From: Methylobacterium oryzae
Lineage (GTDB): Bacteria; Pseudomonadota; Alphaproteobacteria; Rhizobiales; Beijerinckiaceae
Reading direction: 5' to 3'
Assembly (NCBI RefSeq): GCF_021398735.1
Contig: NZ_CP090349.1
Span: 3,801,001-3,865,000 of the forward strand
Length of the DNA: 64,000 nucleotides
In this document: positions 1 through 64,000 of the stretch, one piece after another
Position numbering within the stretch: the first letter of the stretch is position 1
How the letters are laid out: the number at the start of each line of letters is the position of its first letter
Translations under genes and position numbers: made by a program
Notes under the pieces: generated by a model
What the model saw: the letters and a program-made list of their open reading frames with translations, nothing else
Databases searched by the model: none
What the model was told of the DNA's origin: nothing

Positions 1-1
1 C

Positions 2-919
2 CCGCCGGGGGCCGAGAGCCTCGACGCGCTGTTCGAGAAGGCGACCGCGCCGCTCCCCGGCCGTAAGGTGACCTACAAGCTGCGGCGGCCGGACACCGTG
101 GTGGTCACCGCCGAGACCGGGCCGGGACTGTCCTACATCCGCTACGCGTCCGGACCGGAGGGCGTGCGGGGGTTCCTGCTCGGCTACGATCGCGCCCTGG
201 CGCCGGAGGTCGACCGGCTCGTGATCGCCGTGGCGAACGCCTTCGTGCCGTTTCCCGATCCCGCCGCGGCGCCGGCCGCGCAGCTACCCTCGAGCCCGGG
301 TCCGGCACCGGCGGCCCGCGTCGCCGCCCACCCGGCGCCCCAGCCGCAGGCCGCGCCGCTGAGGCCGGCGAGCCTCTCCCCCGCGCCGGCCTCGGGCGCG
401 GGTCTCGCGGTGGCACCGGGACGCGTGCTGACCGCCGTCGCCGTGCTGGAGGGCTGCGCCCAGCCCAGGATCGGCCCGGTATCGGCGCGGGTGCTCGCCA
501 CCGATCCCGCCGGCCTCGCCCTCCTCGATGTGCCCGGCGCCCCCGCCCCGCTCCGGCCCGCGCTCCGGACCGAGCCCGTCGGTGCCGAGGAGAGCGTGAT
601 CGCCCTGGCGCCGGGTGCGGACGGGATCCAGGCCGCTCCCGGTGAGGCGCGGGGCGGCGACGTGATCGCGGCGCTCCAGCCGGGTTCCGGCGGCGCGCCG
701 GTGCTGGACCGGTCGGGGGCCCTCGTCGGTCTCGTCGCCCGCTATCCCGCGGCGCCGCGCCGGGTCGCCGGGGTGGTGCCGCCGGCGCGACTGCCGGTCG
801 TGCCGGCGCGGGCGATCTCCGCCTTCCTCGCCGCCCAGGGCATCGCCGCGGCGGCGCCGCATTCGGGTGGCGGGCCCGGCGCGGTCGCGCCTGCCGTGGT
901 GGGGATCACCTGCCGCTGA
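2..919 (+). CDS. Trypsin-like serine protease-fold protein, 5' end outside the window
   Basis: The reading frame is open from the first bases of the window (codons start at base 2), so the gene begins upstream and only its C-terminal part, about 305 codons, is seen. After a conserved-looking start (FEKATAPLPGRKVTYKLRRP) comes a Pro/Ala-rich linker of about 60 residues, then a segment resembling a degenerate trypsin-like beta-barrel: VLTAVAVLEGC, LALLDVP and a glycine-rich GSGGAPVLDRSGALVGLVAR motif like the loop around the catalytic Ser in HtrA-type proteases. The usual GNSG is replaced by GSGG, so activity is doubtful. A GTG at 68 is available but has no clear Shine-Dalgarno sequence. The C-terminus is again Ala/Pro/Gly-rich. 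Function is not assigned beyond the fold. Confidence 0.7.
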   Translation, partial: PPGAESLDALFEKATAPLPGRKVTYKLRRPDTVVVTAETGPGLSYIRYASGPEGVRGFLLGYDRALAPEVDRLVIAVANAFVPFPDPAAAPAAQLPSSPGPAPAARVAAHPAPQPQAAPLRPASLSPAPASGAGLAVAPGRVLTAVAVLEGCAQPRIGPVSARVLATDPAGLALLDVPGAPAPLRPALRTEPVGAEESVIALAPGADGIQAAPGEARGGDVIAALQPGSGGAPVLDRSGALVGLVARYPAAPRRVAGVVPPARLPVVPARAISAFLAAQGIAAAAPHSGGGPGAVAPAVVGITCR

Positions 920-1019
920 GATGCGGGTCGCGCGGCGGATCCCCTGTCGCTCGCGCGGGATCCGCCGGCGTTCACGAGCCTGGGCGGACGAGCCGTCCGC
1001 CCAGGCGACGGGCCGCCGC

Positions 1020-1175
1020 TCAGAGCCGCCCGGTGACCAGGAGCACGATCAGCACGATGAGCAGGATGCCGCCCAGGCCGAAGCCGGGGCCGCGATACGC
1101 GCCGCCGCCGAGGAAGCCGCCGCCGCCGAAGGCCAGGATGATCAGGATGATGAGCAGGATGGTGACGAGGGACAT
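1020..1175 (-). CDS. Small DUF3309-like membrane protein
   Basis: A 51-residue protein with two hydrophobic segments (VTILLIILIILAFG near the N-terminus and GGILLIVLIVLLVTG at the C-terminus) joined by a Gly-rich stretch with aromatic residues. This matches the DUF3309 pattern of tiny membrane proteins common in Hyphomicrobiales. The ATG at 1175 is preferred over a longer upstream start because a GGAG lies about 9 bases before it and the extra N-terminal residues are Arg/Thr-rich and unlike the family. It stands alone between the protease-like gene and the sulfate operon. Its role is unknown. Confidence 0.7.
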   Translation of the reverse strand: MSLVTILLIILIILAFGGGGFLGGGAYRGPGFGLGGILLIVLIVLLVTGRL

Positions 1176-1296
1176 CGGTCGCGTTCTCCGGACGGTCGCG
1201 CTGGTGCGAGCGTGACCGTTCAAACGCTGCGACATTCCGTTCCGTTCAACGCCAAGCCACGCTTTTGTGAGGAAAATTCCGGATGAGACCCCGGCC

Positions 1297-2346
1297 TCAG
1301 GCGTGCCAGTCCGGCAGAGGCTCCGCGGGCGCGTCGAGCCAGCCTGGAATCGGCAGGCCGCGCTCGGTGAGGAAGGCCGGGTTGAACAGCTTCGAGGCGT
1401 AGCGGGCCGCCCCGTCGCAGAGAATCGTCACGATCGTGTGACCGGGCCCGAGGTCCCGGGCCAGCCGGATCGCCCCGGCGACGTTGATGCCCGACGAGCC
1501 GCCCAGCGACAGCCCCTCCTCCCGCATCAGCCCGAAGACGATGTCGAGAGCCTCGCGGTCCGGGATCCGGAAGGCGCGGTCGGGGGTGAAGCCCTCGAGG
1601 TTCCGGGTGATCCGCCCCTGGCCGATCCCCTCGGTGATCGAGGAGCCCTCGGCCTTCAGGGTGCCGGTCGTGTAGTGGGCGTAGAGGGCCGAGCCCTCCG
1701 GATCCGACAGCGCGATCCGCACCTGCGGGTTGCGGGCGCGCAGGGCCTCGGCGGTGCCGGCTAGCGTGCCGCCGGTGCCGGCCGCGCAGACGAAGCCGTC
1801 GACCCGGCCGCCGGTCTGCGCCCAGATCTCCGGGCCGGTGCCGTCGACATGGGCCCGCCGGTTGGCGACGTTGTCGAACTGGTCGGCGAAGAAGGCGCCC
1901 GCCGGCTCGGTGGCGGCGAGCTTCTCCGCGAGCCGCCGGGCCACGTGGACGTAGTTGTTCGGGTTGGCGAAGGGCACCGCCGGCACTTCCACCAGCCGGG
2001 CGCCCGCGAGCCGCAGGGTCTGCTTCTTCTCCTCGGACTGGGTGACCGGGATGACGATCAGCGTCCGGTAGCCGCGCACCGAGGCCACCAGGGCGAGGCC
2101 GATGCCGGTGTTGCCGGCGGTGCCCTCGACGATCGTGCCGCCCGGGCGGATCAGGCCCCGCGTCTCCGCGTCCCGCACGATCGAGAGCGCCGCCCGGTCC
2201 TTCACCGACAGGCCGGGATTCAGGAACTCCGCCTTGCCGTAGATGGTGCAGCCGGTCTCCTCGGAGGCGCGGCGCAGGCGGATCAGCGGCGTCCGGCCGA
2301 TGGCGGCCAGGACGTCGGAGGCGGGTTCGCGACTCGGTACGGTCAT
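1297..2346 (-). CDS. cysK: Cysteine synthase (O-acetylserine sulfhydrylase, CysK type)
   Basis: PLP enzyme of the cysteine synthase/cystathionine beta-synthase family, 349 residues. It joins sulfide to O-acetylserine to give cysteine in the cytoplasm. The PLP lysine is K49 in NPGLSVKDR; the substrate loop EGTAGNTGIGL and the phosphate-binding AGTGGT are intact. It is longer than E. coli CysK (about 320) and ends in a Pro-rich tail. It is the last gene of a leftward operon, 39 bp after cysA, so sulfate uptake and cysteine synthesis are probably co-transcribed. The family also contains cystathionine beta-synthases, but this one lacks a C-terminal CBS domain and the context argues for cysteine synthesis. 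Confidence 0.9.
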   Translation of the reverse strand: MTVPSREPASDVLAAIGRTPLIRLRRASEETGCTIYGKAEFLNPGLSVKDRAALSIVRDAETRGLIRPGGTIVEGTAGNTGIGLALVASVRGYRTLIVIPVTQSEEKKQTLRLAGARLVEVPAVPFANPNNYVHVARRLAEKLAATEPAGAFFADQFDNVANRRAHVDGTGPEIWAQTGGRVDGFVCAAGTGGTLAGTAEALRARNPQVRIALSDPEGSALYAHYTTGTLKAEGSSITEGIGQGRITRNLEGFTPDRAFRIPDREALDIVFGLMREEGLSLGGSSGINVAGAIRLARDLGPGHTIVTILCDGAARYASKLFNPAFLTERGLPIPGWLDAPAEPLPDWHA

Positions 2347-2385
2347 GGTCGGGAGCCTAGGGTGCCGCGCGGCCGCTGGCGAGCC

Positions 2386-3456
2386 TCACCCGAACACGTG
2401 CCCGCCGTTGATCCGCAGGCCGACCGGGTGGCCGGCCGGGTAGCGCACGCCGTCGAAGTCCTCCACGGCGAGGACGCGCCCCTCAGCGTCGGCCACCTCG
2501 ATCCGCTGGCGCCCCTGCGTCCGGTACGAGCTGCGCACGGTGCCAGATAGGTGCGCGGCCTCGGGCTCGGCGAGCTGCAGCTGCCAGGGCCGGACGTAGA
2601 GCTTGACCGGGCCGAACAGGCTGGCGGGCGCGGCGACCGGCGTCTCCCGGCCCCGGACCAGCACCCGGCCGCCCTCGGCGATCGCCTCCACCTCGACGGA
2701 ATCGCCCAGGAACTTCATCACGGTGGCGGAGGCCGGGTTCTCCTGCACCTCGTCGGGCGTGCCGACCTGCTCCAGGCGGCCGCGATCGAGCACGGCCACG
2801 CGGTCGGACAGCTCCAGCGCCTCGTCCTGGTCGTGGGTCACGAAGATCGTGGTCTGGCCGGTGCGGTCGTGGATCTCGCGCAGCCAGCGGCGCAGGTCCT
2901 TGCGGACCTGGGCGTCCAGAGCGCCGAAGGGCTCGTCCAGCAGGAGAACCCGCGGCTCGACCGCGAGGGCCCGGGCGAGCGCCACCCGCTGCCGCTGGCC
3001 GCCGGAGAGCTGCGACGGGTAGCGGTCGCCGAACCCGGAGAGGCGGATCAGGTCGAGCAGGTCGCCGACCCGGCGCTTGATCTCGGCCTTGGCCGGCCGG
3101 TCGGCGCGGCGCCGCGCGTTCAGCCCGTAGGCGATGTTGTCGGCCACGCTCATGTGCTTGAACAGGGCGTAGTGCTGGAACACGAAGCCCACGGCCCGCT
3201 CCTGCACCGGCAGGCCGGTGGCGTCGTCGCCGCCGAACAGGATCCGGCCCCGGTCCGGCGCGTCGAGCCCGGCGATGATCCGCAGCAGCGTCGTCTTGCC
3301 CGAGCCCGACGGGCCGAGGAGCCCGATCAGCTCGCCCGCCCGCACGTCCAGCGACAGGTCGTGCAGCACCGCCGCCGTGTCGAACGTCTTCGAGACGTTC
3401 TCGACCCGGATCGCCGTGGAGGGGCGATCAGTGTGCCCGGCCGTGCGCGAGCTCAC
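2386..3456 (-). CDS. cysA: Sulfate/thiosulfate ABC transporter ATPase CysA
   Basis: ATPase subunit that drives sulfate/thiosulfate import. Walker A GPSGSGKT is at about residues 48-55, followed by the Q-loop (VFQHYALF), signature [15 protein letters not shown], Walker [13 protein letters not shown] and the H-loop (FVTHDQ). The C-terminal third is the TOBE-like regulatory domain of CysA. A longer frame to 3558 exists, but its extra N-terminus is a Ser/Pro-only stretch lying over the end of cysW. The GTG at 3456 gives a normal protein of 356 residues that starts shortly before the conserved [10 protein letters not shown]. With this start it overlaps cysW by 29 bp. The exact start is inferred. 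Confidence 0.93.
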
Positions 3457-4309
3457 CCGCGAAGCGCCATTCGAGGACGGATTTGAGGACGAGGGTGATG
3501 AGGGCAAGGACGGCGAGGAGCGAAGCGACGGCGAATGCGGCGACGAAGTTGTACTCATTGTAGAGGATCTCCACGTGGAGTGGGATGGTGTTGGTCAGGC
3601 CGCGGATGTGGCCCGACACCACCGACACCGCTCCGAATTCGCCCATCGCCCGGGCATTGCAGAGGAGCACGCTGTAGAGCAGGCCCCAGCGGATATTGGG
3701 CAGCGTCACCGTCCGGAACGCGTGCAGGCCCGAGGCGCCGAGCGTCAGCGCCGCCTCCTCCTCGGCGGTGCCCTGCTCCTGCATCAGCGGGATCAGCTCG
3801 CGGGCGACGAACGGGAAGGTCACGAACACCGTCGCCAGGACGATCCCCGGCAGGGCGAACAGGATCTGGACGCCGTGGTTGAGGAGCCAGGAGCCGAACA
3901 GGCCCTGGGACCCGAACAGCAGCACGTAGATCAGGCCGGAGACCACCGGAGAGACCGAGAACGGCAGGTCGATCAGGGTGATCAGCAGCGCCTTGCCGGG
4001 AAACTCGAACTTGGCGATCGCCCAGGAGGCGGCCAGCCCGAACACGACGTTGAACGGCACCGCGATCGCCGCCACGGTCAGCGTCAGGCGGATCGCGCTC
4101 CAGGCGTCGGGCTCCCGGAACGCGTCTAGGAATGCCCCGAGCCCCTTCGAGAAGGCCTGGAGGAAGACCGCGAACAGCGGCAGCACCAGGAACAGCGCCA
4201 GGAACGCCACGGCGATCCCGATCAGGACCGCGCGGACGCCGACCCCTTCCGAGGCGACCGGGGCCGGCTTGGCGGCCGGCACGAAGGCGGGGGAGAAGAT
4301 CTCAGACAT
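3428..4309 (-). CDS. cysW: Sulfate ABC transporter permease CysW
   Basis: Inner-membrane permease of 293 residues with about six predicted membrane segments and the BPD_transp_1 coupling motif around [22 protein letters not shown] (EAA loop). It pairs with CysT to form the channel of the sulfate importer. Its start overlaps the end of cysT by 8 bp and its end overlaps cysA, showing tight translational coupling. Order within the operon and the sequence [21 protein letters not shown], typical of CysW, separate it from CysT. Confidence 0.95.
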
Positions 4310-5156
4310 AGCCGAACCGCCGCCGTGACCAGGCCTGGATGAGGTTGATGGCGAGCAGCGTCAGGAACGAGATCCCGAGCATGATCGTCGCGATGGCCGC
4401 CGCGCCGCCGTAGTCGAACTCGGAGAGCTTGATGACGATGAGCAGCGGCGCGATCTCCGACACGTAGGGCAGGTTGCCGGCGATGAAGATGATCGAGCCG
4501 TACTCGCCGACACCCCGGGCGAAGGCGAGCGCGAAGCCGGTGAGCACCGCCGGGATCAGGGGCGGCAGCACCACCCGGGTGAGGGTGACGAGGCGCGTCG
4601 CCCCGAGGGTGGCCGAGGCCTCCTCGATCTCCTTGTCGATCTCGGCGATCAGCGGCTGCACGGTCCGCACCGCGAAGGGCAGGCCGATGAACACCATGGC
4701 GATGAAGATGCCGACCGGCGTGTAGGCCGCCTGGATTCCGAGGCGCGCGAGCGGCGCGCCGAGCAGCCCGTCCGGCGCGTAGAGCGAGGCGAGCGCGATG
4801 CCGGCGACCGCGGTGGGCAGCGCGAAGGGCAGGTCGACGGCGGCGTCGACCAGCTTGCGCCCCGGGAAGCGGTAGCGGGTCAGCACCCAGGCCACCAGGA
4901 AGCCGAAGACCGAGGCGACGAGCGCCGCGATCGCCGAGACGCCGAAGCTGATCCGCAGGGCGCTCGCGACCCGCGGATCGGTGGCGACCTCCCAGATGCC
5001 CGACAGGCCGAGTCCCGAGGCCTTCACCACCAGTCCGGCCAGCGGCAGCAGGACGATCAGGCCGAGGCAGGTCAGCGTGTAGCCGAAGCTGATCCCGAAG
5101 CCCGGGATCACGCTCGGCCGTCGGAATGTCCGACGGGGACGGGGCGTCTGGACCAT
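4302..5156 (-). CDS. cysT: Sulfate ABC transporter permease CysT (CysU)
   Basis: Inner-membrane permease of 284 residues, partner of CysW. Typical CysT signatures are [19 protein letters not shown], the EAA loop [21 protein letters not shown], and the region [12 protein letters not shown]. It starts 11 bp after the stop of the binding-protein gene and overlaps cysW by 8 bp. The N-terminus is basic ([10 protein letters not shown]) before the first membrane helix, consistent with an inside-positive topology. Confidence 0.95.
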
Positions 5157-5167
5157 GATCTGATGCC

Positions 5168-6205
5168 TCAGCGGCCGGCCCGGCTCAGACGGTCGAACAG
5201 GCCGCCGGCGTCGAAGTTCCGCTTCTGGATCTCGTCCCAGGATCCCTGGAGGTCCTCGATCTTGAACAGCTTGATCTCGGGCAGCTGGGCGAGGTCCGCC
5301 GGGGCGGCCGCCTCCCGGCGGATCGGCCGGTAATGGTGCTTGGCGAAGATCGCCTGGGCGCGGTCGCCGTAGAGGAAGTCGAGATAGGCCTGGGCCGCCT
5401 TGGTGGTGCCCTTCCGCTCGGCATTGACCGCCACCAGGGCCACAGGCGGCTCGGCGTAGATCGAGGTCGGCGGCGAGACGATGTCGAACTTGTCGGCGCC
5501 GAATTCCTGGAGCACGAGGAAGGCCTCGTTCTCCCAGGTCGGCAGGACGTCGCCGAGGCCGCGCTGCGCGAAGGTCACCGTCGAGCCGCGGGCGCCGGTG
5601 TCGAGCACCGGCACGTTCTTGTAGACCTGCCCGACGAAGGCGTCGGCCTTCGCGGCGTCCTTATCCTTCCCGTAGGCGTAGCCCCAGGCGGCGAGGAAGT
5701 TCCAGCGCCCCCCCGCCGAGGTCTTCGGATTCGGGGTGATCACCTTCACGTCGGGCTTGACCAGGTCGTCCCAGTCCTTGACGCCCTTCGGGTTGCCCTT
5801 GCGGACGAGGAACACCACCGTCGAGGTGTAGGGCGTCCCCTGGTTCGGCAGCTTGCTGCGCCAATCCTCGGGGATCTTGTGGGTGAGCTTGGCGATCGCG
5901 TCGATGTCGGACGGGATGCCGAGGGTGACCACGTCGGCGTCCACCCCGTCGATCACCGTGCGCGCCTGCGCGCCCGAGCCGCCGTGCGAGGCCCGCACCG
6001 TGATGGCCTCGCCGGTCTTGGCCTTCCACTCTTCCGCGAAGGCGGCGTTGATCTCGCGGTAGAGCTCGCGGGTCGGGTCGTACGAGACGTTGAGGAGCGC
6101 GGTCTCGGCCGCGGCCGGCAGCGCGCAGGTCAGCAGGCCGGCTCCGGCCAGAAGGGTCAGCCCGATCGCCCGAGCCATCCGGCCCAGACCTGAAGCGTTC
6201 GTCAT
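5168..6205 (-). CDS. sbp: Periplasmic sulfate-binding protein
   Basis: First gene of the sulfate operon. It makes a 345-residue exported solute-binding protein with a signal peptide (basic start, LTLLAGAGLLTCALPAAAE). Family motifs are LLNVSYDPTRELY near the mature N-terminus, SHGGSGAQARTVIDG, and NPKTSAGGRWNFLAAWGYA. An ATG at 6226 is in frame, but the ATG at 6205 has GGGGGA about 9 bases upstream and is preferred. It delivers sulfate (or thiosulfate) to CysTWA. The Sbp and CysP subfamilies are hard to separate by eye; the operon type fits both. Confidence 0.93.
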   Translation of the reverse strand: MTNASGLGRMARAIGLTLLAGAGLLTCALPAAAETALLNVSYDPTRELYREINAAFAEEWKAKTGEAITVRASHGGSGAQARTVIDGVDADVVTLGIPSDIDAIAKLTHKIPEDWRSKLPNQGTPYTSTVVFLVRKGNPKGVKDWDDLVKPDVKVITPNPKTSAGGRWNFLAAWGYAYGKDKDAAKADAFVGQVYKNVPVLDTGARGSTVTFAQRGLGDVLPTWENEAFLVLQEFGADKFDIVSPPTSIYAEPPVALVAVNAERKGTTKAAQAYLDFLYGDRAQAIFAKHHYRPIRREAAAPADLAQLPEIKLFKIEDLQGSWDEIQKRNFDAGGLFDRLSRAGR

Positions 6206-6242
6206 CACGTCCGATCCCCCAGCCATCCGCGGTTGCGACGCA

Positions 6243-6291
6243 GGGGACAGGCGTCCCCGGGAGGCGCGAAATCGTTCTTTTTACCGAACGA
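6243..6291. promoter_or_regulatory. Two short inverted repeats upstream of the sulfate operon
   Basis: Two dyads lie 38-86 bp before the binding-protein start. The first has GGGGAC/GTCCCC arms (6243-6248 and 6253-6258, 4-bp spacer). The second has TCGTTC/GAACGA arms (6272-6277 and 6286-6291, 8-bp AT-rich spacer). Either could be an operator for a sulfur regulator or a leader hairpin. No CysB-type gene is nearby, so the regulator is unknown. Confidence 0.35.
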
Positions 6292-6590
6292 AGTCAAGCC
6301 TCGGGTGTGGACCCGCGTGATGCCGTAACGTGATCAGGATCGACGATCGTGCCGGAAATGCAAGATAACTCAGGGTGGTAGACGATTAGAACGCATGGAT
6401 CTTCTCTGCGACGCCGCCGATGGAGAAGATTTCGTGCGCGGAATCGGGTTTCTCAGAACGAACGATCTTAAGTGCTCTAGCGCACATCGGGCGGCATTCT
6501 GCGGGCCGGCGATAGCCGTCGGCGGTTCGCGCCGCACGCGGTTGCCCGCAAGACGGCGATCCTCCGCTCCCCTGTCGGCGGCGGTCCGGG
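6292..6590. other. Intergenic region without a recognised gene
   Basis: About 300 bp between the sulfate operon leader and the NepR-like gene. It is less GC-rich than the coding regions around it. I see no convincing reading frame, RNA gene or terminator. It should hold the sulfate-operon promoter firing leftward. Confidence 0.5.
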
Positions 6591-6776
6591 TCAGCGCTTC
6601 GGCTTGTCGAGCCGGGCGATCAGGGCCTCCAGCCGCTTGTCGACCGGGGCCGCCAGCGTGTCGGTGAAGAGCGCGCGCAGGTTCTGGCCGAGATGGCGCC
6701 GGATGTCGGAGCTCAGCGGCGGCGCGTCGACCGACCGCTCGGTCTCGCAGGGGCGTTCGGGATGCGGCTTCGACAT
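6591..6776 (-). CDS. NepR-like anti-sigma factor
   Basis: A 61-residue protein whose second half, IRRHLGQNLRALFTDTLAAP followed by VDKRLEALIARLDK, matches the two-helix pattern of NepR, the anti-sigma factor that holds EcfG and is released by PhyR in the alphaproteobacterial general stress response. The central aliphatic pattern and the P-V-x-x-R-hx-x-L spacing are the NepR hallmark. The N-terminus is polar and unstructured-looking, as in NepR. No sigma factor, PhyR or histidine kinase is adjacent, so this would be an orphan paralogue. It could instead be an unrelated short helical protein; the assignment rests on motif similarity alone. Confidence 0.6.
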   Translation of the reverse strand: MSKPHPERPCETERSVDAPPLSSDIRRHLGQNLRALFTDTLAAPVDKRLEALIARLDKPKR

Positions 6777-6999
6777 GACCGGGAAATCCTCGCACCTGTG
6801 GACACGTACGGTTGCAAGGTTTGGTTAAGGAGCCGTCACCGCCGCGGCCGCGCTTCCGCCACGCGACCCCGGTGCCCCGTGCCGGGTCGGTGTCGCAGGC
6901 CGGAACTGCCGCCGCGAAGGCTACGTTGCCCGGGCATTCCCCGCTGTTCATCCCCTGCTGCCATTCTCCCGCATTCCCCCTGCTGCCAGGAGGCGCCCC

Positions 7000-7341
7000 G
7001 TGTCCCGCTCGATTCCCCTGATGATGTCGCTGCTCCTCGGTCTCGCGACGGTGGCGTCGCCCTGTCTCGCGCAGACGAAACCGGGCGAGATCAAGGGCGT
7101 CGACGCGATGGGCGACAAGTCCCGCAGCGCGCAGGACGGCTGGAGCCAGGCCCCGGTGCCGCGGGAGCAGTCGGCCGCCAAGGACGCGCCGGACCCGGGC
7201 GGCAACTCGATCAAGGAGAATGCCGACCGTCCCGTGCCGCCGGCCCAGCCCGGCGGCACCTCCGCCACCGAGCCGCAGGCGCCCCTGGAGCACCGCACGG
7301 CCGGCCCGTCAGGCGCCAATCCGGCCAATCCCAGCAAGTAA
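7000..7341 (+). CDS. Small secreted Pro/Gly-rich protein
   Basis: A 113-residue protein of unknown function. A GTG start at 7000 is supported by a strong AGGAGG six bases upstream. The signal peptide (MSRSIPLMMSLLLGLATVAS, cleavage after CLAQ) is followed by a mature region rich in Pro, Ala, Gly and charged residues with no globular pattern. It sits 153 bp before the formate dehydrogenase operon on the same strand, but the gap with its own dyad suggests separate transcription. Confidence 0.7.
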   Translation: MSRSIPLMMSLLLGLATVASPCLAQTKPGEIKGVDAMGDKSRSAQDGWSQAPVPREQSAAKDAPDPGGNSIKENADRPVPPAQPGGTSATEPQAPLEHRTAGPSGANPANPSK

Positions 7342-7397
7342 AAAAACCGTTCTCATGCAGGATGATGCCGGTGCGACAAACGTGTTGCTTCGGCTGA

Positions 7398-7418
7398 GAC
7401 ACGGCAACTTGCTGTGTC
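7398..7418. promoter_or_regulatory. 21-bp dyad upstream of formate dehydrogenase
   Basis: The arms GACACGGCAA (7398-7407) and TTGCTGTGTC (7409-7418) are inverted copies around a single C, with one G:T mismatch. Related half-sites GTGTTGC and GCAAC flank it. It lies 77 bp before the fdoG start; a possible -10 (TATACC) lies between them near 7468. A transcription factor site controlling formate dehydrogenase is likely; the regulator is not in view. Confidence 0.4.
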
Positions 7419-7494
7419 ACGCAACCGCACTTGCCTCGCGCACGCTTTTTTGGGACAGCTTGGAATTATACCAGATCGCTTTTACGGAGCGGAG

Positions 7495-10400
7495 ATGACG
7501 GTCCAGGTCTCAAGGCGTGGCCTGCTCAAGGGGGCCGGCGCCGGCCTCGCTGGCGGCTCGCTGGGCGCGCTCGGATTCGGCGGACTCGAGCCCGCCATGG
7601 CCGCCGCGGTGCGGCCGTTCAAGCTCGCGCAGATGCGCGAGACCCGCAACACCTGTCCGTACTGCTCGGTCGCGTGCGGCGTGATCCTCTACAGCCTGGG
7701 GGACCGTTCGAAGAACGCGCGCTCCTCGGTCATGCACATCGAGGGCGACCCGGATCATCCGGTCAACCGCGGCACGCTCTGCCCGAAGGGCTCGGCGCTG
7801 CTCGACTTCGTGCACGCCGAGACCCGCACCAAGTACCCGCTCCACCGCGCCCCGGGTTCCTCCGAGTTCAAGCGCGTGTCCTGGGATTTCGCCCTCGACC
7901 GCATCGCGCAGCTCATGAAGGAGGACCGGGACAAGAACTTCGTGGCCAAGAACGGCGACCTCACGGTCAACCGGTGGACCACGATGGGCTTCCTCGGGGC
8001 CTCGGCCACCACCAACGAGACGGCCTGGCTGACCTACAAGACAGTCCGAAGCATGGGGGCCCTGGTCTTCGATAATCAGGCCAGAGTTTGACACGGTCCG
8101 TCGGTCGCCAGTTTGGCGCCCTCCTTCGGACGCGGTGCGATGACCAACCTCTGGATGGACATCAAGCACGCGGACGTGATCACCGTGATGGGCGGCAATG
8201 CCGCCGAGGCTCACCCCTGCGGCTTCAAGTGGGTCGTGGAGGCGAAAGCCCATAACAATGCCAAGCTGATCGTCGTCGATCCGCGCTTCACCCGTACGGC
8301 GTCGGTGGCCGATCTCTACTGCCCGATCCGGCAGGGGACCGACATCGCGTTCCTGTCGGGGGTGGCCAAGTACCTGCTCGACAACGACAAGCTGCAGCAC
8401 CGCTACGTCTCCGCCTACACCAACGCCGGGTACGTGGTCCGCGAGGGCTACGACTTCAGCGAGGGGCTGTTCACGGGCTACGACGCCGACAAGCGCGACT
8501 ACGACAAGACCACCTGGGACTACGAGATCGGCCCCGACGGCTACGCCGTGGTCGACGAGACGATGCAGCATCCGCGCTGCGTGATGCAGCTCCTGAAGAA
8601 GCATCTCGCGATCTACACGCCCGAGATGGTCGAGAAGATCTGCGGCTCGCCCAGGGAGACCTTCCTGAAGGTCTGCGAGCTGATGGCGACGACGGCTTCC
8701 CCCGAGAAGTCGATGGCCTCGCTCTACGCGCTCGGCTGGACCCATCACTCCAAGGGCTCGCAGAACATCCGCTCGATGTGCATCGTGCAGACGCTGCTCG
8801 GGAACATCGGCGTGCTCGGCGGCGGCATGCAGGCCCTGCGCGGTCACTCCAACATCCAGGGGCTGACCGATATCGGGCTGATGTCGAACCTCATCCCCGG
8901 ATACCTGAACATCCCGGTGGAGAAGGAGCCCGACTACGCGAGCTACATCGCCAAGCGGCAGTTCAAGCCGCTGCGTCCCGGGCAGACGAGCTACTGGCAG
9001 AACTACAACAAGTTCTTCGTCTCGTTCCAGAAGGCGATGTGGGGCGACAAGGCCACCAAGGAGAACGACTGGGCGTACGACTACCTGCCCAAGCTCGACG
9101 TGCCGACCTACGACGTGCTGCGCGGGTTCGAGCTCGCCAAGCAGGGCAAGATGACCGGCTACGTCATCCAGGGCTTCAACCCCCTGCTGTCGTTCCCCAA
9201 TCGCGCCAAGATGACGGAAGCCTTCTCCAAGATGAAGTTCATCGTGGTGATGGATCCGCTCAAGACCGAGACGGCCCGGTTCTGGGAGAATCACGGCGAG
9301 TACAACGACGTCGATCCGACCAAGATCCAGACTGAGGTGTTCGAGCTTCCGACCACCCTGTTCGTGGAGGAGGAAGGCTCGCTGTCGAACTCCAGCCGGT
9401 GGCTGCAGTGGCACTGGCAGGCGCAGGAGGCGCCGGGCGAGTGCCGCTCCGACATCGAGATCATGTCGGAGATCTTCCTCCGCATGAAGGCGGCCTACAA
9501 GAAGGATGGCGGGGCCTTCCCGGACCCGATCGTCAATCTGAAGTGGGATTACGCGATCGCCGAGGCGCCGACGCCGACCGAGCTCGCCCGCGAGCTGAAC
9601 GGCTACACGCTGGCGCCGACGCCGGACCTCAACGGGACGATCATCCCGGCGGGCAAGCAGGTCGACGGCTTCGCCCAGCTCAAGGACGACGGGACGACCG
9701 CCTGCGGCTGCTGGATCTACTCGGGCTGCTACACCGAGAAGGGCAACATGATGGCCCGCCGGGACAACACCGACCCCGGCGACCGCGGCATCGCGCCGAA
9801 CTGGGCCTTCGCGTGGCCGGCCAACCGGCGCGTGCTCTACAACCGCGCCTCGTGCGACCCCGAGGGTCGCCCGTGGTCGGAGAAGAAGAAGCTCATCGAG
9901 TGGAACGGCAAGCAGTGGATCGGCTTCGACGTGCCGGATTACGGCGTCACCGTCGCCCCCGATAAGGGCGTCGGCCCGTTCATCCTGAACCAGGAGGGCG
10001 TCGCCCGCCTGTGGACCCGCGGCCTCATGCGCGACGGGCCGTTCCCGACGCACTACGAGCCCTTCGAGTCCCCGGTGGCCAACCTCGCCTTCCCGAAGAT
10101 CAAGGGCGCGCCCGCGTCCCGCATCTTCAAGGACGACCTCGCCGACCTCGGCGACGCGAAGGAGTTCCCCTACGCGGCGACGAGCTACCGCCTGACCGAG
10201 CACTTCCACGGCTGGACCAAGCACGCCCGGATCAACGCGATCCTCCAGCCGGAGGCCTTCGTGGAGATCTCGGAGGAGCTCGCCAAGGAGAAGGGCATCG
10301 CCAAGGGCGGCTGGGTCCGCGTCTGGTCGAAGCGCGGCTCCCTGAAGGCCAAGGCGGTGGTGACCAAGCGGATCAAGCCGCTGATCTGCGACGGCAAGCC

Positions 10401-10575
10401 CGTCCACGTCGTCGGCATCCCGCAGCACTGGGGCTTCATGGGCCACACCAAGAAAGGATGGCACCCGAACTCGCTGACGCCCGTCGTCGGCGACGCGAAC
10501 ACCGAGACGCCGGAGTTCAAGGCCTGGCTCGTGAACATCGAGCCGACCACGCCTCCGTCGGACGCGGTCGCGTAA
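7495..10575 (+). CDS. fdoG: Formate dehydrogenase-N/O alpha subunit, selenocysteine-containing
   Basis: Catalytic Mo/W-bis-MGD subunit (FdnG/FdoG type; the fdh3A type of methylotrophs), 1026 residues counting selenocysteine. It oxidises formate to CO2 on the periplasmic side and passes electrons to the beta subunit. The ATG at 7495 has GGAG six bases before it. A Tat signal (SRRGLLK, residues 6-12) precedes the [4Fe-4S] cysteines C54, C57, C61 and C96. The frame is interrupted only by TGA at 8089-8091 (residue 199), in the context NQARV-TGA-HGPSVASLAP, exactly where E. coli FdnG has Sec196-His197, and a SECIS hairpin follows. The frame then continues through VMGGNAAEAHP, LRGHSNIQGLTD and LTEHFHGWTKHA to the stop. 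Automated calls would split it at the TGA. Operon: fdoG-fdoH-fdoI-fdhE. Confidence 0.95.
8089..8121 (+). promoter_or_regulatory. UGA selenocysteine codon with bacterial SECIS hairpin
   Basis: Numbering from the U of UGA (8089), the stem pairs G15-G16 with C31-C32 and C18-C21 with G27-G30. U17 (8105) is bulged and the 5-base apical loop contains G23-U24 (8111-8112). The bulged U17 and G23-U24 are the SelB-binding determinants of the E. coli fdhF/fdnG SECIS and fall at identical positions here. This makes decoding as selenocysteine, not termination, the best reading. Confidence 0.93.
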
Positions 10576-10590
10576 GGGGGAGCGGCAGAC

Positions 10591-11523
10591 ATGGCTGACT
10601 ACAGCTCCCTCGACATCCGCCAGCGCTCCGCCTCCACGGAGACGCCGCCGGAGATCCGCCGTCAGGTGGAGGTCGCCAAACTCATCGACGTGTCGAAGTG
10701 CATCGGCTGCAAGGCCTGCCAGTCGGCCTGCGAGGAGTGGAACGACCTGCGCGACGACATCGGTGTCAACACGGGCACCTACCAGAACCCCCACGACCTC
10801 ACGCCGAAGTCGTGGACCCTGATGCGGTTCACCGAGTACGAGAACCCGGAGACCAACAACCTCGAATGGCTGATCCGCAAGGACGGCTGCATGCACTGCA
10901 CCGAGCCGGGCTGCCTGAAGGCCTGCCCGTCCCCCGGCGCGATCGTGCAGTACTCCAACGGCATCGTCGACTTCATCGAGGAGAACTGCATCGGCTGCGG
11001 CTACTGCGTGAAGGGCTGCCCCTTCAACATCCCGCGCATCAGCCAGACCGACCACAAGGCGTACAAGTGCACCCTGTGCTCGGACCGGGTGGCGGTGGGT
11101 CAGGCCCCGGCCTGCGCCAAGGCCTGCCCGACCGGTTCGATCATGTTCGGCACCAAGCAGGCCATGATCGATCAGGCCCACGACCGCGTCGAGGACCTGA
11201 AGTCGCGCGGCTTCGCCCATGCCGGCCTCTACGACCCGGCCGGGGTCGGCGGCACGCACGTCATGTACGTGCTGCACCACGCCGACCAGCCGAACCTCTA
11301 CGCGGGCCTGCCGAACGACCCGAAGATCTCGCCGCTGGTCGCCTTCTGGAAGGGCGGCGCCAAGGTGTTCGGTCTCGCCGCGATGGGCTTCGCGGCGGTG
11401 GCGGGCTTCTTCCACTACGTCACGGCCGGCCCCAACGAGGTCGTGCCCGAGGAGGAGGAAGAGGCGGTCGAGTACGACGAGGCCAAGCGCCGGGAGAATG
11501 GCGGGGAGGCCCGGCCGCACTGA
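10591..11523 (+). CDS. fdoH: Formate dehydrogenase beta subunit (four [4Fe-4S] ferredoxin-like)
   Basis: Electron-transfer subunit of 310 residues (FdnH/FdxH type). Four Cys clusters are visible: [35 protein letters not shown] and CTLCSD with CAKACPTGS. Near the C-terminus a single membrane helix ([20 protein letters not shown]) anchors it, followed by an acidic tail ([13 protein letters not shown]). It takes electrons from FdoG and hands them to haem b in FdoI. It follows fdoG by 15 bp with GGGGGAGCGG as ribosome-binding site. Confidence 0.96.
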
Positions 11524-11534
11524 GACGCGACGGT

Positions 11535-11559
11535 CTCCCTCCCCCGCGGGGGGAGGGAG
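11535..11559 (+). repeat. 11-bp perfect hairpin between fdoH and fdoI
   Basis: CTCCCTCCCCC (11535-11545) and its exact complement (11549-11559) are separated by 3 bases, 12 bp after the fdoH stop. There is no T-run, so it is not a classical terminator. It may stabilise the upstream mRNA or partly attenuate fdoI-fdhE expression. Confidence 0.6.
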
Positions 11560-11671
11560 CGCCGCGCCGAACGGTTTCGGCAGGGCGGAGACGGCTCGGG
11601 CGCCCGACCCGATTTCGAGTTTCACGGCCCGCCCGCCGCGACGGGCGGCCCCGTCAGGCGAGTGAAGGCCG

Positions 11672-12394
11672 ATGACGATCCAGAACGATGTCCGGGACGG
11701 CGATTCCCGCCCCCTCCACCACGCCAAGTCCGAGGCGCCGGAGGTGATGTACGTCCCGCGCTACACCGGCGTGCAGCGCGTGAATCACTGGATCACCGCG
11801 ATCCTGTTCACGCTGCTGACCCTCTCGGGGCTGGCGATGTTCACGCCCTACCTGTTCTCGCTGACCGGCCTGTTCGGCGGCGGGCAGGCGACCCGAGCGA
11901 TCCACCCGTGGTTCGGCGTGGCGCTGGCGATCAGCTTCCTCTTCCTGTTCGTGCGCTTCTGGCGGCTCAACATCCCCAACAAGGACGATGTCGAGTGGTC
12001 GAAGAAGATCGGCGACGTGGTCACCAACCGCGAGGACCGGCTGCCGGAGCTCGGCAAGTACAATGCCGGCCAGAAGGGCGTGTTCTGGGGCCAGACCGCG
12101 CTGATCGGCGTGATGTTCGTGACCGGCCTCGTGATCTGGAACACCTATTTCGGCGGCCTCACCTCGATCGAGACCCAGCGCTGGGCGCTGCTCGCGCACT
12201 CGCTGGCCGCCGTCATCGCCATCGCGATCATCGTGGTGCACGTCTACGCCGGCATCTGGGTGCGCGGCACCGGCCGGGCGATGGTCCGCGGCACGGTCAC
12301 GGGCGGCTGGGCCTACCGGCATCACCGCAAGTGGTTCCGTCAGATGGCCGGCGGCCCGGCGCGCCGCGGCTCGGTGGACAAGCGCGGATCCTGA
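11672..12394 (+). CDS. fdoI: Formate dehydrogenase gamma subunit (cytochrome b556)
   Basis: Membrane subunit of 240 residues with four predicted helices: HWITAILFTLLTLSGLAMF, WFGVALAISFLFLFVRFW, FWGQTALIGVMFVTGLVIW, and LAHSLAAVIAIAIIVVHVYA. Conserved histidines in helices 1, 2 and 4 (VNHWIT, AIHPWF, AHSLA, VHVYAG) are suited to bind the two b haems and quinone site of the FdnI family. It reduces membrane quinone with electrons from FdoH. The C-terminus is basic. It is separated from fdoH by 148 bp holding a hairpin. Confidence 0.94.
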   Translation: MTIQNDVRDGDSRPLHHAKSEAPEVMYVPRYTGVQRVNHWITAILFTLLTLSGLAMFTPYLFSLTGLFGGGQATRAIHPWFGVALAISFLFLFVRFWRLNIPNKDDVEWSKKIGDVVTNREDRLPELGKYNAGQKGVFWGQTALIGVMFVTGLVIWNTYFGGLTSIETQRWALLAHSLAAVIAIAIIVVHVYAGIWVRGTGRAMVRGTVTGGWAYRHHRKWFRQMAGGPARRGSVDKRGS

Positions 12395-12398
12395 TCGC

Positions 12399-13394
12399 GT
12401 GGCCAACTTCTTCAGGCGGAAACCCGCGGCTCCGGCCGCGGACAAGACCCCGAAACCCGCCGAGGCCCCGAAGCCCCGCCGCCGGGATTTCAGCGAGCTC
12501 AAGCCCGATCCCGACAAGATCGGGATCTCGGGCTCGGTCCCGTTCGTGCGCCTGCCCGATCCCGCGACGCTGTTCGCCGACCGGGCCGCGCGCCTGGCGG
12601 AGGCCGCGCCCGGGCACCCGCTGGAGGCCTATCTCCGGTTCGTCGGTGAGGTCGCCCGCGCCCAGGCGGCGATCCAGGCACGGTTTCCGGCCCCGCCGGC
12701 GCCGGATCCCGCCGATCAGGCGCTGCGGAGCGAGCACGGCATGCCGCCGCTGTCGCGGCACAGCCTCGAGGCCGACCAGGATTTCGACGCGTGCCTCCTG
12801 GCGCTGCTCGACGCGCTGGATCTCGCGACCGCGCCCGAGGCCTCGGCCGCGGCGCGGGATGCCCTGCGGGCCGCCGCGCCGGAGGAGCGCCGCGATCTCG
12901 CCGTGCAGGTTTTTGAGGGCGCGCTGCCGGTCGACCGGATCGCCGAATGCCTGTTCGTCTCAGCCGCGTTGCAGGTGCGCTTCGCCGAGCGGGCCGCGCG
13001 CCTCGACACGCGGACGCTGAAGCCCGTCGCGGACGGCGTCTGCCCGTGCTGCGGCGGCGCGCCGGTGGCGAGCGTCATCGTCTCCTGGACCCCGGCCGAC
13101 AAGGCCCGGTATCTCAGCTGCTCAGTCTGCGGCACGTACTGGAACCACGTCCGGATCCGCTGCACCGCCTGCGGTGACGGCGAGAACGTGAGCTATTACG
13201 GGCTCGATGAGGTCTCGAAGGACGTTCAGGTCGAGACCTGCACGACCTGCCACAGCTACATCAAGCACCTCCACCAGCACCGGGCGCCGGCCCTCGACCC
13301 GGTGGCGGACGACATCGCGTCCTACGGGCTCGATCTGAAGATCGCCGAGGACGGGTTCCGGCGCGCCGGATTGAACCTGCTGTTCGTGATCTAG
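12399..13394 (+). CDS. fdhE: Formate dehydrogenase accessory protein FdhE
   Basis: Cytoplasmic assembly factor of 331 residues needed for respiratory formate dehydrogenase maturation. The GTG start at 12399 lies 4 bp after fdoI. The C-terminal half carries four CxxC motifs (CPCC, CSVC, CTAC, CTTC), the iron-binding rubredoxin-like signature of FdhE, and GVCPCCGGAPVASV is typical. The N-terminal extension is Lys/Pro/Ala-rich. It completes the formate operon. Genes for selenocysteine synthesis and insertion, which accompany this operon in some rhizobia, are not next to it. Confidence 0.95.
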   Translation: MANFFRRKPAAPAADKTPKPAEAPKPRRRDFSELKPDPDKIGISGSVPFVRLPDPATLFADRAARLAEAAPGHPLEAYLRFVGEVARAQAAIQARFPAPPAPDPADQALRSEHGMPPLSRHSLEADQDFDACLLALLDALDLATAPEASAAARDALRAAAPEERRDLAVQVFEGALPVDRIAECLFVSAALQVRFAERAARLDTRTLKPVADGVCPCCGGAPVASVIVSWTPADKARYLSCSVCGTYWNHVRIRCTACGDGENVSYYGLDEVSKDVQVETCTTCHSYIKHLHQHRAPALDPVADDIASYGLDLKIAEDGFRRAGLNLLFVI

Positions 13395-13421
13395 CGCGGG
13401 ATGCGCCTGTCCGAACCGACG

Positions 13422-13514
13422 GCCGCATCCTGAGGTGACCGCGTCGGCGGGCCTCGACGGAGAGCGCCGGCGATCGCGAGGCCTCCGCTGCGCTCCGGCA
13501 CCTCACGATGAGGG
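13422..13514. repeat. Intergenic palindromic element, type B
   Basis: Outer arms GCCGCATCCTGAGGTG (13422-13437) and CACCTCACGATGAGGG (13499-13514) are imperfect inverted copies, enclosing a GC-rich core. A lone copy of the right end is at about 36832-36850. This looks like a member of a dispersed extragenic palindrome family. It lies just after fdhE and may end that transcript. Confidence 0.5.
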
Positions 13515-13584
13515 GATGGGTTGGACGCGCCTGCAGGATCGAGAGCGCGACGCTGCGACGCGGCGAAACCGGCGAACCCCGCGC

Positions 13585-13899
13585 TCAGCGGTACCCGTAG
13601 CGGCTCTTGGCGGCGGCGAGCAGGTGCAGGGCCTCGCCTGACTTGCCGGCCGAGCATTCCGCGGCGGCCTGGGCGAGGTCGGCGCTGAAGCGGTCGCCCA
13701 CCGGCTTGTTGAGGTTGCCAGTGGCCACGTCGCTGTCGACGATAGCCTTCGTGCGGGCGATCTCCGGGCCGCAGCCGCTGCCCGTGGGCAGGGCCAGGGG
13801 CGCCGGCACGATCGGCGAAGGCTCCGTCACCGCGGGCGTGGCGCGCTGCTGGCAGGCGCCCAGCGCCGCGACGGCGAGGGCGACGAGGCTGAGGCGCAT
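13585..13899 (-). CDS. Small putative lipoprotein
   Basis: A 104-residue protein with a clean lipoprotein signal, RLSLVALAVAALGAC, placing the lipidated Cys about 16 residues in. The mature part has a Pro-rich linker and then a helical region (CGPEIARTKAIVDSDVATGN) with three Cys in total. I recognise no family. An in-frame ATG at 13929 would add ten residues; neither start has a clear Shine-Dalgarno sequence, and the shorter one gives the more typical signal peptide. Confidence 0.65.
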   Translation of the reverse strand: MRLSLVALAVAALGACQQRATPAVTEPSPIVPAPLALPTGSGCGPEIARTKAIVDSDVATGNLNKPVGDRFSADLAQAAAECSAGKSGEALHLLAAAKSRYGYR

Positions 13900-14075
13900 C
13901 GGGAGGCGGGACGCGGGCACGGCGATCATCCTGTTGGGGCGCGAGGGGCCGCGCCGCCGAGGTTCTGGGCCGAGCTTGGCAAGGGGTCAATCGCCCCGGC
14001 GACATGCCGAAGGGGCGCGCAGCGCGGGACGCGGTTCGCCGCGAACGCGCGATTCCGCTGTTGCCGGAGGGACTT

Positions 14076-14114
14076 GGAGCGCGCCGCCGGCATCCGGCGT
14101 CGGCGGCGCGCTCC
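14076..14114 (-). terminator. Strong GC hairpin after the SRPBCC gene
   Basis: A 14-bp perfect stem (14076-14089 with 14101-14114, 11-base loop) begins 15 bp beyond the stop of the leftward SRPBCC gene. No U-run follows on the minus strand, so it is terminator-like rather than canonical. Confidence 0.5.
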
Positions 14115-14128
14115 GAATCGTGACGGGC

Positions 14129-14614
14129 TTACTTCGCCTTGTCGGCGAGCGCCTTCAGGCCGGAATCGTAGATGCCCTGGATCGCGTCGGTGGCGACCGT
14201 GTCCGGCGCGCCCTTGGCGTTGAAGGTCCCGGTCCAGGTCACCTTCGAGCCGGAGCCGGCGGGGGCGACCGAGAGGGTCGACTTGTAGTCCGAGACCGGC
14301 AGCGGGCTCTCGAGGATCGTGTAGGTGTAGCTCATCACCTTGTCGTCGCGGGAGACCTGCTCCTCCTTGATGGTGCCGCCACCCTTGAGGCTGAGGGTGC
14401 GGACCTTCATACCGTCCTTGTCCGACAGGGCGCACTTCTCGATGGCGGGGTGCCAGTCGCCGATGCCGCAGAACTCGCCGATGGTCTGCCAGACCTTGGC
14501 CGGCGGCGCGGCGATGTCGGCCGAGCGCGTCACCTCGAGGGCGTAGCCCGGCACGGTGGCCGCGGCGAGCGCCAGGGCGGCGAGGGGAAGGGACCGGCAG
14601 AAAGCGAAGGGCAT
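14129..14614 (-). CDS. Exported SRPBCC (START-like) family protein
   Basis: A 161-residue protein with a signal peptide (SLPLAALALAAATVPGYA) and a single SRPBCC domain, the helix-grip fold that binds hydrophobic ligands in polyketide cyclases and START proteins. The family pattern is seen in ADIAAPPAKVWQTIGEFCGI near the N-terminus and the C-terminal helix IQGIYDSGLKALADKA. Ligand unknown; being exported is less common for this fold. It is monocistronic, with a hairpin downstream. Confidence 0.8.
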   Translation of the reverse strand: MPFAFCRSLPLAALALAAATVPGYALEVTRSADIAAPPAKVWQTIGEFCGIGDWHPAIEKCALSDKDGMKVRTLSLKGGGTIKEEQVSRDDKVMSYTYTILESPLPVSDYKSTLSVAPAGSGSKVTWTGTFNAKGAPDTVATDAIQGIYDSGLKALADKAK

Positions 14615-14826
14615 CTCGGGGTGTCTCCGTCCGTCTCAGGTCGCGGCAGGGGCCGCGCAGGCTCTGATGGCCGCGCAGGAGCTAGGCCGGGAGGGCGCGC
14701 TCGGCAATGGGCGGGAGCGGCGGCACATGACTTTCGCGGTCAGACGACGCGGTCGGTGATCGTCTGCGCGCAGTGGCCGTCGTGGCGCCGAGCGGCCGAT
14801 ACTCGCGACCTGGGCCGCGATCCGGC

Positions 14827-15465
14827 CTACCAGCCGTCCGTCTCGTCGGCGTCGGCCGGGTAGCCGTAGACCGTCGCGGGCGCGTAGGCCGGCCGGGCCG
14901 CCGGGCGGTAATAGGCCGGCACCGACCGGCGCCCCATCTGATCGCTGTTTGCCAGCAGATCGTCCGGCTCGTAGGGGCTGCGGTTCCGGGCGAGCCGGGT
15001 GCCGCGCCGGCCACGGTCCGCCATCGGGACATCCGCCCCCTCGATCACCACCCGCGTCCGGCCCATGCCCTGGCTCTTCACGAGGTTGAACAGGGTCGCG
15101 GCGTTGCGCACCGACAGGCGCACGCAGCCGTGCGAGGCCGCGCGCCCGAGGCTCCGGACGTGGTTGGTGCCGTGGATGGCGTGGCCCTGGGTCGTGAAGA
15201 ACATCGCGAAGGGCATGGGCGCGTCATCCCACTCCTTCGAGAAGTGCGTGCGCTCCAGACGGAACGGGCGGTAGGCGCCGGACGGGGTGTCGTAGCTCGC
15301 GACGCCGGTCGAGACCGGCCAGGAATAGCGCGGCTGGCCGTCGACGGAGACCTCCATGCGCTGGGTGGTCTTGTCGACGTTGACGAGCACGTCCGCGTTG
15401 GCCGTCGCGGGGATCCCCGCGCACAGGAGCAGCCCGGACAGGACGGAGATCAGACCGATACGCAT
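14827..15465 (-). CDS. L,D-transpeptidase (YkuD family)
   Basis: Exported 212-residue enzyme with a signal peptide (LISVLSGLLLCAGIPATANA). The YkuD catalytic motif is complete: HGTNHVRSLGRAASHGCVRLS with H98, H112 and the nucleophile C114. Such enzymes form 3-3 peptidoglycan cross-links or attach proteins to peptidoglycan in the periplasm. The N-terminal segment VDKTTQRMEVSVDGQPRYSW is the usual first strand of the domain. The C-terminal 60 residues are low-complexity and Tyr/Pro/Ala-rich, perhaps a wall-contacting tail. Confidence 0.9.
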   Translation of the reverse strand: MRIGLISVLSGLLLCAGIPATANADVLVNVDKTTQRMEVSVDGQPRYSWPVSTGVASYDTPSGAYRPFRLERTHFSKEWDDAPMPFAMFFTTQGHAIHGTNHVRSLGRAASHGCVRLSVRNAATLFNLVKSQGMGRTRVVIEGADVPMADRGRRGTRLARNRSPYEPDDLLANSDQMGRRSVPAYYRPAARPAYAPATVYGYPADADETDGW

Positions 15466-15610
15466 GAGCGACTCCGACTCGAGACGCGCCTCGAGAAACC
15501 GCGACGGTTTGCCGTCACGCTAAACCGTCGGCAACACCGAGGTTCCGGTCCGCGGCAACCCTGCGTAGTCACGCTTTGCTGAGCACCCTCACAGCACCCT
15601 GGCGGCGCCC

Positions 15611-16597
15611 TCACGGCGCCGCCGCGGCCATGCCGGAGATCCGGCGGATCGCGGCTTCGGCCTCCTCGGCGATGCGTAGGACGAGGTCGCCGGCGCCCGG
15701 CAGGTCGGCGATGAGCCCGACGGCCTCGCCGACCGTGACGTTGGCGACGTCGTAGTCGCCCGCCGCGTCGGCATCCTCCACGTCCCGGCGCCGCTCGGCC
15801 GAGGCCGCGCGCAGCGCGTCCTCGCGGCCGTGCCACGTCTCGATGAAGGCGTTGCGCAGGAGTCGGCCGGTATAGGGCTTCGGCCAGGCCCGCTGGCGGG
15901 CGATGTCGTAGACCTGCGTGCGGATCGTGTCGTCGCCGGTCGCGGCGAGAACCCGCTGCTTCGCGGCCGGGTGGATCAGCGCCTCCCGGCTGGCCCAGAA
16001 CCGGGTCCCCATCAGGACACCGTCGGCCCCCAGCGCCAGGGCGGCGGCGAGGCCGCGCCCGTCCGCGATGCCGCCCGCCGCGAGGAGCAGCGTCTCGGGG
16101 CGCTCGCGGGCGATCAGGTCGGCGACCGCCGGGACGAACGCCGCGGTGCCGCGGGCGGTGAGGCCGTGGCCGCCGGCCTCCGTCCCCTGCGCCACCACCG
16201 CGGCCGCGCCGACCTCCAGGGCACGCCTCGCATGCGCCAGGGTGTGCACTTGGCAGATCAGCGGCACGCCGGCGGCGCGGATCCGGTCCGCGAACGGCGC
16301 GGGATCCGCGAAGGAGAGCATCAGGGCCGCGGGCGACCGGGCGAGCGCCGCGTCGAGGAGCGACGGGTCCCGGGCCATCGACCACGTGATGAAGCCGCAG
16401 CCGACCCGCTGATTGCCCGCGCGGGCGAATTCCCGGTCGAGCGTCGCGTGGTCGCCGTAGCCGCCGCCGATCAGGCCGAGGCCGCCGGCGGCGCTCACCG
16501 CCGCCGCGAGGGCACCCCCCGAGGCCGGGTCCATGGGGGCTAGCACGATCGGGTGTCGCAGCCCGAAGGCGTCGGTGAGTCTGGTCCTCAAGGCCAT
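15611..16597 (-). CDS. Nitronate monooxygenase-like FMN oxidoreductase
   Basis: TIM-barrel flavoprotein of 328 residues in the NMO/2-nitropropane dioxygenase family. Motifs: HPIVLAPMDPASGG at the N-terminus, VVAQGTEAGGHG at the FMN phosphate region, LLAAGGIADGRGLAAALALG, and GTRFWASREA. The family includes true nitronate oxidases, FabK-like enoyl reductases and many uncharacterised members, so the substrate is open. It diverges from the LysR gene at 16715 across 117 bp, making it the likely target of that regulator. A second, distant relative is at 41678-42706. Confidence 0.85.
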   Translation of the reverse strand: MALRTRLTDAFGLRHPIVLAPMDPASGGALAAAVSAAGGLGLIGGGYGDHATLDREFARAGNQRVGCGFITWSMARDPSLLDAALARSPAALMLSFADPAPFADRIRAAGVPLICQVHTLAHARRALEVGAAAVVAQGTEAGGHGLTARGTAAFVPAVADLIARERPETLLLAAGGIADGRGLAAALALGADGVLMGTRFWASREALIHPAAKQRVLAATGDDTIRTQVYDIARQRAWPKPYTGRLLRNAFIETWHGREDALRAASAERRRDVEDADAAGDYDVANVTVGEAVGLIADLPGAGDLVLRIAEEAEAAIRRISGMAAAAP

Positions 16598-16678
16598 GGA
16601 TCCCCTCCCCCGGGTAGCGTCTCGGTTGCGCGCGCCGCCCGCCAGGGATTAGCGCTCGCGCGATGGCGGAAAAAATGA

Positions 16679-16693
16679 TTCCTTCTGAAGGAA
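16679..16693. promoter_or_regulatory. Inverted repeat in the NMO/LysR divergent promoter
   Basis: TTCCTT-CTG-AAGGAA, a perfect 6-bp dyad with a 3-bp spacer, starts 36 bp upstream of the lysR-type start. LysR regulators often bind a dyad between divergent genes and repress themselves, which fits this position. Confidence 0.45.
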
Positions 16694-16714
16694 GGCATCG
16701 GAAAAGCAGATGAC

Positions 16715-17605
16715 ATGAACAGCACCGACCTGATGTTCTTCGCGGCGGTGGCCGAGACCGGCGGCATCGGGCGGGCGGCGGCGCGGCTCAACACCGTCCA
16801 GTCCAACGTCACAGGCCGGATCCGCGCCCTGGAGCAGGCCCTGCGCGTGCCGCTGTTCCACCGCTGCAGCCGCGGGGTGACGCTGACCCGGGCGGGGGAG
16901 CGGCTCCTGCCCTACGCGCTCCAGGTCGGGCAGCTGCTCGCGGAGGCGCGCCACGCCCTGCTGGCCGAGGGCGAGCCGCGCGGACCCCTGCGGATCGGCG
17001 CCATGGAGACGACCGCGGCCCTGCGCCTGCCCGGCCCGCTCGCGGATTTCGCCGCGGGTCACCCGGAGGTGGACATCGAGCTGGAGACCGGCCCGACCGA
17101 GCACCTGATCGCCCGGGTCCTCGACCGGAGTCTGGAGGGGGCCTTCGTGGCCGGCCCGGTCGCGCAGGCCGACCTCGTCGGGATCCCGGTCTTCACGGAG
17201 GAGCTGGTGCTGGTGGCGCACCCGGCCGTCGGCGACCTCGCGGCGCTGCTCGACCGGCTGGCCCGGGCGCGCGACGCGAAGGTGCTCGTGTTCCGGGCCG
17301 GCTGCTCGTACCGGAGGCGCCTGGAGGCGTTCCTGGCCCGCCAGGGCCTCGTGCATGTGCGACGCATGGAATTCGGGACCCTCGACGGCATCCTCGGCTG
17401 CGTGGCGGCCGGCCTGGGCGTGACCCTGGTTCCGCGGGCCGTGGCAGAGCCGGCGCGCCGCGCGGGCCGGGTCTCGGTTCACCCGGTGCCCGACGGGGAC
17501 GGGCACGTCCCGACGCTGCTGGTCCACCGCGCCGACGACCGGCCGAGCGCGGCCTTCGCGCGGTTCGCCGAGCAGGTGCGGACGGCGCTCCCGGATGTGA
17601 CCTAG
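16715..17605 (+). CDS. LysR family transcriptional regulator
   Basis: A 296-residue regulator. The N-terminal winged helix-turn-helix is plain: MFFAAVAETGGIGRAAARLN, VQSNVTGRIRALEQALRVPL, FHRCSRGVTLTRAGERLLPY. The remainder is the LysR substrate-binding domain (GPLRIGAMETTAALRLP, FGTLDGILGCVAAGLGVTLV). It faces the NMO-like gene and precedes the M20 peptidase by about 100 bp, so it may control either. The effector is unknown. Confidence 0.95.
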   Translation: MNSTDLMFFAAVAETGGIGRAAARLNTVQSNVTGRIRALEQALRVPLFHRCSRGVTLTRAGERLLPYALQVGQLLAEARHALLAEGEPRGPLRIGAMETTAALRLPGPLADFAAGHPEVDIELETGPTEHLIARVLDRSLEGAFVAGPVAQADLVGIPVFTEELVLVAHPAVGDLAALLDRLARARDAKVLVFRAGCSYRRRLEAFLARQGLVHVRRMEFGTLDGILGCVAAGLGVTLVPRAVAEPARRAGRVSVHPVPDGDGHVPTLLVHRADDRPSAAFARFAEQVRTALPDVT

Positions 17606-17704
17606 GATCCCGGTTCCGGCACGCGCCATGCTCTCGGCAACCGCCGGTTGACAGCGGCCCGGGCCCGGGCGCTTCCTCCCGGCCGCAGACGGTTCGGAGT
17701 TTCC

Positions 17705-18997
17705 ATGGCCCTCGACCCCACCCTCGCCGCCGAGATCGAAGCCTCCGTGGCGGAGGGCTTCGCCGATCAGGTCGCCCACACGCAGGCGCTCGTCCGGTTC
17801 GCGTCCCTGCGCGGGGCGGAGCATGCCTGCCAGGACTACGTCTTCGACCAGTTCCGTGCCCGCGGCTACGCCACCGAGCGCTTCGCCATGGACCGGGACG
17901 CCATCGCGGCCCATCCGGGCGGCTCGAAGATCGACGCCGCGCACCATTCTGACGCGCCGATCGTCGTCTGCCACCACAGGCCGGGCACCGAGACCGGGCG
18001 CTCGCTGATCCTGCAGGCCCATGTCGACGTCGTGCCGCCGGGGCCCCTCGACCTCTGGACCCACCGGCCCTTCGATCCGGTGATCCAGGGCGACTGGATG
18101 TACGGCCGCGGCGCCGGCGACATGAAGGCCGGGCACGCCGCCAACCTGTTCGCCCTCGACGCCCTGGCGCGCCTCGGCCTGCAGCCGGCGGCCTCCGTGA
18201 CGGTGCAGTCGGTGGTCGAGGAGGAATCCACCGGCAACGGCGCCCTGATGACCCATCTGCGCGGCTACCGCGCCGACGCCGTGCTGATCCCCGAGCCGGA
18301 GGACGAGAAGCTCGTGCGCGCCAATACCGGCGTGCTCTGGTTCACCGTCGAGGTGCGGGGCGTCCCGGTCCATGTCCGCGAGATGGGCGCCGGCGCCAAC
18401 GCCATCGACGCCACGTACCGGGTGATCGGCGCGCTGCGCGATGTCGAGGCCCGCTGGAACGCCGAGAAGGCCGCGCACCCGCATTTCGAGACCGAGGACC
18501 ACCCGATCAACCTCAACATCGGCAAGATCGAGGGCGGCGACTGGGCCTCCTCGGTCCCGGCCTGGTGCCGGATCCACTGCCGGGTGGCGCTCTACCCCGG
18601 CGTCACCGCCGCGCAGGCCGCCGCCGAGATCGAGGCCGCGGTGGCGTCCTTCTCCCGCACCGACCCGTTCCTGGCCAACAGCCCGCCGCGAGTGGTGTTC
18701 AACGGCTTCTTCGCTGAGGGTTACGTGCTGGAGGAAGGCTCTGAGGCCGAGGCGGTGCTCGGCCGCGCCCACGAGCGGGCGATCGGGTCGCCGCTCCAGA
18801 GCTTCATGACGGCGGGCTATCTCGATACCCGGGTCCACGCCCTCTACGACCGGGTTCCGGCGCTCTGCTACGGCCCGACCTCCCAGAACATCCACGGCTT
18901 CGACGAGCGGGTCAGCCTCGCCTCGGTGAAGCGGATCACGACCACCATGGCGCTGTTCGTGGCCGAGTGGTGCGGGACGGAGCGGAAGGCGGGGTGA
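17705..18997 (+). CDS. M20 family metallopeptidase / ArgE-DapE-like deacylase
   Basis: Cytosolic di-zinc amidohydrolase of 430 residues. Metal and catalytic residues are visible: H106 and D108 in LQAHVDVVPPG, D139 in GRGAGDMKAG, and the Glu pair in VVEEESTGNG (172-174). The dimerisation domain is inserted before the final catalytic His region (GPTSQNIHGFDERV). The ATG at 17705 follows a GGAG; a longer frame upstream has an Arg/Pro-rich leader and is rejected. It belongs to the ArgE/DapE group that removes acyl groups from amino acids, but the substrate cannot be told from sequence. Confidence 0.9.
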   Translation: MALDPTLAAEIEASVAEGFADQVAHTQALVRFASLRGAEHACQDYVFDQFRARGYATERFAMDRDAIAAHPGGSKIDAAHHSDAPIVVCHHRPGTETGRSLILQAHVDVVPPGPLDLWTHRPFDPVIQGDWMYGRGAGDMKAGHAANLFALDALARLGLQPAASVTVQSVVEEESTGNGALMTHLRGYRADAVLIPEPEDEKLVRANTGVLWFTVEVRGVPVHVREMGAGANAIDATYRVIGALRDVEARWNAEKAAHPHFETEDHPINLNIGKIEGGDWASSVPAWCRIHCRVALYPGVTAAQAAAEIEAAVASFSRTDPFLANSPPRVVFNGFFAEGYVLEEGSEAEAVLGRAHERAIGSPLQSFMTAGYLDTRVHALYDRVPALCYGPTSQNIHGFDERVSLASVKRITTTMALFVAEWCGTERKAG

Positions 18998-19001
18998 GCC
19001 G

Positions 19002-19095
19002 CCGTCCTTGCGAGCGTAGCGAAGCAATCCAGGGCAGCGCTGCGCTCACGGGCATCGTGCATCCCTGGGTCGCGTCGCTTCGCTCGCGATGACGG
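19002..19095. repeat. Intergenic palindromic element, type A (copy 1)
   Basis: Two 33-bp imperfect inverted arms (19002-19034 and 19063-19095) sharing the core GCGAGCG-AGCGAAGC and ending in CAGGG/CCCTG. It fills the gap between two converging genes. Other copies are at 20295-20386 and 35535-35624. It resembles the widespread extragenic family related to GTCATTGCGAGC. Confidence 0.75.
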
Positions 19096-19107
19096 CGGTG
19101 CTCGCCG

Positions 19108-20169
19108 TCAGGGGATCAGCCGGTCCGCGCGGAGCTGGGCGAACAGGTCGTAGAACGCGTCGTCGGTCGGCTGGTAGGTCGTGAAGCCGAGGCGGCGGTT
19201 CTTGCTCATGTCGGTGACGACCTCGATCGGCCGCCCGAGATCGGCATCCGTGTGCCAGGGAGAGGCCAGCTTGGTGAGATCCGGCTCGGCGAGGCCGTGG
19301 CGCGCCGCGATCTCGGCCCAGGCCGGGCCGTCCTGCGCCATCCGGGGCTCGAGCGGCCGGTGCGTGCCGTCGAACGGCACCGCCTCGATCCCGAACCAGG
19401 CGGCGATCCGGCCCCACATCCAGCTCCAGCGGAAGACGTCGCCGTCGACGACGTTGAACGCCTCGTTGGCGGCCCTCGGCTCCGTCGATGCCCAGAGCAG
19501 CTGGCGGGCGAGGAGCCGCGCGTCGGTCATGTCGGTCAGGCCGTTCCACTGCGCGGCCGAGCCCGGGAAGACGAACGGGCGTCCCAGCTCCCGGCACAGG
19601 GTGGCGTAGCAGGCGAGCGTCGTGCCCATGTTCATGGCGTTGCCCACCGCCTTGCCGATGATCGTGTGCGGGCGGTGGACGCTCCAGGTGAAGCCGTCGC
19701 GGGCGGCGGCCGCGAACACGGCATCCTCCTGCGCGTAGTAGAAGTTCTCGATGTCGAGGCGGCCCTGGTCCTCGCGGAACGGCGTCTGCGGCAGGGTGCC
19801 TTTGCCGTAGGCCTCGAACGGGCCGAGATAGTGCTTCAGCCCGGTCACCAGGGCGACGTGGCGGACGCTCTTCTTGGGGCGGAGCGCGTCGAGCAGGTTC
19901 TCCACCATCGCCCGGTTGACGCGGATCATCTCCGCCTCGGTCGGGCGCCGCTGCCAGGTCGCGAGGAACACGTGGCTCGGGGCGAGGTCGGAGAGCGCCT
20001 CCGCCAGGGAGGCCGGATCCTGCAGGTCGCCGGCCACCGGCACGACGCCGTCCTGCCGCACCGGGTGACGGGCGAGGCCCGCGACCGTCCAGCCTTCCTG
20101 GGTCAGCAGCGCCGCGGTGGCGCTGCCGACGATCCCGCTCGCGCCGACGATCAGGGCGGTGTTCGACAT
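19108..20169 (-). CDS. PRISE-type SDR (progesterone 5-beta-reductase/iridoid synthase-like)
   Basis: An atypical short-chain dehydrogenase of 353 residues. The NADP-binding GASGIVG lies at residues 9-15. Instead of YxxxK it carries the PRISE signature LDIENFYYAQED, with VTGLKHYLGPFEAYG before it and WSVHRPHTIIGKAVGNAMNM after it, as in plant progesterone 5-beta-reductases, which reduce activated enones with NADPH. The ATG at 20169 is preceded by GAGGG; the upstream frame is Pro/Gly-rich and probably non-coding. The bacterial substrate is unknown. It converges on the M20 gene. Confidence 0.85.
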   Translation of the reverse strand: MSNTALIVGASGIVGSATAALLTQEGWTVAGLARHPVRQDGVVPVAGDLQDPASLAEALSDLAPSHVFLATWQRRPTEAEMIRVNRAMVENLLDALRPKKSVRHVALVTGLKHYLGPFEAYGKGTLPQTPFREDQGRLDIENFYYAQEDAVFAAAARDGFTWSVHRPHTIIGKAVGNAMNMGTTLACYATLCRELGRPFVFPGSAAQWNGLTDMTDARLLARQLLWASTEPRAANEAFNVVDGDVFRWSWMWGRIAAWFGIEAVPFDGTHRPLEPRMAQDGPAWAEIAARHGLAEPDLTKLASPWHTDADLGRPIEVVTDMSKNRRLGFTTYQPTDDAFYDLFAQLRADRLIP

Positions 20170-20294
20170 GGAAACCCTCGTGCCCGGCCCAAATCCGGGT
20201 CCGGGGCAGATGGGCGCGGGTGGTGTCGCGACAACCCCGCCGCGCGGCGGGGACGCCTGTGCGGCGCGCAAGGGTTGTGTGATCGCGAGCCCCA

Positions 20295-20386
20295 CGTCAT
20301 CGCGAGCGTAGCGAAGCGACCCAGGGCAGCGCGCGGTTTCGAATCATGGCGCGACCCTGGATTGCTTCGCTCCGCTCGCAGAGACG
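20295..20386. repeat. Intergenic palindromic element, type A (copy 2)
   Basis: Arms 20295-20326 and 20355-20386 are imperfect inverted copies about 32 bp long (CGTCATCGCGAGCGTAGCGA on one side, reading the complement on the other). It lies between the aminotransferase stop and the start of the SDR gene, both leftward. Confidence 0.75.
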
Positions 20387-20395
20387 GGAGCGCTC

Positions 20396-21730
20396 TCAGG
20401 CGACCCGGTCGATCGCGGCGCCGAGGATGTCGACGATCTCGCCGATCTGGCCGCGCTCGATGATCAGCGGCGGCGACAGGGCGATGATGTCGCCGGTCAC
20501 CCGGGTGAGCAGGCCGCGCTCGAAACAGTCCACGAACACGTCGTAGGCGCGCTTGCCCGGCGCGTCCGGGCGCGGCGCCAGCTCGACGCCGGCGACGAGC
20601 CCGATGGTCCGGATGTCGATGACGCCCTTGCGCCCGCGCAGGTCGTGGATCGCCGCCGCCCAGTCGTCGGCAATGTCGGCGACGCGGGTGAGCAGACCCT
20701 CCTCCCGGTAGATGTCGAGCGTCGCGATGCCGGCCGCGCAGGCGATCGGGTGCCCGGAATAGGTGTAGCCGTGGAACAGCTCGATCCCGTCCGGGCCCTG
20801 CATCAGCGCGTCGTGGACCGCGCGGCTGGCGAAGACCGCGCCCATCGGCACCGTGCCGTTGGTCAGGCCCTTGGCGCTGGTCACGAGGTCGGGGACGACG
20901 CCGAAGAAGTCGGTCGCGAACGGCGCGCCGAGGCGGCCGAAGCCGGAGATGACCTCGTCGAAGATCAGCAGGATGCCGTGCTTGGTGCAGATCTCGCGCA
21001 GGCGCTCGAGGTAGCCCTTCGGCGGGATCAGCACGCCCGTGGAGCCCGCTACCGGCTCGACGATGCAGGCCGCGATGGTCTCGGCGCCGTGCAGCGCCAC
21101 CAGCCGCTCCAGATCCTCGGCGAGCTCGGCCCCGTGCTCGGGCTGGCCCTTCACGAAGGCGTTGCGGGCCGGATCGTGGGTGTGGCGCAGGTGGTCGGTG
21201 CCGTTGAGGGTCGGGAAGACCCGCCGGTTCGACACGATGCCGCCGACCGACAGGCCGCCGAAGCCGACGCCGTGATAGCCGCGCTCGCGGCCGACGAGCC
21301 GGGTCCGCGTGCCCTGCCCGATCGCCCGCTGGTAGGCGAGCGCGATCTTGAGGGCGGTGTCGACCGATTCCGAGCCGGAATTGGTGAAGAACACCCGGTC
21401 GAGGCGCTTGTCGGGACCGCCCGGGGCGATCTCGGCCAGCCGCTCGGCGAACTCGAAGGCGACGGGGTGGCCCATCTGGAAGGTCGGGGCGAAGTCGAGG
21501 GTCGCGAGCTGGCGCTCCACCGCGGCGGCGATGCCCCGCCGCCCGTGGCCGGCATTGACGCACCAGAGCCCCGCGGAGCCGTCGAGGACCTTGCGGCCGT
21601 CATCGGCGGTGTAGTGCATGCCCTCGGCCGAGACGAGCAGGCGCGGCGCCGCCTTGAACTGGCGGTTGGCCGTGAACGGCATCCAGAAGGCGTCCATCGC
21701 GGGCGTATTGCGGAGCGGATGGTCGGTCAT
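20396..21730 (-). CDS. Class III aminotransferase (beta-alanine/omega-amino acid:pyruvate type)
   Basis: PLP aminotransferase of 444 residues. PLP lysine is K287 (TSAKGLTNG), D258 sits in LLIFDEVISGFGR, and the phosphate-binding loop is TNSGSESVDTALK. The N-terminus DAFWMPFTANRQFKAAPR is characteristic of omega-amino acid:pyruvate transaminases, which deaminate beta-alanine, GABA, taurine-like or polyamine-derived amines. It faces a divergent XRE-cupin regulator of the PuuR type, which in other bacteria controls amine catabolism; together this suggests use of an amine or beta-amino acid. GGAGAA precedes the start. Confidence 0.9.
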   Translation of the reverse strand: MTDHPLRNTPAMDAFWMPFTANRQFKAAPRLLVSAEGMHYTADDGRKVLDGSAGLWCVNAGHGRRGIAAAVERQLATLDFAPTFQMGHPVAFEFAERLAEIAPGGPDKRLDRVFFTNSGSESVDTALKIALAYQRAIGQGTRTRLVGRERGYHGVGFGGLSVGGIVSNRRVFPTLNGTDHLRHTHDPARNAFVKGQPEHGAELAEDLERLVALHGAETIAACIVEPVAGSTGVLIPPKGYLERLREICTKHGILLIFDEVISGFGRLGAPFATDFFGVVPDLVTSAKGLTNGTVPMGAVFASRAVHDALMQGPDGIELFHGYTYSGHPIACAAGIATLDIYREEGLLTRVADIADDWAAAIHDLRGRKGVIDIRTIGLVAGVELAPRPDAPGKRAYDVFVDCFERGLLTRVTGDIIALSPPLIIERGQIGEIVDILGAAIDRVA

Positions 21731-21856
21731 GGGCGGTTCTCCGGGACGGGCGACGCGGATCGGCGGCGGGACCAGGGGACACCTTCACCGATCGGGCAAC
21801 AAGTCCTTTTCTGGTCGCCGCCAACCCCTTGCAGGATCGGGGCCGCGGGTGGCACC

Positions 21857-21873
21857 GTTGCGGGATCCGCAAC
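21857..21873. promoter_or_regulatory. Operator-like dyad GTTGCGG-GAT-CCGCAAC
   Basis: A perfect 7-bp inverted repeat with a 3-bp spacer, 22 bp before the XRE-cupin gene and in the shared promoter region with the aminotransferase. A related half-site TTGCAGGATCGG lies about 25 bp upstream. Probable binding site of the adjacent regulator. Confidence 0.5.
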
Positions 21874-21895
21874 ACCTGAAACGGGCCCTGGCCGG

Positions 21896-22456
21896 ATGAG
21901 CATCGATGTCGGCGCGCGCCTGCGCTTCGTTCGGGCCCGCCACGGCCTGTCGCAGCGGACCCTCGCCAAGCGCGCCGGCGTGACCAACTCGGCGATCTCG
22001 CTGATCGAGGCCAACCGGGTGAACCCGTCGGTGGGCGCCCTGAAGCGGATCCTCGACGGGGTGCCGATCGGCATGGCCGAGTTCTTCGCCCTGGAGCCGG
22101 AGCCGGAGCGCAAGGCGTTCTTCGCCGCCGAGGACCTCACCGAGATCGGCCGCCGGGCCGCCAAGGGGGCGATTTCGTACCGTCAGGTCGGCGACAGCCT
22201 GTTCGGGCGCAAGCTCCAGATCCTCAAGGAGCGCTACGAGCCGGGCGCCGATACTGGCCGGGTGCCGCTCTCCCACGAGGGCGAGGAGGGTGGCATCGTG
22301 CTCTCCGGGCGCCTCGAGGTCACGGTGGATGCCGAGCGCCGGATCCTCGGCCCCGGCGACGCCTACAGCTTCGACAGCCGCCGCCCGCACCGGTTCCGCT
22401 GCGTCGGGCCCAACCCCTGCGAGGTGGTGAGCGCCTGCACGCCGCCGAGCTTCTGA
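21896..22456 (+). CDS. XRE family regulator with cupin sensor domain (PuuR-like)
   Basis: A 186-residue regulator: helix-turn-helix at about residues 6-60 (RLRFVRARHGLSQRTLAKRA, VTNSAISLIEANRVNPSVGA) and a C-terminal cupin barrel at about 105-182 (GIVLSGRLEVTVDAERRILG, GDAYSFDSRRPHRFRC). This is the PuuR/SinR-like architecture in which the cupin binds a small amine or amino acid. The ATG at 21896 begins the helix-turn-helix region directly. The long open frame upstream on this strand is an antisense shadow of the aminotransferase. Confidence 0.9.
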   Translation: MSIDVGARLRFVRARHGLSQRTLAKRAGVTNSAISLIEANRVNPSVGALKRILDGVPIGMAEFFALEPEPERKAFFAAEDLTEIGRRAAKGAISYRQVGDSLFGRKLQILKERYEPGADTGRVPLSHEGEEGGIVLSGRLEVTVDAERRILGPGDAYSFDSRRPHRFRCVGPNPCEVVSACTPPSF

Positions 22457-22574
22457 GACGGAGCCCGGCTGCGGCGGATGAAACGCCCGCCCTGTCGCGT
22501 GCAGGCGTTGCGGTCGGCCAGCAGAGTGGCGCATGCAGGGCGGCGTTTGAATTCATAATGCCGCGCGAGGATCG

Positions 22575-23894
22575 ATGGCCGTCACGACCGCAAGCCCGGC
22601 CGCCGGGCCCGGACAGAACCAGTCGGCGCGCGCGGCGCTCGCGGCCTTCGTGGGCACCACGATCGAGTGGTACGACTTCTTCATCTACGGCACGGCGGCG
22701 GCGCTGGTGTTCGGGCCGCTCTTCTTCACGGCGGAATCGCCCTACATCGCGACGCTCTCGGCCTTCGGCACCTTCGCGGTCGGCTTCCTCGCACGACCAC
22801 TCGGCGGCCTGATTTTCGGCCATCTCGGCGACCGGTTCGGGCGCAAGCGCGCCTTGGTGGCGACGCTCGTGATGATGGGCATCGCCACCTCGTGTATCGG
22901 CCTGCTGCCGACCTACGCGTCGGTCGGCCTCTGGGCGCCGGTGATGCTGGTCGTCTTGCGGCTGATCCAGGGGCTCGCGGTCGGCGGCGAGTGGGGCGGC
23001 GCGGTGCTGATGGCCGCCGAGCACGCGCCGGCCGGGCGCAACACCTTCTTCGCCTCCTTCGCGCAGCTCGGCAGCCCGGCCGGGCAGATCCTGTCGCTGC
23101 TGGCCTTCCGGCTCGCGGGCCTCCTCGACAAGGAGAGCTTCCTGACCTGGGGCTGGCGGGTGCCGTTCCTCGTCAGCATCCTGCTGCTCGGCGTCGGGCT
23201 CGCGATCCGCCTCGGCGTCGCGGAATCCCCGGCCTTCGAGAAGGCCCGGGCCGCCGGCGGGCCGCCGCCGGCGCCGGTGCGCGAGGTGCTGACGACCTGC
23301 CTGAAGCCGGTGCTGCTGGCGGCGGGGGCCAACACCTTCGCGATCGCCTCGGTCTACCTGTTCAACACCTTCATGATCGCGTTCACCACGCAGTATCTCG
23401 GCATCGCGCGGGCGACGATCCTCGACGCCCTGCTGATCGCCGCCGTGGTCCAGCTGGTGATGACCCCGGTGGGCGCCCGGATTGCCGAGCTGATCCGCAA
23501 TGAACGGCTGTTCCTCCAGGGGACGCTGGTCTGGGCGATGCTGGCCCCCTACCCGCTGTTCTGGCTGGTCGAGACGCAGTCGGTGCCCCTGATCGTGCTG
23601 GGGCTCGCCCTCAACGTCATCGGCAGCGCGACCTTCTACGCGGTGATCGCCGGCTACCTCGCGGGCGCCTTCCCGACGCGGGTGCGCTACACGGCGATCT
23701 CTATCGCGTACCAGTTCTGCGGGGCGCTCGCCGGCGGCCTGACGCCGATCGTCGGCACCGTGCTGGCCGAGCGCTTCCAGGGCCACTGGTGGCCGATCGC
23801 GGTGTTCGGCACGGCGCTGGCCGGCGTGTCGTTCCTGTGCGTCACGGCGATCGGCGGCTACCGGGCGCGGCAGCGGGGTTTCCTCGACGGGTGA
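22575..23894 (+). CDS. MFS transporter, metabolite:H+ symporter (MHS) family
   Basis: Twelve-helix inner-membrane transporter of 439 residues. The MHS start ALAAFVGTTIEWYDFFIYGT and loop motif GHLGDRFGRKRAL are clear, with GLAVGGEWGGAVLMAAEHAP in helix 4-5. The family takes up organic acids, osmolytes or shikimate with protons. Start ATG at 22575 after GCGAGGA. It follows the XRE-cupin gene by 118 bp on the same strand and may bring in the substrate of the aminotransferase pathway; that is inference. Confidence 0.92.
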   Translation: MAVTTASPAAGPGQNQSARAALAAFVGTTIEWYDFFIYGTAAALVFGPLFFTAESPYIATLSAFGTFAVGFLARPLGGLIFGHLGDRFGRKRALVATLVMMGIATSCIGLLPTYASVGLWAPVMLVVLRLIQGLAVGGEWGGAVLMAAEHAPAGRNTFFASFAQLGSPAGQILSLLAFRLAGLLDKESFLTWGWRVPFLVSILLLGVGLAIRLGVAESPAFEKARAAGGPPPAPVREVLTTCLKPVLLAAGANTFAIASVYLFNTFMIAFTTQYLGIARATILDALLIAAVVQLVMTPVGARIAELIRNERLFLQGTLVWAMLAPYPLFWLVETQSVPLIVLGLALNVIGSATFYAVIAGYLAGAFPTRVRYTAISIAYQFCGALAGGLTPIVGTVLAERFQGHWWPIAVFGTALAGVSFLCVTAIGGYRARQRGFLDG

Positions 23895-23962
23895 GCGCGA
23901 CCGGTCAAAGGCGCCGGATCCGGGTAACGCGGGATTCAGACCGGTGGTCCAGGATCGGCGGC

Positions 23963-24160
23963 ATGGATTCGATCGCCGCAGCCGCCGTCCAGATGCTGGG
24001 TTCGTCCCAGAACCAGCAGATCGGCATCGCCGTCGCCAAGCAGCAGCTCTCCGCCGACAAGGCGGTCGCCGGGCTGGTGGCGGACAGCGCCGCCGAGGCG
24101 GCGAGCGCCGGCCCGCCGGCCCCTCCCGGACAGGGCCAGAGCGTCGACCTGCGGGTGTGA
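23963..24160 (+). CDS. Putative motility protein (YjfB-like, PF14070 type)
   Basis: A 65-residue protein starting MDSIAAAAVQMLGSSQNQQI and continuing GIAVAKQQLSADKAVAGLV, the pattern of the short YjfB/putative motility protein family (Ala/Ser/Gln-rich helix with a GxAVxKxxL core). The family is linked to motility by name; its role is unknown. ATG at 23963 with AGGA about 8 bases before. No flagellar genes are nearby. The tail is Pro/Gly-rich. Confidence 0.65.
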   Translation: MDSIAAAAVQMLGSSQNQQIGIAVAKQQLSADKAVAGLVADSAAEAASAGPPAPPGQGQSVDLRV

Positions 24161-24262
24161 CGGAGACGCCGCGCTCCGCTTTCCGGGCCTCGCGCGAACC
24201 TGGGGTGCTTCGCTGCGCGCGCGATGTCGGCGGGCTCTCCGGCGGCCGTTGAACGGCCGCCC

Positions 24263-25132
24263 CTACCCGAAGCCGTAGAGCCGCCGTGGGTTGTCCACGA
24301 ACACCATCCGGCGCCGATCCGCGTCCGGCACCCAGTCGGCCATCAGGTCGAGGAGTTCCCGCGTCCGCGGCGGCCCGTCCCAGGCGGCCACGTGCGGCCA
24401 GTCCGAGCCCCAGAGGCAGCGGTCCGGCGCGGCGTCGTTGAGCGCCCGGGCGAAGGGGATCGTGTCGGCGTAGGGGGGCCCGGTCACGGAATCCCGGAAG
24501 GCGCCCGAGAGCTTGACCCAGTTGCCGTCGGCGACGAGGCCGAGCAGTGCCCGGAACCCCGGATGGTCCACGCCCGCCGAGGTCGGCATGTGGCCCATAT
24601 GGTCGAAGACCAGCGGCACGGGCAGCCGCGCCAGGCGGGCGGCGATCGGCGGCAACTCGCGGGCATCGAGCAGGAACTGGAGGTGCCAGCCCATCTCGCG
24701 GGCGAGCGCCCCGTAGGACTCGACCGCGTCGAGCCCGACCCCGCCGCCGAACAGGACGTTGAGGCGCAGGCCGACCACGCCGGCCTCCTTCAGCGCGGCG
24801 AGCTCCGCGTCGGGCAGGCCGAGCGGGATCACCGCGACGCCGCGCAGGCGCTGTCGGTGGGCGCGCAGCGTCTCGACCATCAGCCGGTTGTCGGTGCCGT
24901 GCACGCTGACCTGGATCAGCACGCCGTTGGCCATGCCGGTCCCGTCGAGCATCGCCAGATACCGCTCGGCCGGCGCCGCCGGGGGCGTGTAGCTCCGGTC
25001 CGCCACCAGGGGATAGTCCGGCGGCAGGCCGATGACGTGGGCGTGCGTGTCGACCGCGCCCTCCGGCACGGCGTAGCGGGTCGGGCCTTCCGGATGCGGG
25101 TCCGGGGCGGGGCAGTCTCGGATCTCGGGCAT
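24263..25132 (-). CDS. Amidohydrolase 2 family (2-pyrone-4,6-dicarboxylate lactonase-like)
   Basis: TIM-barrel hydrolase of 289 residues of the amidohydrolase-related family. Metal/active-site signatures: VDTHAHVIGLPPDYPL near the N-terminus, the VFDHMGHMP strand, and CLWGSDWPHVAAWDGPP. Relatives hydrolyse lactones (LigI) or decarboxylate aromatic intermediates. It starts 2 bp after the stop of the upstream MFS gene, so transporter and enzyme form a two-gene operon, probably for uptake and breakdown of an aromatic or lactone acid. Substrate not determinable. Confidence 0.88.
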   Translation of the reverse strand: MPEIRDCPAPDPHPEGPTRYAVPEGAVDTHAHVIGLPPDYPLVADRSYTPPAAPAERYLAMLDGTGMANGVLIQVSVHGTDNRLMVETLRAHRQRLRGVAVIPLGLPDAELAALKEAGVVGLRLNVLFGGGVGLDAVESYGALAREMGWHLQFLLDARELPPIAARLARLPVPLVFDHMGHMPTSAGVDHPGFRALLGLVADGNWVKLSGAFRDSVTGPPYADTIPFARALNDAAPDRCLWGSDWPHVAAWDGPPRTRELLDLMADWVPDADRRRMVFVDNPRRLYGFG

Positions 25133-25134
25133 GA

Positions 25135-26439
25135 TCAGGAATCCGCGTGGAGGACCTTGCCGCGCGTCTCGGGCAGCGCGAAGGCCGCCAGGAAGAAGAT
25201 CCCGTAGGCGACGGCCGCGAAGATCGCGATGGCCGAGGCGAGACCGGCGCGCTCCGCGAGGTAGCCGACCAGCGCCGGGAACAGGGCGCCGATGCCGCGG
25301 CCGAAATTGTAGCAGAACCCCTGCCCCGAGCCGCGCAGGCGGGTCGGGTACAGTTCGGTCAGGAAGGCGCCCATGCCGGAGAAGTAGCCGGAGGCGAAGA
25401 AGCCCAGCGGGAAGCCCAGCACCCAGAGCACGCCGTTCGAGAGCGGGATCTGCGTGTAGGCGACGATCACCGCGATGGCGCCCAGCGAGAAGATCAGGAA
25501 GAGGGGCCGCCGGCCGAGCCGGTCGGCGAGCCACGCGCCCACGAGGTAGCCGGTGAACGAGCCAATGATCAGGGCCGCGAGGTAGCCGGTGGAGGACACG
25601 ATCGACAGGTGGCGCTCGGTGGTCAGGAAGCGCGGCACCCAGGTGGTGATTGCGTAGTAGCCGCCCTGGCAGCCCGCCGCCGCCAGGGAGGCGAGCAGGG
25701 TGGTCTTGAGGATCGGACCGGAGAAGATCTCCCAGATCTGCGGCCGGTCGCCCGTGGCGGCGGCCCGGGCACGGGATTCGGCGGCGACCTCCGGCTCCTT
25801 CACGTAGCGGCGCAGGTAGAACACCAGCAGCGCCGGCAGCGCGCCCACCGCGAACATCCAGCGCCACGCGGTCTCGGGCGGCAGAAGCGAGAACAGCACC
25901 GCCTGCGACAGGACCGCGAGGCCCCAGCCGATCGCCCAGCCGGACTGGACCGAGCCCACCGCCCGGCCGCGATACTCGGCCCGGATCGTCTCGCCGATCA
26001 GCACGGCGCCGGCCGCCCACTCGCCGCCGAAGCCGAGGCCGAGCAGCGCCCGCGCGATGAGCAGCTGCTCGAAGTTCTGCACGAAGGCGCAGAGGAGGGA
26101 GAACAGCGAGAACCAGAGGATCGTGATCTGCAGCGTCAGCACCCGGCCGATGCGGTCGGCGACGAAGCCCGCGAGCCAGCCGCCGAGCGCCGAGGCCAGC
26201 AGCGTCACCGTGGCGGCGAGCCCGGCCGTGCCGGCATCGACGTGCCACAGCGCCATGATCGTGCCGATCACCAGCGGGTAGATCATGAAGTCCATGCCGT
26301 CGAGGCACCAGCCGGCGGCGCACGCCCAGAAGGTGTGCCGCTCCGGCGGCGTCATCGATCGGTAGAAGGCGGTGAGGCTGGCGTCGCGGATCTCGACCGC
26401 GTCCACGCCCGTGGGCCCCTGCCCGGTTGCTGAACTCAT
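25135..26439 (-). CDS. MFS transporter (aromatic acid/sialate-type symporter)
   Basis: Twelve-helix MFS permease of 434 residues. Features: GWCLDGMDFMIYPLVIGTIM in helix 1, loop GFVADRIGRVLTL, and LLGLGFGGEWAAGAVLIGET, shared by the aromatic acid and sialate:H+ symporter groups. The ATG at 26439 has GGGAGG just upstream and is preferred over one at 26493. It is translationally close to the amidohydrolase, suggesting it imports that enzyme's substrate. Confidence 0.92.
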   Translation of the reverse strand: MSSATGQGPTGVDAVEIRDASLTAFYRSMTPPERHTFWACAAGWCLDGMDFMIYPLVIGTIMALWHVDAGTAGLAATVTLLASALGGWLAGFVADRIGRVLTLQITILWFSLFSLLCAFVQNFEQLLIARALLGLGFGGEWAAGAVLIGETIRAEYRGRAVGSVQSGWAIGWGLAVLSQAVLFSLLPPETAWRWMFAVGALPALLVFYLRRYVKEPEVAAESRARAAATGDRPQIWEIFSGPILKTTLLASLAAAGCQGGYYAITTWVPRFLTTERHLSIVSSTGYLAALIIGSFTGYLVGAWLADRLGRRPLFLIFSLGAIAVIVAYTQIPLSNGVLWVLGFPLGFFASGYFSGMGAFLTELYPTRLRGSGQGFCYNFGRGIGALFPALVGYLAERAGLASAIAIFAAVAYGIFFLAAFALPETRGKVLHADS

Positions 26440-26519
26440 CACCGCCTCCCGCCGCCCGATACCAGTATCAGCGTCCCGGGCCGAGCTGTCCAACGATGCG
26501 GCGGGTCACGCAAGCAACC

Positions 26520-26549
26520 GGAAAGGAAAAGGCCGCCCGGAGGCGGCCT
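26520..26549 (-). terminator. Rho-independent terminator of the glycine-rich gene
   Basis: An 8-bp perfect stem AGGCCGCC/GGCGGCCT (26530-26537 and 26542-26549) with a 4-base loop. On the minus strand it is followed by TTTTCCTTTCC. It lies 30 bp after the stop of the leftward glycine-rich gene. A T-rich stretch also follows on the plus side. Confidence 0.8.
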
Positions 26550-26578
26550 GTCCCGTTCTTTTCACGCTCGATCGACGC

Positions 26579-27103
26579 TCAGTAGCAGCGCTCGACCAGA
26601 ACCCGGCGGTAGCCGTAGGGCGTCCAGCGCACCCGCGGGACCGTGTAGCAGCCGCCGCCGTAGCCGTAATCGTAGGCCGCCGGGGCGTAGTAGCCGCCGT
26701 AGCCGTAACCCGGATAGCCGTAGCCACCGTAGCCGCCGTAGAGGCCGCCGGCCGCGAGGCCGAGCCCGACACCGAGGCCCAGGCCGCCGAGCCCGTAGCC
26801 GTACCCGCCGCGGTAGCCGTAGCCGCCGCGCCAGCCGTAGCCCCGGCCGTAGAAGCCACGGCCGTAGCCGAAGCCGCCCGGACGGAAGCCGACGCCGCGG
26901 AAGCCGCCTCCGAAGCCGCCGTTGCGGAACCCGCCGAACCCGCCGCCGCGGAAGCCGCCGCCGAACCCGCCACCGTGGAAGCCGCCGCCGAAACCGCCGC
27001 CATGGAAGCCGCCGCCGCCGAAGCCGCGCGCGTCCGCGCTGGCCGGCGCCAAGGCCAGAGCACCCGCCGCCAGCAGGGCCGAGCCGAGCACTGCACCCTT
27101 CAT
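26579..27103 (-). CDS. Exported glycine/tyrosine-rich repeat protein
   Basis: A 174-residue protein with a signal peptide (GAVLGSALLAAGALALAPAS, cleavage after ADA). The mature chain consists of GGGFHGGGFGGGF-type repeats, then GYGYRGG/GYGGYGY repeats, and ends in a short conserved block CYTVPRVRWTPYGYRRVLVE with two Cys (CYTVP, ERCY). Such proteins are common in Methylobacterium-like genomes and presumed surface or envelope components. The ATG at 27103 has GGAG eight bases upstream. A clear terminator follows. Confidence 0.85.
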   Translation of the reverse strand: MKGAVLGSALLAAGALALAPASADARGFGGGGFHGGGFGGGFHGGGFGGGFRGGGFGGFRNGGFGGGFRGVGFRPGGFGYGRGFYGRGYGWRGGYGYRGGYGYGLGGLGLGVGLGLAAGGLYGGYGGYGYPGYGYGGYYAPAAYDYGYGGGCYTVPRVRWTPYGYRRVLVERCY

Positions 27104-27323
27104 CACGTCATCTCCGTGGAAACACGCCCTCTGCGGCTAAGAACGCTCGAACCGGTAAAACGGTCCAGCCCCGGCCGCGGCGCGCGGTCGCGAGACGCAC
27201 CCGGCCGCGTCCGGACCCATCCGGGCGCGGCTCGGACACGAAATTCGCCGCTTTCCAGGGCGAAGGGCGGGCCGAACGAGCTTCGCCGTCCCCGACTCGC
27301 CGTCCCCGAGCTGCCTGGAACGA

Positions 27324-28076
27324 ATGATGATGCTGCGCCCGGCTCACGCCCTCTTGATCACGCTGCTCGCCCTCGCGGCCCCGGCCCGGGCGGCCGCCCC
27401 GGCCGCGACGGAGCCCTGTCGGGCGGTCGAGGCGCAGGGTGAGACCTTCACGGTCTGCACCATCGACCTCCGGAAGCGGCGGCTGCGGCTGTTCTGGCTC
27501 CAGGACGACGGCAAGCCCTACGGCGCCCTCGGCACCCTCGCCGAGAAGCAGGGCGGTCGCCTCGCCTTCGCGATGAACGCCGGCATGTACGACAAGGACC
27601 AGGCGCCGGTCGGCCTCTACGTCGAGAACGGGCACGAGCTGAAGCGCGTCTCCACGGCGGACGGGCCGGGCAATTTCCACCTGAAGCCCAACGGGATCTT
27701 CTGGCTGAAGGGTGAGCGCGCCGGGGTGGTCGACACGTCCCGCTACCTGCGGGCGAAGATCCGGCCGGATTTCGCCACGCAGTCCGGGCCGATGCTGGTG
27801 ATCGACGGCCAGATCCACCCGAAGATCGCCGCCGACGGGCCGAGCCAGAAGATCCGCAACGGCGTCGGCGTGCCCGGCGACGGGCACGTGGCGATCTTCG
27901 CGATCTCAGAGCGCCCGGTGACCTTCGGCGCCTTCGCGCGGCTGTTCCGCGACGATCTCGGCTGCCGCAACGCCCTGTTCCTCGACGGCTCGGTCTCCAG
28001 CCTCTACGCGCCGAACCTCGGCCGCACCGACATCAGCCGCCCTCTCGGGCCGCTGGTCGGCGCGCTGCCGCGGTGA
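27324..28076 (+). CDS. Exported phosphodiester glycosidase family protein (NAGPA/DUF2233)
   Basis: A 250-residue exported protein. After the signal peptide (HALLITLLALAAPARAAA) comes a complete NAGPA-like domain: LAFAMNAGMYDKDQAPVGLY, FHLKPNGIFWLK, GPMLVIDGQIHPK, and the C-terminal CRNALFLDGSVSSLYAP. The fold hydrolyses phosphodiester-linked sugars in animals and is linked to polysaccharide or cell-wall work in bacteria; the bacterial substrate is unknown. Three consecutive ATGs (27324, 27327, 27330) make the exact start ambiguous. It converges on the OYE gene with 9 bp between. Confidence 0.85.
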   Translation: MMMLRPAHALLITLLALAAPARAAAPAATEPCRAVEAQGETFTVCTIDLRKRRLRLFWLQDDGKPYGALGTLAEKQGGRLAFAMNAGMYDKDQAPVGLYVENGHELKRVSTADGPGNFHLKPNGIFWLKGERAGVVDTSRYLRAKIRPDFATQSGPMLVIDGQIHPKIAADGPSQKIRNGVGVPGDGHVAIFAISERPVTFGAFARLFRDDLGCRNALFLDGSVSSLYAPNLGRTDISRPLGPLVGALPR

Positions 28077-28085
28077 GGGCCGCCC

Positions 28086-29204
28086 TCAGCGCTGGCCGAA
28101 GGCCGTGTCCTTGAACAGGTCCTTGTACTCCCGCGGCTGCGAGCGCCAGTACTGCTTGGGGGCGCGCACCCGGGCACCGAGCTCGGCCGCCGCGTGCCAG
28201 GGCCAGCGCGGATCGTACAGCATGGCGCGGGCGAGCGAGATCGCGTCCGCCCGGCCCTCCTGCAGGATCGTCTCCGCCTGCCGGGCCTCGGTGATCAGCC
28301 CGACCGCGATGGTGGTGAGCCCGGTCTCCGCCTTGATCCGCTCGGCGTAGGGCACCTGATAGCCCGGCCCGAGCCTGATCGCCTGCTTCGGCGAGACGCC
28401 GCCCGTGGAGACGTGGATCGCCGGCGATCCCGCCCGCTTGAGCGCCTGGGCCAGCTCCACCGTCTCGTCGAGATCCCAGCCGTCCTCGACCCAGTCGGTG
28501 GCCGAGACCCGCAGCCAGACCGGGCTGCCGGCAGGCACGACATCCCGCACCGCGTCGTAGACCTCGAGGGGGAAGCGCATGCGGTTGGCGAGGCTGCCGC
28601 CGTATTCATCTGTCCGCTTGTTGGCGATCGGCGACAGGAACTGGTGCAGCAGGTAGCCGTGGGCGCCGTGCAGCTCGACGGCCTCGATACCGAGGCGCAC
28701 GGCCCGCTTGGCGGTGGCCACGAACTGGTCGCGGACGCGCTTCAGGTCGGCGGCGTCGAGGGCGTGGGGCGGGACCTCGCCCTCCCCGTGCGCGACCGCC
28801 GAGGGCGCCTCGGTGCGCCAGCCGTAGGCGTGCTCCGGCGGGATCTGCTGGCCGCCGGCCCAGGGGGCCTCGCTGGAGGCCTTGCGCCCGGCATGGGCGA
28901 TCTGGATGCAGACCGGGATCGGCGCGTACTCGCGCACGGCGTCGAGCACCCGGCCCAGCGCCCGCTCGCAGCCGTCGTTGTAGAGGCCGAGATCCCAGGC
29001 GGTGATCCGCGCCTCCGGGGAGACCGCGGTGGCCTCCAGGGTCAGCAGGCCAGCCCCCGACATGGCGAGCTGGCCGAGATGCATCATGTGCCAGTCGGTC
29101 GCCTCGCCGTCCCGCGCCGAGTACTGGCACATCGGCGCGACGAGGATGCGGTTCTCGAGCGTCAGCGCGTCGAGCGTCAGCGGTTCGAACAGGCGAGCGG
29201 TCAT
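28086..29204 (-). CDS. NADH:flavin oxidoreductase, Old Yellow Enzyme family (YqjM/NamA-like)
   Basis: FMN-dependent ene-reductase of 372 residues. YqjM-type markers: LENRILVAPMCQYSARDG with the substrate Cys, QIAHAGRKAS (FMN-facing), ELHGAHGYLLHQFLSPIANK with RTDEYGGS directly after, and VGLITEARQAE. It reduces activated C=C bonds with NAD(P)H in the cytosol. The ATG at 29204 has AGGAG six bases before it; a TTG two codons earlier is less likely. Not obviously co-transcribed with neighbours. Confidence 0.93.
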   Translation of the reverse strand: MTARLFEPLTLDALTLENRILVAPMCQYSARDGEATDWHMMHLGQLAMSGAGLLTLEATAVSPEARITAWDLGLYNDGCERALGRVLDAVREYAPIPVCIQIAHAGRKASSEAPWAGGQQIPPEHAYGWRTEAPSAVAHGEGEVPPHALDAADLKRVRDQFVATAKRAVRLGIEAVELHGAHGYLLHQFLSPIANKRTDEYGGSLANRMRFPLEVYDAVRDVVPAGSPVWLRVSATDWVEDGWDLDETVELAQALKRAGSPAIHVSTGGVSPKQAIRLGPGYQVPYAERIKAETGLTTIAVGLITEARQAETILQEGRADAISLARAMLYDPRWPWHAAAELGARVRAPKQYWRSQPREYKDLFKDTAFGQR

Positions 29205-29295
29205 CGGCAACTCCTGGTGGAGGGTTCACTCTGGCCCAGGACGGGCGCGGCGGCCAGTGCGGTGCGGCAGAGCACCTCTGCGGGCGGGCGTTGCG

Positions 29296-29321
29296 GGAAC
29301 TTGCGGATGTGGCCGCCCGTT
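29296..29321 (+). promoter_or_regulatory. EcfG-type general stress response promoter
   Basis: GGAAC (29296-29300), 17 bases, then CGTT (29318-29321): an exact match to the alphaproteobacterial EcfG consensus GGAAC-N16-17-CGTT. It points at the phospholipase A2-like gene, whose start is 70 bp downstream. Confidence 0.7.
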
Positions 29322-29391
29322 TCCTGGCCTGTCGCCGCATCGCGGCAATCGACGCGAACCGCCTGAGGGGGCGAGATCGCCCGAGGTCCAG

Positions 29392-29865
29392 ATGATGCTC
29401 ACCAGACTCGCCGTCCCGCTCGCCCTGGCCGCCGGCTGCGCCGCCCTCGCGGGCACCGCCCAGGCCCAGCCCGCCGCCTTCGGCGGCCCCAAGATGCTGA
29501 TCCACGGGAATTACTGCGGACCGGGCAACAACGCGCCACTCCCGCCGATCGACGCCCTCGATGCCGCCTGCGCCCGCCACGACGCCTGTACGCCGAACGG
29601 AGGCCTGCCTTCGGAGGCCTGCAATCTCCGCCTGCAACAGGAGGCGACGCTGATCTCGCGCGATCCGCGGCAGCCGCAGGATGTCCGGTCCCTCGCCGGC
29701 CTCGTGGCCGCCACCGCGACGCTGATCCCGTCCGAGCCGAACGCCCGGCGCGTCCCGGCCTCGGTCACCACGGGTCCGACCGCGGGGACCTACGCGCCCG
29801 CCCTGACGCAGCCGGCGCCGACGGTCGATATCGACACCGACGACGACGGCGCTGACGCGGATTGA
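29392..29865 (+). CDS. Secreted phospholipase A2-like protein
   Basis: A 157-residue exported protein with a signal peptide (LAVPLALAAGCAALAGTAQA). The mature N-terminus carries a PLA2-type calcium loop, YCGPGN (residues 41-46), and the active-site helix DAACARHDAC, with H63-D64 in the place of the catalytic His-Asp and Cys at 42, 60, 66 and 77 suited to disulfides. The first Cys of the usual CCxxHD motif is Ala. The C-terminal half is Pro/Thr-rich and ends in an acidic DIDTDDDGADAD tail. It would cleave sn-2 acyl chains of phospholipids; activity is inferred from motifs. Stress-responsive expression is predicted from the EcfG-type promoter. Confidence 0.72.
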   Translation: MMLTRLAVPLALAAGCAALAGTAQAQPAAFGGPKMLIHGNYCGPGNNAPLPPIDALDAACARHDACTPNGGLPSEACNLRLQQEATLISRDPRQPQDVRSLAGLVAATATLIPSEPNARRVPASVTTGPTAGTYAPALTQPAPTVDIDTDDDGADAD

Positions 29866-29923
29866 GGCGGATTGAGGCGGGCCGCGATCGCCCGTCAACG
29901 CGCAAGCGGCGCGGTCCGGCACC

Positions 29924-31852
29924 CTACCGGTCCGCGCCGATCCCCCGGTCCTTCAGGCTGTCGCCGATCTCGTCGAGGGCCGCCGCGTCGTCGATCGTCG
30001 CCGGCATCGTCCAGGGCTCGTGATCGGCGATGCGCTTCATGGTGGCCCGCAGGATCTTGCCCGATCGGGTCTTGGGCAGCCGCGGCACGGTCAGCGCCAG
30101 CTTGAAGGCCGCCACCGGGCCGATCTCGTCCCGCACCTTGGCGACGAGTTCCCGCTCGATCGTCTCGGTCGGCCGGGCGACGCCGGCCTTCAGCACCACG
30201 AACCCGCAGGGCACCTCCCCCTTCAGCGCGTCGCGGATGCCGATGACCGCGCATTCCGCCACGTCCGGGTGGCTCGCCAGCACCGCCTCCATGCCGCCGG
30301 TGGACAGCCGGTGGCCCGCGACGTTGATGATGTCGTCGGTCCGTCCCAGGACCGTGATGTAGCCGTCGGCGTCGATCACCCCGGCATCCGACGTGTCGTA
30401 GTAGCCCGGGAAGGTGGCGAGGTAGCTCGACCGCATCCGGTCGTCCGAGCCCCAGAGCGTCGGCAGGCAGCCGGGCGGCAGGGGCAGGCGGATCGCGATG
30501 GTGCCCATGGTGCCCGCCGGAACCGGCTTGCCGCCCTCGTCCAGCACTTCGACCCGGTAGCCCGGCATCGGCACGCAGGTGCTGCCGTGCTTCACCGGCA
30601 GGAGGCCGAGGCCCATCGGGTTGCCGGCGATCGGCCAGCCGGTCTCGGTCTGCCACCAATGGTCGACCACCGGTCGGCCCAGCACGCGCTCGGCCCAGGC
30701 GACCGAGTCGGGATCGGCGCGCTCGCCCGCCAGGAACAGGCTGCGGAAGGCCGAGAGGTCGTGATCGGCGATCCGGGCGCCCTTCGAATCCTCCTTCTTG
30801 ATCGCCCGCAGGGCCGTGGGCGCGGTGAACAGGCAGACCACCCCGTACTCGGCGACCACCCGCCAGAAGGCGCCGGCATCGGGCGTGCCGACAGGTTTTC
30901 CCTCGTAGAGGACCGTGGTGCAGCCGTGCAGGAGCGGCGCGTAGACGATGTAAGAGTGGCCGACGACCCAGCCGATGTCGGAGGCGCAGAAGTAGGTCTC
31001 GCCGGGCTGGACGCCGTAGAGGTTCGGCATCGACCAGGCCAGGGCGACGAGGTAGCCACCGGTATCGCGGACCACGCCCTTCGGCTTTCCGGTCGTGCCG
31101 GAGGTGTAGAGGATGTAGAGCGGGTCGGTGGCGGCGACCGGCACGCACGCCGCGCTCCGCCCCGCCGTCCGGGCGGCCGCCACGGTCTCACCCCAGTCGC
31201 GATCCCGGTCCGCGACGAGGGTCGCGGGCCCTTGCGGGCGCTGGAGGATCAGGCAGGCCTCCGGCTTGTGCCGCGAGGCCGCGATCGCCGCGTCGAGGAG
31301 CGGCTTGTAGGCGACCACGCGGTTCGGCTCGATCCCGCAGGAGGCGGCGAGCACCACCTTCGGCGCCGCGTCCTCGATCCGCACCGCCAGCTCGTTGGCG
31401 GCGAAGCCGCCGAACACCACCGAGTGGACCGCGCCGAGCCGGGCGCAGGCCAGCATGCCGAACAGCGCCTCGGGCACCATCGGCATGTACAGGATCACCC
31501 GGTCGCCCTTGCCGACACCGAGGTCGGCCAGCACGGCGGCCAGCACCGCCACCTCGTCGCGCAGCGCCCGGTAGGTGATGCTGCGCTTGGTCCCGGTCAC
31601 GGGCGAGTCGTAGCGGATCGCCACCTGATCCGCCCGGGCCCCGTCCGCGTGGCGGTCCACCGCGTTGTGGCAGGCGTTCAGGGTGCCGTCCGGGAACCAG
31701 CGTCCGTAGGGGCCGGAATCCGGCGCGAAGGCCCGCTCCGGCGCCCGCGCCCAGTCGAGGGCCCGCGCCGCACCGAGCCAGAACGCCTCGGGGTCGCGGC
31801 AGGCCGATTCGTAGATCTCCGGGTAGCGGCCCGGCAGGCTGGCTCTCGTCAT
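29924..31852 (-). CDS. prpE: Propionyl-CoA synthetase (PrpE-like acyl-CoA synthetase)
   Basis: AMP-forming acyl-CoA synthetase of 642 residues. Motifs: YTSGTTGKPKGVVRDTGG (P-loop), VDHWWQTETGWPIAGNPMGL, GRTDDIINVAGHRLSTG, and the acyl-adenylate lysine in RLPKTRSGKILR. GIEPNRVVAYKPLLDAAI and the pattern around SDIGWVVGHSYIVYAPLLHG are typical of PrpE rather than acetyl-CoA synthetase. It activates propionate (or another short acid) to its CoA ester. The ATG at 31852 begins TRASLPGRYPEIYESACRDP, the normal family N-terminus, with GAGGAAA upstream; the longer frame is rejected. No other prp genes are adjacent. Confidence 0.9.
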   Translation of the reverse strand: MTRASLPGRYPEIYESACRDPEAFWLGAARALDWARAPERAFAPDSGPYGRWFPDGTLNACHNAVDRHADGARADQVAIRYDSPVTGTKRSITYRALRDEVAVLAAVLADLGVGKGDRVILYMPMVPEALFGMLACARLGAVHSVVFGGFAANELAVRIEDAAPKVVLAASCGIEPNRVVAYKPLLDAAIAASRHKPEACLILQRPQGPATLVADRDRDWGETVAAARTAGRSAACVPVAATDPLYILYTSGTTGKPKGVVRDTGGYLVALAWSMPNLYGVQPGETYFCASDIGWVVGHSYIVYAPLLHGCTTVLYEGKPVGTPDAGAFWRVVAEYGVVCLFTAPTALRAIKKEDSKGARIADHDLSAFRSLFLAGERADPDSVAWAERVLGRPVVDHWWQTETGWPIAGNPMGLGLLPVKHGSTCVPMPGYRVEVLDEGGKPVPAGTMGTIAIRLPLPPGCLPTLWGSDDRMRSSYLATFPGYYDTSDAGVIDADGYITVLGRTDDIINVAGHRLSTGGMEAVLASHPDVAECAVIGIRDALKGEVPCGFVVLKAGVARPTETIERELVAKVRDEIGPVAAFKLALTVPRLPKTRSGKILRATMKRIADHEPWTMPATIDDAAALDEIGDSLKDRGIGADR

Positions 31853-31982
31853 CGGTTGGGCGTTTCCTCGCGGACCGCTCTCCGGCGGCGGGCCGCAGAG
31901 TAGCCCATTCTGGCGCGCGCGGGAGTGACCACCGGAGAGAAGGCCGCGCCCAGGTCGCGGTGGCCGAGGCCGGACGTCCGCC

Positions 31983-32021
31983 AAAAGAAAACCGCCGCAC
32001 CGGGGCTCCCGATGCGGCGGT
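31983..32021 (-). terminator. Rho-independent terminator of the leftward DUF465 gene
   Basis: A 9-bp perfect stem ACCGCCGCA/TGCGGCGGT (31991-31999 and 32013-32021), then TTTCTTTT on the minus strand. It lies 41 bp beyond the stop of the gene at 32062-32244. Confidence 0.85.
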
Positions 32022-32061
32022 CGTCAGCTTGAATTCGCTATCGGATTGGACGTCTCAGGCG

Positions 32062-32244
32062 TCAGTGCAACGTGTCGTTGCCCGCCTGAAGCTTGTTGAT
32101 CTCGTCCTTGAGGAGGAGTTTCCGTCGCTTCAGCTCGGCGATGTGGAGGTCGTTCGCCGAAGGTCTGTGGATCGCTTCCTGAATCTCGCGCTCGAGGGCT
32201 TCGTGCTTCCGGGCGAGTTGGTTCAGATGCGTCTGCAGCGACAT
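32062..32244 (-). CDS. YdcH/DUF465 family small coiled-coil protein
   Basis: A 60-residue, highly charged helical protein. The DUF465 signature is clear: LARKHEALEREIQEAIHRPS followed by ANDLHIAELKRRKLLLKDEI. The family is abundant in alphaproteobacteria and of unknown function. AGGAG precedes the ATG, and a strong terminator follows. A divergent paralogue is at 32418-32636. Confidence 0.9.
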   Translation of the reverse strand: MSLQTHLNQLARKHEALEREIQEAIHRPSANDLHIAELKRRKLLLKDEINKLQAGNDTLH

Positions 32245-32417
32245 GAGTCGAATCTCCTGTCATCGTTTCGACACAACGAGATTGGCACAGGATGCCGGAC
32301 CTGTCGAAGCGTTTTCTGCTGCTAAGTCTGATGATTGCTTACCGCGCCGCCTTGTCCGGCGCCGGAGCGTGACGCATGCTCTCGGGCGACGAACGGTCTT
32401 CGGGTTCTCAGGTGACG

Positions 32418-32636
32418 ATGGCGGACGAGGCGGGTGAGGGTGCGCAGTCGGACCTCCTGGGCGAACTGGCGCGGCTGCGCGAGGAGCACCGGGATCTCGA
32501 CAGCGCCATCGAGGCGCTGGAGCGCAGCGTCGCCGGGGACCAGCTCCAGATCCAGCGCCTGAAGAAGCGCAAGCTCACGCTGCGCGACCGCATCTATCAC
32601 ATCGAGGACGCGCTCACGCCGGACATCATCGCCTGA
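32418..32636 (+). CDS. YdcH/DUF465 family protein, divergent paralogue
   Basis: A 72-residue charged helical protein with the same plan as its divergent neighbour: LARLREEHRDLDSAIEALER, then QLQIQRLKKRKLTLRDRIYH. The ATG at 32418 with AGGTGA upstream is preferred to one at 32376, whose extra residues do not fit the family. The pair probably arose by duplication and inversion. Function unknown. Confidence 0.85.
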   Translation: MADEAGEGAQSDLLGELARLREEHRDLDSAIEALERSVAGDQLQIQRLKKRKLTLRDRIYHIEDALTPDIIA

Positions 32637-32714
32637 TGCCGGTGGACGCCCTCCGGCCCCGCCTTGCCGCGGGCCCGCGCCGCCTGTAAGCGCCCTCTTT
32701 TGCCGGGATCAACG

Positions 32715-33215
32715 ATGGCGTCGCCTCCTCCGGTCGCGATCATCATGGGCAGCCAGTCCGACTGGGCGACCATGCGTCATGCCGCCGAGACGCTCGACGC
32801 GCTCGGCGTACCGTACGACGCGCGCATCGTGTCGGCCCACCGCACGCCGGACCGGCTCGTCGCCTTCGCCAAGGGCGCGGTCGCAGCTGGCCTCAAGGTG
32901 GTGATCGCCGGTGCGGGCGGCGCCGCGCACCTGCCCGGCATGGCGGCCGCGATGACCCGCCTGCCGGTCTTCGGCGTGCCGGTGGAGTCGAAGGCCCTCT
33001 CCGGCCAGGACAGCCTGCTCTCCATCGTCCAGATGCCGGCCGGCATCCCGGTGGGGACCCTGGCGATCGGCCGGGCCGGGGCGGTGAACGCGGCCCTGCT
33101 CGCCGCCGCCGTCCTGGCGCTGACCGATCCGGACCTGGCGGAGCGCCTGGAGGCGTGGCGCGCGGCCCAGAGCGCCTCGGTGGCCGAACGGCCGGTGACG
33201 GAAGAGAACGCGTGA
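32715..33215 (+). CDS. purE: N5-carboxyaminoimidazole ribonucleotide mutase PurE
   Basis: Class I PurE of 166 residues; it converts N5-CAIR to CAIR in purine synthesis. Active-site motifs are intact: [19 protein letters not shown], and [17 protein letters not shown]. The ATG at 32715 starts just before the first strand. Its stop overlaps the purK start (GTGA), giving coupled translation of the two consecutive enzymes. Confidence 0.97.
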
Positions 33216-34324
33216 CGGACAAGATCCTCGGCCCCGGCTCCATCCTCGGCATCGTCGGTGGGGGCCAGCTCGGGCGCATGATCGCGCTCGCGGCGGCCGA
33301 TTACGGCCTCAAGGCGCATGTCTACGCGCCCGACGCGGACAGCCCCGCCTTCGACGTGGCCGCCCGGACCACCTGCGCGGCCTACGACGACGCCGCGGCG
33401 CTGGCGGATTTCGCCCGCGGCGTCGACGTCGTGACCTACGAGTTCGAGAACATCCCGCACGCCACCGCCGACGTCCTCGCCCGGCACGCCGCCCTGCACC
33501 CGAACGCGCGCGCGCTCTCGACCACGCAGGACCGGCTCTCCGAGAAGGAGTTCATCAACGGCCTGGGCATCCCGACGGCGCCGTTCCGGGCGGTGGACAC
33601 GCCCGACGACCTCGACCGGGCGATCGAGGTGATCGGCCTGCCGGCCGTGCTCAAGACCCGCCGCTTCGGCTACGACGGCAAGGGGCAGCGCATGCTCCGC
33701 GAGCGGGCCGAGGGCGACCGCAACGCCCTGTTCGCCGAGTTCGGCGGCGCGCCGCTGATCTTGGAGGGCTTCGTGCCGTTCGAGCGCGAGGTCTCGGTGG
33801 TGGGCGCGCGCGGGCGCGACGGCAGCTTCGCGGCCTACGATCTCTGCGAGAACGAGCACCGCGACCACATCCTCGCGCTGACCCGGGTGCCGGCGCCCGG
33901 CGTGTCCGCCGAGACGGGTCGCGCCGCCGTCGAGATCGCCCGGCGGATCGCCGACGCCCTCGACTATGTCGGCGTGCTCGCCGTCGAGATGTTCCTCGTC
34001 CGCGAGGACGGGGCGGAGCGGCTGGTGGTCAACGAGATCGCGCCCCGGGTGCACAATTCCGGCCACTGGACCAGCGAGGGCGCGCTGACCTCGCAGTTCG
34101 CCCAGCACGTCCGCGCCGTCTGCGGCTGGCCGCTGGGCGATGCGGGCCGGGTCGGCGGTTTGCCCGTCGAGATGCGCAACCTGATCGGCGCCCAGGCCGA
34201 CGACTGGCACGCCCTGCTGGCCGAGCCCGGTGCCCACCTGCACCTGTACGGCAAGGGCGAGGCGCGCCCCGGCCGCAAGATGGGCCACGTCACGCGCTTC
34301 GGGCCGGGTCCGACCGGATCCTGA
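33212..34324 (+). CDS. purK: N5-carboxyaminoimidazole ribonucleotide synthase PurK
   Basis: ATP-grasp enzyme of 370 residues that makes N5-CAIR from AIR, bicarbonate and ATP. It begins with GTG at 33212 overlapping the purE stop. Features: [20 protein letters not shown] near the N-terminus, [14 protein letters not shown] in the ATP-binding lobe, and [20 protein letters not shown] at the metal site. The terminal sequence [13 protein letters not shown] ([10 protein letters not shown]) is standard for PurK. Confidence 0.97.
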
Positions 34325-34656
34325 GGCTTCGAGGGCACACCCGCGTCGCCGCGTGATCGCCGGAGGGCCGTCCGCGGCCCCGCGGAACGGTCGAGCCATA
34401 CCTTCGCCACATCCCGCCGCTTCCACGACAGTGTGGTCGGTTCCGTATGCTGTCGCTCGAACCCGCCCGCACCGCTCGGTCCCGCCGGGACCGGCGGGGG
34501 CCGGATCACGACGCGGCGCTTCTTAAGCCGGCCTTCACCGTGATGCGCGACGGTGCCCCGAACTCGGGCGTGCCCGGCGCTCGGCGCGGGCTCTTGGACT
34601 GTGAGGGGCGGGGCGGGCGCGCGCGGAGCGGGCGACGCCTCGGGGAGAGTGGGGCA
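34325..34656. other. Intergenic region upstream of the TPR lipoprotein
   Basis: A 332-bp gap after purK. An open frame from 34447 runs into the TPR gene, but its product is Arg/Gly/Pro-rich with no pattern and the lipoprotein signal starts only at 34657, so I take it as leader. No terminator or RNA was recognised. It should contain the TPR gene's promoter. Confidence 0.5.
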
Positions 34657-35529
34657 ATGAACGTACGCAACCGGCTGGGACGGAAGACGGCACTGATCGG
34701 CGCGGCCTTGGTCTCGGCTGCCGGCCTCGCGGGCTGCGAGACCGTCGGCAGCGCGGCCGGTCCGCGGCAATACGCGGTCCTGGAGAAGGACACGACTGGC
34801 GCCACGAACGTCAACATCGCCTCCCTGACCGAGGTCGTGCAGCGCAACCCGAACGACGCGGCGGCCTACAACACCCGCGGCGCCGCCTACGCCCGCGCCG
34901 GCCAGTTCAACGACGCCATCGGCGACTTCACCAAGGCGATCCAGCTCGATCCGAACTCCGCCTCCGCCTACAACAACCGCGCCCTGGCGAACCGCCAGAT
35001 CGGCCGCGACGGCCCGGCGCTGCAGGACTTCTCCAAGGCGATCGGGATCGATCCGAATTACGGGCCGGCCTATATCGGCCGGGCCAATGTCGAGCGCGCG
35101 CAGGGCAACCTCGACCAGGCGCTGAACGACCTCAACGTCGCGATCCGCCTGAGCCCCGAATCCGCGCAGGCGTACCATGCCCGCGGCCTCGTGAAGCAGA
35201 AGCAGGGCCAGGACACCCAGGCGATCGCCGATTTCGACGCCGCCATCGACCGCGACCCGTTCGTGGCCGCGCCCTACGCGGCCCGCGGCCAGAGCCTGAT
35301 CGCGACCAACCAGTACGCGAAGGCGATCGAGGACTACAACGCCGCGCTCAACGTGAACGCCAAGGACGCCACCTCCTGGGCCTATCGGGGCCTCGCCTAC
35401 GAGAAGCAGGGCCAGCGCAAGGAGGCGATGGAGAACTACCAGCGCGCCTCGACGATCGACCCCAACAACACCGTCGCGCGGGCCGGCCTCGGCCGCGTGC
35501 AGGGCGGTGTCGGCACGCTGTTCAACTGA
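34657..35529 (+). CDS. TPR-repeat lipoprotein
   Basis: A 290-residue protein with a lipoprotein signal (ALIGAALVSAAGLAGC, lipid Cys about residue 25) followed by about six tetratricopeptide repeats from residue 60 on: AAAYNTRGAAYARAGQFNDA, ASAYNNRALANRQIGRDGPA, GPAYIGRANVERAQGNLDQA and so on. The repeats are of the NlpI-like sort that scaffolds envelope complexes. Predicted to be attached to the outer membrane facing the periplasm. Start ATG at 34657 has GGGGAGAGTGGGG upstream. Partners unknown. Confidence 0.88.
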   Translation: MNVRNRLGRKTALIGAALVSAAGLAGCETVGSAAGPRQYAVLEKDTTGATNVNIASLTEVVQRNPNDAAAYNTRGAAYARAGQFNDAIGDFTKAIQLDPNSASAYNNRALANRQIGRDGPALQDFSKAIGIDPNYGPAYIGRANVERAQGNLDQALNDLNVAIRLSPESAQAYHARGLVKQKQGQDTQAIADFDAAIDRDPFVAAPYAARGQSLIATNQYAKAIEDYNAALNVNAKDATSWAYRGLAYEKQGQRKEAMENYQRASTIDPNNTVARAGLGRVQGGVGTLFN

Positions 35530-35534
35530 TCGCT

Positions 35535-35624
35535 CCGTCATCGCGGGGAGCGGAGCGACGAAGGGCAGCGCGACACGTTCGAGCGTGGCGCCGCCGGATC
35601 GCTTCGCTCCGCGAGCGGAGACGG
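35535..35624. repeat. Intergenic palindromic element, type A (copy 3)
   Basis: Imperfect inverted arms beginning CCGTCATCGCGGGGAGCGGA (35535 on) and ending at 35624 with the complementary GCTTCGCTCCGCGAGCGGAG. It lies between converging genes, like copy 1, and may act as a two-way terminator. Confidence 0.65.
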
Positions 35625-35643
35625 TGCCAGCGCCCGAGGCGAA

Positions 35644-36798
35644 CTACGCCGCTAGCAGGCCGTTCTCGTCCTGCGTGATCCGGCGCAGGTGGTGGGCGGT
35701 GTCGCCGAGCTGGTACTCGATCATGGCGAGCCGCTTGAAGTGGTGGGCGCCGATATACTCGAGCGTCATGCCGATGCCGCCGTGGAGCTGGACCGCCTCC
35801 TGGCCGACGTAGCGGCAGGCCTTGTTGATCTGCACCTTCACGGCCGAGAGGGCCGCGGCCCGCGCCCCCGCGTCCGGCGTGTCCACCATCATGGCGGCGT
35901 AGAGCGCCATGGAGCGGGCCTGCTCAAGCTGGATCAGCATGTCGACGGCGCGGTGCTGCAGCGCCTGGAACGAGCCGACGCTGACGCCGAACTGCTTGCG
36001 GGTCTTGAGGTACTCCACCGTGAGCTTGTGGAGCGCGTCCATGGAGCCGACCGCCTCGGCGGCGAGCGCCGCGATCCCGTGCTCCACCACGCGCTCCAGG
36101 AGCGGCAGGCCGCCCTCCGGGTCGCCGAGCGCGGCGTCGGCCGGGAGCGTCGCGTCGGAGAAGGACACCTCGGCGGCCCGGCCGCCGTCCTGGGTCGGGT
36201 AGGCCTCGATGGCGACGCCCGCCGCGTCGGTCGGGACGAGGAACAGGCCGATCCCGCTCGGGTCGCGCCGCTCGCCCGAGACGCGGGCCGAGACCACCAT
36301 CAGGCCGGCCGCGTCGGCATTGGGCACGACGCTCTTCGCCCCGCTCAGCACGTAGCCGTCGCCGCTGCGACGGGCGGTCGTCGCCACGTCGGCGAGGTCG
36401 TAGCGGGACTGGCGCTCGGTGTGGGCGAGGGTCAGGCGGAGGTCGCCGGCGACGAGTCCCGGGACGAGGCGCTCCCGCTGCGCGGCGCTGCCGCCGAGCC
36501 GCAGGGCCGTCGAGCCCAGCACGAGGCTCGCGAGCAGGGGCTCGACCACGAGGTTGCGGCCCACCGCCTCCATGACCAGCATGGTCTCGACCGGGCCGCC
36601 GCCGAGGCCGCCCTCGTCCTCGGAGAAGGGCAGGCCGGCGACGCCGAGTTCCGCGAAGGCCGCCCAGCCGTCCTCGGGGAAGCCGAGGGGCGCCTTGAGC
36701 CGCGCCTGCCGGCTCTCCAGCGACGGGTAGAGGTCGGCGGCCAGCCGCTCGACGCTGTCGCGCAGGAGCGACTGGTCCTCGTTCAGGTCGAAATCCAT
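35644..36798 (-). CDS. pimD: Acyl-CoA dehydrogenase, PimD-like small subunit
   Basis: FAD-linked acyl-CoA dehydrogenase of 384 residues. Motifs: LGVAGLPFSEDEGGLGGGPV in the N-terminal domain, TLAHTERQSRYD in the beta domain, and YLKTRKQFGVSVGSFQALQH with QLHGGIGMTLEY in the C-terminal domain. It resembles the small subunit of pimeloyl-CoA dehydrogenase. Together with the next gene it would introduce the double bond into a dicarboxyl- or other long acyl-CoA. It is last in a leftward operon, 74 bp after the large-subunit gene. Confidence 0.88.
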   Translation of the reverse strand: MDFDLNEDQSLLRDSVERLAADLYPSLESRQARLKAPLGFPEDGWAAFAELGVAGLPFSEDEGGLGGGPVETMLVMEAVGRNLVVEPLLASLVLGSTALRLGGSAAQRERLVPGLVAGDLRLTLAHTERQSRYDLADVATTARRSGDGYVLSGAKSVVPNADAAGLMVVSARVSGERRDPSGIGLFLVPTDAAGVAIEAYPTQDGGRAAEVSFSDATLPADAALGDPEGGLPLLERVVEHGIAALAAEAVGSMDALHKLTVEYLKTRKQFGVSVGSFQALQHRAVDMLIQLEQARSMALYAAMMVDTPDAGARAAALSAVKVQINKACRYVGQEAVQLHGGIGMTLEYIGAHHFKRLAMIEYQLGDTAHHLRRITQDENGLLAA

Positions 36799-36831
36799 GG
36801 TGTTCCCTCGCGGATGTCGTCGGAGGCGCCC

Positions 36832-36850
36832 GGCACCTCAGGATGAGGGG
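36832..36850. repeat. Half copy of type B palindromic element
   Basis: The sequence GGCACCTCAGGATGAGGGG repeats the right arm of the element at 13422-13514 (CACCTCACGATGAGGG) with one change. No matching left arm is seen here. It lies in the 74-bp gap between the two acyl-CoA dehydrogenase genes. Confidence 0.4.
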
Positions 36851-36872
36851 GAGGACGGGGCGAGGCGACCGC

Positions 36873-38069
<1,197 letters not shown>

Positions 38070-38071
38070 CG

Positions 38072-39256
38072 TCAGCCTCCGATCTCGAACAGGCCGGCGC
38101 AGCCCTGGCCGCCGGCGACGCACATGGTCACGACGGCGTAGCGCGCGCCGCGGCGGCGGCCCTCCAGCAGGGCGTGGCCGACAAGCCGCGCCCCCGACAT
38201 GCCGAACGGGTGGCCGACCGCGATGGCGCCGCCGTTGACGTTGACCTTCTCGGGGTCGATCCCGAGCGTGTCCCGGCAGTAGACAGACTGGGACGCGAAG
38301 GCCTCGTTCAGCTCCCACAGGTCGATGTCGGCGACGCGCAGGCCCTGGCGCTCGAGGAGCCGCGGCACCGCGAAGACCGGGCCGATGCCCATCTCGTCCG
38401 GCCCGCAGCCCGCCGAGGCGAAGCCCCGGAAGATGCCCAGCGGTTCGAGGCCGCGCCGCGCAGCCTCGTCGGCCGACATCAGCACGCTGGCCGAGGCCCC
38501 GTCCGAGAGCTGGCTGGCATTGCCCGCCGTGATGAAGGCCCCCTCCCCGCGCACGGGCTTGAGCTTGGCGAGACCCTCCAGGGTCGTGTCCGGGCGGTTG
38601 CCCTCGTCCCTGGCGAGCCGCGTCTCGACCTCCCGGGTCTCGCCGGTGGCCTTGTCGGTCACCGCCATGACGGCGCTCATCGGGACGATCTCGTCGTCGA
38701 ACAGCCCGCGTTCCTGCGCCGCCGCGGTCCGTCGCTGGCTCTCCAGGGCGAAGTGGTCCTGCGCCTCCCGGGAGATCCGATAGCGCTCCGCCACGATGTC
38801 GGCGGTCTCGATCATCGGCATGTAGATCGCCGGCAGATGCGCCTCCAGCCACGCGTTGCGGGTCAGCTCCCGCTGGACCTTCGGCTGGACGAGGCTGATC
38901 GACTCGACGCCGCCGGCCACTGCCACCGGCACACCGTCGAGGATGATCCGGTGCGCCGCGCTGGCGATCGCCTCCAGGCCCGAGGCGCAGAAGCGCGAGA
39001 CGGTGACGCCGGCCGACTCGACCGGGATCCCCGCCACCAGGGCGGCGTGGCGGGCGACGTTGCCGCCCGTGGCATTCTCGGGATAGCCGCAGCCGAGCAC
39101 CACCTCCTCGACGGCCGCGGGCTCCAGGGACGCCCGGTCCAGGGCGCCGCGGATCGCGTGGGCCGCGAGGTCGGCGCCGCGGGTGAGGTTCAGCGCGCCG
39201 CGATGCGCCTTGCCGATGGGCGTGCGGGCAGTCGAGACGATCACCGCGTCGGTCAT
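38072..39256 (-). CDS. pimB: Acetyl-CoA acyltransferase (thiolase), PimB-like
   Basis: Degradative thiolase of 394 residues that cleaves 3-ketoacyl-CoA to acetyl-CoA and a shortened acyl-CoA. The nucleophile is C90 ([12 protein letters not shown]); the second active-site set is in [20 protein letters not shown] and the C-terminal [13 protein letters not shown]. It sits between the bifunctional enzyme (14 bp gap) and the large dehydrogenase, completing beta-oxidation in this operon. Confidence 0.95.
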
Positions 39257-39270
39257 GATCGCTCTCCCGC

Positions 39271-41340
<2,070 letters not shown>

Positions 41341-41356
41341 CCGATACTCCCTGTTG

Positions 41357-41371
41357 TTCTGCAATGCAGAA
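41357..41371. promoter_or_regulatory. Operator 1: perfect 15-bp palindrome TTCTGCAATGCAGAA
   Basis: 7-bp arms around one base, 16 bp upstream of the pimF-like start. The shape (7-1-7) is that of the E. coli IclR box. Bound RNA polymerase for the leftward operon would be blocked or assisted here. Confidence 0.75.
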
Positions 41372-41459
41372 TAAATGTCCGCATTTCGGCGGGATGTTGG
41401 TCCGAGTGCCCGCCAGCGTCAAGGATGGGCAGGGTCTGTCATCGGGGTGCAGCCAACTG

Positions 41460-41474
41460 TTCTGCAGTGCAGAA
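41460..41474. promoter_or_regulatory. Operator 2: perfect 15-bp palindrome TTCTGCAGTGCAGAA
   Basis: Identical to operator 1 except for the central base. The centres are 103 bp apart, near ten helical turns, so two bound dimers would lie on the same face and could loop. Flanking bases agree too (TG before, AA/W after). It lies about 200 bp before the rightward NMO-like gene. Confidence 0.75.
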
Positions 41475-41677
41475 AAGCGTCGCCTCGGCCGTTTGACCCG
41501 CGGCCCGGGGCCATGCCATCACAACGGCCCTTAACGAGACTCGGTTGCGGATGCCGCCCGGCGCGCGAAGGCCGGGCCGCCGGAGGCACGGGGGAGGATC
41601 GCGGTGCGCGGCAAGGATCGGGGCGAGCGGCCCGGGGGCGCCTGTCCGGCGCGGGTTCCGGCAGCGGGGAGCGGGCG

Positions 41678-42706
41678 GTGAGCGACGGTCCCGAGCGCGA
41701 CCCGGGCGGGCGCCTGCCCGAGATCCTGCGCGGCCGGCTCGCCCTGCCGGTGATCTGCGCCCCGATGTTCATCGTCTCCGGCCCGGAGCTGGTCATCGCC
41801 CAGTGCCTGTCCGGGGTCGTCGGCTCCTTCCCCGCGCTGAATGCCCGGCCGGCCGAACTCCTCGACGCGTGGCTCGCGCGGATCACGCAGACGCTCGCGG
41901 AGGCCCGCGCCGCCGACCCGTCGCGGCGGGTCGCGCCGTTCGCGGTGAACCAGATCGTCCACGCCTCCAACGACCGGCTGGCGCAGGATGTCGAGGCCTG
42001 CGTGCGGCACCGTGTGCCGATCATCATCACCTCCCTGCGGGCGCCGGACGCGGTGATCCGCCCGGTCCACGCCTATGGCGGGGTGGTGTTCCACGACGTC
42101 ACCAATGTCCGCCACGCCGAGAAGGCGCTGGAGGCCGGCGTCGACGGGCTGATCCTGGTCTGCGCCGGGGCGGGCGGCCACGCGGGGACACTGAGCCCCT
42201 TCGCCCTGGTGGGCGAGATCCGGCGGTTCTACGACGGGCCGCTGATCCTGTCGGGGGCGATCACCTCGGGCTCCGCGATTCTGGCGGCCCAGGCCATGGG
42301 TGCCGACCTCGCCTACATGGGCACCCGCTTCATCGCCACCCGGGAGGCGAACGCGGCGGCGGCCTACAAGGACATGATCGCCGGCAGCGCGGCCGCCGAC
42401 ATCCTCTACACCCCCTACTTCACCGGCGTTCCGGGCAACTACCTGACGCCGAGCATCCGCGCCGCCGGGCTCGATCCCGAGGCCCTGCCGGTGCGCGACA
42501 AGACCGCGATGGACTTCGGCAGCGCCAGCGTGAAGGCGTGGCGCGACGTCTGGGGCGCCGGCCAGGGTGTCGGCACCATCGCGGACGCGCCGGCGACCGC
42601 CGACCTCGTCGCCCGGCTCGCCCGGGAATACGCGGCGGCGCGGGCGCGGACGGCCGGCCAGTCCGCGGACTACGTTGCGGACCGCGACGGCGGTGCCGTT
42701 CCGTGA
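41678..42706 (+). CDS. Nitronate monooxygenase-like FMN oxidoreductase (second)
   Basis: TIM-barrel flavoprotein of 342 residues in the NMO/2-nitropropane dioxygenase family: [58 protein letters not shown], and [23 protein letters not shown] at 41678 has GGGGAG six bases before it. It overlaps the enoyl-CoA hydratase gene (GTGA) and is therefore part of an acyl-CoA operon, so it may act on a nitro- or unsaturated acyl substrate rather than free nitroalkanes. That is inference; the family is broad. Confidence 0.87.
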
Positions 42707-43440
42707 GCGTCCGCCTCGCCGATCCGGAGCCCGGGATCCGGCTCGTCACGATCGACCGGCCGGACCGGCGCAACGCCCTCGACCGGGCGACCTACGCGGG
42801 CCTGACCGACGCCCTGGAGGCCGCGGGACGGGACGCGGAGGTGCGCGCCCTGGTCCTCACCGGCGCGGGCGGCTGCTTCACCGCCGGCAACGATCTCAAG
42901 GATTTCCAGGACGTCGAGACCGGGGGCGACAGTCCCGGCCTCACCTTCCTCAAGGCCCTGCGCGCCTGCCCGCTCCCGGTCGTGGCCGCCGTGGAGGGCC
43001 ACGCGGTCGGCATCGGCACGACGCTGCTGCTCCACTGCGACCTCGCCTACGCGGGGGACGGGGCACGGTTCCGCCTGCCCTTCACGGCCCTGGGCCTCAG
43101 CCCGGAGGGCGGGTCGAGCTACCTTTTGCCCCTGGTGGCGGGATCGAAGCGCGCCGCCGAGCTGCTGATGCTCGGCGAGCCCTTCACGGCCGCGGACGCC
43201 GCCGCGGCCGGCCTGATCAACGCCGCCGTCCCGGCCGGGACGGCCCTGGAGACCGCGCTCGCCAAGGCGCGCGCGCTCGCCGTCCTGCCTCGGGTCTCGA
43301 TCGCCGCCACCAAGCAGGCGCTGCGGCGCGGCCACGACGACAGCGTCGCCCGCGCGCTCGACGCCGAGGCGGAGGTCTTCCACGCTCTCCGCCGCGGTCC
43401 GGCGGCGCAGGCGGCCTTCGCGGCGTTCCTGCGCCGATGA
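42703..43440 (+). CDS. Enoyl-CoA hydratase/isomerase family protein
   Basis: Crotonase-fold enzyme of 245 residues. GTG start at 42703 overlaps the previous stop. The oxyanion-hole motifs are [13 protein letters not shown] and [20 protein letters not shown]; the second region is [17 protein letters not shown], with Glu in the position of a catalytic acid. It would hydrate or isomerise an enoyl-CoA. Its stop overlaps the IclR gene (ATGA). Confidence 0.9.
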
Positions 43441-44291
43441 GCGGGCGGATGGAGGTGGAGGCCGGCCCGCGCGCCGGATCCGACATCGGGCTCGACACGG
43501 CCGAGCCCGACGCGGCCGGCGCCGGCGCGAAGGAGGACCGGCACTTCGTCACGGCCCTGGCCCGGGGGCTGTCGGTGCTCGCCTGCTTCGGCCCGGGGCG
43601 CACGAGCCTCGCCAACCACGACATCGCGGAGGCCTGCGGCCTGCCGCGCTCCACCGTGTCGCGGCTGACCTACACGCTGACCAAGCTCGGCTACCTGCAG
43701 CACATGGCCGAGCTCGGCCGCTACCGACTCGGCACCGCCACCATCGCGCTGAGCTCGGCCGCCCTGGGCGGCCTCGACGTCCGCGCCATCGCCCGGCCGG
43801 TGCTGCGCGCGGTTGCGGAGGCGGCCAACGCCTCGGTCGGCCTCGGGGTGCGGGACCGGCTCAGCATGCGCTACGTCGACTGCCAGCGCGGCCCGGCGGC
43901 GATCTCGCTCAACCTCGACACCGGCTCGCGCATCTCGCTGGCCCGCAGCGCAATGGGCCGCGCCTACGTGGCGGTCTGCCCGGACCGGGAGCGCGCGGGC
44001 ATCTACGAGGACCTGAAGGCGCTGGATCCCGTGGCCTGGCCGGTGCTGCGCGCCGGCCTCGACCGCGCGGTGGAGGAGCACCGGGAACTCGGCTGCTGCA
44101 CCTCGTTCGGCGAGTGGCAGGAGACGGTCTGCGCCATCGCGGTGGGGTTCCATCCCGGCGGCGGGCTGCCGCCCATGTCGGTCAATTGCGGTGCCCCCAC
44201 CGTCATCACCGACGCGCGCTTCCTCCTGGAGGTGGCGCGCCCGAGACTGATCGACGCCGTGCGCAGCCTCGACGGCGTCATGGGAGCCTGA
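43437..44291 (+). CDS. IclR family transcriptional regulator
   Basis: A 284-residue regulator: helix-turn-helix at about residues 38-95 ([38 protein letters not shown]) and the IclR effector domain after it ([39 protein letters not shown]). It is co-transcribed in the rightward operon and most likely binds the two TTCTGCANTGCAGAA sites in the divergent promoter, controlling both operons together. The N-terminus has a 35-residue acidic, Ala/Gly-rich extension. The PobR/PcaR-type IclR proteins sense aromatic acids; the ligand here is unknown. Confidence 0.93.
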
Positions 44292-44302
44292 GGACCATCG
44301 CG

Positions 44303-45511
44303 ATGGATGCCGTTGCCGACCTGCCGCTCGCCGGAATCCGCGTCCTCGACCTGTCCCGGGTCCTGGCGGGACCCTGGTGCGCGCAGGTGCTGGGCGATCT
44401 CGGCGCCGACGTGATCAAGGTGGAGCACCCGGAGCGCGGCGACGACACCCGCGACTGGGGCGTGCCGACGAGCCCCGGCAACACCTCGTATTTCGACAGC
44501 GTGAACCGCAACAAGCGCTCGATCGGCGTCGACCTCGCCACGCCGGAGGGGCTGGCGATCGTCAAGGCGCTCGCCCGCGAGAGCGACGTGCTGGTCCAGA
44601 ACTTCAAGACCGGCGGGGCCGAGAAGCTCGGCCTCGGCTACGCGGACCTGTCGGCGGAGAATTCCGGCCTGATCTACTGCTCGATCGCCGGCTACAGCTC
44701 CGACGGCTCCGAGGCCGGCCGGCCCGGCTACGACCTCGTGGTCCAGGGCGAATCCGGCGTGATGGCGCTCAACGGCGAGGCCGGGGGACCGCCCCTCAAG
44801 TTCGGGGTCGCGGCGGTCGACCTGTTCACCGGCCAGTTCGCCGCCCAGGCGGTGCTGGCGGCCCTGTACCAGCGGGAGCGGACCGGGCGCGGCCGGACCG
44901 TCGACCTCGCCCTGTTCGATTGCGGCGTGGCGCTGACCTCCTATTACGGCCTGGAGGCGCTCGCCCGGGGGATCGATCCGCCCCGCTACGGCAACGCCCA
45001 CCCGTCGATCGTGCCCTACGGGGTGTTCGAGGCCGGCGACGGGCCGGTGGTGATCACGGTCGGCAACAACGGGCAGTACCGCCGCTTCTGCGAGCAGGTG
45101 CTGGAGCGGCCGGACTGGGTCGCGGACCCGCGCTTCGCCACCAACCTCGACCGGTCGCGCAACCGCGCCGCCTTCATCCCCGTGCTCGAGGCCGAGCTCG
45201 CCAAGTGGGAGCGCGCGCCGCTGATCGCCCGGCTCCGGGCGGCGGGCATCCCCTGCGGCGAGGTGATGGGCCTGCGCGAGGCGCTCACCTGCGACCGCGC
45301 CCGGGAGGCCGGGCTGGTGGTCGCGGCACCGGGGACGGCATCCGCGACCGCCCACGTCATCGCCCCACCCTACCGGCTCGACGGCCGCCGGCTGCCGGTG
45401 CGGCGCATGCCGCCGGGCCTCGGGGATTCGAGCGCCGAGATCCTGGCGGAACAGCTGGAGTATCCCGAGGACGCGCGCGACGCGCTGCGGGCCAAGGGCG
45501 TGGTCCGGTAG
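44303..45511 (+). CDS. Family III CoA transferase (CaiB/BaiF type)
   Basis: CoA transferase of 402 residues that moves CoA between organic acids. N-terminal LAGIRVLDLSRVLAGPWCAQ and LGADVIKVEHPERGDDTRDW are standard, and D144 in RPGYDLVVQGESG is the catalytic aspartate. It starts 11 bp after the IclR gene and ends the operon. It could activate the acid fed to the pathway, which would explain the missing PimA-type ligase. Confidence 0.92.
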   Translation: MDAVADLPLAGIRVLDLSRVLAGPWCAQVLGDLGADVIKVEHPERGDDTRDWGVPTSPGNTSYFDSVNRNKRSIGVDLATPEGLAIVKALARESDVLVQNFKTGGAEKLGLGYADLSAENSGLIYCSIAGYSSDGSEAGRPGYDLVVQGESGVMALNGEAGGPPLKFGVAAVDLFTGQFAAQAVLAALYQRERTGRGRTVDLALFDCGVALTSYYGLEALARGIDPPRYGNAHPSIVPYGVFEAGDGPVVITVGNNGQYRRFCEQVLERPDWVADPRFATNLDRSRNRAAFIPVLEAELAKWERAPLIARLRAAGIPCGEVMGLREALTCDRAREAGLVVAAPGTASATAHVIAPPYRLDGRRLPVRRMPPGLGDSSAEILAEQLEYPEDARDALRAKGVVR

Positions 45512-45543
45512 TCAGGCCGTCGCCGGCCGGCGCGTGACGTGGG

Positions 45544-45921
45544 CTAGCGCAGCACGCCCTCGGCGAGGGCCCGCTGGATGCCCCGGACATCCGCGCCCTT
45601 CTTCAAGGTCCGCTGGATCGGCTCCGCCGCCCCCGAGACCCAGATCTTCAACTCGGCGTCGAGGTCGAACGTGCCGGCGGTCTCGACCGAGAAACGCACG
45701 ATCGCGCGGTACGGCACCGACAGGAACTCGACCTTGCTGCCGGTCACGCCCTGGACGTCGATCAGGATGACGCGGCGCTCGGTGAACACGAACACGTCCC
45801 GGATGATCTTGAAGGCGAGCCGCGCCGTCTCGCCCTCGATCAGGATGCCGTCGAGCCGGCGCTCCAGGGAGGCCGCGTCGACGGCCGAGCCGTGTCCGAG
45901 CAATCCGTCCAGTAGGCCCAT
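45544..45921 (-). CDS. PH domain-containing protein (bPH_1/YvbH-like)
   Basis: A 125-residue cytosolic protein that is almost wholly a bacterial pleckstrin-homology domain: ILIEGETARLAFKIIRDVFV, FTERRVILIDVQGVTGSKVE, FLSVPYRAIVRFSVETAGTF and the C-terminal helix GADVRGIQRALAEGVL. The family is small, widespread and of unknown function. It converges with the CoA transferase gene. Confidence 0.85.
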   Translation of the reverse strand: MGLLDGLLGHGSAVDAASLERRLDGILIEGETARLAFKIIRDVFVFTERRVILIDVQGVTGSKVEFLSVPYRAIVRFSVETAGTFDLDAELKIWVSGAAEPIQRTLKKGADVRGIQRALAEGVLR

Positions 45922-45995
45922 GGCCGCTCATCTCGTGCTGGTCCGCGTCGATGCCGAGGATGGCGCCTGAGCGTCGCCGCGGCAACCGCCCGCCG

Positions 45996-46463
45996 TCAGG
46001 CGCAGGTCGAGGCGTCCGACGGCCTGTCGGGCCGGCACCGGGCGTCGAAGCTTCGCGCGAGCTCGGCGAGGCTGACGGAACCGAGCCGCGCGACCAGGAG
46101 CGCCTCGGCCTCGCGCAGCGTGTCCTCGACCGCCGCGTTGACGACCTTCTCGACCGCGCAGGCCGGGTTCGCGCGATCGCTGCCGATCGCGAAGATGCGG
46201 GGGCCGCCGACCGCGCGGTGGACGTCGAGCAGCGAGACCGCGTTCAGGTCCGCCGCGATGGACCATCCGCCGCCGTGCCCCTTCTCGGATTTCACGTAGC
46301 CCGCGTTCCGGAGCCCGGCCATCGTCCGCCGGACGACCACCGGGTTCGTCCCGAGCATCCGCCCGATCGCCTCGGACGTCATCGGTCCGTCGTGGCGGGC
46401 CATGTGAAGCAGCACATGGAGCGTCCGGGAGAGGCGGCTATCGGTGCGCACCCGCCGATCCAT
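45996..46463 (-). CDS. Rrf2 family transcriptional regulator
   Basis: A 155-residue winged-helix regulator: TDSRLSRTLHVLLHMARHDG at the N-terminus, recognition helix region TNPVVVRRTMAGLRNAGYVK and the GHGGGWSIAADLNAVSLLDV wing. The central region has a single Cys (NPACAVEK) rather than the three-Cys Fe-S cluster of IscR/NsrR; two further Cys are at the C-terminus. It may thus sense redox by thiol chemistry or a small ligand, like YwnA-type members. It diverges from a methyltransferase gene across a 27-bp dyad. Confidence 0.9.
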   Translation of the reverse strand: MDRRVRTDSRLSRTLHVLLHMARHDGPMTSEAIGRMLGTNPVVVRRTMAGLRNAGYVKSEKGHGGGWSIAADLNAVSLLDVHRAVGGPRIFAIGSDRANPACAVEKVVNAAVEDTLREAEALLVARLGSVSLAELARSFDARCRPDRPSDASTCA

Positions 46464-46495
46464 CACACCGGGCCCGGGATTGGCAACCGTGCCGC

Positions 46496-46522
46496 ATCAC
46501 GATACTTATCAAGTTACGTGAT
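46496..46522. promoter_or_regulatory. 27-bp imperfect dyad between Rrf2 and methyltransferase genes
   Basis: Outer arms ATCACG/CGTGAT and inner arms ACTT/AAGT are symmetric about position 46509. The region is strikingly AT-rich for this genome. It is centred in the 76-bp divergent promoter and is the likely Rrf2 operator. Confidence 0.65.
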
Positions 46523-46539
46523 AGAGCGGAGCCGAAGCG

Positions 46540-47319
46540 GTGCGCGAGTTCGAGAACCCCGATCGGTGGGACAAGGTCGCCGAGCACTACGAGACGACCG
46601 CCCACCCGTTCACGGCGCGCTTCGCCGAGGCGGCGCTCGCGCGGGTGCGGCTGACCGAGAGCAGCCGCGTCCTCGACGTCGCGGCCGGCACCGGCGCCCT
46701 CGCGCTGGCCGCGGCGCGGACGGGGGCGCAGGTCCTCGCGGTCGATTTCGCGCCCGGCATGGTCGCGCGCATCGCCGGCGCGGCCCTGCCCAACGTCGAC
46801 GCGCGGGTCATGGATGGCCAGGCCCTCGACCTGCCCGACGGCGGTTTCGACGCGGTGTTCTCGATCTTCGGGGTGATCATGTTCCCCGACTGGCGGAAGG
46901 GCCTCGCCGAGATGGCGCGCGTGACGCGACCCGGGGGACGGGGCGTCGTCGCGACGTGGCAGGATCAGGGCGCGGCGACGTTCCTGCTGCTCGGCGAGAT
47001 CCGCCGCCGGCTGTTCCCCGAGCGCGAGAGCCGGGCGATGCCCGACGGGGTGCGGGCGCTCGGCGATCCGGCCGGCTTCGCCCGGGAACTGGTCGCGGCC
47101 GGGTACGCGGCCCCGCGGATCGACCGCGTGACCTTCGACTACGCGCTCGACGTCGCCCTGCTCGACGACCCCGACACGGTGTTCGGCCTGTCGCCGGACT
47201 GGGTCGACCTGAGCGCGGACGACCGGGCCGCGGTGATCGCGGAGGCGCGGCGCATGGCGGCCGGACGACCCGTCCTGCCGATCCCCTCCACTGCCCTGAT
47301 CGGCGTCGCGGAGCGCTGA
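46540..47319 (+). CDS. Class I SAM-dependent methyltransferase
   Basis: A 259-residue Rossmann-fold methyltransferase of the UbiE-like Methyltransf_11/25 type. Motif I is VLDVAAGTGALALAAA, motif II region VLAVDFAPGMVARIAG, post-I acidic VMDGQALDLPDGGFDAVFSI. GTG at 46540 has GCGGAG upstream. Being divergent from the Rrf2 gene over a shared operator, it is probably the regulated target. Substrate unknown. Confidence 0.88.
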   Translation: MREFENPDRWDKVAEHYETTAHPFTARFAEAALARVRLTESSRVLDVAAGTGALALAAARTGAQVLAVDFAPGMVARIAGAALPNVDARVMDGQALDLPDGGFDAVFSIFGVIMFPDWRKGLAEMARVTRPGGRGVVATWQDQGAATFLLLGEIRRRLFPERESRAMPDGVRALGDPAGFARELVAAGYAAPRIDRVTFDYALDVALLDDPDTVFGLSPDWVDLSADDRAAVIAEARRMAAGRPVLPIPSTALIGVAER

Positions 47320-47346
47320 GCGCCGCTTCGCGCGGGGCCCGGCGCC

Positions 47347-48375
47347 TCAGCGGGTCTCGCGCGCGTCCGCGAGCCGCGCCCGCGCGTCGTCCAGAACCCG
47401 GGTCAGGGCCGCATCCCACGTGACCCGCGGCTGCCAGCCGGTGGCGGCGTGGAGGCGGCCGGCATCGCCCGCGGCCAGGGGGATCTCGGTCGGCCGTACC
47501 CGCTCCGGGGCGATGCGGATCTCGAACGGCACCCGGGCCCGGGCGCGCAGGTCCTCGAGGACGCTGGCGATCGTCCGCGGCTGGCCCGAGCTGATGTTGA
47601 ACACGCTCCCGTCCGCCAGGGAGTCCGCGCGGCCGATCAGGTCGGCGTAGGCGTTCGCCACGTCGGCGACGTCGAGGAAGTCGCGGTAGGACGAGAGGTT
47701 GCCGACCTCCAGGCAGGGCGGCACGAGGCCGGCCTCGATCCGGGCGATCTGTCCCGCGAAGGAGGCCACGACGAAGCGTTCATCCTGGCCGGGACCGATA
47801 TGGTTGAACGGCCGCAGCACGACGAGCTTCACGCCGATGCGGGGCAGCAGGTCGCGGAGCAGCTGCTCGCCGACCCATTTCGACCGGGCGTAGGTGTTGC
47901 GCGGCAGCGGCTCGACCGCCTCGCTGAGGGCGTGGCCGGCGAGGAACGCGCTGCCGTAGACCTCGCCGGAACTGACGAAGAAGAAGGTGCAGCCCGGCAC
48001 CGCCTCCACCGCGGCCACGAGGTTCATCAGGCCGTTGACGTTGACCCGCCACGTCTGGCCCGGGCCGCTCGCGGAATCCGCCACCGAGGCGAGGCCCGCC
48101 AGGTGCAGGATCGCGGTCGGCCGGAACCGCGCCACGAAGCCGCCGAGCGCGGCCTCGTCGAGGAGGTCGATCGCCGCGTAGGTTACGCCCTCCGGCAGGC
48201 GCGGCGACCGCCCCCGCCCGATCCCGGCCACGCAGTCGCCCGCCCGCGCCGTCGACCCCGCCGTCGCCCCCGCCAGGAGCGGCAGGACGTGGCCGCCCAC
48301 GAAACCGGCCGCCCCGGTGACGAGGACGCGCCGCGGGGCCGGGCCGCCGGACCCGTGGGGAGAGGGCGCGCTCAC
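47347..48375 (-). CDS. NAD-dependent epimerase/dehydratase (GDP-sugar 4-reductase-like)
   Basis: Extended SDR of 342 residues: RVLVTGAAGFVGGHVLPLLA for NAD(P) binding, FFFVSSGEVYGSAF and the catalytic YARSK in RNTYARSKWVGEQLL. LRPFNHIGPGQDERFVVASF and SYRDFLDVADVANAY resemble GDP-6-deoxy-lyxo-hexulose reductase (Rmd) and GDP-mannose dehydratase relatives, suggesting nucleotide-sugar work for surface polysaccharide. The start is GTG (48375). No glycosyltransferases are adjacent, so the pathway is uncertain. Confidence 0.87.
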   Translation of the reverse strand: MSAPSPHGSGGPAPRRVLVTGAAGFVGGHVLPLLAGATAGSTARAGDCVAGIGRGRSPRLPEGVTYAAIDLLDEAALGGFVARFRPTAILHLAGLASVADSASGPGQTWRVNVNGLMNLVAAVEAVPGCTFFFVSSGEVYGSAFLAGHALSEAVEPLPRNTYARSKWVGEQLLRDLLPRIGVKLVVLRPFNHIGPGQDERFVVASFAGQIARIEAGLVPPCLEVGNLSSYRDFLDVADVANAYADLIGRADSLADGSVFNISSGQPRTIASVLEDLRARARVPFEIRIAPERVRPTEIPLAAGDAGRLHAATGWQPRVTWDAALTRVLDDARARLADARETR

Positions 48376-48401
48376 GGCGCGATCCGGGCGGGGAGCGTCA
48401 C

Positions 48402-49640
48402 CTAGCCCGGGTTCCGGGTTCCCCAGCGCACGCCCATGCTGCCCTGCCCGGCCCCCGGCGAGCTGCCGGCATCGGCGCCGATCGCCGGGCCGGAGGCGGT
48501 CTTCGGCCGGTGCTGCGAGCCGGCCGCCAGGGGCTGCGACGCCAGCGTGTCGGGCACCTCGGACAGGACTTCCTCGTCGCGATCGGTGGCGAACTGGCCC
48601 GCCTTGCGGAAGGTCCAGAGATAGCCCGGCACCACCGCCTCCGCGGCGGTCGGCGTGATCCCGATTCCCTCGAAGGTCCGGCCCTCGGCCTTGGCGGCCT
48701 CCGAGACGACGTTGTCGTTCTGGAGCAGCGTGACCTGATCGCGGGTCAGCTTCAGCGAATCCGGCAGCAGGCCGAAGGTCAGCGTGTCGGCGATCTCCAG
48801 CATGCGGGCCTGGAGCTTGGCCGCCGGCACGGGCAGGTCCACGACGACCCGCTTCCGCCGGATCGTCTTCAGCATGTAGCGCACGAAATGCTCCAGCGTG
48901 CCCACCTCCGGGCCGCCGAGCTCGTAGACCTTGCCGGGCGCCAGGGTGCCGTCGACCGCGCGGGCGATCGCCTCGGCGACGTCGCCCACGAAGGCCGGCT
49001 GGAAGCGGGACTGGCCGCCGGCCAGCGGCAGGACCGGGAGCGCCCGGGCGAGGCCGGCGAAGCGGTTGAAGAAGCTGTCACCCGGCCCGAAGATCAGCGA
49101 GGGCCGGAACACGACCGCGTCCGGGCAGGCGGCGAAGACCCGCGCCTCGCCCTCCGCCTTGGTGCGCGCGTAGAGCGACGGCGAGGCCGGATCGGCGCCG
49201 ATCGCCGAGACCTGGATCATCCGGGCGCCCTGGCGCGCCGCGGCGCGGGCGATCGCCTCGGCCCCGTCGACCTGCAGCCGCGCGAAGCTCTGGGAGCCGG
49301 TCTCCTGCAGGATGCCGACGAGGTTGATCAGCACGTCCGACCGCTCGGCGGCCCGGGCCACCGAGTCCGGGTAGCGCAGGTTCGCCTGGACGGCGACGAT
49401 CTGGTTGACCTTCCCGAGCGGCTGCAGGAACAGCGCGAGGTCCGGCCGGCGCACCGCGACGCGGATCCGGTAGCCGCGCTTGGCCAGAGCCCGCACCACG
49501 TGCCGGCCCAGGAAGCCGGAGCCGCCGTAGATGGTCACGAGCTGGTCCTGCGGGCGCAGGGGGCCCGGGGCGGCGGCGGAATGCGTCTGCTCGCTGGTGT
49601 GCGCCGTCGCGGACGCCGTCGTGTTGTCTTGGCCGCTCAT
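48402..49640 (-). CDS. Complex I NDUFA9-like NAD(P)-binding protein
   Basis: Atypical SDR of 412 residues: LVTIYGGSGFLGRHVVRALA for nucleotide binding, then VVFRPSLIFGPGDSFFNRFA and YELGGPEVGTLEHFVRYMLK, a pattern shared with the NDUFA9/39-kDa subunit of complex I and its alphaproteobacterial relatives. It lacks YxxxK, so it probably binds NADPH without acting as a dehydrogenase. The N-terminal 30 and C-terminal 60 residues are low-complexity. It follows 26 bp upstream of the epimerase gene on the same strand. Confidence 0.85.
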   Translation of the reverse strand: MSGQDNTTASATAHTSEQTHSAAAPGPLRPQDQLVTIYGGSGFLGRHVVRALAKRGYRIRVAVRRPDLALFLQPLGKVNQIVAVQANLRYPDSVARAAERSDVLINLVGILQETGSQSFARLQVDGAEAIARAAARQGARMIQVSAIGADPASPSLYARTKAEGEARVFAACPDAVVFRPSLIFGPGDSFFNRFAGLARALPVLPLAGGQSRFQPAFVGDVAEAIARAVDGTLAPGKVYELGGPEVGTLEHFVRYMLKTIRRKRVVVDLPVPAAKLQARMLEIADTLTFGLLPDSLKLTRDQVTLLQNDNVVSEAAKAEGRTFEGIGITPTAAEAVVPGYLWTFRKAGQFATDRDEEVLSEVPDTLASQPLAAGSQHRPKTASGPAIGADAGSSPGAGQGSMGVRWGTRNPG

Positions 49641-49899
49641 CGCCGTGGTCTCGAGCTCCTCGCGCGCCTCGGGGCGCCGTCAGGCGGCCTACTTAGCCTA
49701 ACTTCGGCGCGATGGGAGCCGCCGAATGCGCCGCCGCGCCATTCCGGTGAACAGCGCTGGGCGGATGATCGCGGCCGAGGGACCGCGCGCCGGCTCGCGG
49801 GAGGCTGATCACGGGGCTGGAACGGGTGCCGCTGCCGTGCATTCTTCCCCACCATACGGCCCTGCCGAATCGCGCGGATGGGACGCGCCGGGGACTTCG

Positions 49900-50094
49900 A
49901 TGATTGTAGGGATGCTCGTTTCCGCGGCGATCGCGGTGCTCGGTCTGCTGGTGGCGCTCGGGTACGTCGGCCACCCGATCGACGCGCAGCTCGTCAGCAA
50001 CTACGGCTGGAGCATCCTGATCATCGGTGTCGCGCTGTTCGTGCTGTTCACCTGGGCCCGGTACAGCCGGACGCGCCGACGGCGCTCCGTCTGA
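49900..50094 (+). CDS. Small two-helix membrane protein
   Basis: A 64-residue protein: helix 1 MLVSAAIAVLGLLVALGYV, a short loop HPIDAQLVSNYGW, helix 2 SILIIGVALFVLFTWARY, and a strongly basic end (RTRRRRSV). No family recognised. The ATG at 49900 starts right before the first helix. It converges on the metallo-hydrolase gene with 9 bp between. Confidence 0.6.
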   Translation: MIVGMLVSAAIAVLGLLVALGYVGHPIDAQLVSNYGWSILIIGVALFVLFTWARYSRTRRRRSV

Positions 50095-50103
50095 CGCCCG
50101 GCC

Positions 50104-51045
50104 TCAGGCGACCTTGATCCGGCGGCGCATCTCCCGCGCCACGGCCGGGCGCGCGCTCGGCCGGCCGCTGACCGCCCGCGGGGCACCGACGATGAGGCTC
50201 TGGCGCTCGCGCGCGATGAACGCCGTCGGCATCTCGGCCTGGAGGTCGGCCTCCATGTCGCGCAGCGCCGTGTCGGAATGGGCCGGGTGCAGGTGGATGA
50301 TCCCGAGCGCCTTCACGCCGGCGTTCCGGGCGAGCTCCACGCCCTTCTGCCAGGTCGAGTGCCCCCAGCCCCGGCAGGTCGGATATTCCCCGTCGGTGAA
50401 CATGCCGTCGTAGACCATCAGGTCGGCGTCGGCGACGAAGGCGGCGAGCTCCGGATCCGGCCACGGGTCGCTGTGCTCGATGTCACTGATCAGGCACAGG
50501 CGTCGGCCGCCGTGCTCGAACCGATAGCCGACCGATCCCTGCGGATGGTTCAGCAGGATCGTGGCGACGCGCGTGCCGTCCGGGAAGGCCAGGGTCTGAC
50601 CCGCCTCGAAGCCGTGGTGGTGAAAGGTGCAGCACAGCTTGTCGAGCGTAACCGGGAAGAGCGGCGGCGCGAACAGGCGGTCGAGGGTCGGCCCGGCCGA
50701 TTCGCCGCCGAGGTTGCCGCAATAGGTGTTGATCACCCGGTCGGGATCGAGGACCGCCGGCTTGAAGAAGGGCAGACCCGCGGTGTGGTCGAGATGCAGG
50801 TGGCTGAACAGCAGGTCGACTTCCTGGGGCAGATCGGTCCGGTGACCCTGCCCGAGGTTGTAGATGCCCGAGCCCGCGTCGACGATGAACATGCGCTGGC
50901 CGCACCGCACCTCGATGCAGGGCGTGCTGCCGCCGAACTCGGCGTATTGCGGGCCGCTGACGGGCGTCGAGCCGCGGACGCCCCAGAAGCGCAGTGCGAG
51001 GTCCTGGTCGGCCGCCAGGATGGTCGGCTCGGAACTGTTCGACAT
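50104..51045 (-). CDS. Metallo-beta-lactamase-fold hydrolase
   Basis: MBL-fold enzyme of 313 residues. The metal motif HLHLDH lies at H82-H87 (LLFSHLHLDHTAGLPFF); FWGVRGSTPVSGPQYAEFGG at the N-terminus and VDAGSG belong to the PhnP/RNase Z-like branch, which acts on phosphodiesters. Later ligands appear in LLNHPQGSVGYRF, LISDIEHSD and the C-terminal HLHPAHSD. The ATG at 51045 is preferred to a GTG three codons upstream. Substrate unknown; cyclic nucleotide or phosphonate-type phosphodiesters are possible. Confidence 0.88.
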   Translation of the reverse strand: MSNSSEPTILAADQDLALRFWGVRGSTPVSGPQYAEFGGSTPCIEVRCGQRMFIVDAGSGIYNLGQGHRTDLPQEVDLLFSHLHLDHTAGLPFFKPAVLDPDRVINTYCGNLGGESAGPTLDRLFAPPLFPVTLDKLCCTFHHHGFEAGQTLAFPDGTRVATILLNHPQGSVGYRFEHGGRRLCLISDIEHSDPWPDPELAAFVADADLMVYDGMFTDGEYPTCRGWGHSTWQKGVELARNAGVKALGIIHLHPAHSDTALRDMEADLQAEMPTAFIARERQSLIVGAPRAVSGRPSARPAVAREMRRRIKVA

Positions 51046-51125
51046 GGCGATCACGAATCCGCGGACAGTCGGTCCCGATCACTTATGATCGAAACCCCGT
51101 CGCCGTTCCGGGAAGGTAGCTTTGA

Positions 51126-51172
51126 ATACGGCAGGCCGACGGAGCAGGTGTACCGCTCATCCCCTGCCGTAT
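51126..51172. repeat. Inverted repeat with 10-bp perfect arms
   Basis: ATACGGCAGG (51126-51135) and CCTGCCGTAT (51163-51172) enclose 27 bases. It lies 81 bp upstream of the MBL gene and downstream of the YafK-like gene, both leftward. No U-run follows. It could be an operator pair, a terminator or part of a small RNA. Confidence 0.4.
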
Positions 51173-51250
51173 CATGAATTGGTGTGCCGCACGCGGTCGT
51201 GATGTGCGTCCGCGCACACGCACGGGCCGCCGCGAAGGGCCTTCGCATGC

Positions 51251-52444
51251 TCAGAGGGGCTCCGCGGCGGCCAGGAGACCGGCCGGCGACCCGGCCAGAA
51301 TCGGGCGGCCGGTCGCCGATCCGGCGAGTCCCGCGGCCAGCCAGGACGGGAGTGCGTCGCTGTACCGCGTCGGGAGCGGCGCGACCAGGGCCCCGAACGG
51401 GTCAGGCGCCCGCTCGTAGACCGGCACGAACCCCGCCATCTGCCGCGGCGACAGGCCCGATCCGGGCGCGGCCCAGCCGGCCCAGACCGTCTCGGGCACC
51501 GGGCGATGGACGCGATGGCCGGGCACGACCACCACCTCCTGCCCGGCGAAGGCCAGGGCCTCCGGCCGGCTGATGTCCCCCACCGCGCCGCCCCGGGCCG
51601 TGTAGGCCGCCCAGAAGGCGTTCTGCCCGCCGTCGGAATAGGTGGTGCGCACGGCGGGCTCGCCCGCCTCGGCGAGCGCGGCCATCCGCGCCTCCTCGAC
51701 CGCCCGGCGGGTGGTGACGGCCGCCTCGACGGCGGGATCCCGGGCGGGCGCGAAGGCGTACCGGCCCGCGACGACCGAGACCTGCAGCTCCTCCCGGCTG
51801 GCCTCGAACCGGTCGGAGCCGGCCTTGAGCTCCCGCCAGAAGGCGATGTTGGGATCGGTCCGGTGGCGGGCCATGTTCTCGGCCGTCATCCGGAACGGGT
51901 AGGACTGGAACTGGAAGGCCGCCTGCCCGCCGTTCAGCGCGTCCCGGGCGATGGCGTAGATCTCGCCGACCGTGCCGTTGGTCATGGCGAAGCAGCCCAT
52001 GGACGAGCAGATCCCGTGCACCATCACGGCGGAGCCGGTGCCGCCATGGGCCCGGTCGTAGGCGTTGGGATAGCCGACGTCGAAGGACAGATAGTAGTGC
52101 GAGTTCGGGTTCATCTGGCGCCGGGGCACGGCGTAGAACCCCTCCGGGGTCTGACGGTCGCCGGTCTTGCGCTTGGGCCCGAGCTGGCCGGACCAGCGGC
52201 AGATCGGGAAGGTCTTGATGTAGACGTAGCCCGCGGCGCCCTTCTTCCAGACCTCGATCTCCGATTCCTTCTTGTAGGCCCGGAACAGGACCGGCGAGGC
52301 GGCCGTCACGCCCTTCTGCGCCATCAGCGCGAGGGTCGCGGCCGGAATCGGCGCCTCGGCCTTGCCCGCCTGCGCGGCGGCCGGGCCTGCGAGGGCCAGC
52401 AGAACGAGGCCGGCGGCGAGGGGAAGCGAGGTCGACAGGGGCAT
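51251..52444 (-). CDS. L,D-transpeptidase-fold protein, YafK/DpaA-like
   Basis: An exported 397-residue protein with a signal peptide (LPLAAGLVLLALAGPAAAQA) and a YkuD-type domain of the YafK subtype: SEIEVWKKGAAGYVYIKTFP, SGQLGPKRKTGDRQTPEGFY, and the active site VHGICSSMGCFAMTNGTVGE with H143 and C151. YafK (DpaA) removes Braun-type lipoprotein from peptidoglycan instead of cross-linking it. The last 170 residues, outside the catalytic domain, are Ala/Pro-rich and not recognised. It is the second L,D-transpeptidase-fold gene in the window. Confidence 0.88.
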   Translation of the reverse strand: MPLSTSLPLAAGLVLLALAGPAAAQAGKAEAPIPAATLALMAQKGVTAASPVLFRAYKKESEIEVWKKGAAGYVYIKTFPICRWSGQLGPKRKTGDRQTPEGFYAVPRRQMNPNSHYYLSFDVGYPNAYDRAHGGTGSAVMVHGICSSMGCFAMTNGTVGEIYAIARDALNGGQAAFQFQSYPFRMTAENMARHRTDPNIAFWRELKAGSDRFEASREELQVSVVAGRYAFAPARDPAVEAAVTTRRAVEEARMAALAEAGEPAVRTTYSDGGQNAFWAAYTARGGAVGDISRPEALAFAGQEVVVVPGHRVHRPVPETVWAGWAAPGSGLSPRQMAGFVPVYERAPDPFGALVAPLPTRYSDALPSWLAAGLAGSATGRPILAGSPAGLLAAAEPL

Positions 52445-52614
52445 GAACCGTCCGCGCTGGATCGGCCGGGATGGCTGCCGGACGGGCGCGGCCTCGCGAC
52501 CTGACGGAGTATTGCGGCGGCCGTGAGGCTGCGCGTCCGGTCCGCCCGTCGCCCCGCCCGTCGCTCCGCGGAGGCGCCGCCTCCCCCGCGGACGGGCACC
52601 GCCGCCGGTTCCCC

Positions 52615-55200
52615 TCAGGCCGCGGGTTCCGGCTCCCGCTCGGCATCCGCCGGCACGGGCGCGACGACCGCGCTGTTCTCCACGGCGATCACCGCGTCGA
52701 ACGGCGCGGCGCACTCGGCGAGGCCCGTCTCGGACAGGAAGACGATGAGGCCGCGCCCGGCCCGCGCCTGCCGCAGTTGGGCGAGACGCTCGCGCGCGCC
52801 CTCGGCCTTCCGCTCGTCCATCGCGACCGCCACCACGAGGATGTCGGGGTCGCGGGCGAGGCACCGGCTCAGCTCGATCGCCACCCGCTCGCGGGCGTTG
52901 ATCGCGCCGTCCGCCAGCGCCCCGGTGCTGGGCTGGATCTCGACCTTGCTGTCGAGGCCGAGGCCGTAGACCGAGGCCTCGAGGCCCTCGTCGGCCAGCA
53001 CCCGGCGCACCAGCTCGCGCACCCGCGGCTCGGCATTGGCCTCGCCGAGGCTGATCCGGCCGAACAGCAGGTTCTCCTCCAGGCTCGCGGCCGGATTAAC
53101 CCGCGAGGGATCGTGGAAGACCACCGCGCCGGCGAGGTGGGCCGGCAGCATCCGGGCGAAGGACCGGCGCGCCTGCACGAGGCGCTCCTCGAACGAGCCG
53201 TCGATCAGGCCGAAGCGGTGGCGGGACTCGCTGTAGCGCAGCGCGAGGCCGATCAGCCGCGCGCGGTCGCGCTGGCCCGCCGGTCCCCGCCGCAGGCTCG
53301 CCGCCCCGGGCAGGCGCGCCACGAGATCCTCGAAATAGCCCCGCTCGGCCGCCTGGAACAGCGAGTAGGCGTCGAACAGGGGGTGGTCGTTGGGCAGGTC
53401 GGCGAAGATCTCCACCGTGCTGCGGGCCACCGACAGGCCGATCTCGGTGAGCGGCCGGACCAGCCCCTCGGCCTCCAGGACCGCCCGCAGGTAGGGGTGG
53501 CGCGCGAAGCGCAGGGGCGCGAAGGTGCCGCCCACCGGCTCGCCGAACAGGATGTTCTCGCCGATGCTCGCCTGATTGTTGTAGCGGTCGGGGTCGAAGG
53601 GCTCGACGAGGCGCTCGGCGCCCTTGGCGGCCAGCGCCACCCGCATGGTGCGGCGCGCGGCGACGATCGCGGCGGCGAGCCGCGGCTGGGCGGCCGGGTC
53701 GAGCCGCCCGGTCAGCCCGCGGGCGTACACGAAGCCGTCGAGGCCGGTGAGCCGGCTGATCCCGATCAGCGCGATGTCGTCGGGCGCGGTCGCCGGATCG
53801 GTGCCGTAGAGCAGGTTCTGCCGGAGGGAGCCCTCCATCAGGATCGCCTCGCCGGACGTGAAGGCGATCCGCCGGGCGCGCTCGGCGGCGTCGAAGTCGC
53901 GCAGGTCCGTGCCCGCGTAGGTGACGGCGCCGGCCGTCGGCTCGACCTGGCCGGCCAGCACCGCCGCCAGCGCGCGGGCGCCGCTGCCGCGGCTGCCCGT
54001 GATCGCCACGTGCCCCGGCATCGACACGGCCACGTCGACGCCGGTCAGGCGCTCGCCCGTGGCCGGATCGAAGGCGCCGACGCCCTCGGTGGCCAGGATT
54101 CCGGACCGGGGCAGCGGCAGGGCGGCGGCGCCGCTGCGGGCGGCCCGGGCCCGCCGCCCCTCGAGGGCCGCGATGGTGCGGGCGAGGTCGCGCAGGCGCG
54201 GGCGCACCGACCTGCGGACCATCCAGAGCCGCGCGCAGATCGCCGCGAGCCAGCCGGCGAGGCCGAAGGCGCCCACGGCCGCCACGAGGGCGGCCGGATC
54301 CACCGGGGCCGCGGGCGGCTGGCCCGGTCCCGAGCGCCACAGCGCGGTGCCGGCGGCGATCGCCGGAAGGATCACCGCCAGGGCCAGGGCCGGCGCCCGG
54401 GCATAGGCCAGCCGCGCCTCGGCCCGCCCGACATTGGCCCGCATCGCGGCGACGCGGGCGGCGATCCGGCGGCGCTCGATGGCCGCCGCGCCGTGGTTGC
54501 GCACGGCGGGCAGCCGCCGGACGAGGTCGTTCAGGCTCTCCTCGGCGCGCGCGCTCGAGCGCAGGCGCAGATCGTGCCGGTCGCGCGCGCGCTCGAGCAC
54601 CAGCCCGTAGGCGAGGCCGATCGCCGCGAGGCCGATCACCGCCGCGGGGACCAGCCTGGGCGCGGCGAGCGCCGCGAAGCCGAGGGCCAGGATCAGGGCC
54701 GCGAGGGTCATCGCCGGCAGCACGATGCCGGCGGCCAGCAGGCGGTCGGCCCGGGCCAGTACCTCGCCGACGATCCGGGTGAGGCCGCGCGCCTCGTCCC
54801 GCGCGCCCGCGGGCGCGTCGAGGATCGCCTGCAGCACGCCCTCGCGGACGGCGTCCCCGGCCCTGTTCTGCGCCTTGAAGCACAGGCGCGCCACGAACCA
54901 GCCGACCCCCGCCAGCGCCAGCGCGCAGACCGCGATGCACAGGAAGGCCGTGAGTTCGAGTTCGGCGGGGCGCATCGGGATGCCGGGGACGAGCACCAGT
55001 TCCCGGCCCGGGAGCTCCGCCGCCACGCGCAGGAACGGGAGGACCGGCGCCTCGTCGCGCGGCAGGACCGCGATTAGGTCGCGCAGGCACAGGAGCGCGA
55101 GCGCGCAGAGCGGCGCGCCGACCCCGACCGCGAGGGCCGCCGCGACGGTGTGCTGCGGCCGCGCGGCGCGCCACGTCAGGAGGAGAGGATCGGATTCCAT
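52615..55200 (-). CDS. ABC exporter-like protein with degenerate, expanded nucleotide-binding domain
   Basis: An 861-residue protein: an N-terminal membrane domain with about six helices (to residue 330) fused to an ABC-like domain. The Walker A position reads GSRGSGARA (402-410), so the invariant Lys is Ala. The LSGGQ site reads LADGA, Walker B reads ILVVAVAMDE without the DE pair, and the H-loop His is replaced (FLSETG). Between the Q-loop region and signature there is an insertion of about 240 residues. The motif S-h-x-x-N-h-L-[YF]-G occurs three times (458-466, 545-553, 706-714). ATP hydrolysis is very unlikely; a structural or regulatory role is inferred. It diverges from the Act operon. 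Confidence 0.8.
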   Translation of the reverse strand: MESDPLLLTWRAARPQHTVAAALAVGVGAPLCALALLCLRDLIAVLPRDEAPVLPFLRVAAELPGRELVLVPGIPMRPAELELTAFLCIAVCALALAGVGWFVARLCFKAQNRAGDAVREGVLQAILDAPAGARDEARGLTRIVGEVLARADRLLAAGIVLPAMTLAALILALGFAALAAPRLVPAAVIGLAAIGLAYGLVLERARDRHDLRLRSSARAEESLNDLVRRLPAVRNHGAAAIERRRIAARVAAMRANVGRAEARLAYARAPALALAVILPAIAAGTALWRSGPGQPPAAPVDPAALVAAVGAFGLAGWLAAICARLWMVRRSVRPRLRDLARTIAALEGRRARAARSGAAALPLPRSGILATEGVGAFDPATGERLTGVDVAVSMPGHVAITGSRGSGARALAAVLAGQVEPTAGAVTYAGTDLRDFDAAERARRIAFTSGEAILMEGSLRQNLLYGTDPATAPDDIALIGISRLTGLDGFVYARGLTGRLDPAAQPRLAAAIVAARRTMRVALAAKGAERLVEPFDPDRYNNQASIGENILFGEPVGGTFAPLRFARHPYLRAVLEAEGLVRPLTEIGLSVARSTVEIFADLPNDHPLFDAYSLFQAAERGYFEDLVARLPGAASLRRGPAGQRDRARLIGLALRYSESRHRFGLIDGSFEERLVQARRSFARMLPAHLAGAVVFHDPSRVNPAASLEENLLFGRISLGEANAEPRVRELVRRVLADEGLEASVYGLGLDSKVEIQPSTGALADGAINARERVAIELSRCLARDPDILVVAVAMDERKAEGARERLAQLRQARAGRGLIVFLSETGLAECAAPFDAVIAVENSAVVAPVPADAEREPEPAA

Positions 55201-55554
55201 GCGTCTCCGGACAGCATCGGGCGGGTCCGCCGCGGTCCGCCGCCGTCCGCGGCATAGGCCTTCGGGGCCGCGGCGGAAAGGGCGGCCGGCGCGGCCCGGC
55301 CCCGTGCGACATGTCGGCCGGACTGATCCAAGTTCTAGCCCTGGTCTGGAAGCGCTCTAGGTTCGATTCTCTGCACGCGGCGCGATCTGGAGCGCGCCGC
55401 GAGGTCCGGTCGCCGCGTCCGCCCGGACCGCATCGCGTGGGCGTGCCGGCGCAGCCGATCTCGGGCGGGACCAGAGGATGGGGTGACGCGTGCGGCGAGG
55501 GGCTGAGCAGACCGAAGGGCACGGCACGGCCGGCTCGACGTCCGGGACGGCCTG
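55201..55554. other. Divergent intergenic region with a leader hairpin
   Basis: A 354-bp gap between the leftward ABC gene and the rightward act operon. The only structure I can support is a 9-bp perfect inverted repeat, CGCGGCGCG (55376-55384) and CGCGCCGCG (55393-55401). The stretch around 55331-55370 is less GC-rich and is a likely promoter area. No gene was recognised. Confidence 0.5.
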
Positions 55555-56210
55555 ATGGCGCAGCTGTTCACCCCCGGCGCCGACGCGCTCTACCGCCTCG
55601 CGCTGATGACCGGCGTGGCCTGCCTGGTGGGCGTCCCGGTCCTGGCGGCCGGGATCGTGCGCTCGAACTACGTCACGGGCGTCGGGATCGCGCCGGCCCA
55701 GCCGCTGCCGTTCAGCCACAAGCACCATTCCGGCGAGCTCGGCATCCAGTGCCGCTACTGCCACACCACGGTCGACCGGGAGGCCACCGCCGGCATCCCG
55801 CCGACGCACACCTGCATGACCTGCCACTCGCAGATCTGGACCGGCTCCGAGATGCTCAAGCCGGTGCGCGACAGCTACGCGCAGGACAAGCCGCTGGAAT
55901 GGAAGCGGCTGAACAAGCTGCCGCAATACGTCTACTACAACCACTCCGTCCACGTGACGAAGGGGATCGGCTGCTCGACCTGCCACGGCGACGTCACGTC
56001 GATGCAGATGACCTACCGGGCCAACGCCTTTGAGATGCAGTTCTGCCTCGATTGCCACCGGGCCCCGGAGAAGTACGTCCGCACGCCGGATCAGGTCTGG
56101 AACATGACCTGGAAGCCGCCGGCCGACCAGGCGAGTCTGGGCCCCAAGCTCGTGGCCCAGTACCACATCCGCGGCGGGGAGCGGCTGACCGAATGCGGGA
56201 TCTGCCACCG

Positions 56211-56214
<4 letters not shown>
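55555..56214 (+). CDS. actA: Alternative complex III pentahaem cytochrome ActA
   Basis: A 219-residue membrane-anchored multihaem cytochrome c. One N-terminal helix (LALMTGVACLVGVPVLAAGI) is followed by five CxxCH haem sites at residues 66-70, 87-91, 140-144, 164-168 and 214-218. This is the ActA pattern of alternative complex III, a quinol oxidase unrelated to bc1; ActA relays electrons in the periplasm. It is the first gene of the operon and its stop overlaps the actB start (ATGA). Confidence 0.95.
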
Positions 56215-59183
<2,969 letters not shown>

Positions 59184-59185
59184 GC

Positions 59186-61183
59186 ATGTCCGGCGCCCTG
59201 ATCCGGCCCGACGCGACCCTCGAGGACATCGGCGGCGCGGTCGCGGAGATCCCGCTGACGCATCCCGGTAACCGCCGCTGGTGGATCGCCTTCGCGGGGG
59301 CGGCCTCGCTCCTCGGCCTGTTCGTCCTCACCCTCGGCTACCTGCTCTACGCCGGCCCCGGCATCTGGGCGAACAACAACGCCGTCGTCTGGGCGCTGGA
59401 CATCGCGAGCTACGACTGGTGGATCGGCGTCGCCTCCGGCAGCCTGCTGGTCTCGGCGATCCTGCTCCTGCTCGGCGCGGAGTGGCGCGGGGCGGTGAAC
59501 CGAGTCGCCGAGACCCTGGCGCTGCTCGCCACCGCGGCCGCCGGCCTCTACCCGATCATCCATCTCGGGCGGCCCTGGTTCTTCTTCTGGAACCTGCCCT
59601 ACCCCAACACCTACGATCTCTGGCCGCAGTTCCGCTCGCCGCTCCTGTGGGACGCGATCGACATCGTGTCGTTCCTGGTGATCTGCGTCAGCCTCTGGTT
59701 CATCGGCCTGCTGCCGGACCTCGCGACGCTGCGCGACCGGGCCCACGTCGAGGCGCTCCGCCAGTTCGACGCGAAGGCGCCGACCCGCAAGCTCGCCCTC
59801 CTGCGCGCGCAGGTCTACGGCATCCTCGCCTCGGGCTGGCGCGGCTCGGCGGCCCACTGGCAGATCTGGGTCCAGGCCTACCGGACGGTGGCGCTCCTCG
59901 GCGTGCTGCTGGTGGTCTCGGTCCAGACCGGGGCCTCGGTCATGCTGGCGGGCTCGCTGATGCCCGGCTGGCACAGCACGCTGCTGCCGGTGAGCTTCCT
60001 GGTCAACGCGGTCTATTCGGGCGTCGGCGTCACGGCGGTGACCGTGATGCTGATCCGCCTCGTCTACGGCCTCGACGCCTTGGTGACGGACCGCCATCTC
60101 GACGTGCTCGGGCGGCTGCTGCTCTGCCTCGGCTGCGCCAGCGCCTACTGCTACGCGGCCGAGTACTTCGACACCTTCCTCAACGGCGACGCCGAGGGGC
60201 GCGGCGTCCTGGTCCGGCGCATGACCGGCGACCACGCCCTGGTGTCCTGGACGGCGGTCCTGTGCCTCGTCCTGCCCGCGCAGATCCTCTGGTCGGCCCG
60301 CGCCCGCACGGCGCCGCCGGCGATCGCGGCGGTGGGGCTGCTCGTGGCGATCGGTGCCTACGCCGACCACGTCATGGTCCTGGTCGTCACCCTGACGCAG
60401 GACTTCCTGCCCTCCTCGAGGCTGCCCTACACGACCGACATCTGGGGCATCGCCACCTTCGCGGGCTCGATCGGGCTGTTCCTGACCCTGCTGCTCCTGT
60501 TCCTGCGCTACCTGCCGGCCGTCTCGATCGTCGAGAGCCGCCGCCTCGCCCTGACGGCGTCGCCGGCCGCGCAGGAGGCCGCCCGCGCGGCCGCGTCCGG
60601 GGCCACGGGTCGCCCCGAGGAGAACCCGGTCACCGCGCCCCTGTGGGGCGTGTCCGCGACCTTCGCGAGCCAGGGCGACCTCGCTGCCGCCCTCCAGGCG
60701 GTCTCCGGGATCGGCCCGGACCACGTCCATCTCGACGGGCACGGACCGGTGCCGATGCCCCGCACCCTGCGGCCCCTGGGCCTGGAGGGGCGCTCGATCC
60801 TGCCCTACGCCCTGGCGGGCGCCCTGCTCGGCGGCTCCGGCTTCTTCGCGCTGTGCATCTACGCCACGGCCTACGACTACGTGTTCCTGATCGGCGGCCG
60901 CCCGCGCCTGTCCTGGCCGTCCTTCGTGGTCCCGAGCGTCTCCTTCGCGATGATGGCGGGCTGCGTGGCGATCCACCTCGCGCTCCTCGTGCTCAACCGC
61001 CTGCCCCGGCTGAACCATCCGGCCTTCAACATCCCGGGCTTCCTGCGCGCCTCGGAGGACCGGTTCTTCCTCTCCGCGGAGGCGCGGGGCGACCGGTTCG
61101 ACGCGGCGCGGATCGAGCGGCGGCTCGCCTCCCTGCCGGCCGAGGCCGGGCGCCCCCTCGAGATCCGGCGGATCCCGCGATGA
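59186..61183 (+). CDS. actC: Alternative complex III ActC-ActD fusion
   Basis: A 665-residue protein combining two subunits usually made separately. Residues 1 to about 470 are ActC, an NrfD/PsrC-type ten-helix quinol-binding subunit (PLTHPGNRRWWIAFAGAAS, LYPIIHLGRPWFFFWNLPYP). After a 40-residue Ala/Gly linker, residues about 510-665 are ActD (DUF3341): LWGVSATFASQGDLAAALQA, then two helices and LNRLPRLNHPAFNIPGF plus ASEDRFFL. The single frame without stop or shift shows a true fusion. Starts 2 bp after actB; stop overlaps actE. Confidence 0.92.
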   Translation: MSGALIRPDATLEDIGGAVAEIPLTHPGNRRWWIAFAGAASLLGLFVLTLGYLLYAGPGIWANNNAVVWALDIASYDWWIGVASGSLLVSAILLLLGAEWRGAVNRVAETLALLATAAAGLYPIIHLGRPWFFFWNLPYPNTYDLWPQFRSPLLWDAIDIVSFLVICVSLWFIGLLPDLATLRDRAHVEALRQFDAKAPTRKLALLRAQVYGILASGWRGSAAHWQIWVQAYRTVALLGVLLVVSVQTGASVMLAGSLMPGWHSTLLPVSFLVNAVYSGVGVTAVTVMLIRLVYGLDALVTDRHLDVLGRLLLCLGCASAYCYAAEYFDTFLNGDAEGRGVLVRRMTGDHALVSWTAVLCLVLPAQILWSARARTAPPAIAAVGLLVAIGAYADHVMVLVVTLTQDFLPSSRLPYTTDIWGIATFAGSIGLFLTLLLLFLRYLPAVSIVESRRLALTASPAAQEAARAAASGATGRPEENPVTAPLWGVSATFASQGDLAAALQAVSGIGPDHVHLDGHGPVPMPRTLRPLGLEGRSILPYALAGALLGGSGFFALCIYATAYDYVFLIGGRPRLSWPSFVVPSVSFAMMAGCVAIHLALLVLNRLPRLNHPAFNIPGFLRASEDRFFLSAEARGDRFDAARIERRLASLPAEAGRPLEIRRIPR

Positions 61184-61746
61184 GGCGCGCCGTCCGCCGC
61201 GCCGCCCGCCGCGCCGGGCCACGCGCCCTCCTCGCCTGCCTGGCCCTCGCGCCGCTCGCCGCCTGCGGCGAGGCCGACATGGCCGATCAGGCCCGGGCCA
61301 AGACCTGGGACAAGAACCCGTTCTTCCCCCGCGAGATCACGATGCGCCAGCCGGTGGCCGGCACCGTGCCGCGGAGCGATCCGGCCCGCGCGGCGCCGCA
61401 GCCGCAGGCGATCAGCCGGGCGCTGCTCGACCAGGGCCGCGAGCGCTACGGGGTGTTCTGCACCCCCTGCCACGGGCAGGACGGCCGCGGCGCCGGGATG
61501 ATCGTGGCCCGGGGCTTCCCGTCCGCCGGCGACCTCACCGCCGGGCCGGTGCGCGCGGCCTCCGCGTCCGACCTCTACGACGCCATCTCGAACGGCCGGA
61601 AGGCGATGTTCGGCATGGCCCAGATGATCCCCTCGGCCGACCGCTGGGCGATCGTCGCCTACGTCCGCGCCCTCCAGCTCAGCCAGGACGCTCCGGTGGC
61701 GAGCCTGCCCGAGGCGGATCGCGCGCGACTGGAGGCGACGCGGTGA
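61180..61746 (+). CDS. actE: Alternative complex III monohaem cytochrome ActE
   Basis: A 188-residue lipoprotein cytochrome c. The signal has an Arg-rich start, a hydrophobic ALLACLALAPLAAC segment, and lipid Cys about residue 29. The single haem site is CTPCH (94-98) in YGVFCTPCHGQDGRGAGMIV with a Met ligand probably in MFGMAQMIP. It is the likely electron exit to the oxidase. ATG overlaps the preceding stop and its own stop overlaps actF (GTGA). Confidence 0.94.
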   Translation: MRRAVRRAARRAGPRALLACLALAPLAACGEADMADQARAKTWDKNPFFPREITMRQPVAGTVPRSDPARAAPQPQAISRALLDQGRERYGVFCTPCHGQDGRGAGMIVARGFPSAGDLTAGPVRAASASDLYDAISNGRKAMFGMAQMIPSADRWAIVAYVRALQLSQDAPVASLPEADRARLEATR

Positions 61747-62804
61747 GGCGCCCCGCCCTTCTCGGCCTCGCCGGCCTCGTCCTCTTGGCCGTCTGCCTGA
61801 TCGCGGGCGGCTGGCGCGGGGCTGCGGCCTCGTATCTCGCGGCGTGGCTGGTCCTCCTCGCCCTGCCGGTCGGCGCCCTGCCGGTGGTCATCGTGGCCGA
61901 GCGCTTCGGCAAGCGGGTCCGCGAGCGCGGCGGCATCGAGATGCTGGCGGGCCTGCGCCGGCTGACGGCTCTGATGCCGGTCGCGGCCGTGCTGGCGCTG
62001 CCGCTGCTGGCCGCCGCGCCGCTGCTCTATCCCTGGGTGAGCGCCCCGGCGCGCACGCCGCTGGCCGCCCTGTGGTTCACGGTGCCGTTCTTCGCGGTCC
62101 GGGTCATCGCCTACCTCGCGGCCTGGACCTGGCTGGCGCTGCGCTTCGCCAGACCGTTCGACGCGCCCGGCGAGGGGCGGACCGTGCCGGCGGTGGGCCT
62201 GCACGCGGTCATCGGCACGCTGTTCGTCACCGACGTCGTCGCCTCCCTGGATCCGCGGCTCGACTCCACCCTCCTGGGTCTCCTGGTGATGACGGCGTGG
62301 AGCGGCCTCGCCTTCGCGGCGGCGATCCTGCTGGCCTGGGAGGAGCCGGAGCCCGTGGGGCGCGGCCGCACGGCCCCCGGCCGGGGCCGGCTCGTCCCCC
62401 TCGTCGTGCTCCTCGGCCTCTGGGCCTACATGCACTTCGTGCAGTTCCTGATCGTCTGGTCGGCCAACCTGCCGCCCGAGGTGGCGTGGTACCTCGCCCG
62501 CGGCGGCTGGGTCGGGCGGGCGCTGGCGATCGTGGCCGGCGCGGTCGTGGTCCTGGCCGGGCTCGCGACCCTGCGGCCGGGCCGCCCGACCACCCGGATC
62601 CTGGCCGGCGCGGCGGTCGCCGTCCACGCCCTGGAGATGTTCTGGCTGATCACCCCGGCGGTGCGCGACCGCTTCGTCCTCCGGCCGAGCGACGTGCTGG
62701 CCGCCGGCGCCGTGGCCTGCCTCGCGGCCGCTTTGCGCCCGCTGATGCGTCCGCGCGCAGACCGCGCGGCCGCGACCGCCCGCCGCGCCGGGAGGCCGGC
62801 ATGA
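61743..62804 (+). CDS. actF: Alternative complex III membrane subunit ActF
   Basis: A 353-residue polytopic protein with about nine to ten hydrophobic segments, beginning ALLGLAGLVLLAVCLIAGGW. GVQ-type conserved points of ActF are seen as YLAAWLVLLALPVGALPVVI and LGLWAYMHFVQFLIVWSANL with PEVAWYLAR. It is an NrfD-like relative of ActC without cofactors. It is shorter than ActF of Bacteroidota-type complexes. GTG start at 61743. Confidence 0.9.
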   Translation: MRRPALLGLAGLVLLAVCLIAGGWRGAAASYLAAWLVLLALPVGALPVVIVAERFGKRVRERGGIEMLAGLRRLTALMPVAAVLALPLLAAAPLLYPWVSAPARTPLAALWFTVPFFAVRVIAYLAAWTWLALRFARPFDAPGEGRTVPAVGLHAVIGTLFVTDVVASLDPRLDSTLLGLLVMTAWSGLAFAAAILLAWEEPEPVGRGRTAPGRGRLVPLVVLLGLWAYMHFVQFLIVWSANLPPEVAWYLARGGWVGRALAIVAGAVVVLAGLATLRPGRPTTRILAGAAVAVHALEMFWLITPAVRDRFVLRPSDVLAAGAVACLAAALRPLMRPRADRAAATARRAGRPA

Positions 62805-63289
62805 GCGCGGACGGACCCACCGGCCTGATCCCGGCGATCCTCGCGGGGCTGACCCTGCGCGGCAGCGGCCTCCTGAACGGGCGGCCGCCGCGCCCGGCGG
62901 CCAACACCCAGCGCCATCCCGACGATCCCGGGCACGAGACGCGCGACGTCAACGTCCGCAACACCGTGCTGGTGATGGCGGGCCTCGCGCTCGCGGCGCT
63001 GGCGGTCGTCGGCGCGATGGTCTGGCTGATGGGCACCTTCGCGGCGAGCCAGCGCCGGGCGCTGCCCACCCTGACGCCGCAGCAGACGACGCGGCTGGCG
63101 CCGCCGCCGCCGAACCTGCAGGCCGACCCCTACGCCGACCTCGACCGCGAGCGGGCCGAGGCCGCGGCGCGCCTCTCCGGCTACGGCTACCGGGACGAGG
63201 CCCACACCCGCGCCCGCATCCCGATCGGGCGCGCCATGGACCTGACCGTCGGCCGCTCCCTCGAACCGGCGGAGCCCGCTGCGCGATGA
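62801..63289 (+). CDS. Single-helix membrane protein of the act-cox operon
   Basis: A 162-residue protein of unknown function. It has one membrane helix (NTVLVMAGLALAALAVVGAM) after a polar N-terminus, then a Pro-rich linker (APPPPNLQADPYADLDRER) and a C-terminal YRDEAHTRARIPIGRAMDLT block, which is similar to small proteins seen beside SCO/Cox genes in other bacteria. ATG at 62801 overlaps the actF stop, and its stop overlaps coxB. Its place suggests a role in oxidase or supercomplex assembly; that is inference. Confidence 0.75.
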   Translation: MSADGPTGLIPAILAGLTLRGSGLLNGRPPRPAANTQRHPDDPGHETRDVNVRNTVLVMAGLALAALAVVGAMVWLMGTFAASQRRALPTLTPQQTTRLAPPPPNLQADPYADLDRERAEAAARLSGYGYRDEAHTRARIPIGRAMDLTVGRSLEPAEPAAR

Positions 63290-64000
63290 CGCCGAGCCAC
63301 GATTCCCTCCAGCTCTGGCCCGCCGCGGTCTCCGCCACGGCGATCGAGACCGATTGGCTGATCCTGGCCTTCACGGTGCTGACGCTGCTGCTGACCGTGC
63401 CGGTCTTCGTGGCGATCACCTACTTCGCCCTGCGCTACCGCGAGGGCTCCGAGGCGGATCGGAGCCCCTCGGGCATCCGGTCGAACCTCATCGAGATCAG
63501 CTGGATGCTGATCCCGTTCCTGCTGACGCTGATCTTCTTCGTCTGGGGCGCCCGACTGTTCGTCGAGTCGAAGAACCCGCCCCCCGACGCCATGGTGGTC
63601 GAGGTGATCGGCCGGCAGTGGATGTGGAAGTTCCAGCACCCGACGGGCCAGTCCGAGATCAACAACCTGCACCTGCCGATCGGCCAGCCGATCCGGCTGC
63701 ACATCATCAGCCAGGACGTGATCCACGCCCTCTACCTGCCGGCCGTGCGGATGCAGGTGGCGGCCCTGCCCGACCGCTACACCGACCTGTGGTTCAAGGC
63801 CGAGAAAACCGGCACCTACCATCTCTACTGCTCGGAATATTGCGGCACCGACCATTCCGTGATGGGCGGCGAGGTCACCTTCATGAATCCCGGCGACTAC
63901 CAGGACTGGCTGACCCACGCCGGCGCGCAGCAGGGCAAGGTCGCGGCGGGCCGGGCGCTCTACGAGGCCTATGGCTGCGCCGGCTGCCACGACCCCGGTT
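63286..64000 (+). CDS. coxB: Cytochrome c oxidase subunit II, caa3-type, 3' end outside the window
   Basis: The first 238 residues of subunit II; the frame runs off the window. Two membrane helices (LILAFTVLTLLLTVPVFVAI and SWMLIPFLLTLIFFVWGARL) precede the CuA domain. CuA ligands are all present: C182, C186, H190, M193 in CSEYCGTDHSVM, with the upstream HALYLP region and the aromatic WMWKFQHP. A cytochrome c domain follows: CAGCH at 231-235, marking a caa3-type oxidase. ATG overlaps the preceding stop. Subunit I should follow beyond 64000. Confidence 0.95.
   Translation, partial: MTPSHDSLQLWPAAVSATAIETDWLILAFTVLTLLLTVPVFVAITYFALRYREGSEADRSPSGIRSNLIEISWMLIPFLLTLIFFVWGARLFVESKNPPPDAMVVEVIGRQWMWKFQHPTGQSEINNLHLPIGQPIRLHIISQDVIHALYLPAVRMQVAALPDRYTDLWFKAEKTGTYHLYCSEYCGTDHSVMGGEVTFMNPGDYQDWLTHAGAQQGKVAAGRALYEAYGCAGCHDPG

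Follow-up and report, generated by a model that had tools for sequence, protein, structure and literature searches.

The E. coli membrane complex FdnGHI (1KQF) carries selenocysteine (Sec) in its FdnG subunit. Rhizobiales are described as carrying fdoGHI-selABCD clusters (PMC8124441), and M. nodulans is named as an orphan-SelD organism (PMC5029168, PMC5322559). SaoX, SaoB, and BtuF are Sec-containing ABC binding proteins that are predicted selenoproteins (PMC13188914). The prokaryotic selenoprotein family tables of PMC9312934 and PMC13188914 contain no entry for PF00496, and searches of the listings of open-licence papers for two SelBs or for a binding-protein selenoprotein found nothing of the kind; a term search of PMC12013277 had no hit either.

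The window, the whole 64,000-nucleotide stretch of Methylobacterium oryzae DNA that was analysed, contains a formate dehydrogenase (FDH) locus with the following features.

7495..10575, + strand: fdnG-type Sec formate dehydrogenase N alpha subunit, 1026 residues when read through one UGA
7510..7527, + strand: SRRGLL at the N terminus, read by eye in the translation, which we take to be a putative twin-arginine-like export motif
8086..8144, + strand: SECIS element, Rfam RF01989 (SECIS_3), with bulged U17 and loop from G23-U24, 63.9 bits
8089..8091, + strand: predicted UGA Sec codon, residue 199, by alignment with the Sec of E. coli FdnG
10591..11523, + strand: fdnH, iron-sulfur beta subunit (TIGR01582, 464.4 bits, cut-off 334.7)
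11672..12394, + strand: fdnI, cytochrome b gamma subunit (TIGR01583, 181.2 bits, cut-off 115.85)
12399..13394, + strand: fdhE, formate dehydrogenase accessory protein (TIGR01562, 253.8 bits, cut-off 187.65)

The frame 7495-10575 has a single interruption, the TGA at 8089-8091 (codon 199, context NQARV-U-HGP), just as an earlier note made from the DNA letters had it; that note also expected gene callers to report fragments of 198 and 820 residues, and translation with table 11 yields a 198-residue product starting at the ATG and an open reading frame of 820 residues. Read through, the product scores 1414.2 bits against the NCBIfam equivalog TIGR01553 (cut-off 814.2), and in a full-length alignment with E. 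coli FdnG (1KQF) U199 coincides with the Sec, where the note had placed it. The genes fdnH, fdnI, and fdhE lie downstream on the same strand in an operon-like array.

The SECIS_3 match at 8086-8144 (63.9 bits, gathering score 63, E 1.3e-12) is the sole Rfam match in the window at gathering scores. Its predicted fold has U17 bulged and a loop that begins with G23-U24, counting the U of UGA as 1, like that of E. coli fdnG folded alongside, and bears out the geometry claimed in the note; taken by itself, the 45-nt hairpin has an unremarkable folding energy (z -0.92; 33 of 200 shuffled sequences are as stable or more so). The 18 homologous genes that a pattern extracted from 30 loci show no variation at codons +1 to +19 behind the TGA, a stretch that includes the rare codons GGT, AGT, TTG, and GGA; the rare-codon score of codons +4 to +15 is exceeded in 2 of 1015 windows of the gene. 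Because U199 aligns with the FdnG Sec, codons +1 to +19 are invariant, and the rare-codon score is high, the TGA is more than chance.

Close homologues of this enzyme (at least 87% identity) number 38 in 111 genomes of the genus, and 37 of them have TGA at the Sec codon. The remaining one, in genome G068, was considered as a Sec-to-Cys replacement since no stop is listed for it; this candidate was rejected, as the codon reads TNA with an ambiguous base. The note's proposed refutation by Cys in close relatives thus fails. SECIS_3 is found in 40 of the 111 genomes (above the cut-off in 37), SelB in 48, and a tRNA-Sec above 70 bits in 47; in genome G108, a draft of 420 contigs and 94% completeness, a Sec-FDH and SelB are present and no tRNA-Sec exceeds 70 bits. 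A more distant FDH gene with TGA at the Sec position is also present in G013, G047, and G103, the three genomes read closely, and G013, G047, and others have a second Sec-FDH or FDH-like gene.

The genes for Sec synthesis and insertion are scattered on contig C1 of this genome, which also carries the second selenoprotein candidate discussed below.

C1:1164329-1165444: selA
C1:3337251-3337339: tRNA-Sec (selC), anticodon TCA, 74.6 bits
C1:1264337-1265266: selD, the only one above the cut-off
C1:197233-199116 (behind SBP-U) and C1:1690916-1692778: selB, two full-length genes
C1:199177-200661: SBP-U, 495 codons with one in-frame TGA (predicted Sec167), a protein of SBP_bac_5 fold

The genome thus has one selA, one strong tRNA-Sec, one selD above the cut-off, and two selB genes, so that the absence of selA, selB, and selC, named in the note as a way to overturn its reading, does not apply; with the sel genes present and the TGA kept in close homologues, that reading holds. 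The note is correct that the organism uses selenoproteins, but this is incomplete, since the genome has one more selenoprotein candidate and one more SelB. The window TGA is evidently a genuine Sec codon, as in many bacteria, and the enzyme appears to be a member of a well-known kind. SelA and SelD would make Sec-tRNA, which a SelB reading the SECIS after UGA 8089 would deliver; the FdnG product would then work in an FdnGHI membrane complex, with FdhE as a maturation factor.

Both selB products match the SelB equivalog TIGR00475 over their whole length (367.7 and 261.3 bits; cut-off 242.25), and both contain PF09107, the winged-helix C terminus of SelB, besides the EF-Tu-like GTPase part. That a bacterium should have two SelBs calls for an explanation. 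Beside one of the selB genes, type A below, lies a binding-protein gene, here called SBP-U, that gene calling repeatedly splits in two at one place. The split is a single in-frame TGA in the context AEGHW-U-VIDAPGPWGTGPF, with coding signal on both sides. SBP-U has 22 matches in 21 of the 111 genomes, each with exactly one TGA, at that same place; one match (G084) is a remnant that covers residues 1-203 only. Beyond the genus, the Rhodospirillales assembly L200, G888, and both G966 copies (one of which is L199) retain the TGA, and TGA-bearing copies of other genera range down to 51% identity.

In wider samples, with the best few candidates per genome scored, SBP-U was found in this genome only among 385 genomes of the class and 397 of the order, and in 3 of 298 genomes of the family, this one included; weak relatives can be missed in these samples because only the best few candidates were scored. 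One record among 72,556 plasmids carries SBP-U. Three database searches, one of which contributed the best 120 of 244 matches, yielded 192 homologous proteins. Among the matches listed, 188 of the 192 lack the part upstream of the TGA position (motif test), three (P0124, P0125, P0131) cross it with Gln, and none was seen with Cys; in the nearest full-length non-Sec relatives of this list, Gln rather than Cys takes the place of Sec. One further protein, P0195, is too distant to judge there. For some of the truncated homologues the source gives Actinomycetota or Acidobacteriota as the label, and these may likewise come from Sec-containing proteins. The gene table of M. radiotolerans plasmid pNYY1_1, which omits pseudogenes, has the flanking regulator and selB, and SBP-U is missing from it.

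SBP-U matches PF00496 with 112.9 bits (cut-off 32.4) and has the fold of GsiB, DppA, and NikA; neither NF040735 nor NF040727 is among its NCBIfam matches at E 0.001, which gives it no place in SaoX or SaoB. Two AlphaFold models, built with 33 and 19 sequences, have mean pLDDT values of 77.4 and 76.9, and the Sec loop is below 50 in both.

After the SBP-U TGA comes UGAGUCAUCGACGCGCCUGGUCCGUGGGGGACUGGC, which can fold into a five-pair stem with a single bulged base and GU at the start of its loop; compared with the FDH hairpin, it lies about one base farther from the UGA. The bulge is U or C, and the stem is re-registered in the Methylorubrum type. A covariance model (R1) built from 14 SBP-U copies has a single hit in the genome, at the SBP-U site, and misses the FDH SECIS. 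No SECIS family of Rfam matches this hairpin up to E 5 (L122, 9900-10400). The hairpin is energetically unexceptional (z -0.63; 47 of 200 shuffles do as well), there is little covariation (C12-G39 is the one pair changed on both sides, to U-A, in L200 and L212), and synonymous variation after the TGA is low, not extreme (39 of 380 windows are lower).

The SelBs of the genus fall into two main types. A tree of 68 proteins, 67 from 48 genomes of the genus and one from E. coli, contains 45 type B genes in 45 genomes, 21 type A genes in 20 genomes, and a single gene of a third kind in G069. The type A and type B proteins of this genome share 42% identity over the first 356 residues (BLASTP), with no further substantial match. 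They differ in the last winged helix, which has R-N or R-H in all 21 type A proteins (20 called by pattern, G029a by eye) and R-K in all 45 type B proteins, in E. coli SelB, and in G069_C21a; this helix is presumably the part of SelB that reads or contacts the SECIS. The SelBs linked to SBP-U, namely those 21 type A proteins with L199, L200, and G888, group in a single clade (support 0.995). In G888, which belongs to another genus, the split recurs: an R-K SelB is encoded beside selA and an R-N SelB directly behind SBP-U.

The 20 genomes of the genus with intact SBP-U are exactly the 20, among 111, with type A SelB. Type B SelB is accompanied by a close Sec-FDH in 36 of its 45 genomes; nine lack one. 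G013, G047, and others have the second Sec-FDH or FDH-like gene noted above, and no SelB client was found for G012, G078, or G098, the scan covering stretches around selB and tRNA-Sec in G012 and G098. Two genomes, G046 and G101, have SBP-U and type A SelB with neither type B SelB nor a close FDH homologue at E 1e-100. A division of labour, in which both SelBs would bind Sec-tRNA and each its own SECIS, is suggested by the gene linkage, by the co-occurrence, and by the residue that differs in the helix.

In 18 genomes (19 copies), 58-84 nt separate the SBP-U stop from the start of the type A selB, which has the same orientation. In G046 and G101 (L129, L130) it is divergent from SBP-U and about 2.35 kb away, within an island that has genes for a putative selenate ABC binding protein, PhnC- and PhnE-like proteins, SelB, SelA, tRNA-Sec, a cytochrome c, a TlpA/ResA-like thioredoxin, and a DsbD-like protein, with selD in L129/L203; the binding protein scores 335.5 bits against TIGR04553 (cut-off 250; families were searched on L129/L203). 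The 19 SBP-U copies lie in 13 downstream neighbourhoods. Across the 19 copies, pairwise SBP-U distances correlate with the SelB distances (r 0.54, a value reached in 0 of 2000 permutations); for SBP-U and FDH, r is 0.09, with 416 of 2000 permutations as high (15 genomes). One copy is on a plasmid typed as mobilizable, and every SBP-U carrier of the genus has a tRNA-Sec above 70 bits. The SBP-U/SelB unit behaves like a small cassette that would need a host with Sec-tRNA.

These observations bear on four other readings, the first of which, a recent point mutation in an FDH pseudogene as the origin of the window TGA, is scarcely credible: nothing beyond the interrupted frame favours it, except that the FDH of G038 shows decay to be possible, and it is opposed by a TGA common to 37 of 38 close homologues, a SECIS above the gathering score, and the presence of the sel genes. 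A true stop in SBP-U, yielding a pseudogene or a truncated product, would agree with the omission of SBP-U from the standard annotation of pNYY1_1 and with databases that hold the downstream piece as a separate protein; it is nevertheless very improbable, given a TGA at one place in 22 of 22 matches in the genus and in copies of other genera with identities as low as 51%, coding signal before and after it, and a SelB directly behind. That the SBP-U UGA is read as another amino acid, such as Cys via a special tRNA and a non-canonical SelB, might be prompted by the two SelBs and one strong tRNA-Sec of this genome, and a tRNA-Cys/SelB case has reportedly been described elsewhere. A tRNA for another amino acid beside selB was accordingly considered and rejected, as ARAGORN found no tRNA in the 16-kb stretches around either gene; in G046 and G101, moreover, the type A selB adjoins selA and tRNA-Sec, and we give this reading only the slightest chance.

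The two SelBs might also be interchangeable, with type A a passenger co-transcribed with SBP-U and either protein decoding both UGAs. Both pass the equivalog cut-off over their whole length, and the two hairpins are alike in having a bulge and GU at the start of the loop; against this stand the co-occurrence of type A with SBP-U, which has no exception among intact copies, the correlated distances of SBP-U and its SelB, and a helix position that differs consistently between the classes, which together make interchangeability unlikely. The preferred reading, held with good confidence, is that the window FDH is a Sec enzyme served by the resident type B SelB, whereas SBP-U and type A SelB constitute a second UGA-recoding channel. 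Most likely, then, one cell runs two such channels on one Sec-tRNA supply. Sec would be inserted at residue 199 of FdnG and residue 167 of SBP-U; type B SelB would serve formate dehydrogenase, type A SelB would use a different, SECIS-like hairpin, and SBP-U followed by its own SelB would be a two-gene unit drawing on the Sec-tRNA of the host. On this comparative evidence SBP-U is probably a new selenoprotein family with a dedicated SelB, one that annotation misses because the gene is cut at the UGA.

We lean, with less assurance, toward a broader proposal: that a mobile cassette, consisting of an undescribed selenoprotein family and its own SelB with an altered last winged helix, enters hosts that have Sec-tRNA and there maintains a channel separate from the resident one, and that the truncated homologues labelled Actinomycetota and Acidobacteriota reflect a family that spans phyla and is cut at the UGA in databases. 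If this is true, two SelB-SECIS systems of different specificity form a natural pair in one cell and could inform both the study and the engineering of Sec insertion; Sec use can spread as a small unit that borrows host Sec-tRNA, not as a whole pathway; and a selenoprotein family is added whose closest non-Sec relatives, among the matches listed, have Gln rather than Cys at the Sec place. The FDH itself is ordinary, and SBP-U with its dedicated SelB is the part worth pursuing.

The role of SBP-U can be guessed at from its neighbours. In 7 of 21 distinct loci the gene directly upstream encodes an OhrR-like regulator, and in this genome selA has another OhrR-like gene next to it; the two OhrR-like proteins tested score below the OhrR family cut-off. 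Methylorubrum copies of SBP-U have an exported-looking N terminus (by eye) and lie beside thioredoxin, and the protein of this genome looks cytosolic because no signal peptide is seen by eye. From the OhrR-like neighbours and thioredoxin, a function in thiol/selenol redox, peroxide, or soft-metal chemistry is offered as a guess of low confidence.

Compared with E. coli FdnGHI (1KQF), the locus has the subunits, the Sec position, and the SECIS geometry in common (1366.6 bits over residues 4-1017) and no essential difference, except that the sel genes are scattered on the chromosome here whereas selAB are adjacent in E. coli. With the Rhizobiales fdoGHI-selABCD clusters (PMC8124441) it shares an alphaproteobacterial Sec-FDH with SelABCD; unlike in those clusters, the genes here are unlinked, selC lies away from selB, and selB is present twice. 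Relative to bacterial SelB (TIGR00475; E. coli 5lzb), both products pass the cut-off and type A aligns with E. coli SelB over its length, but this genome has two, and in the last winged helix of type A the K is replaced by N or H. Among SBP_bac_5 proteins (GsiB 1uqw, DppA, NikA), with which it aligns at 17-19% identity, SBP-U differs by a UGA codon in a conserved loop and, in this genome, by the lack of an evident signal peptide (by eye) and of an adjacent permease gene. Like SaoX, SaoB, and BtuF (PMC13188914), SBP-U is a predicted selenoprotein with a solute-binding-protein role, but it matches PF00496 only, and not NF040735 or NF040727.

The selenocysteine (Sec) trait appears to be decaying in the genus genome G038, because its Sec-containing formate dehydrogenase (Sec-FDH; contig C1, locus L128), which retains the TGA, matches over residues 1-926 only and is disrupted beyond, and because searches of the genus genomes returned neither a SelB match nor a strong tRNA-Sec (above 70 bits) for G038. 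A second genome, G010, possibly has a decaying or aberrant Sec system; the selB search of the genus genomes gave no match for it at E 1e-60. Its low-scoring tRNA-Sec adjoins a SelB-like ORF:

G010:C115, L136 2247-2340, (-) strand: tRNA-Sec, lower score (59.8 bits)
G010:C115, L136 2349-3689, (-) strand: SelB-like ORF of 446 aa, containing GHADHGK

G041 carries three SelBs (contigs C56, C61, and C48): a type B SelB plus two of type A, each paired with SBP-U, the SBP_bac_5-fold candidate selenoprotein. In G084 an SBP-U remnant (C99:1369-1977) is, to judge by its sequence, a decayed cassette, since only residues 1-203, TGA included, are left and type A SelB was absent from this genome in the selB search.

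Putative selenate transporter genes immediately precede selB in the Methylorubrum island, and an OhrR-like gene immediately follows selA in the M. oryzae genome; OhrR-like genes also occur upstream of SBP-U at several loci.

L129 6039-9161: PhnC-like and PhnE-like genes with that of a TIGR04553 binding protein, together a putative ABC transporter for selenate
L124 8653-9123: OhrR-like regulator gene, M. oryzae genome

Loci in G047 (L133), G013 (L134), and G103 (L135) encode a second FDH type, ~43% identical, which matches the FDH-type SECIS model SECIS_3 weakly and has the Sec context NIENQARI-U-HSSSVPSLG.
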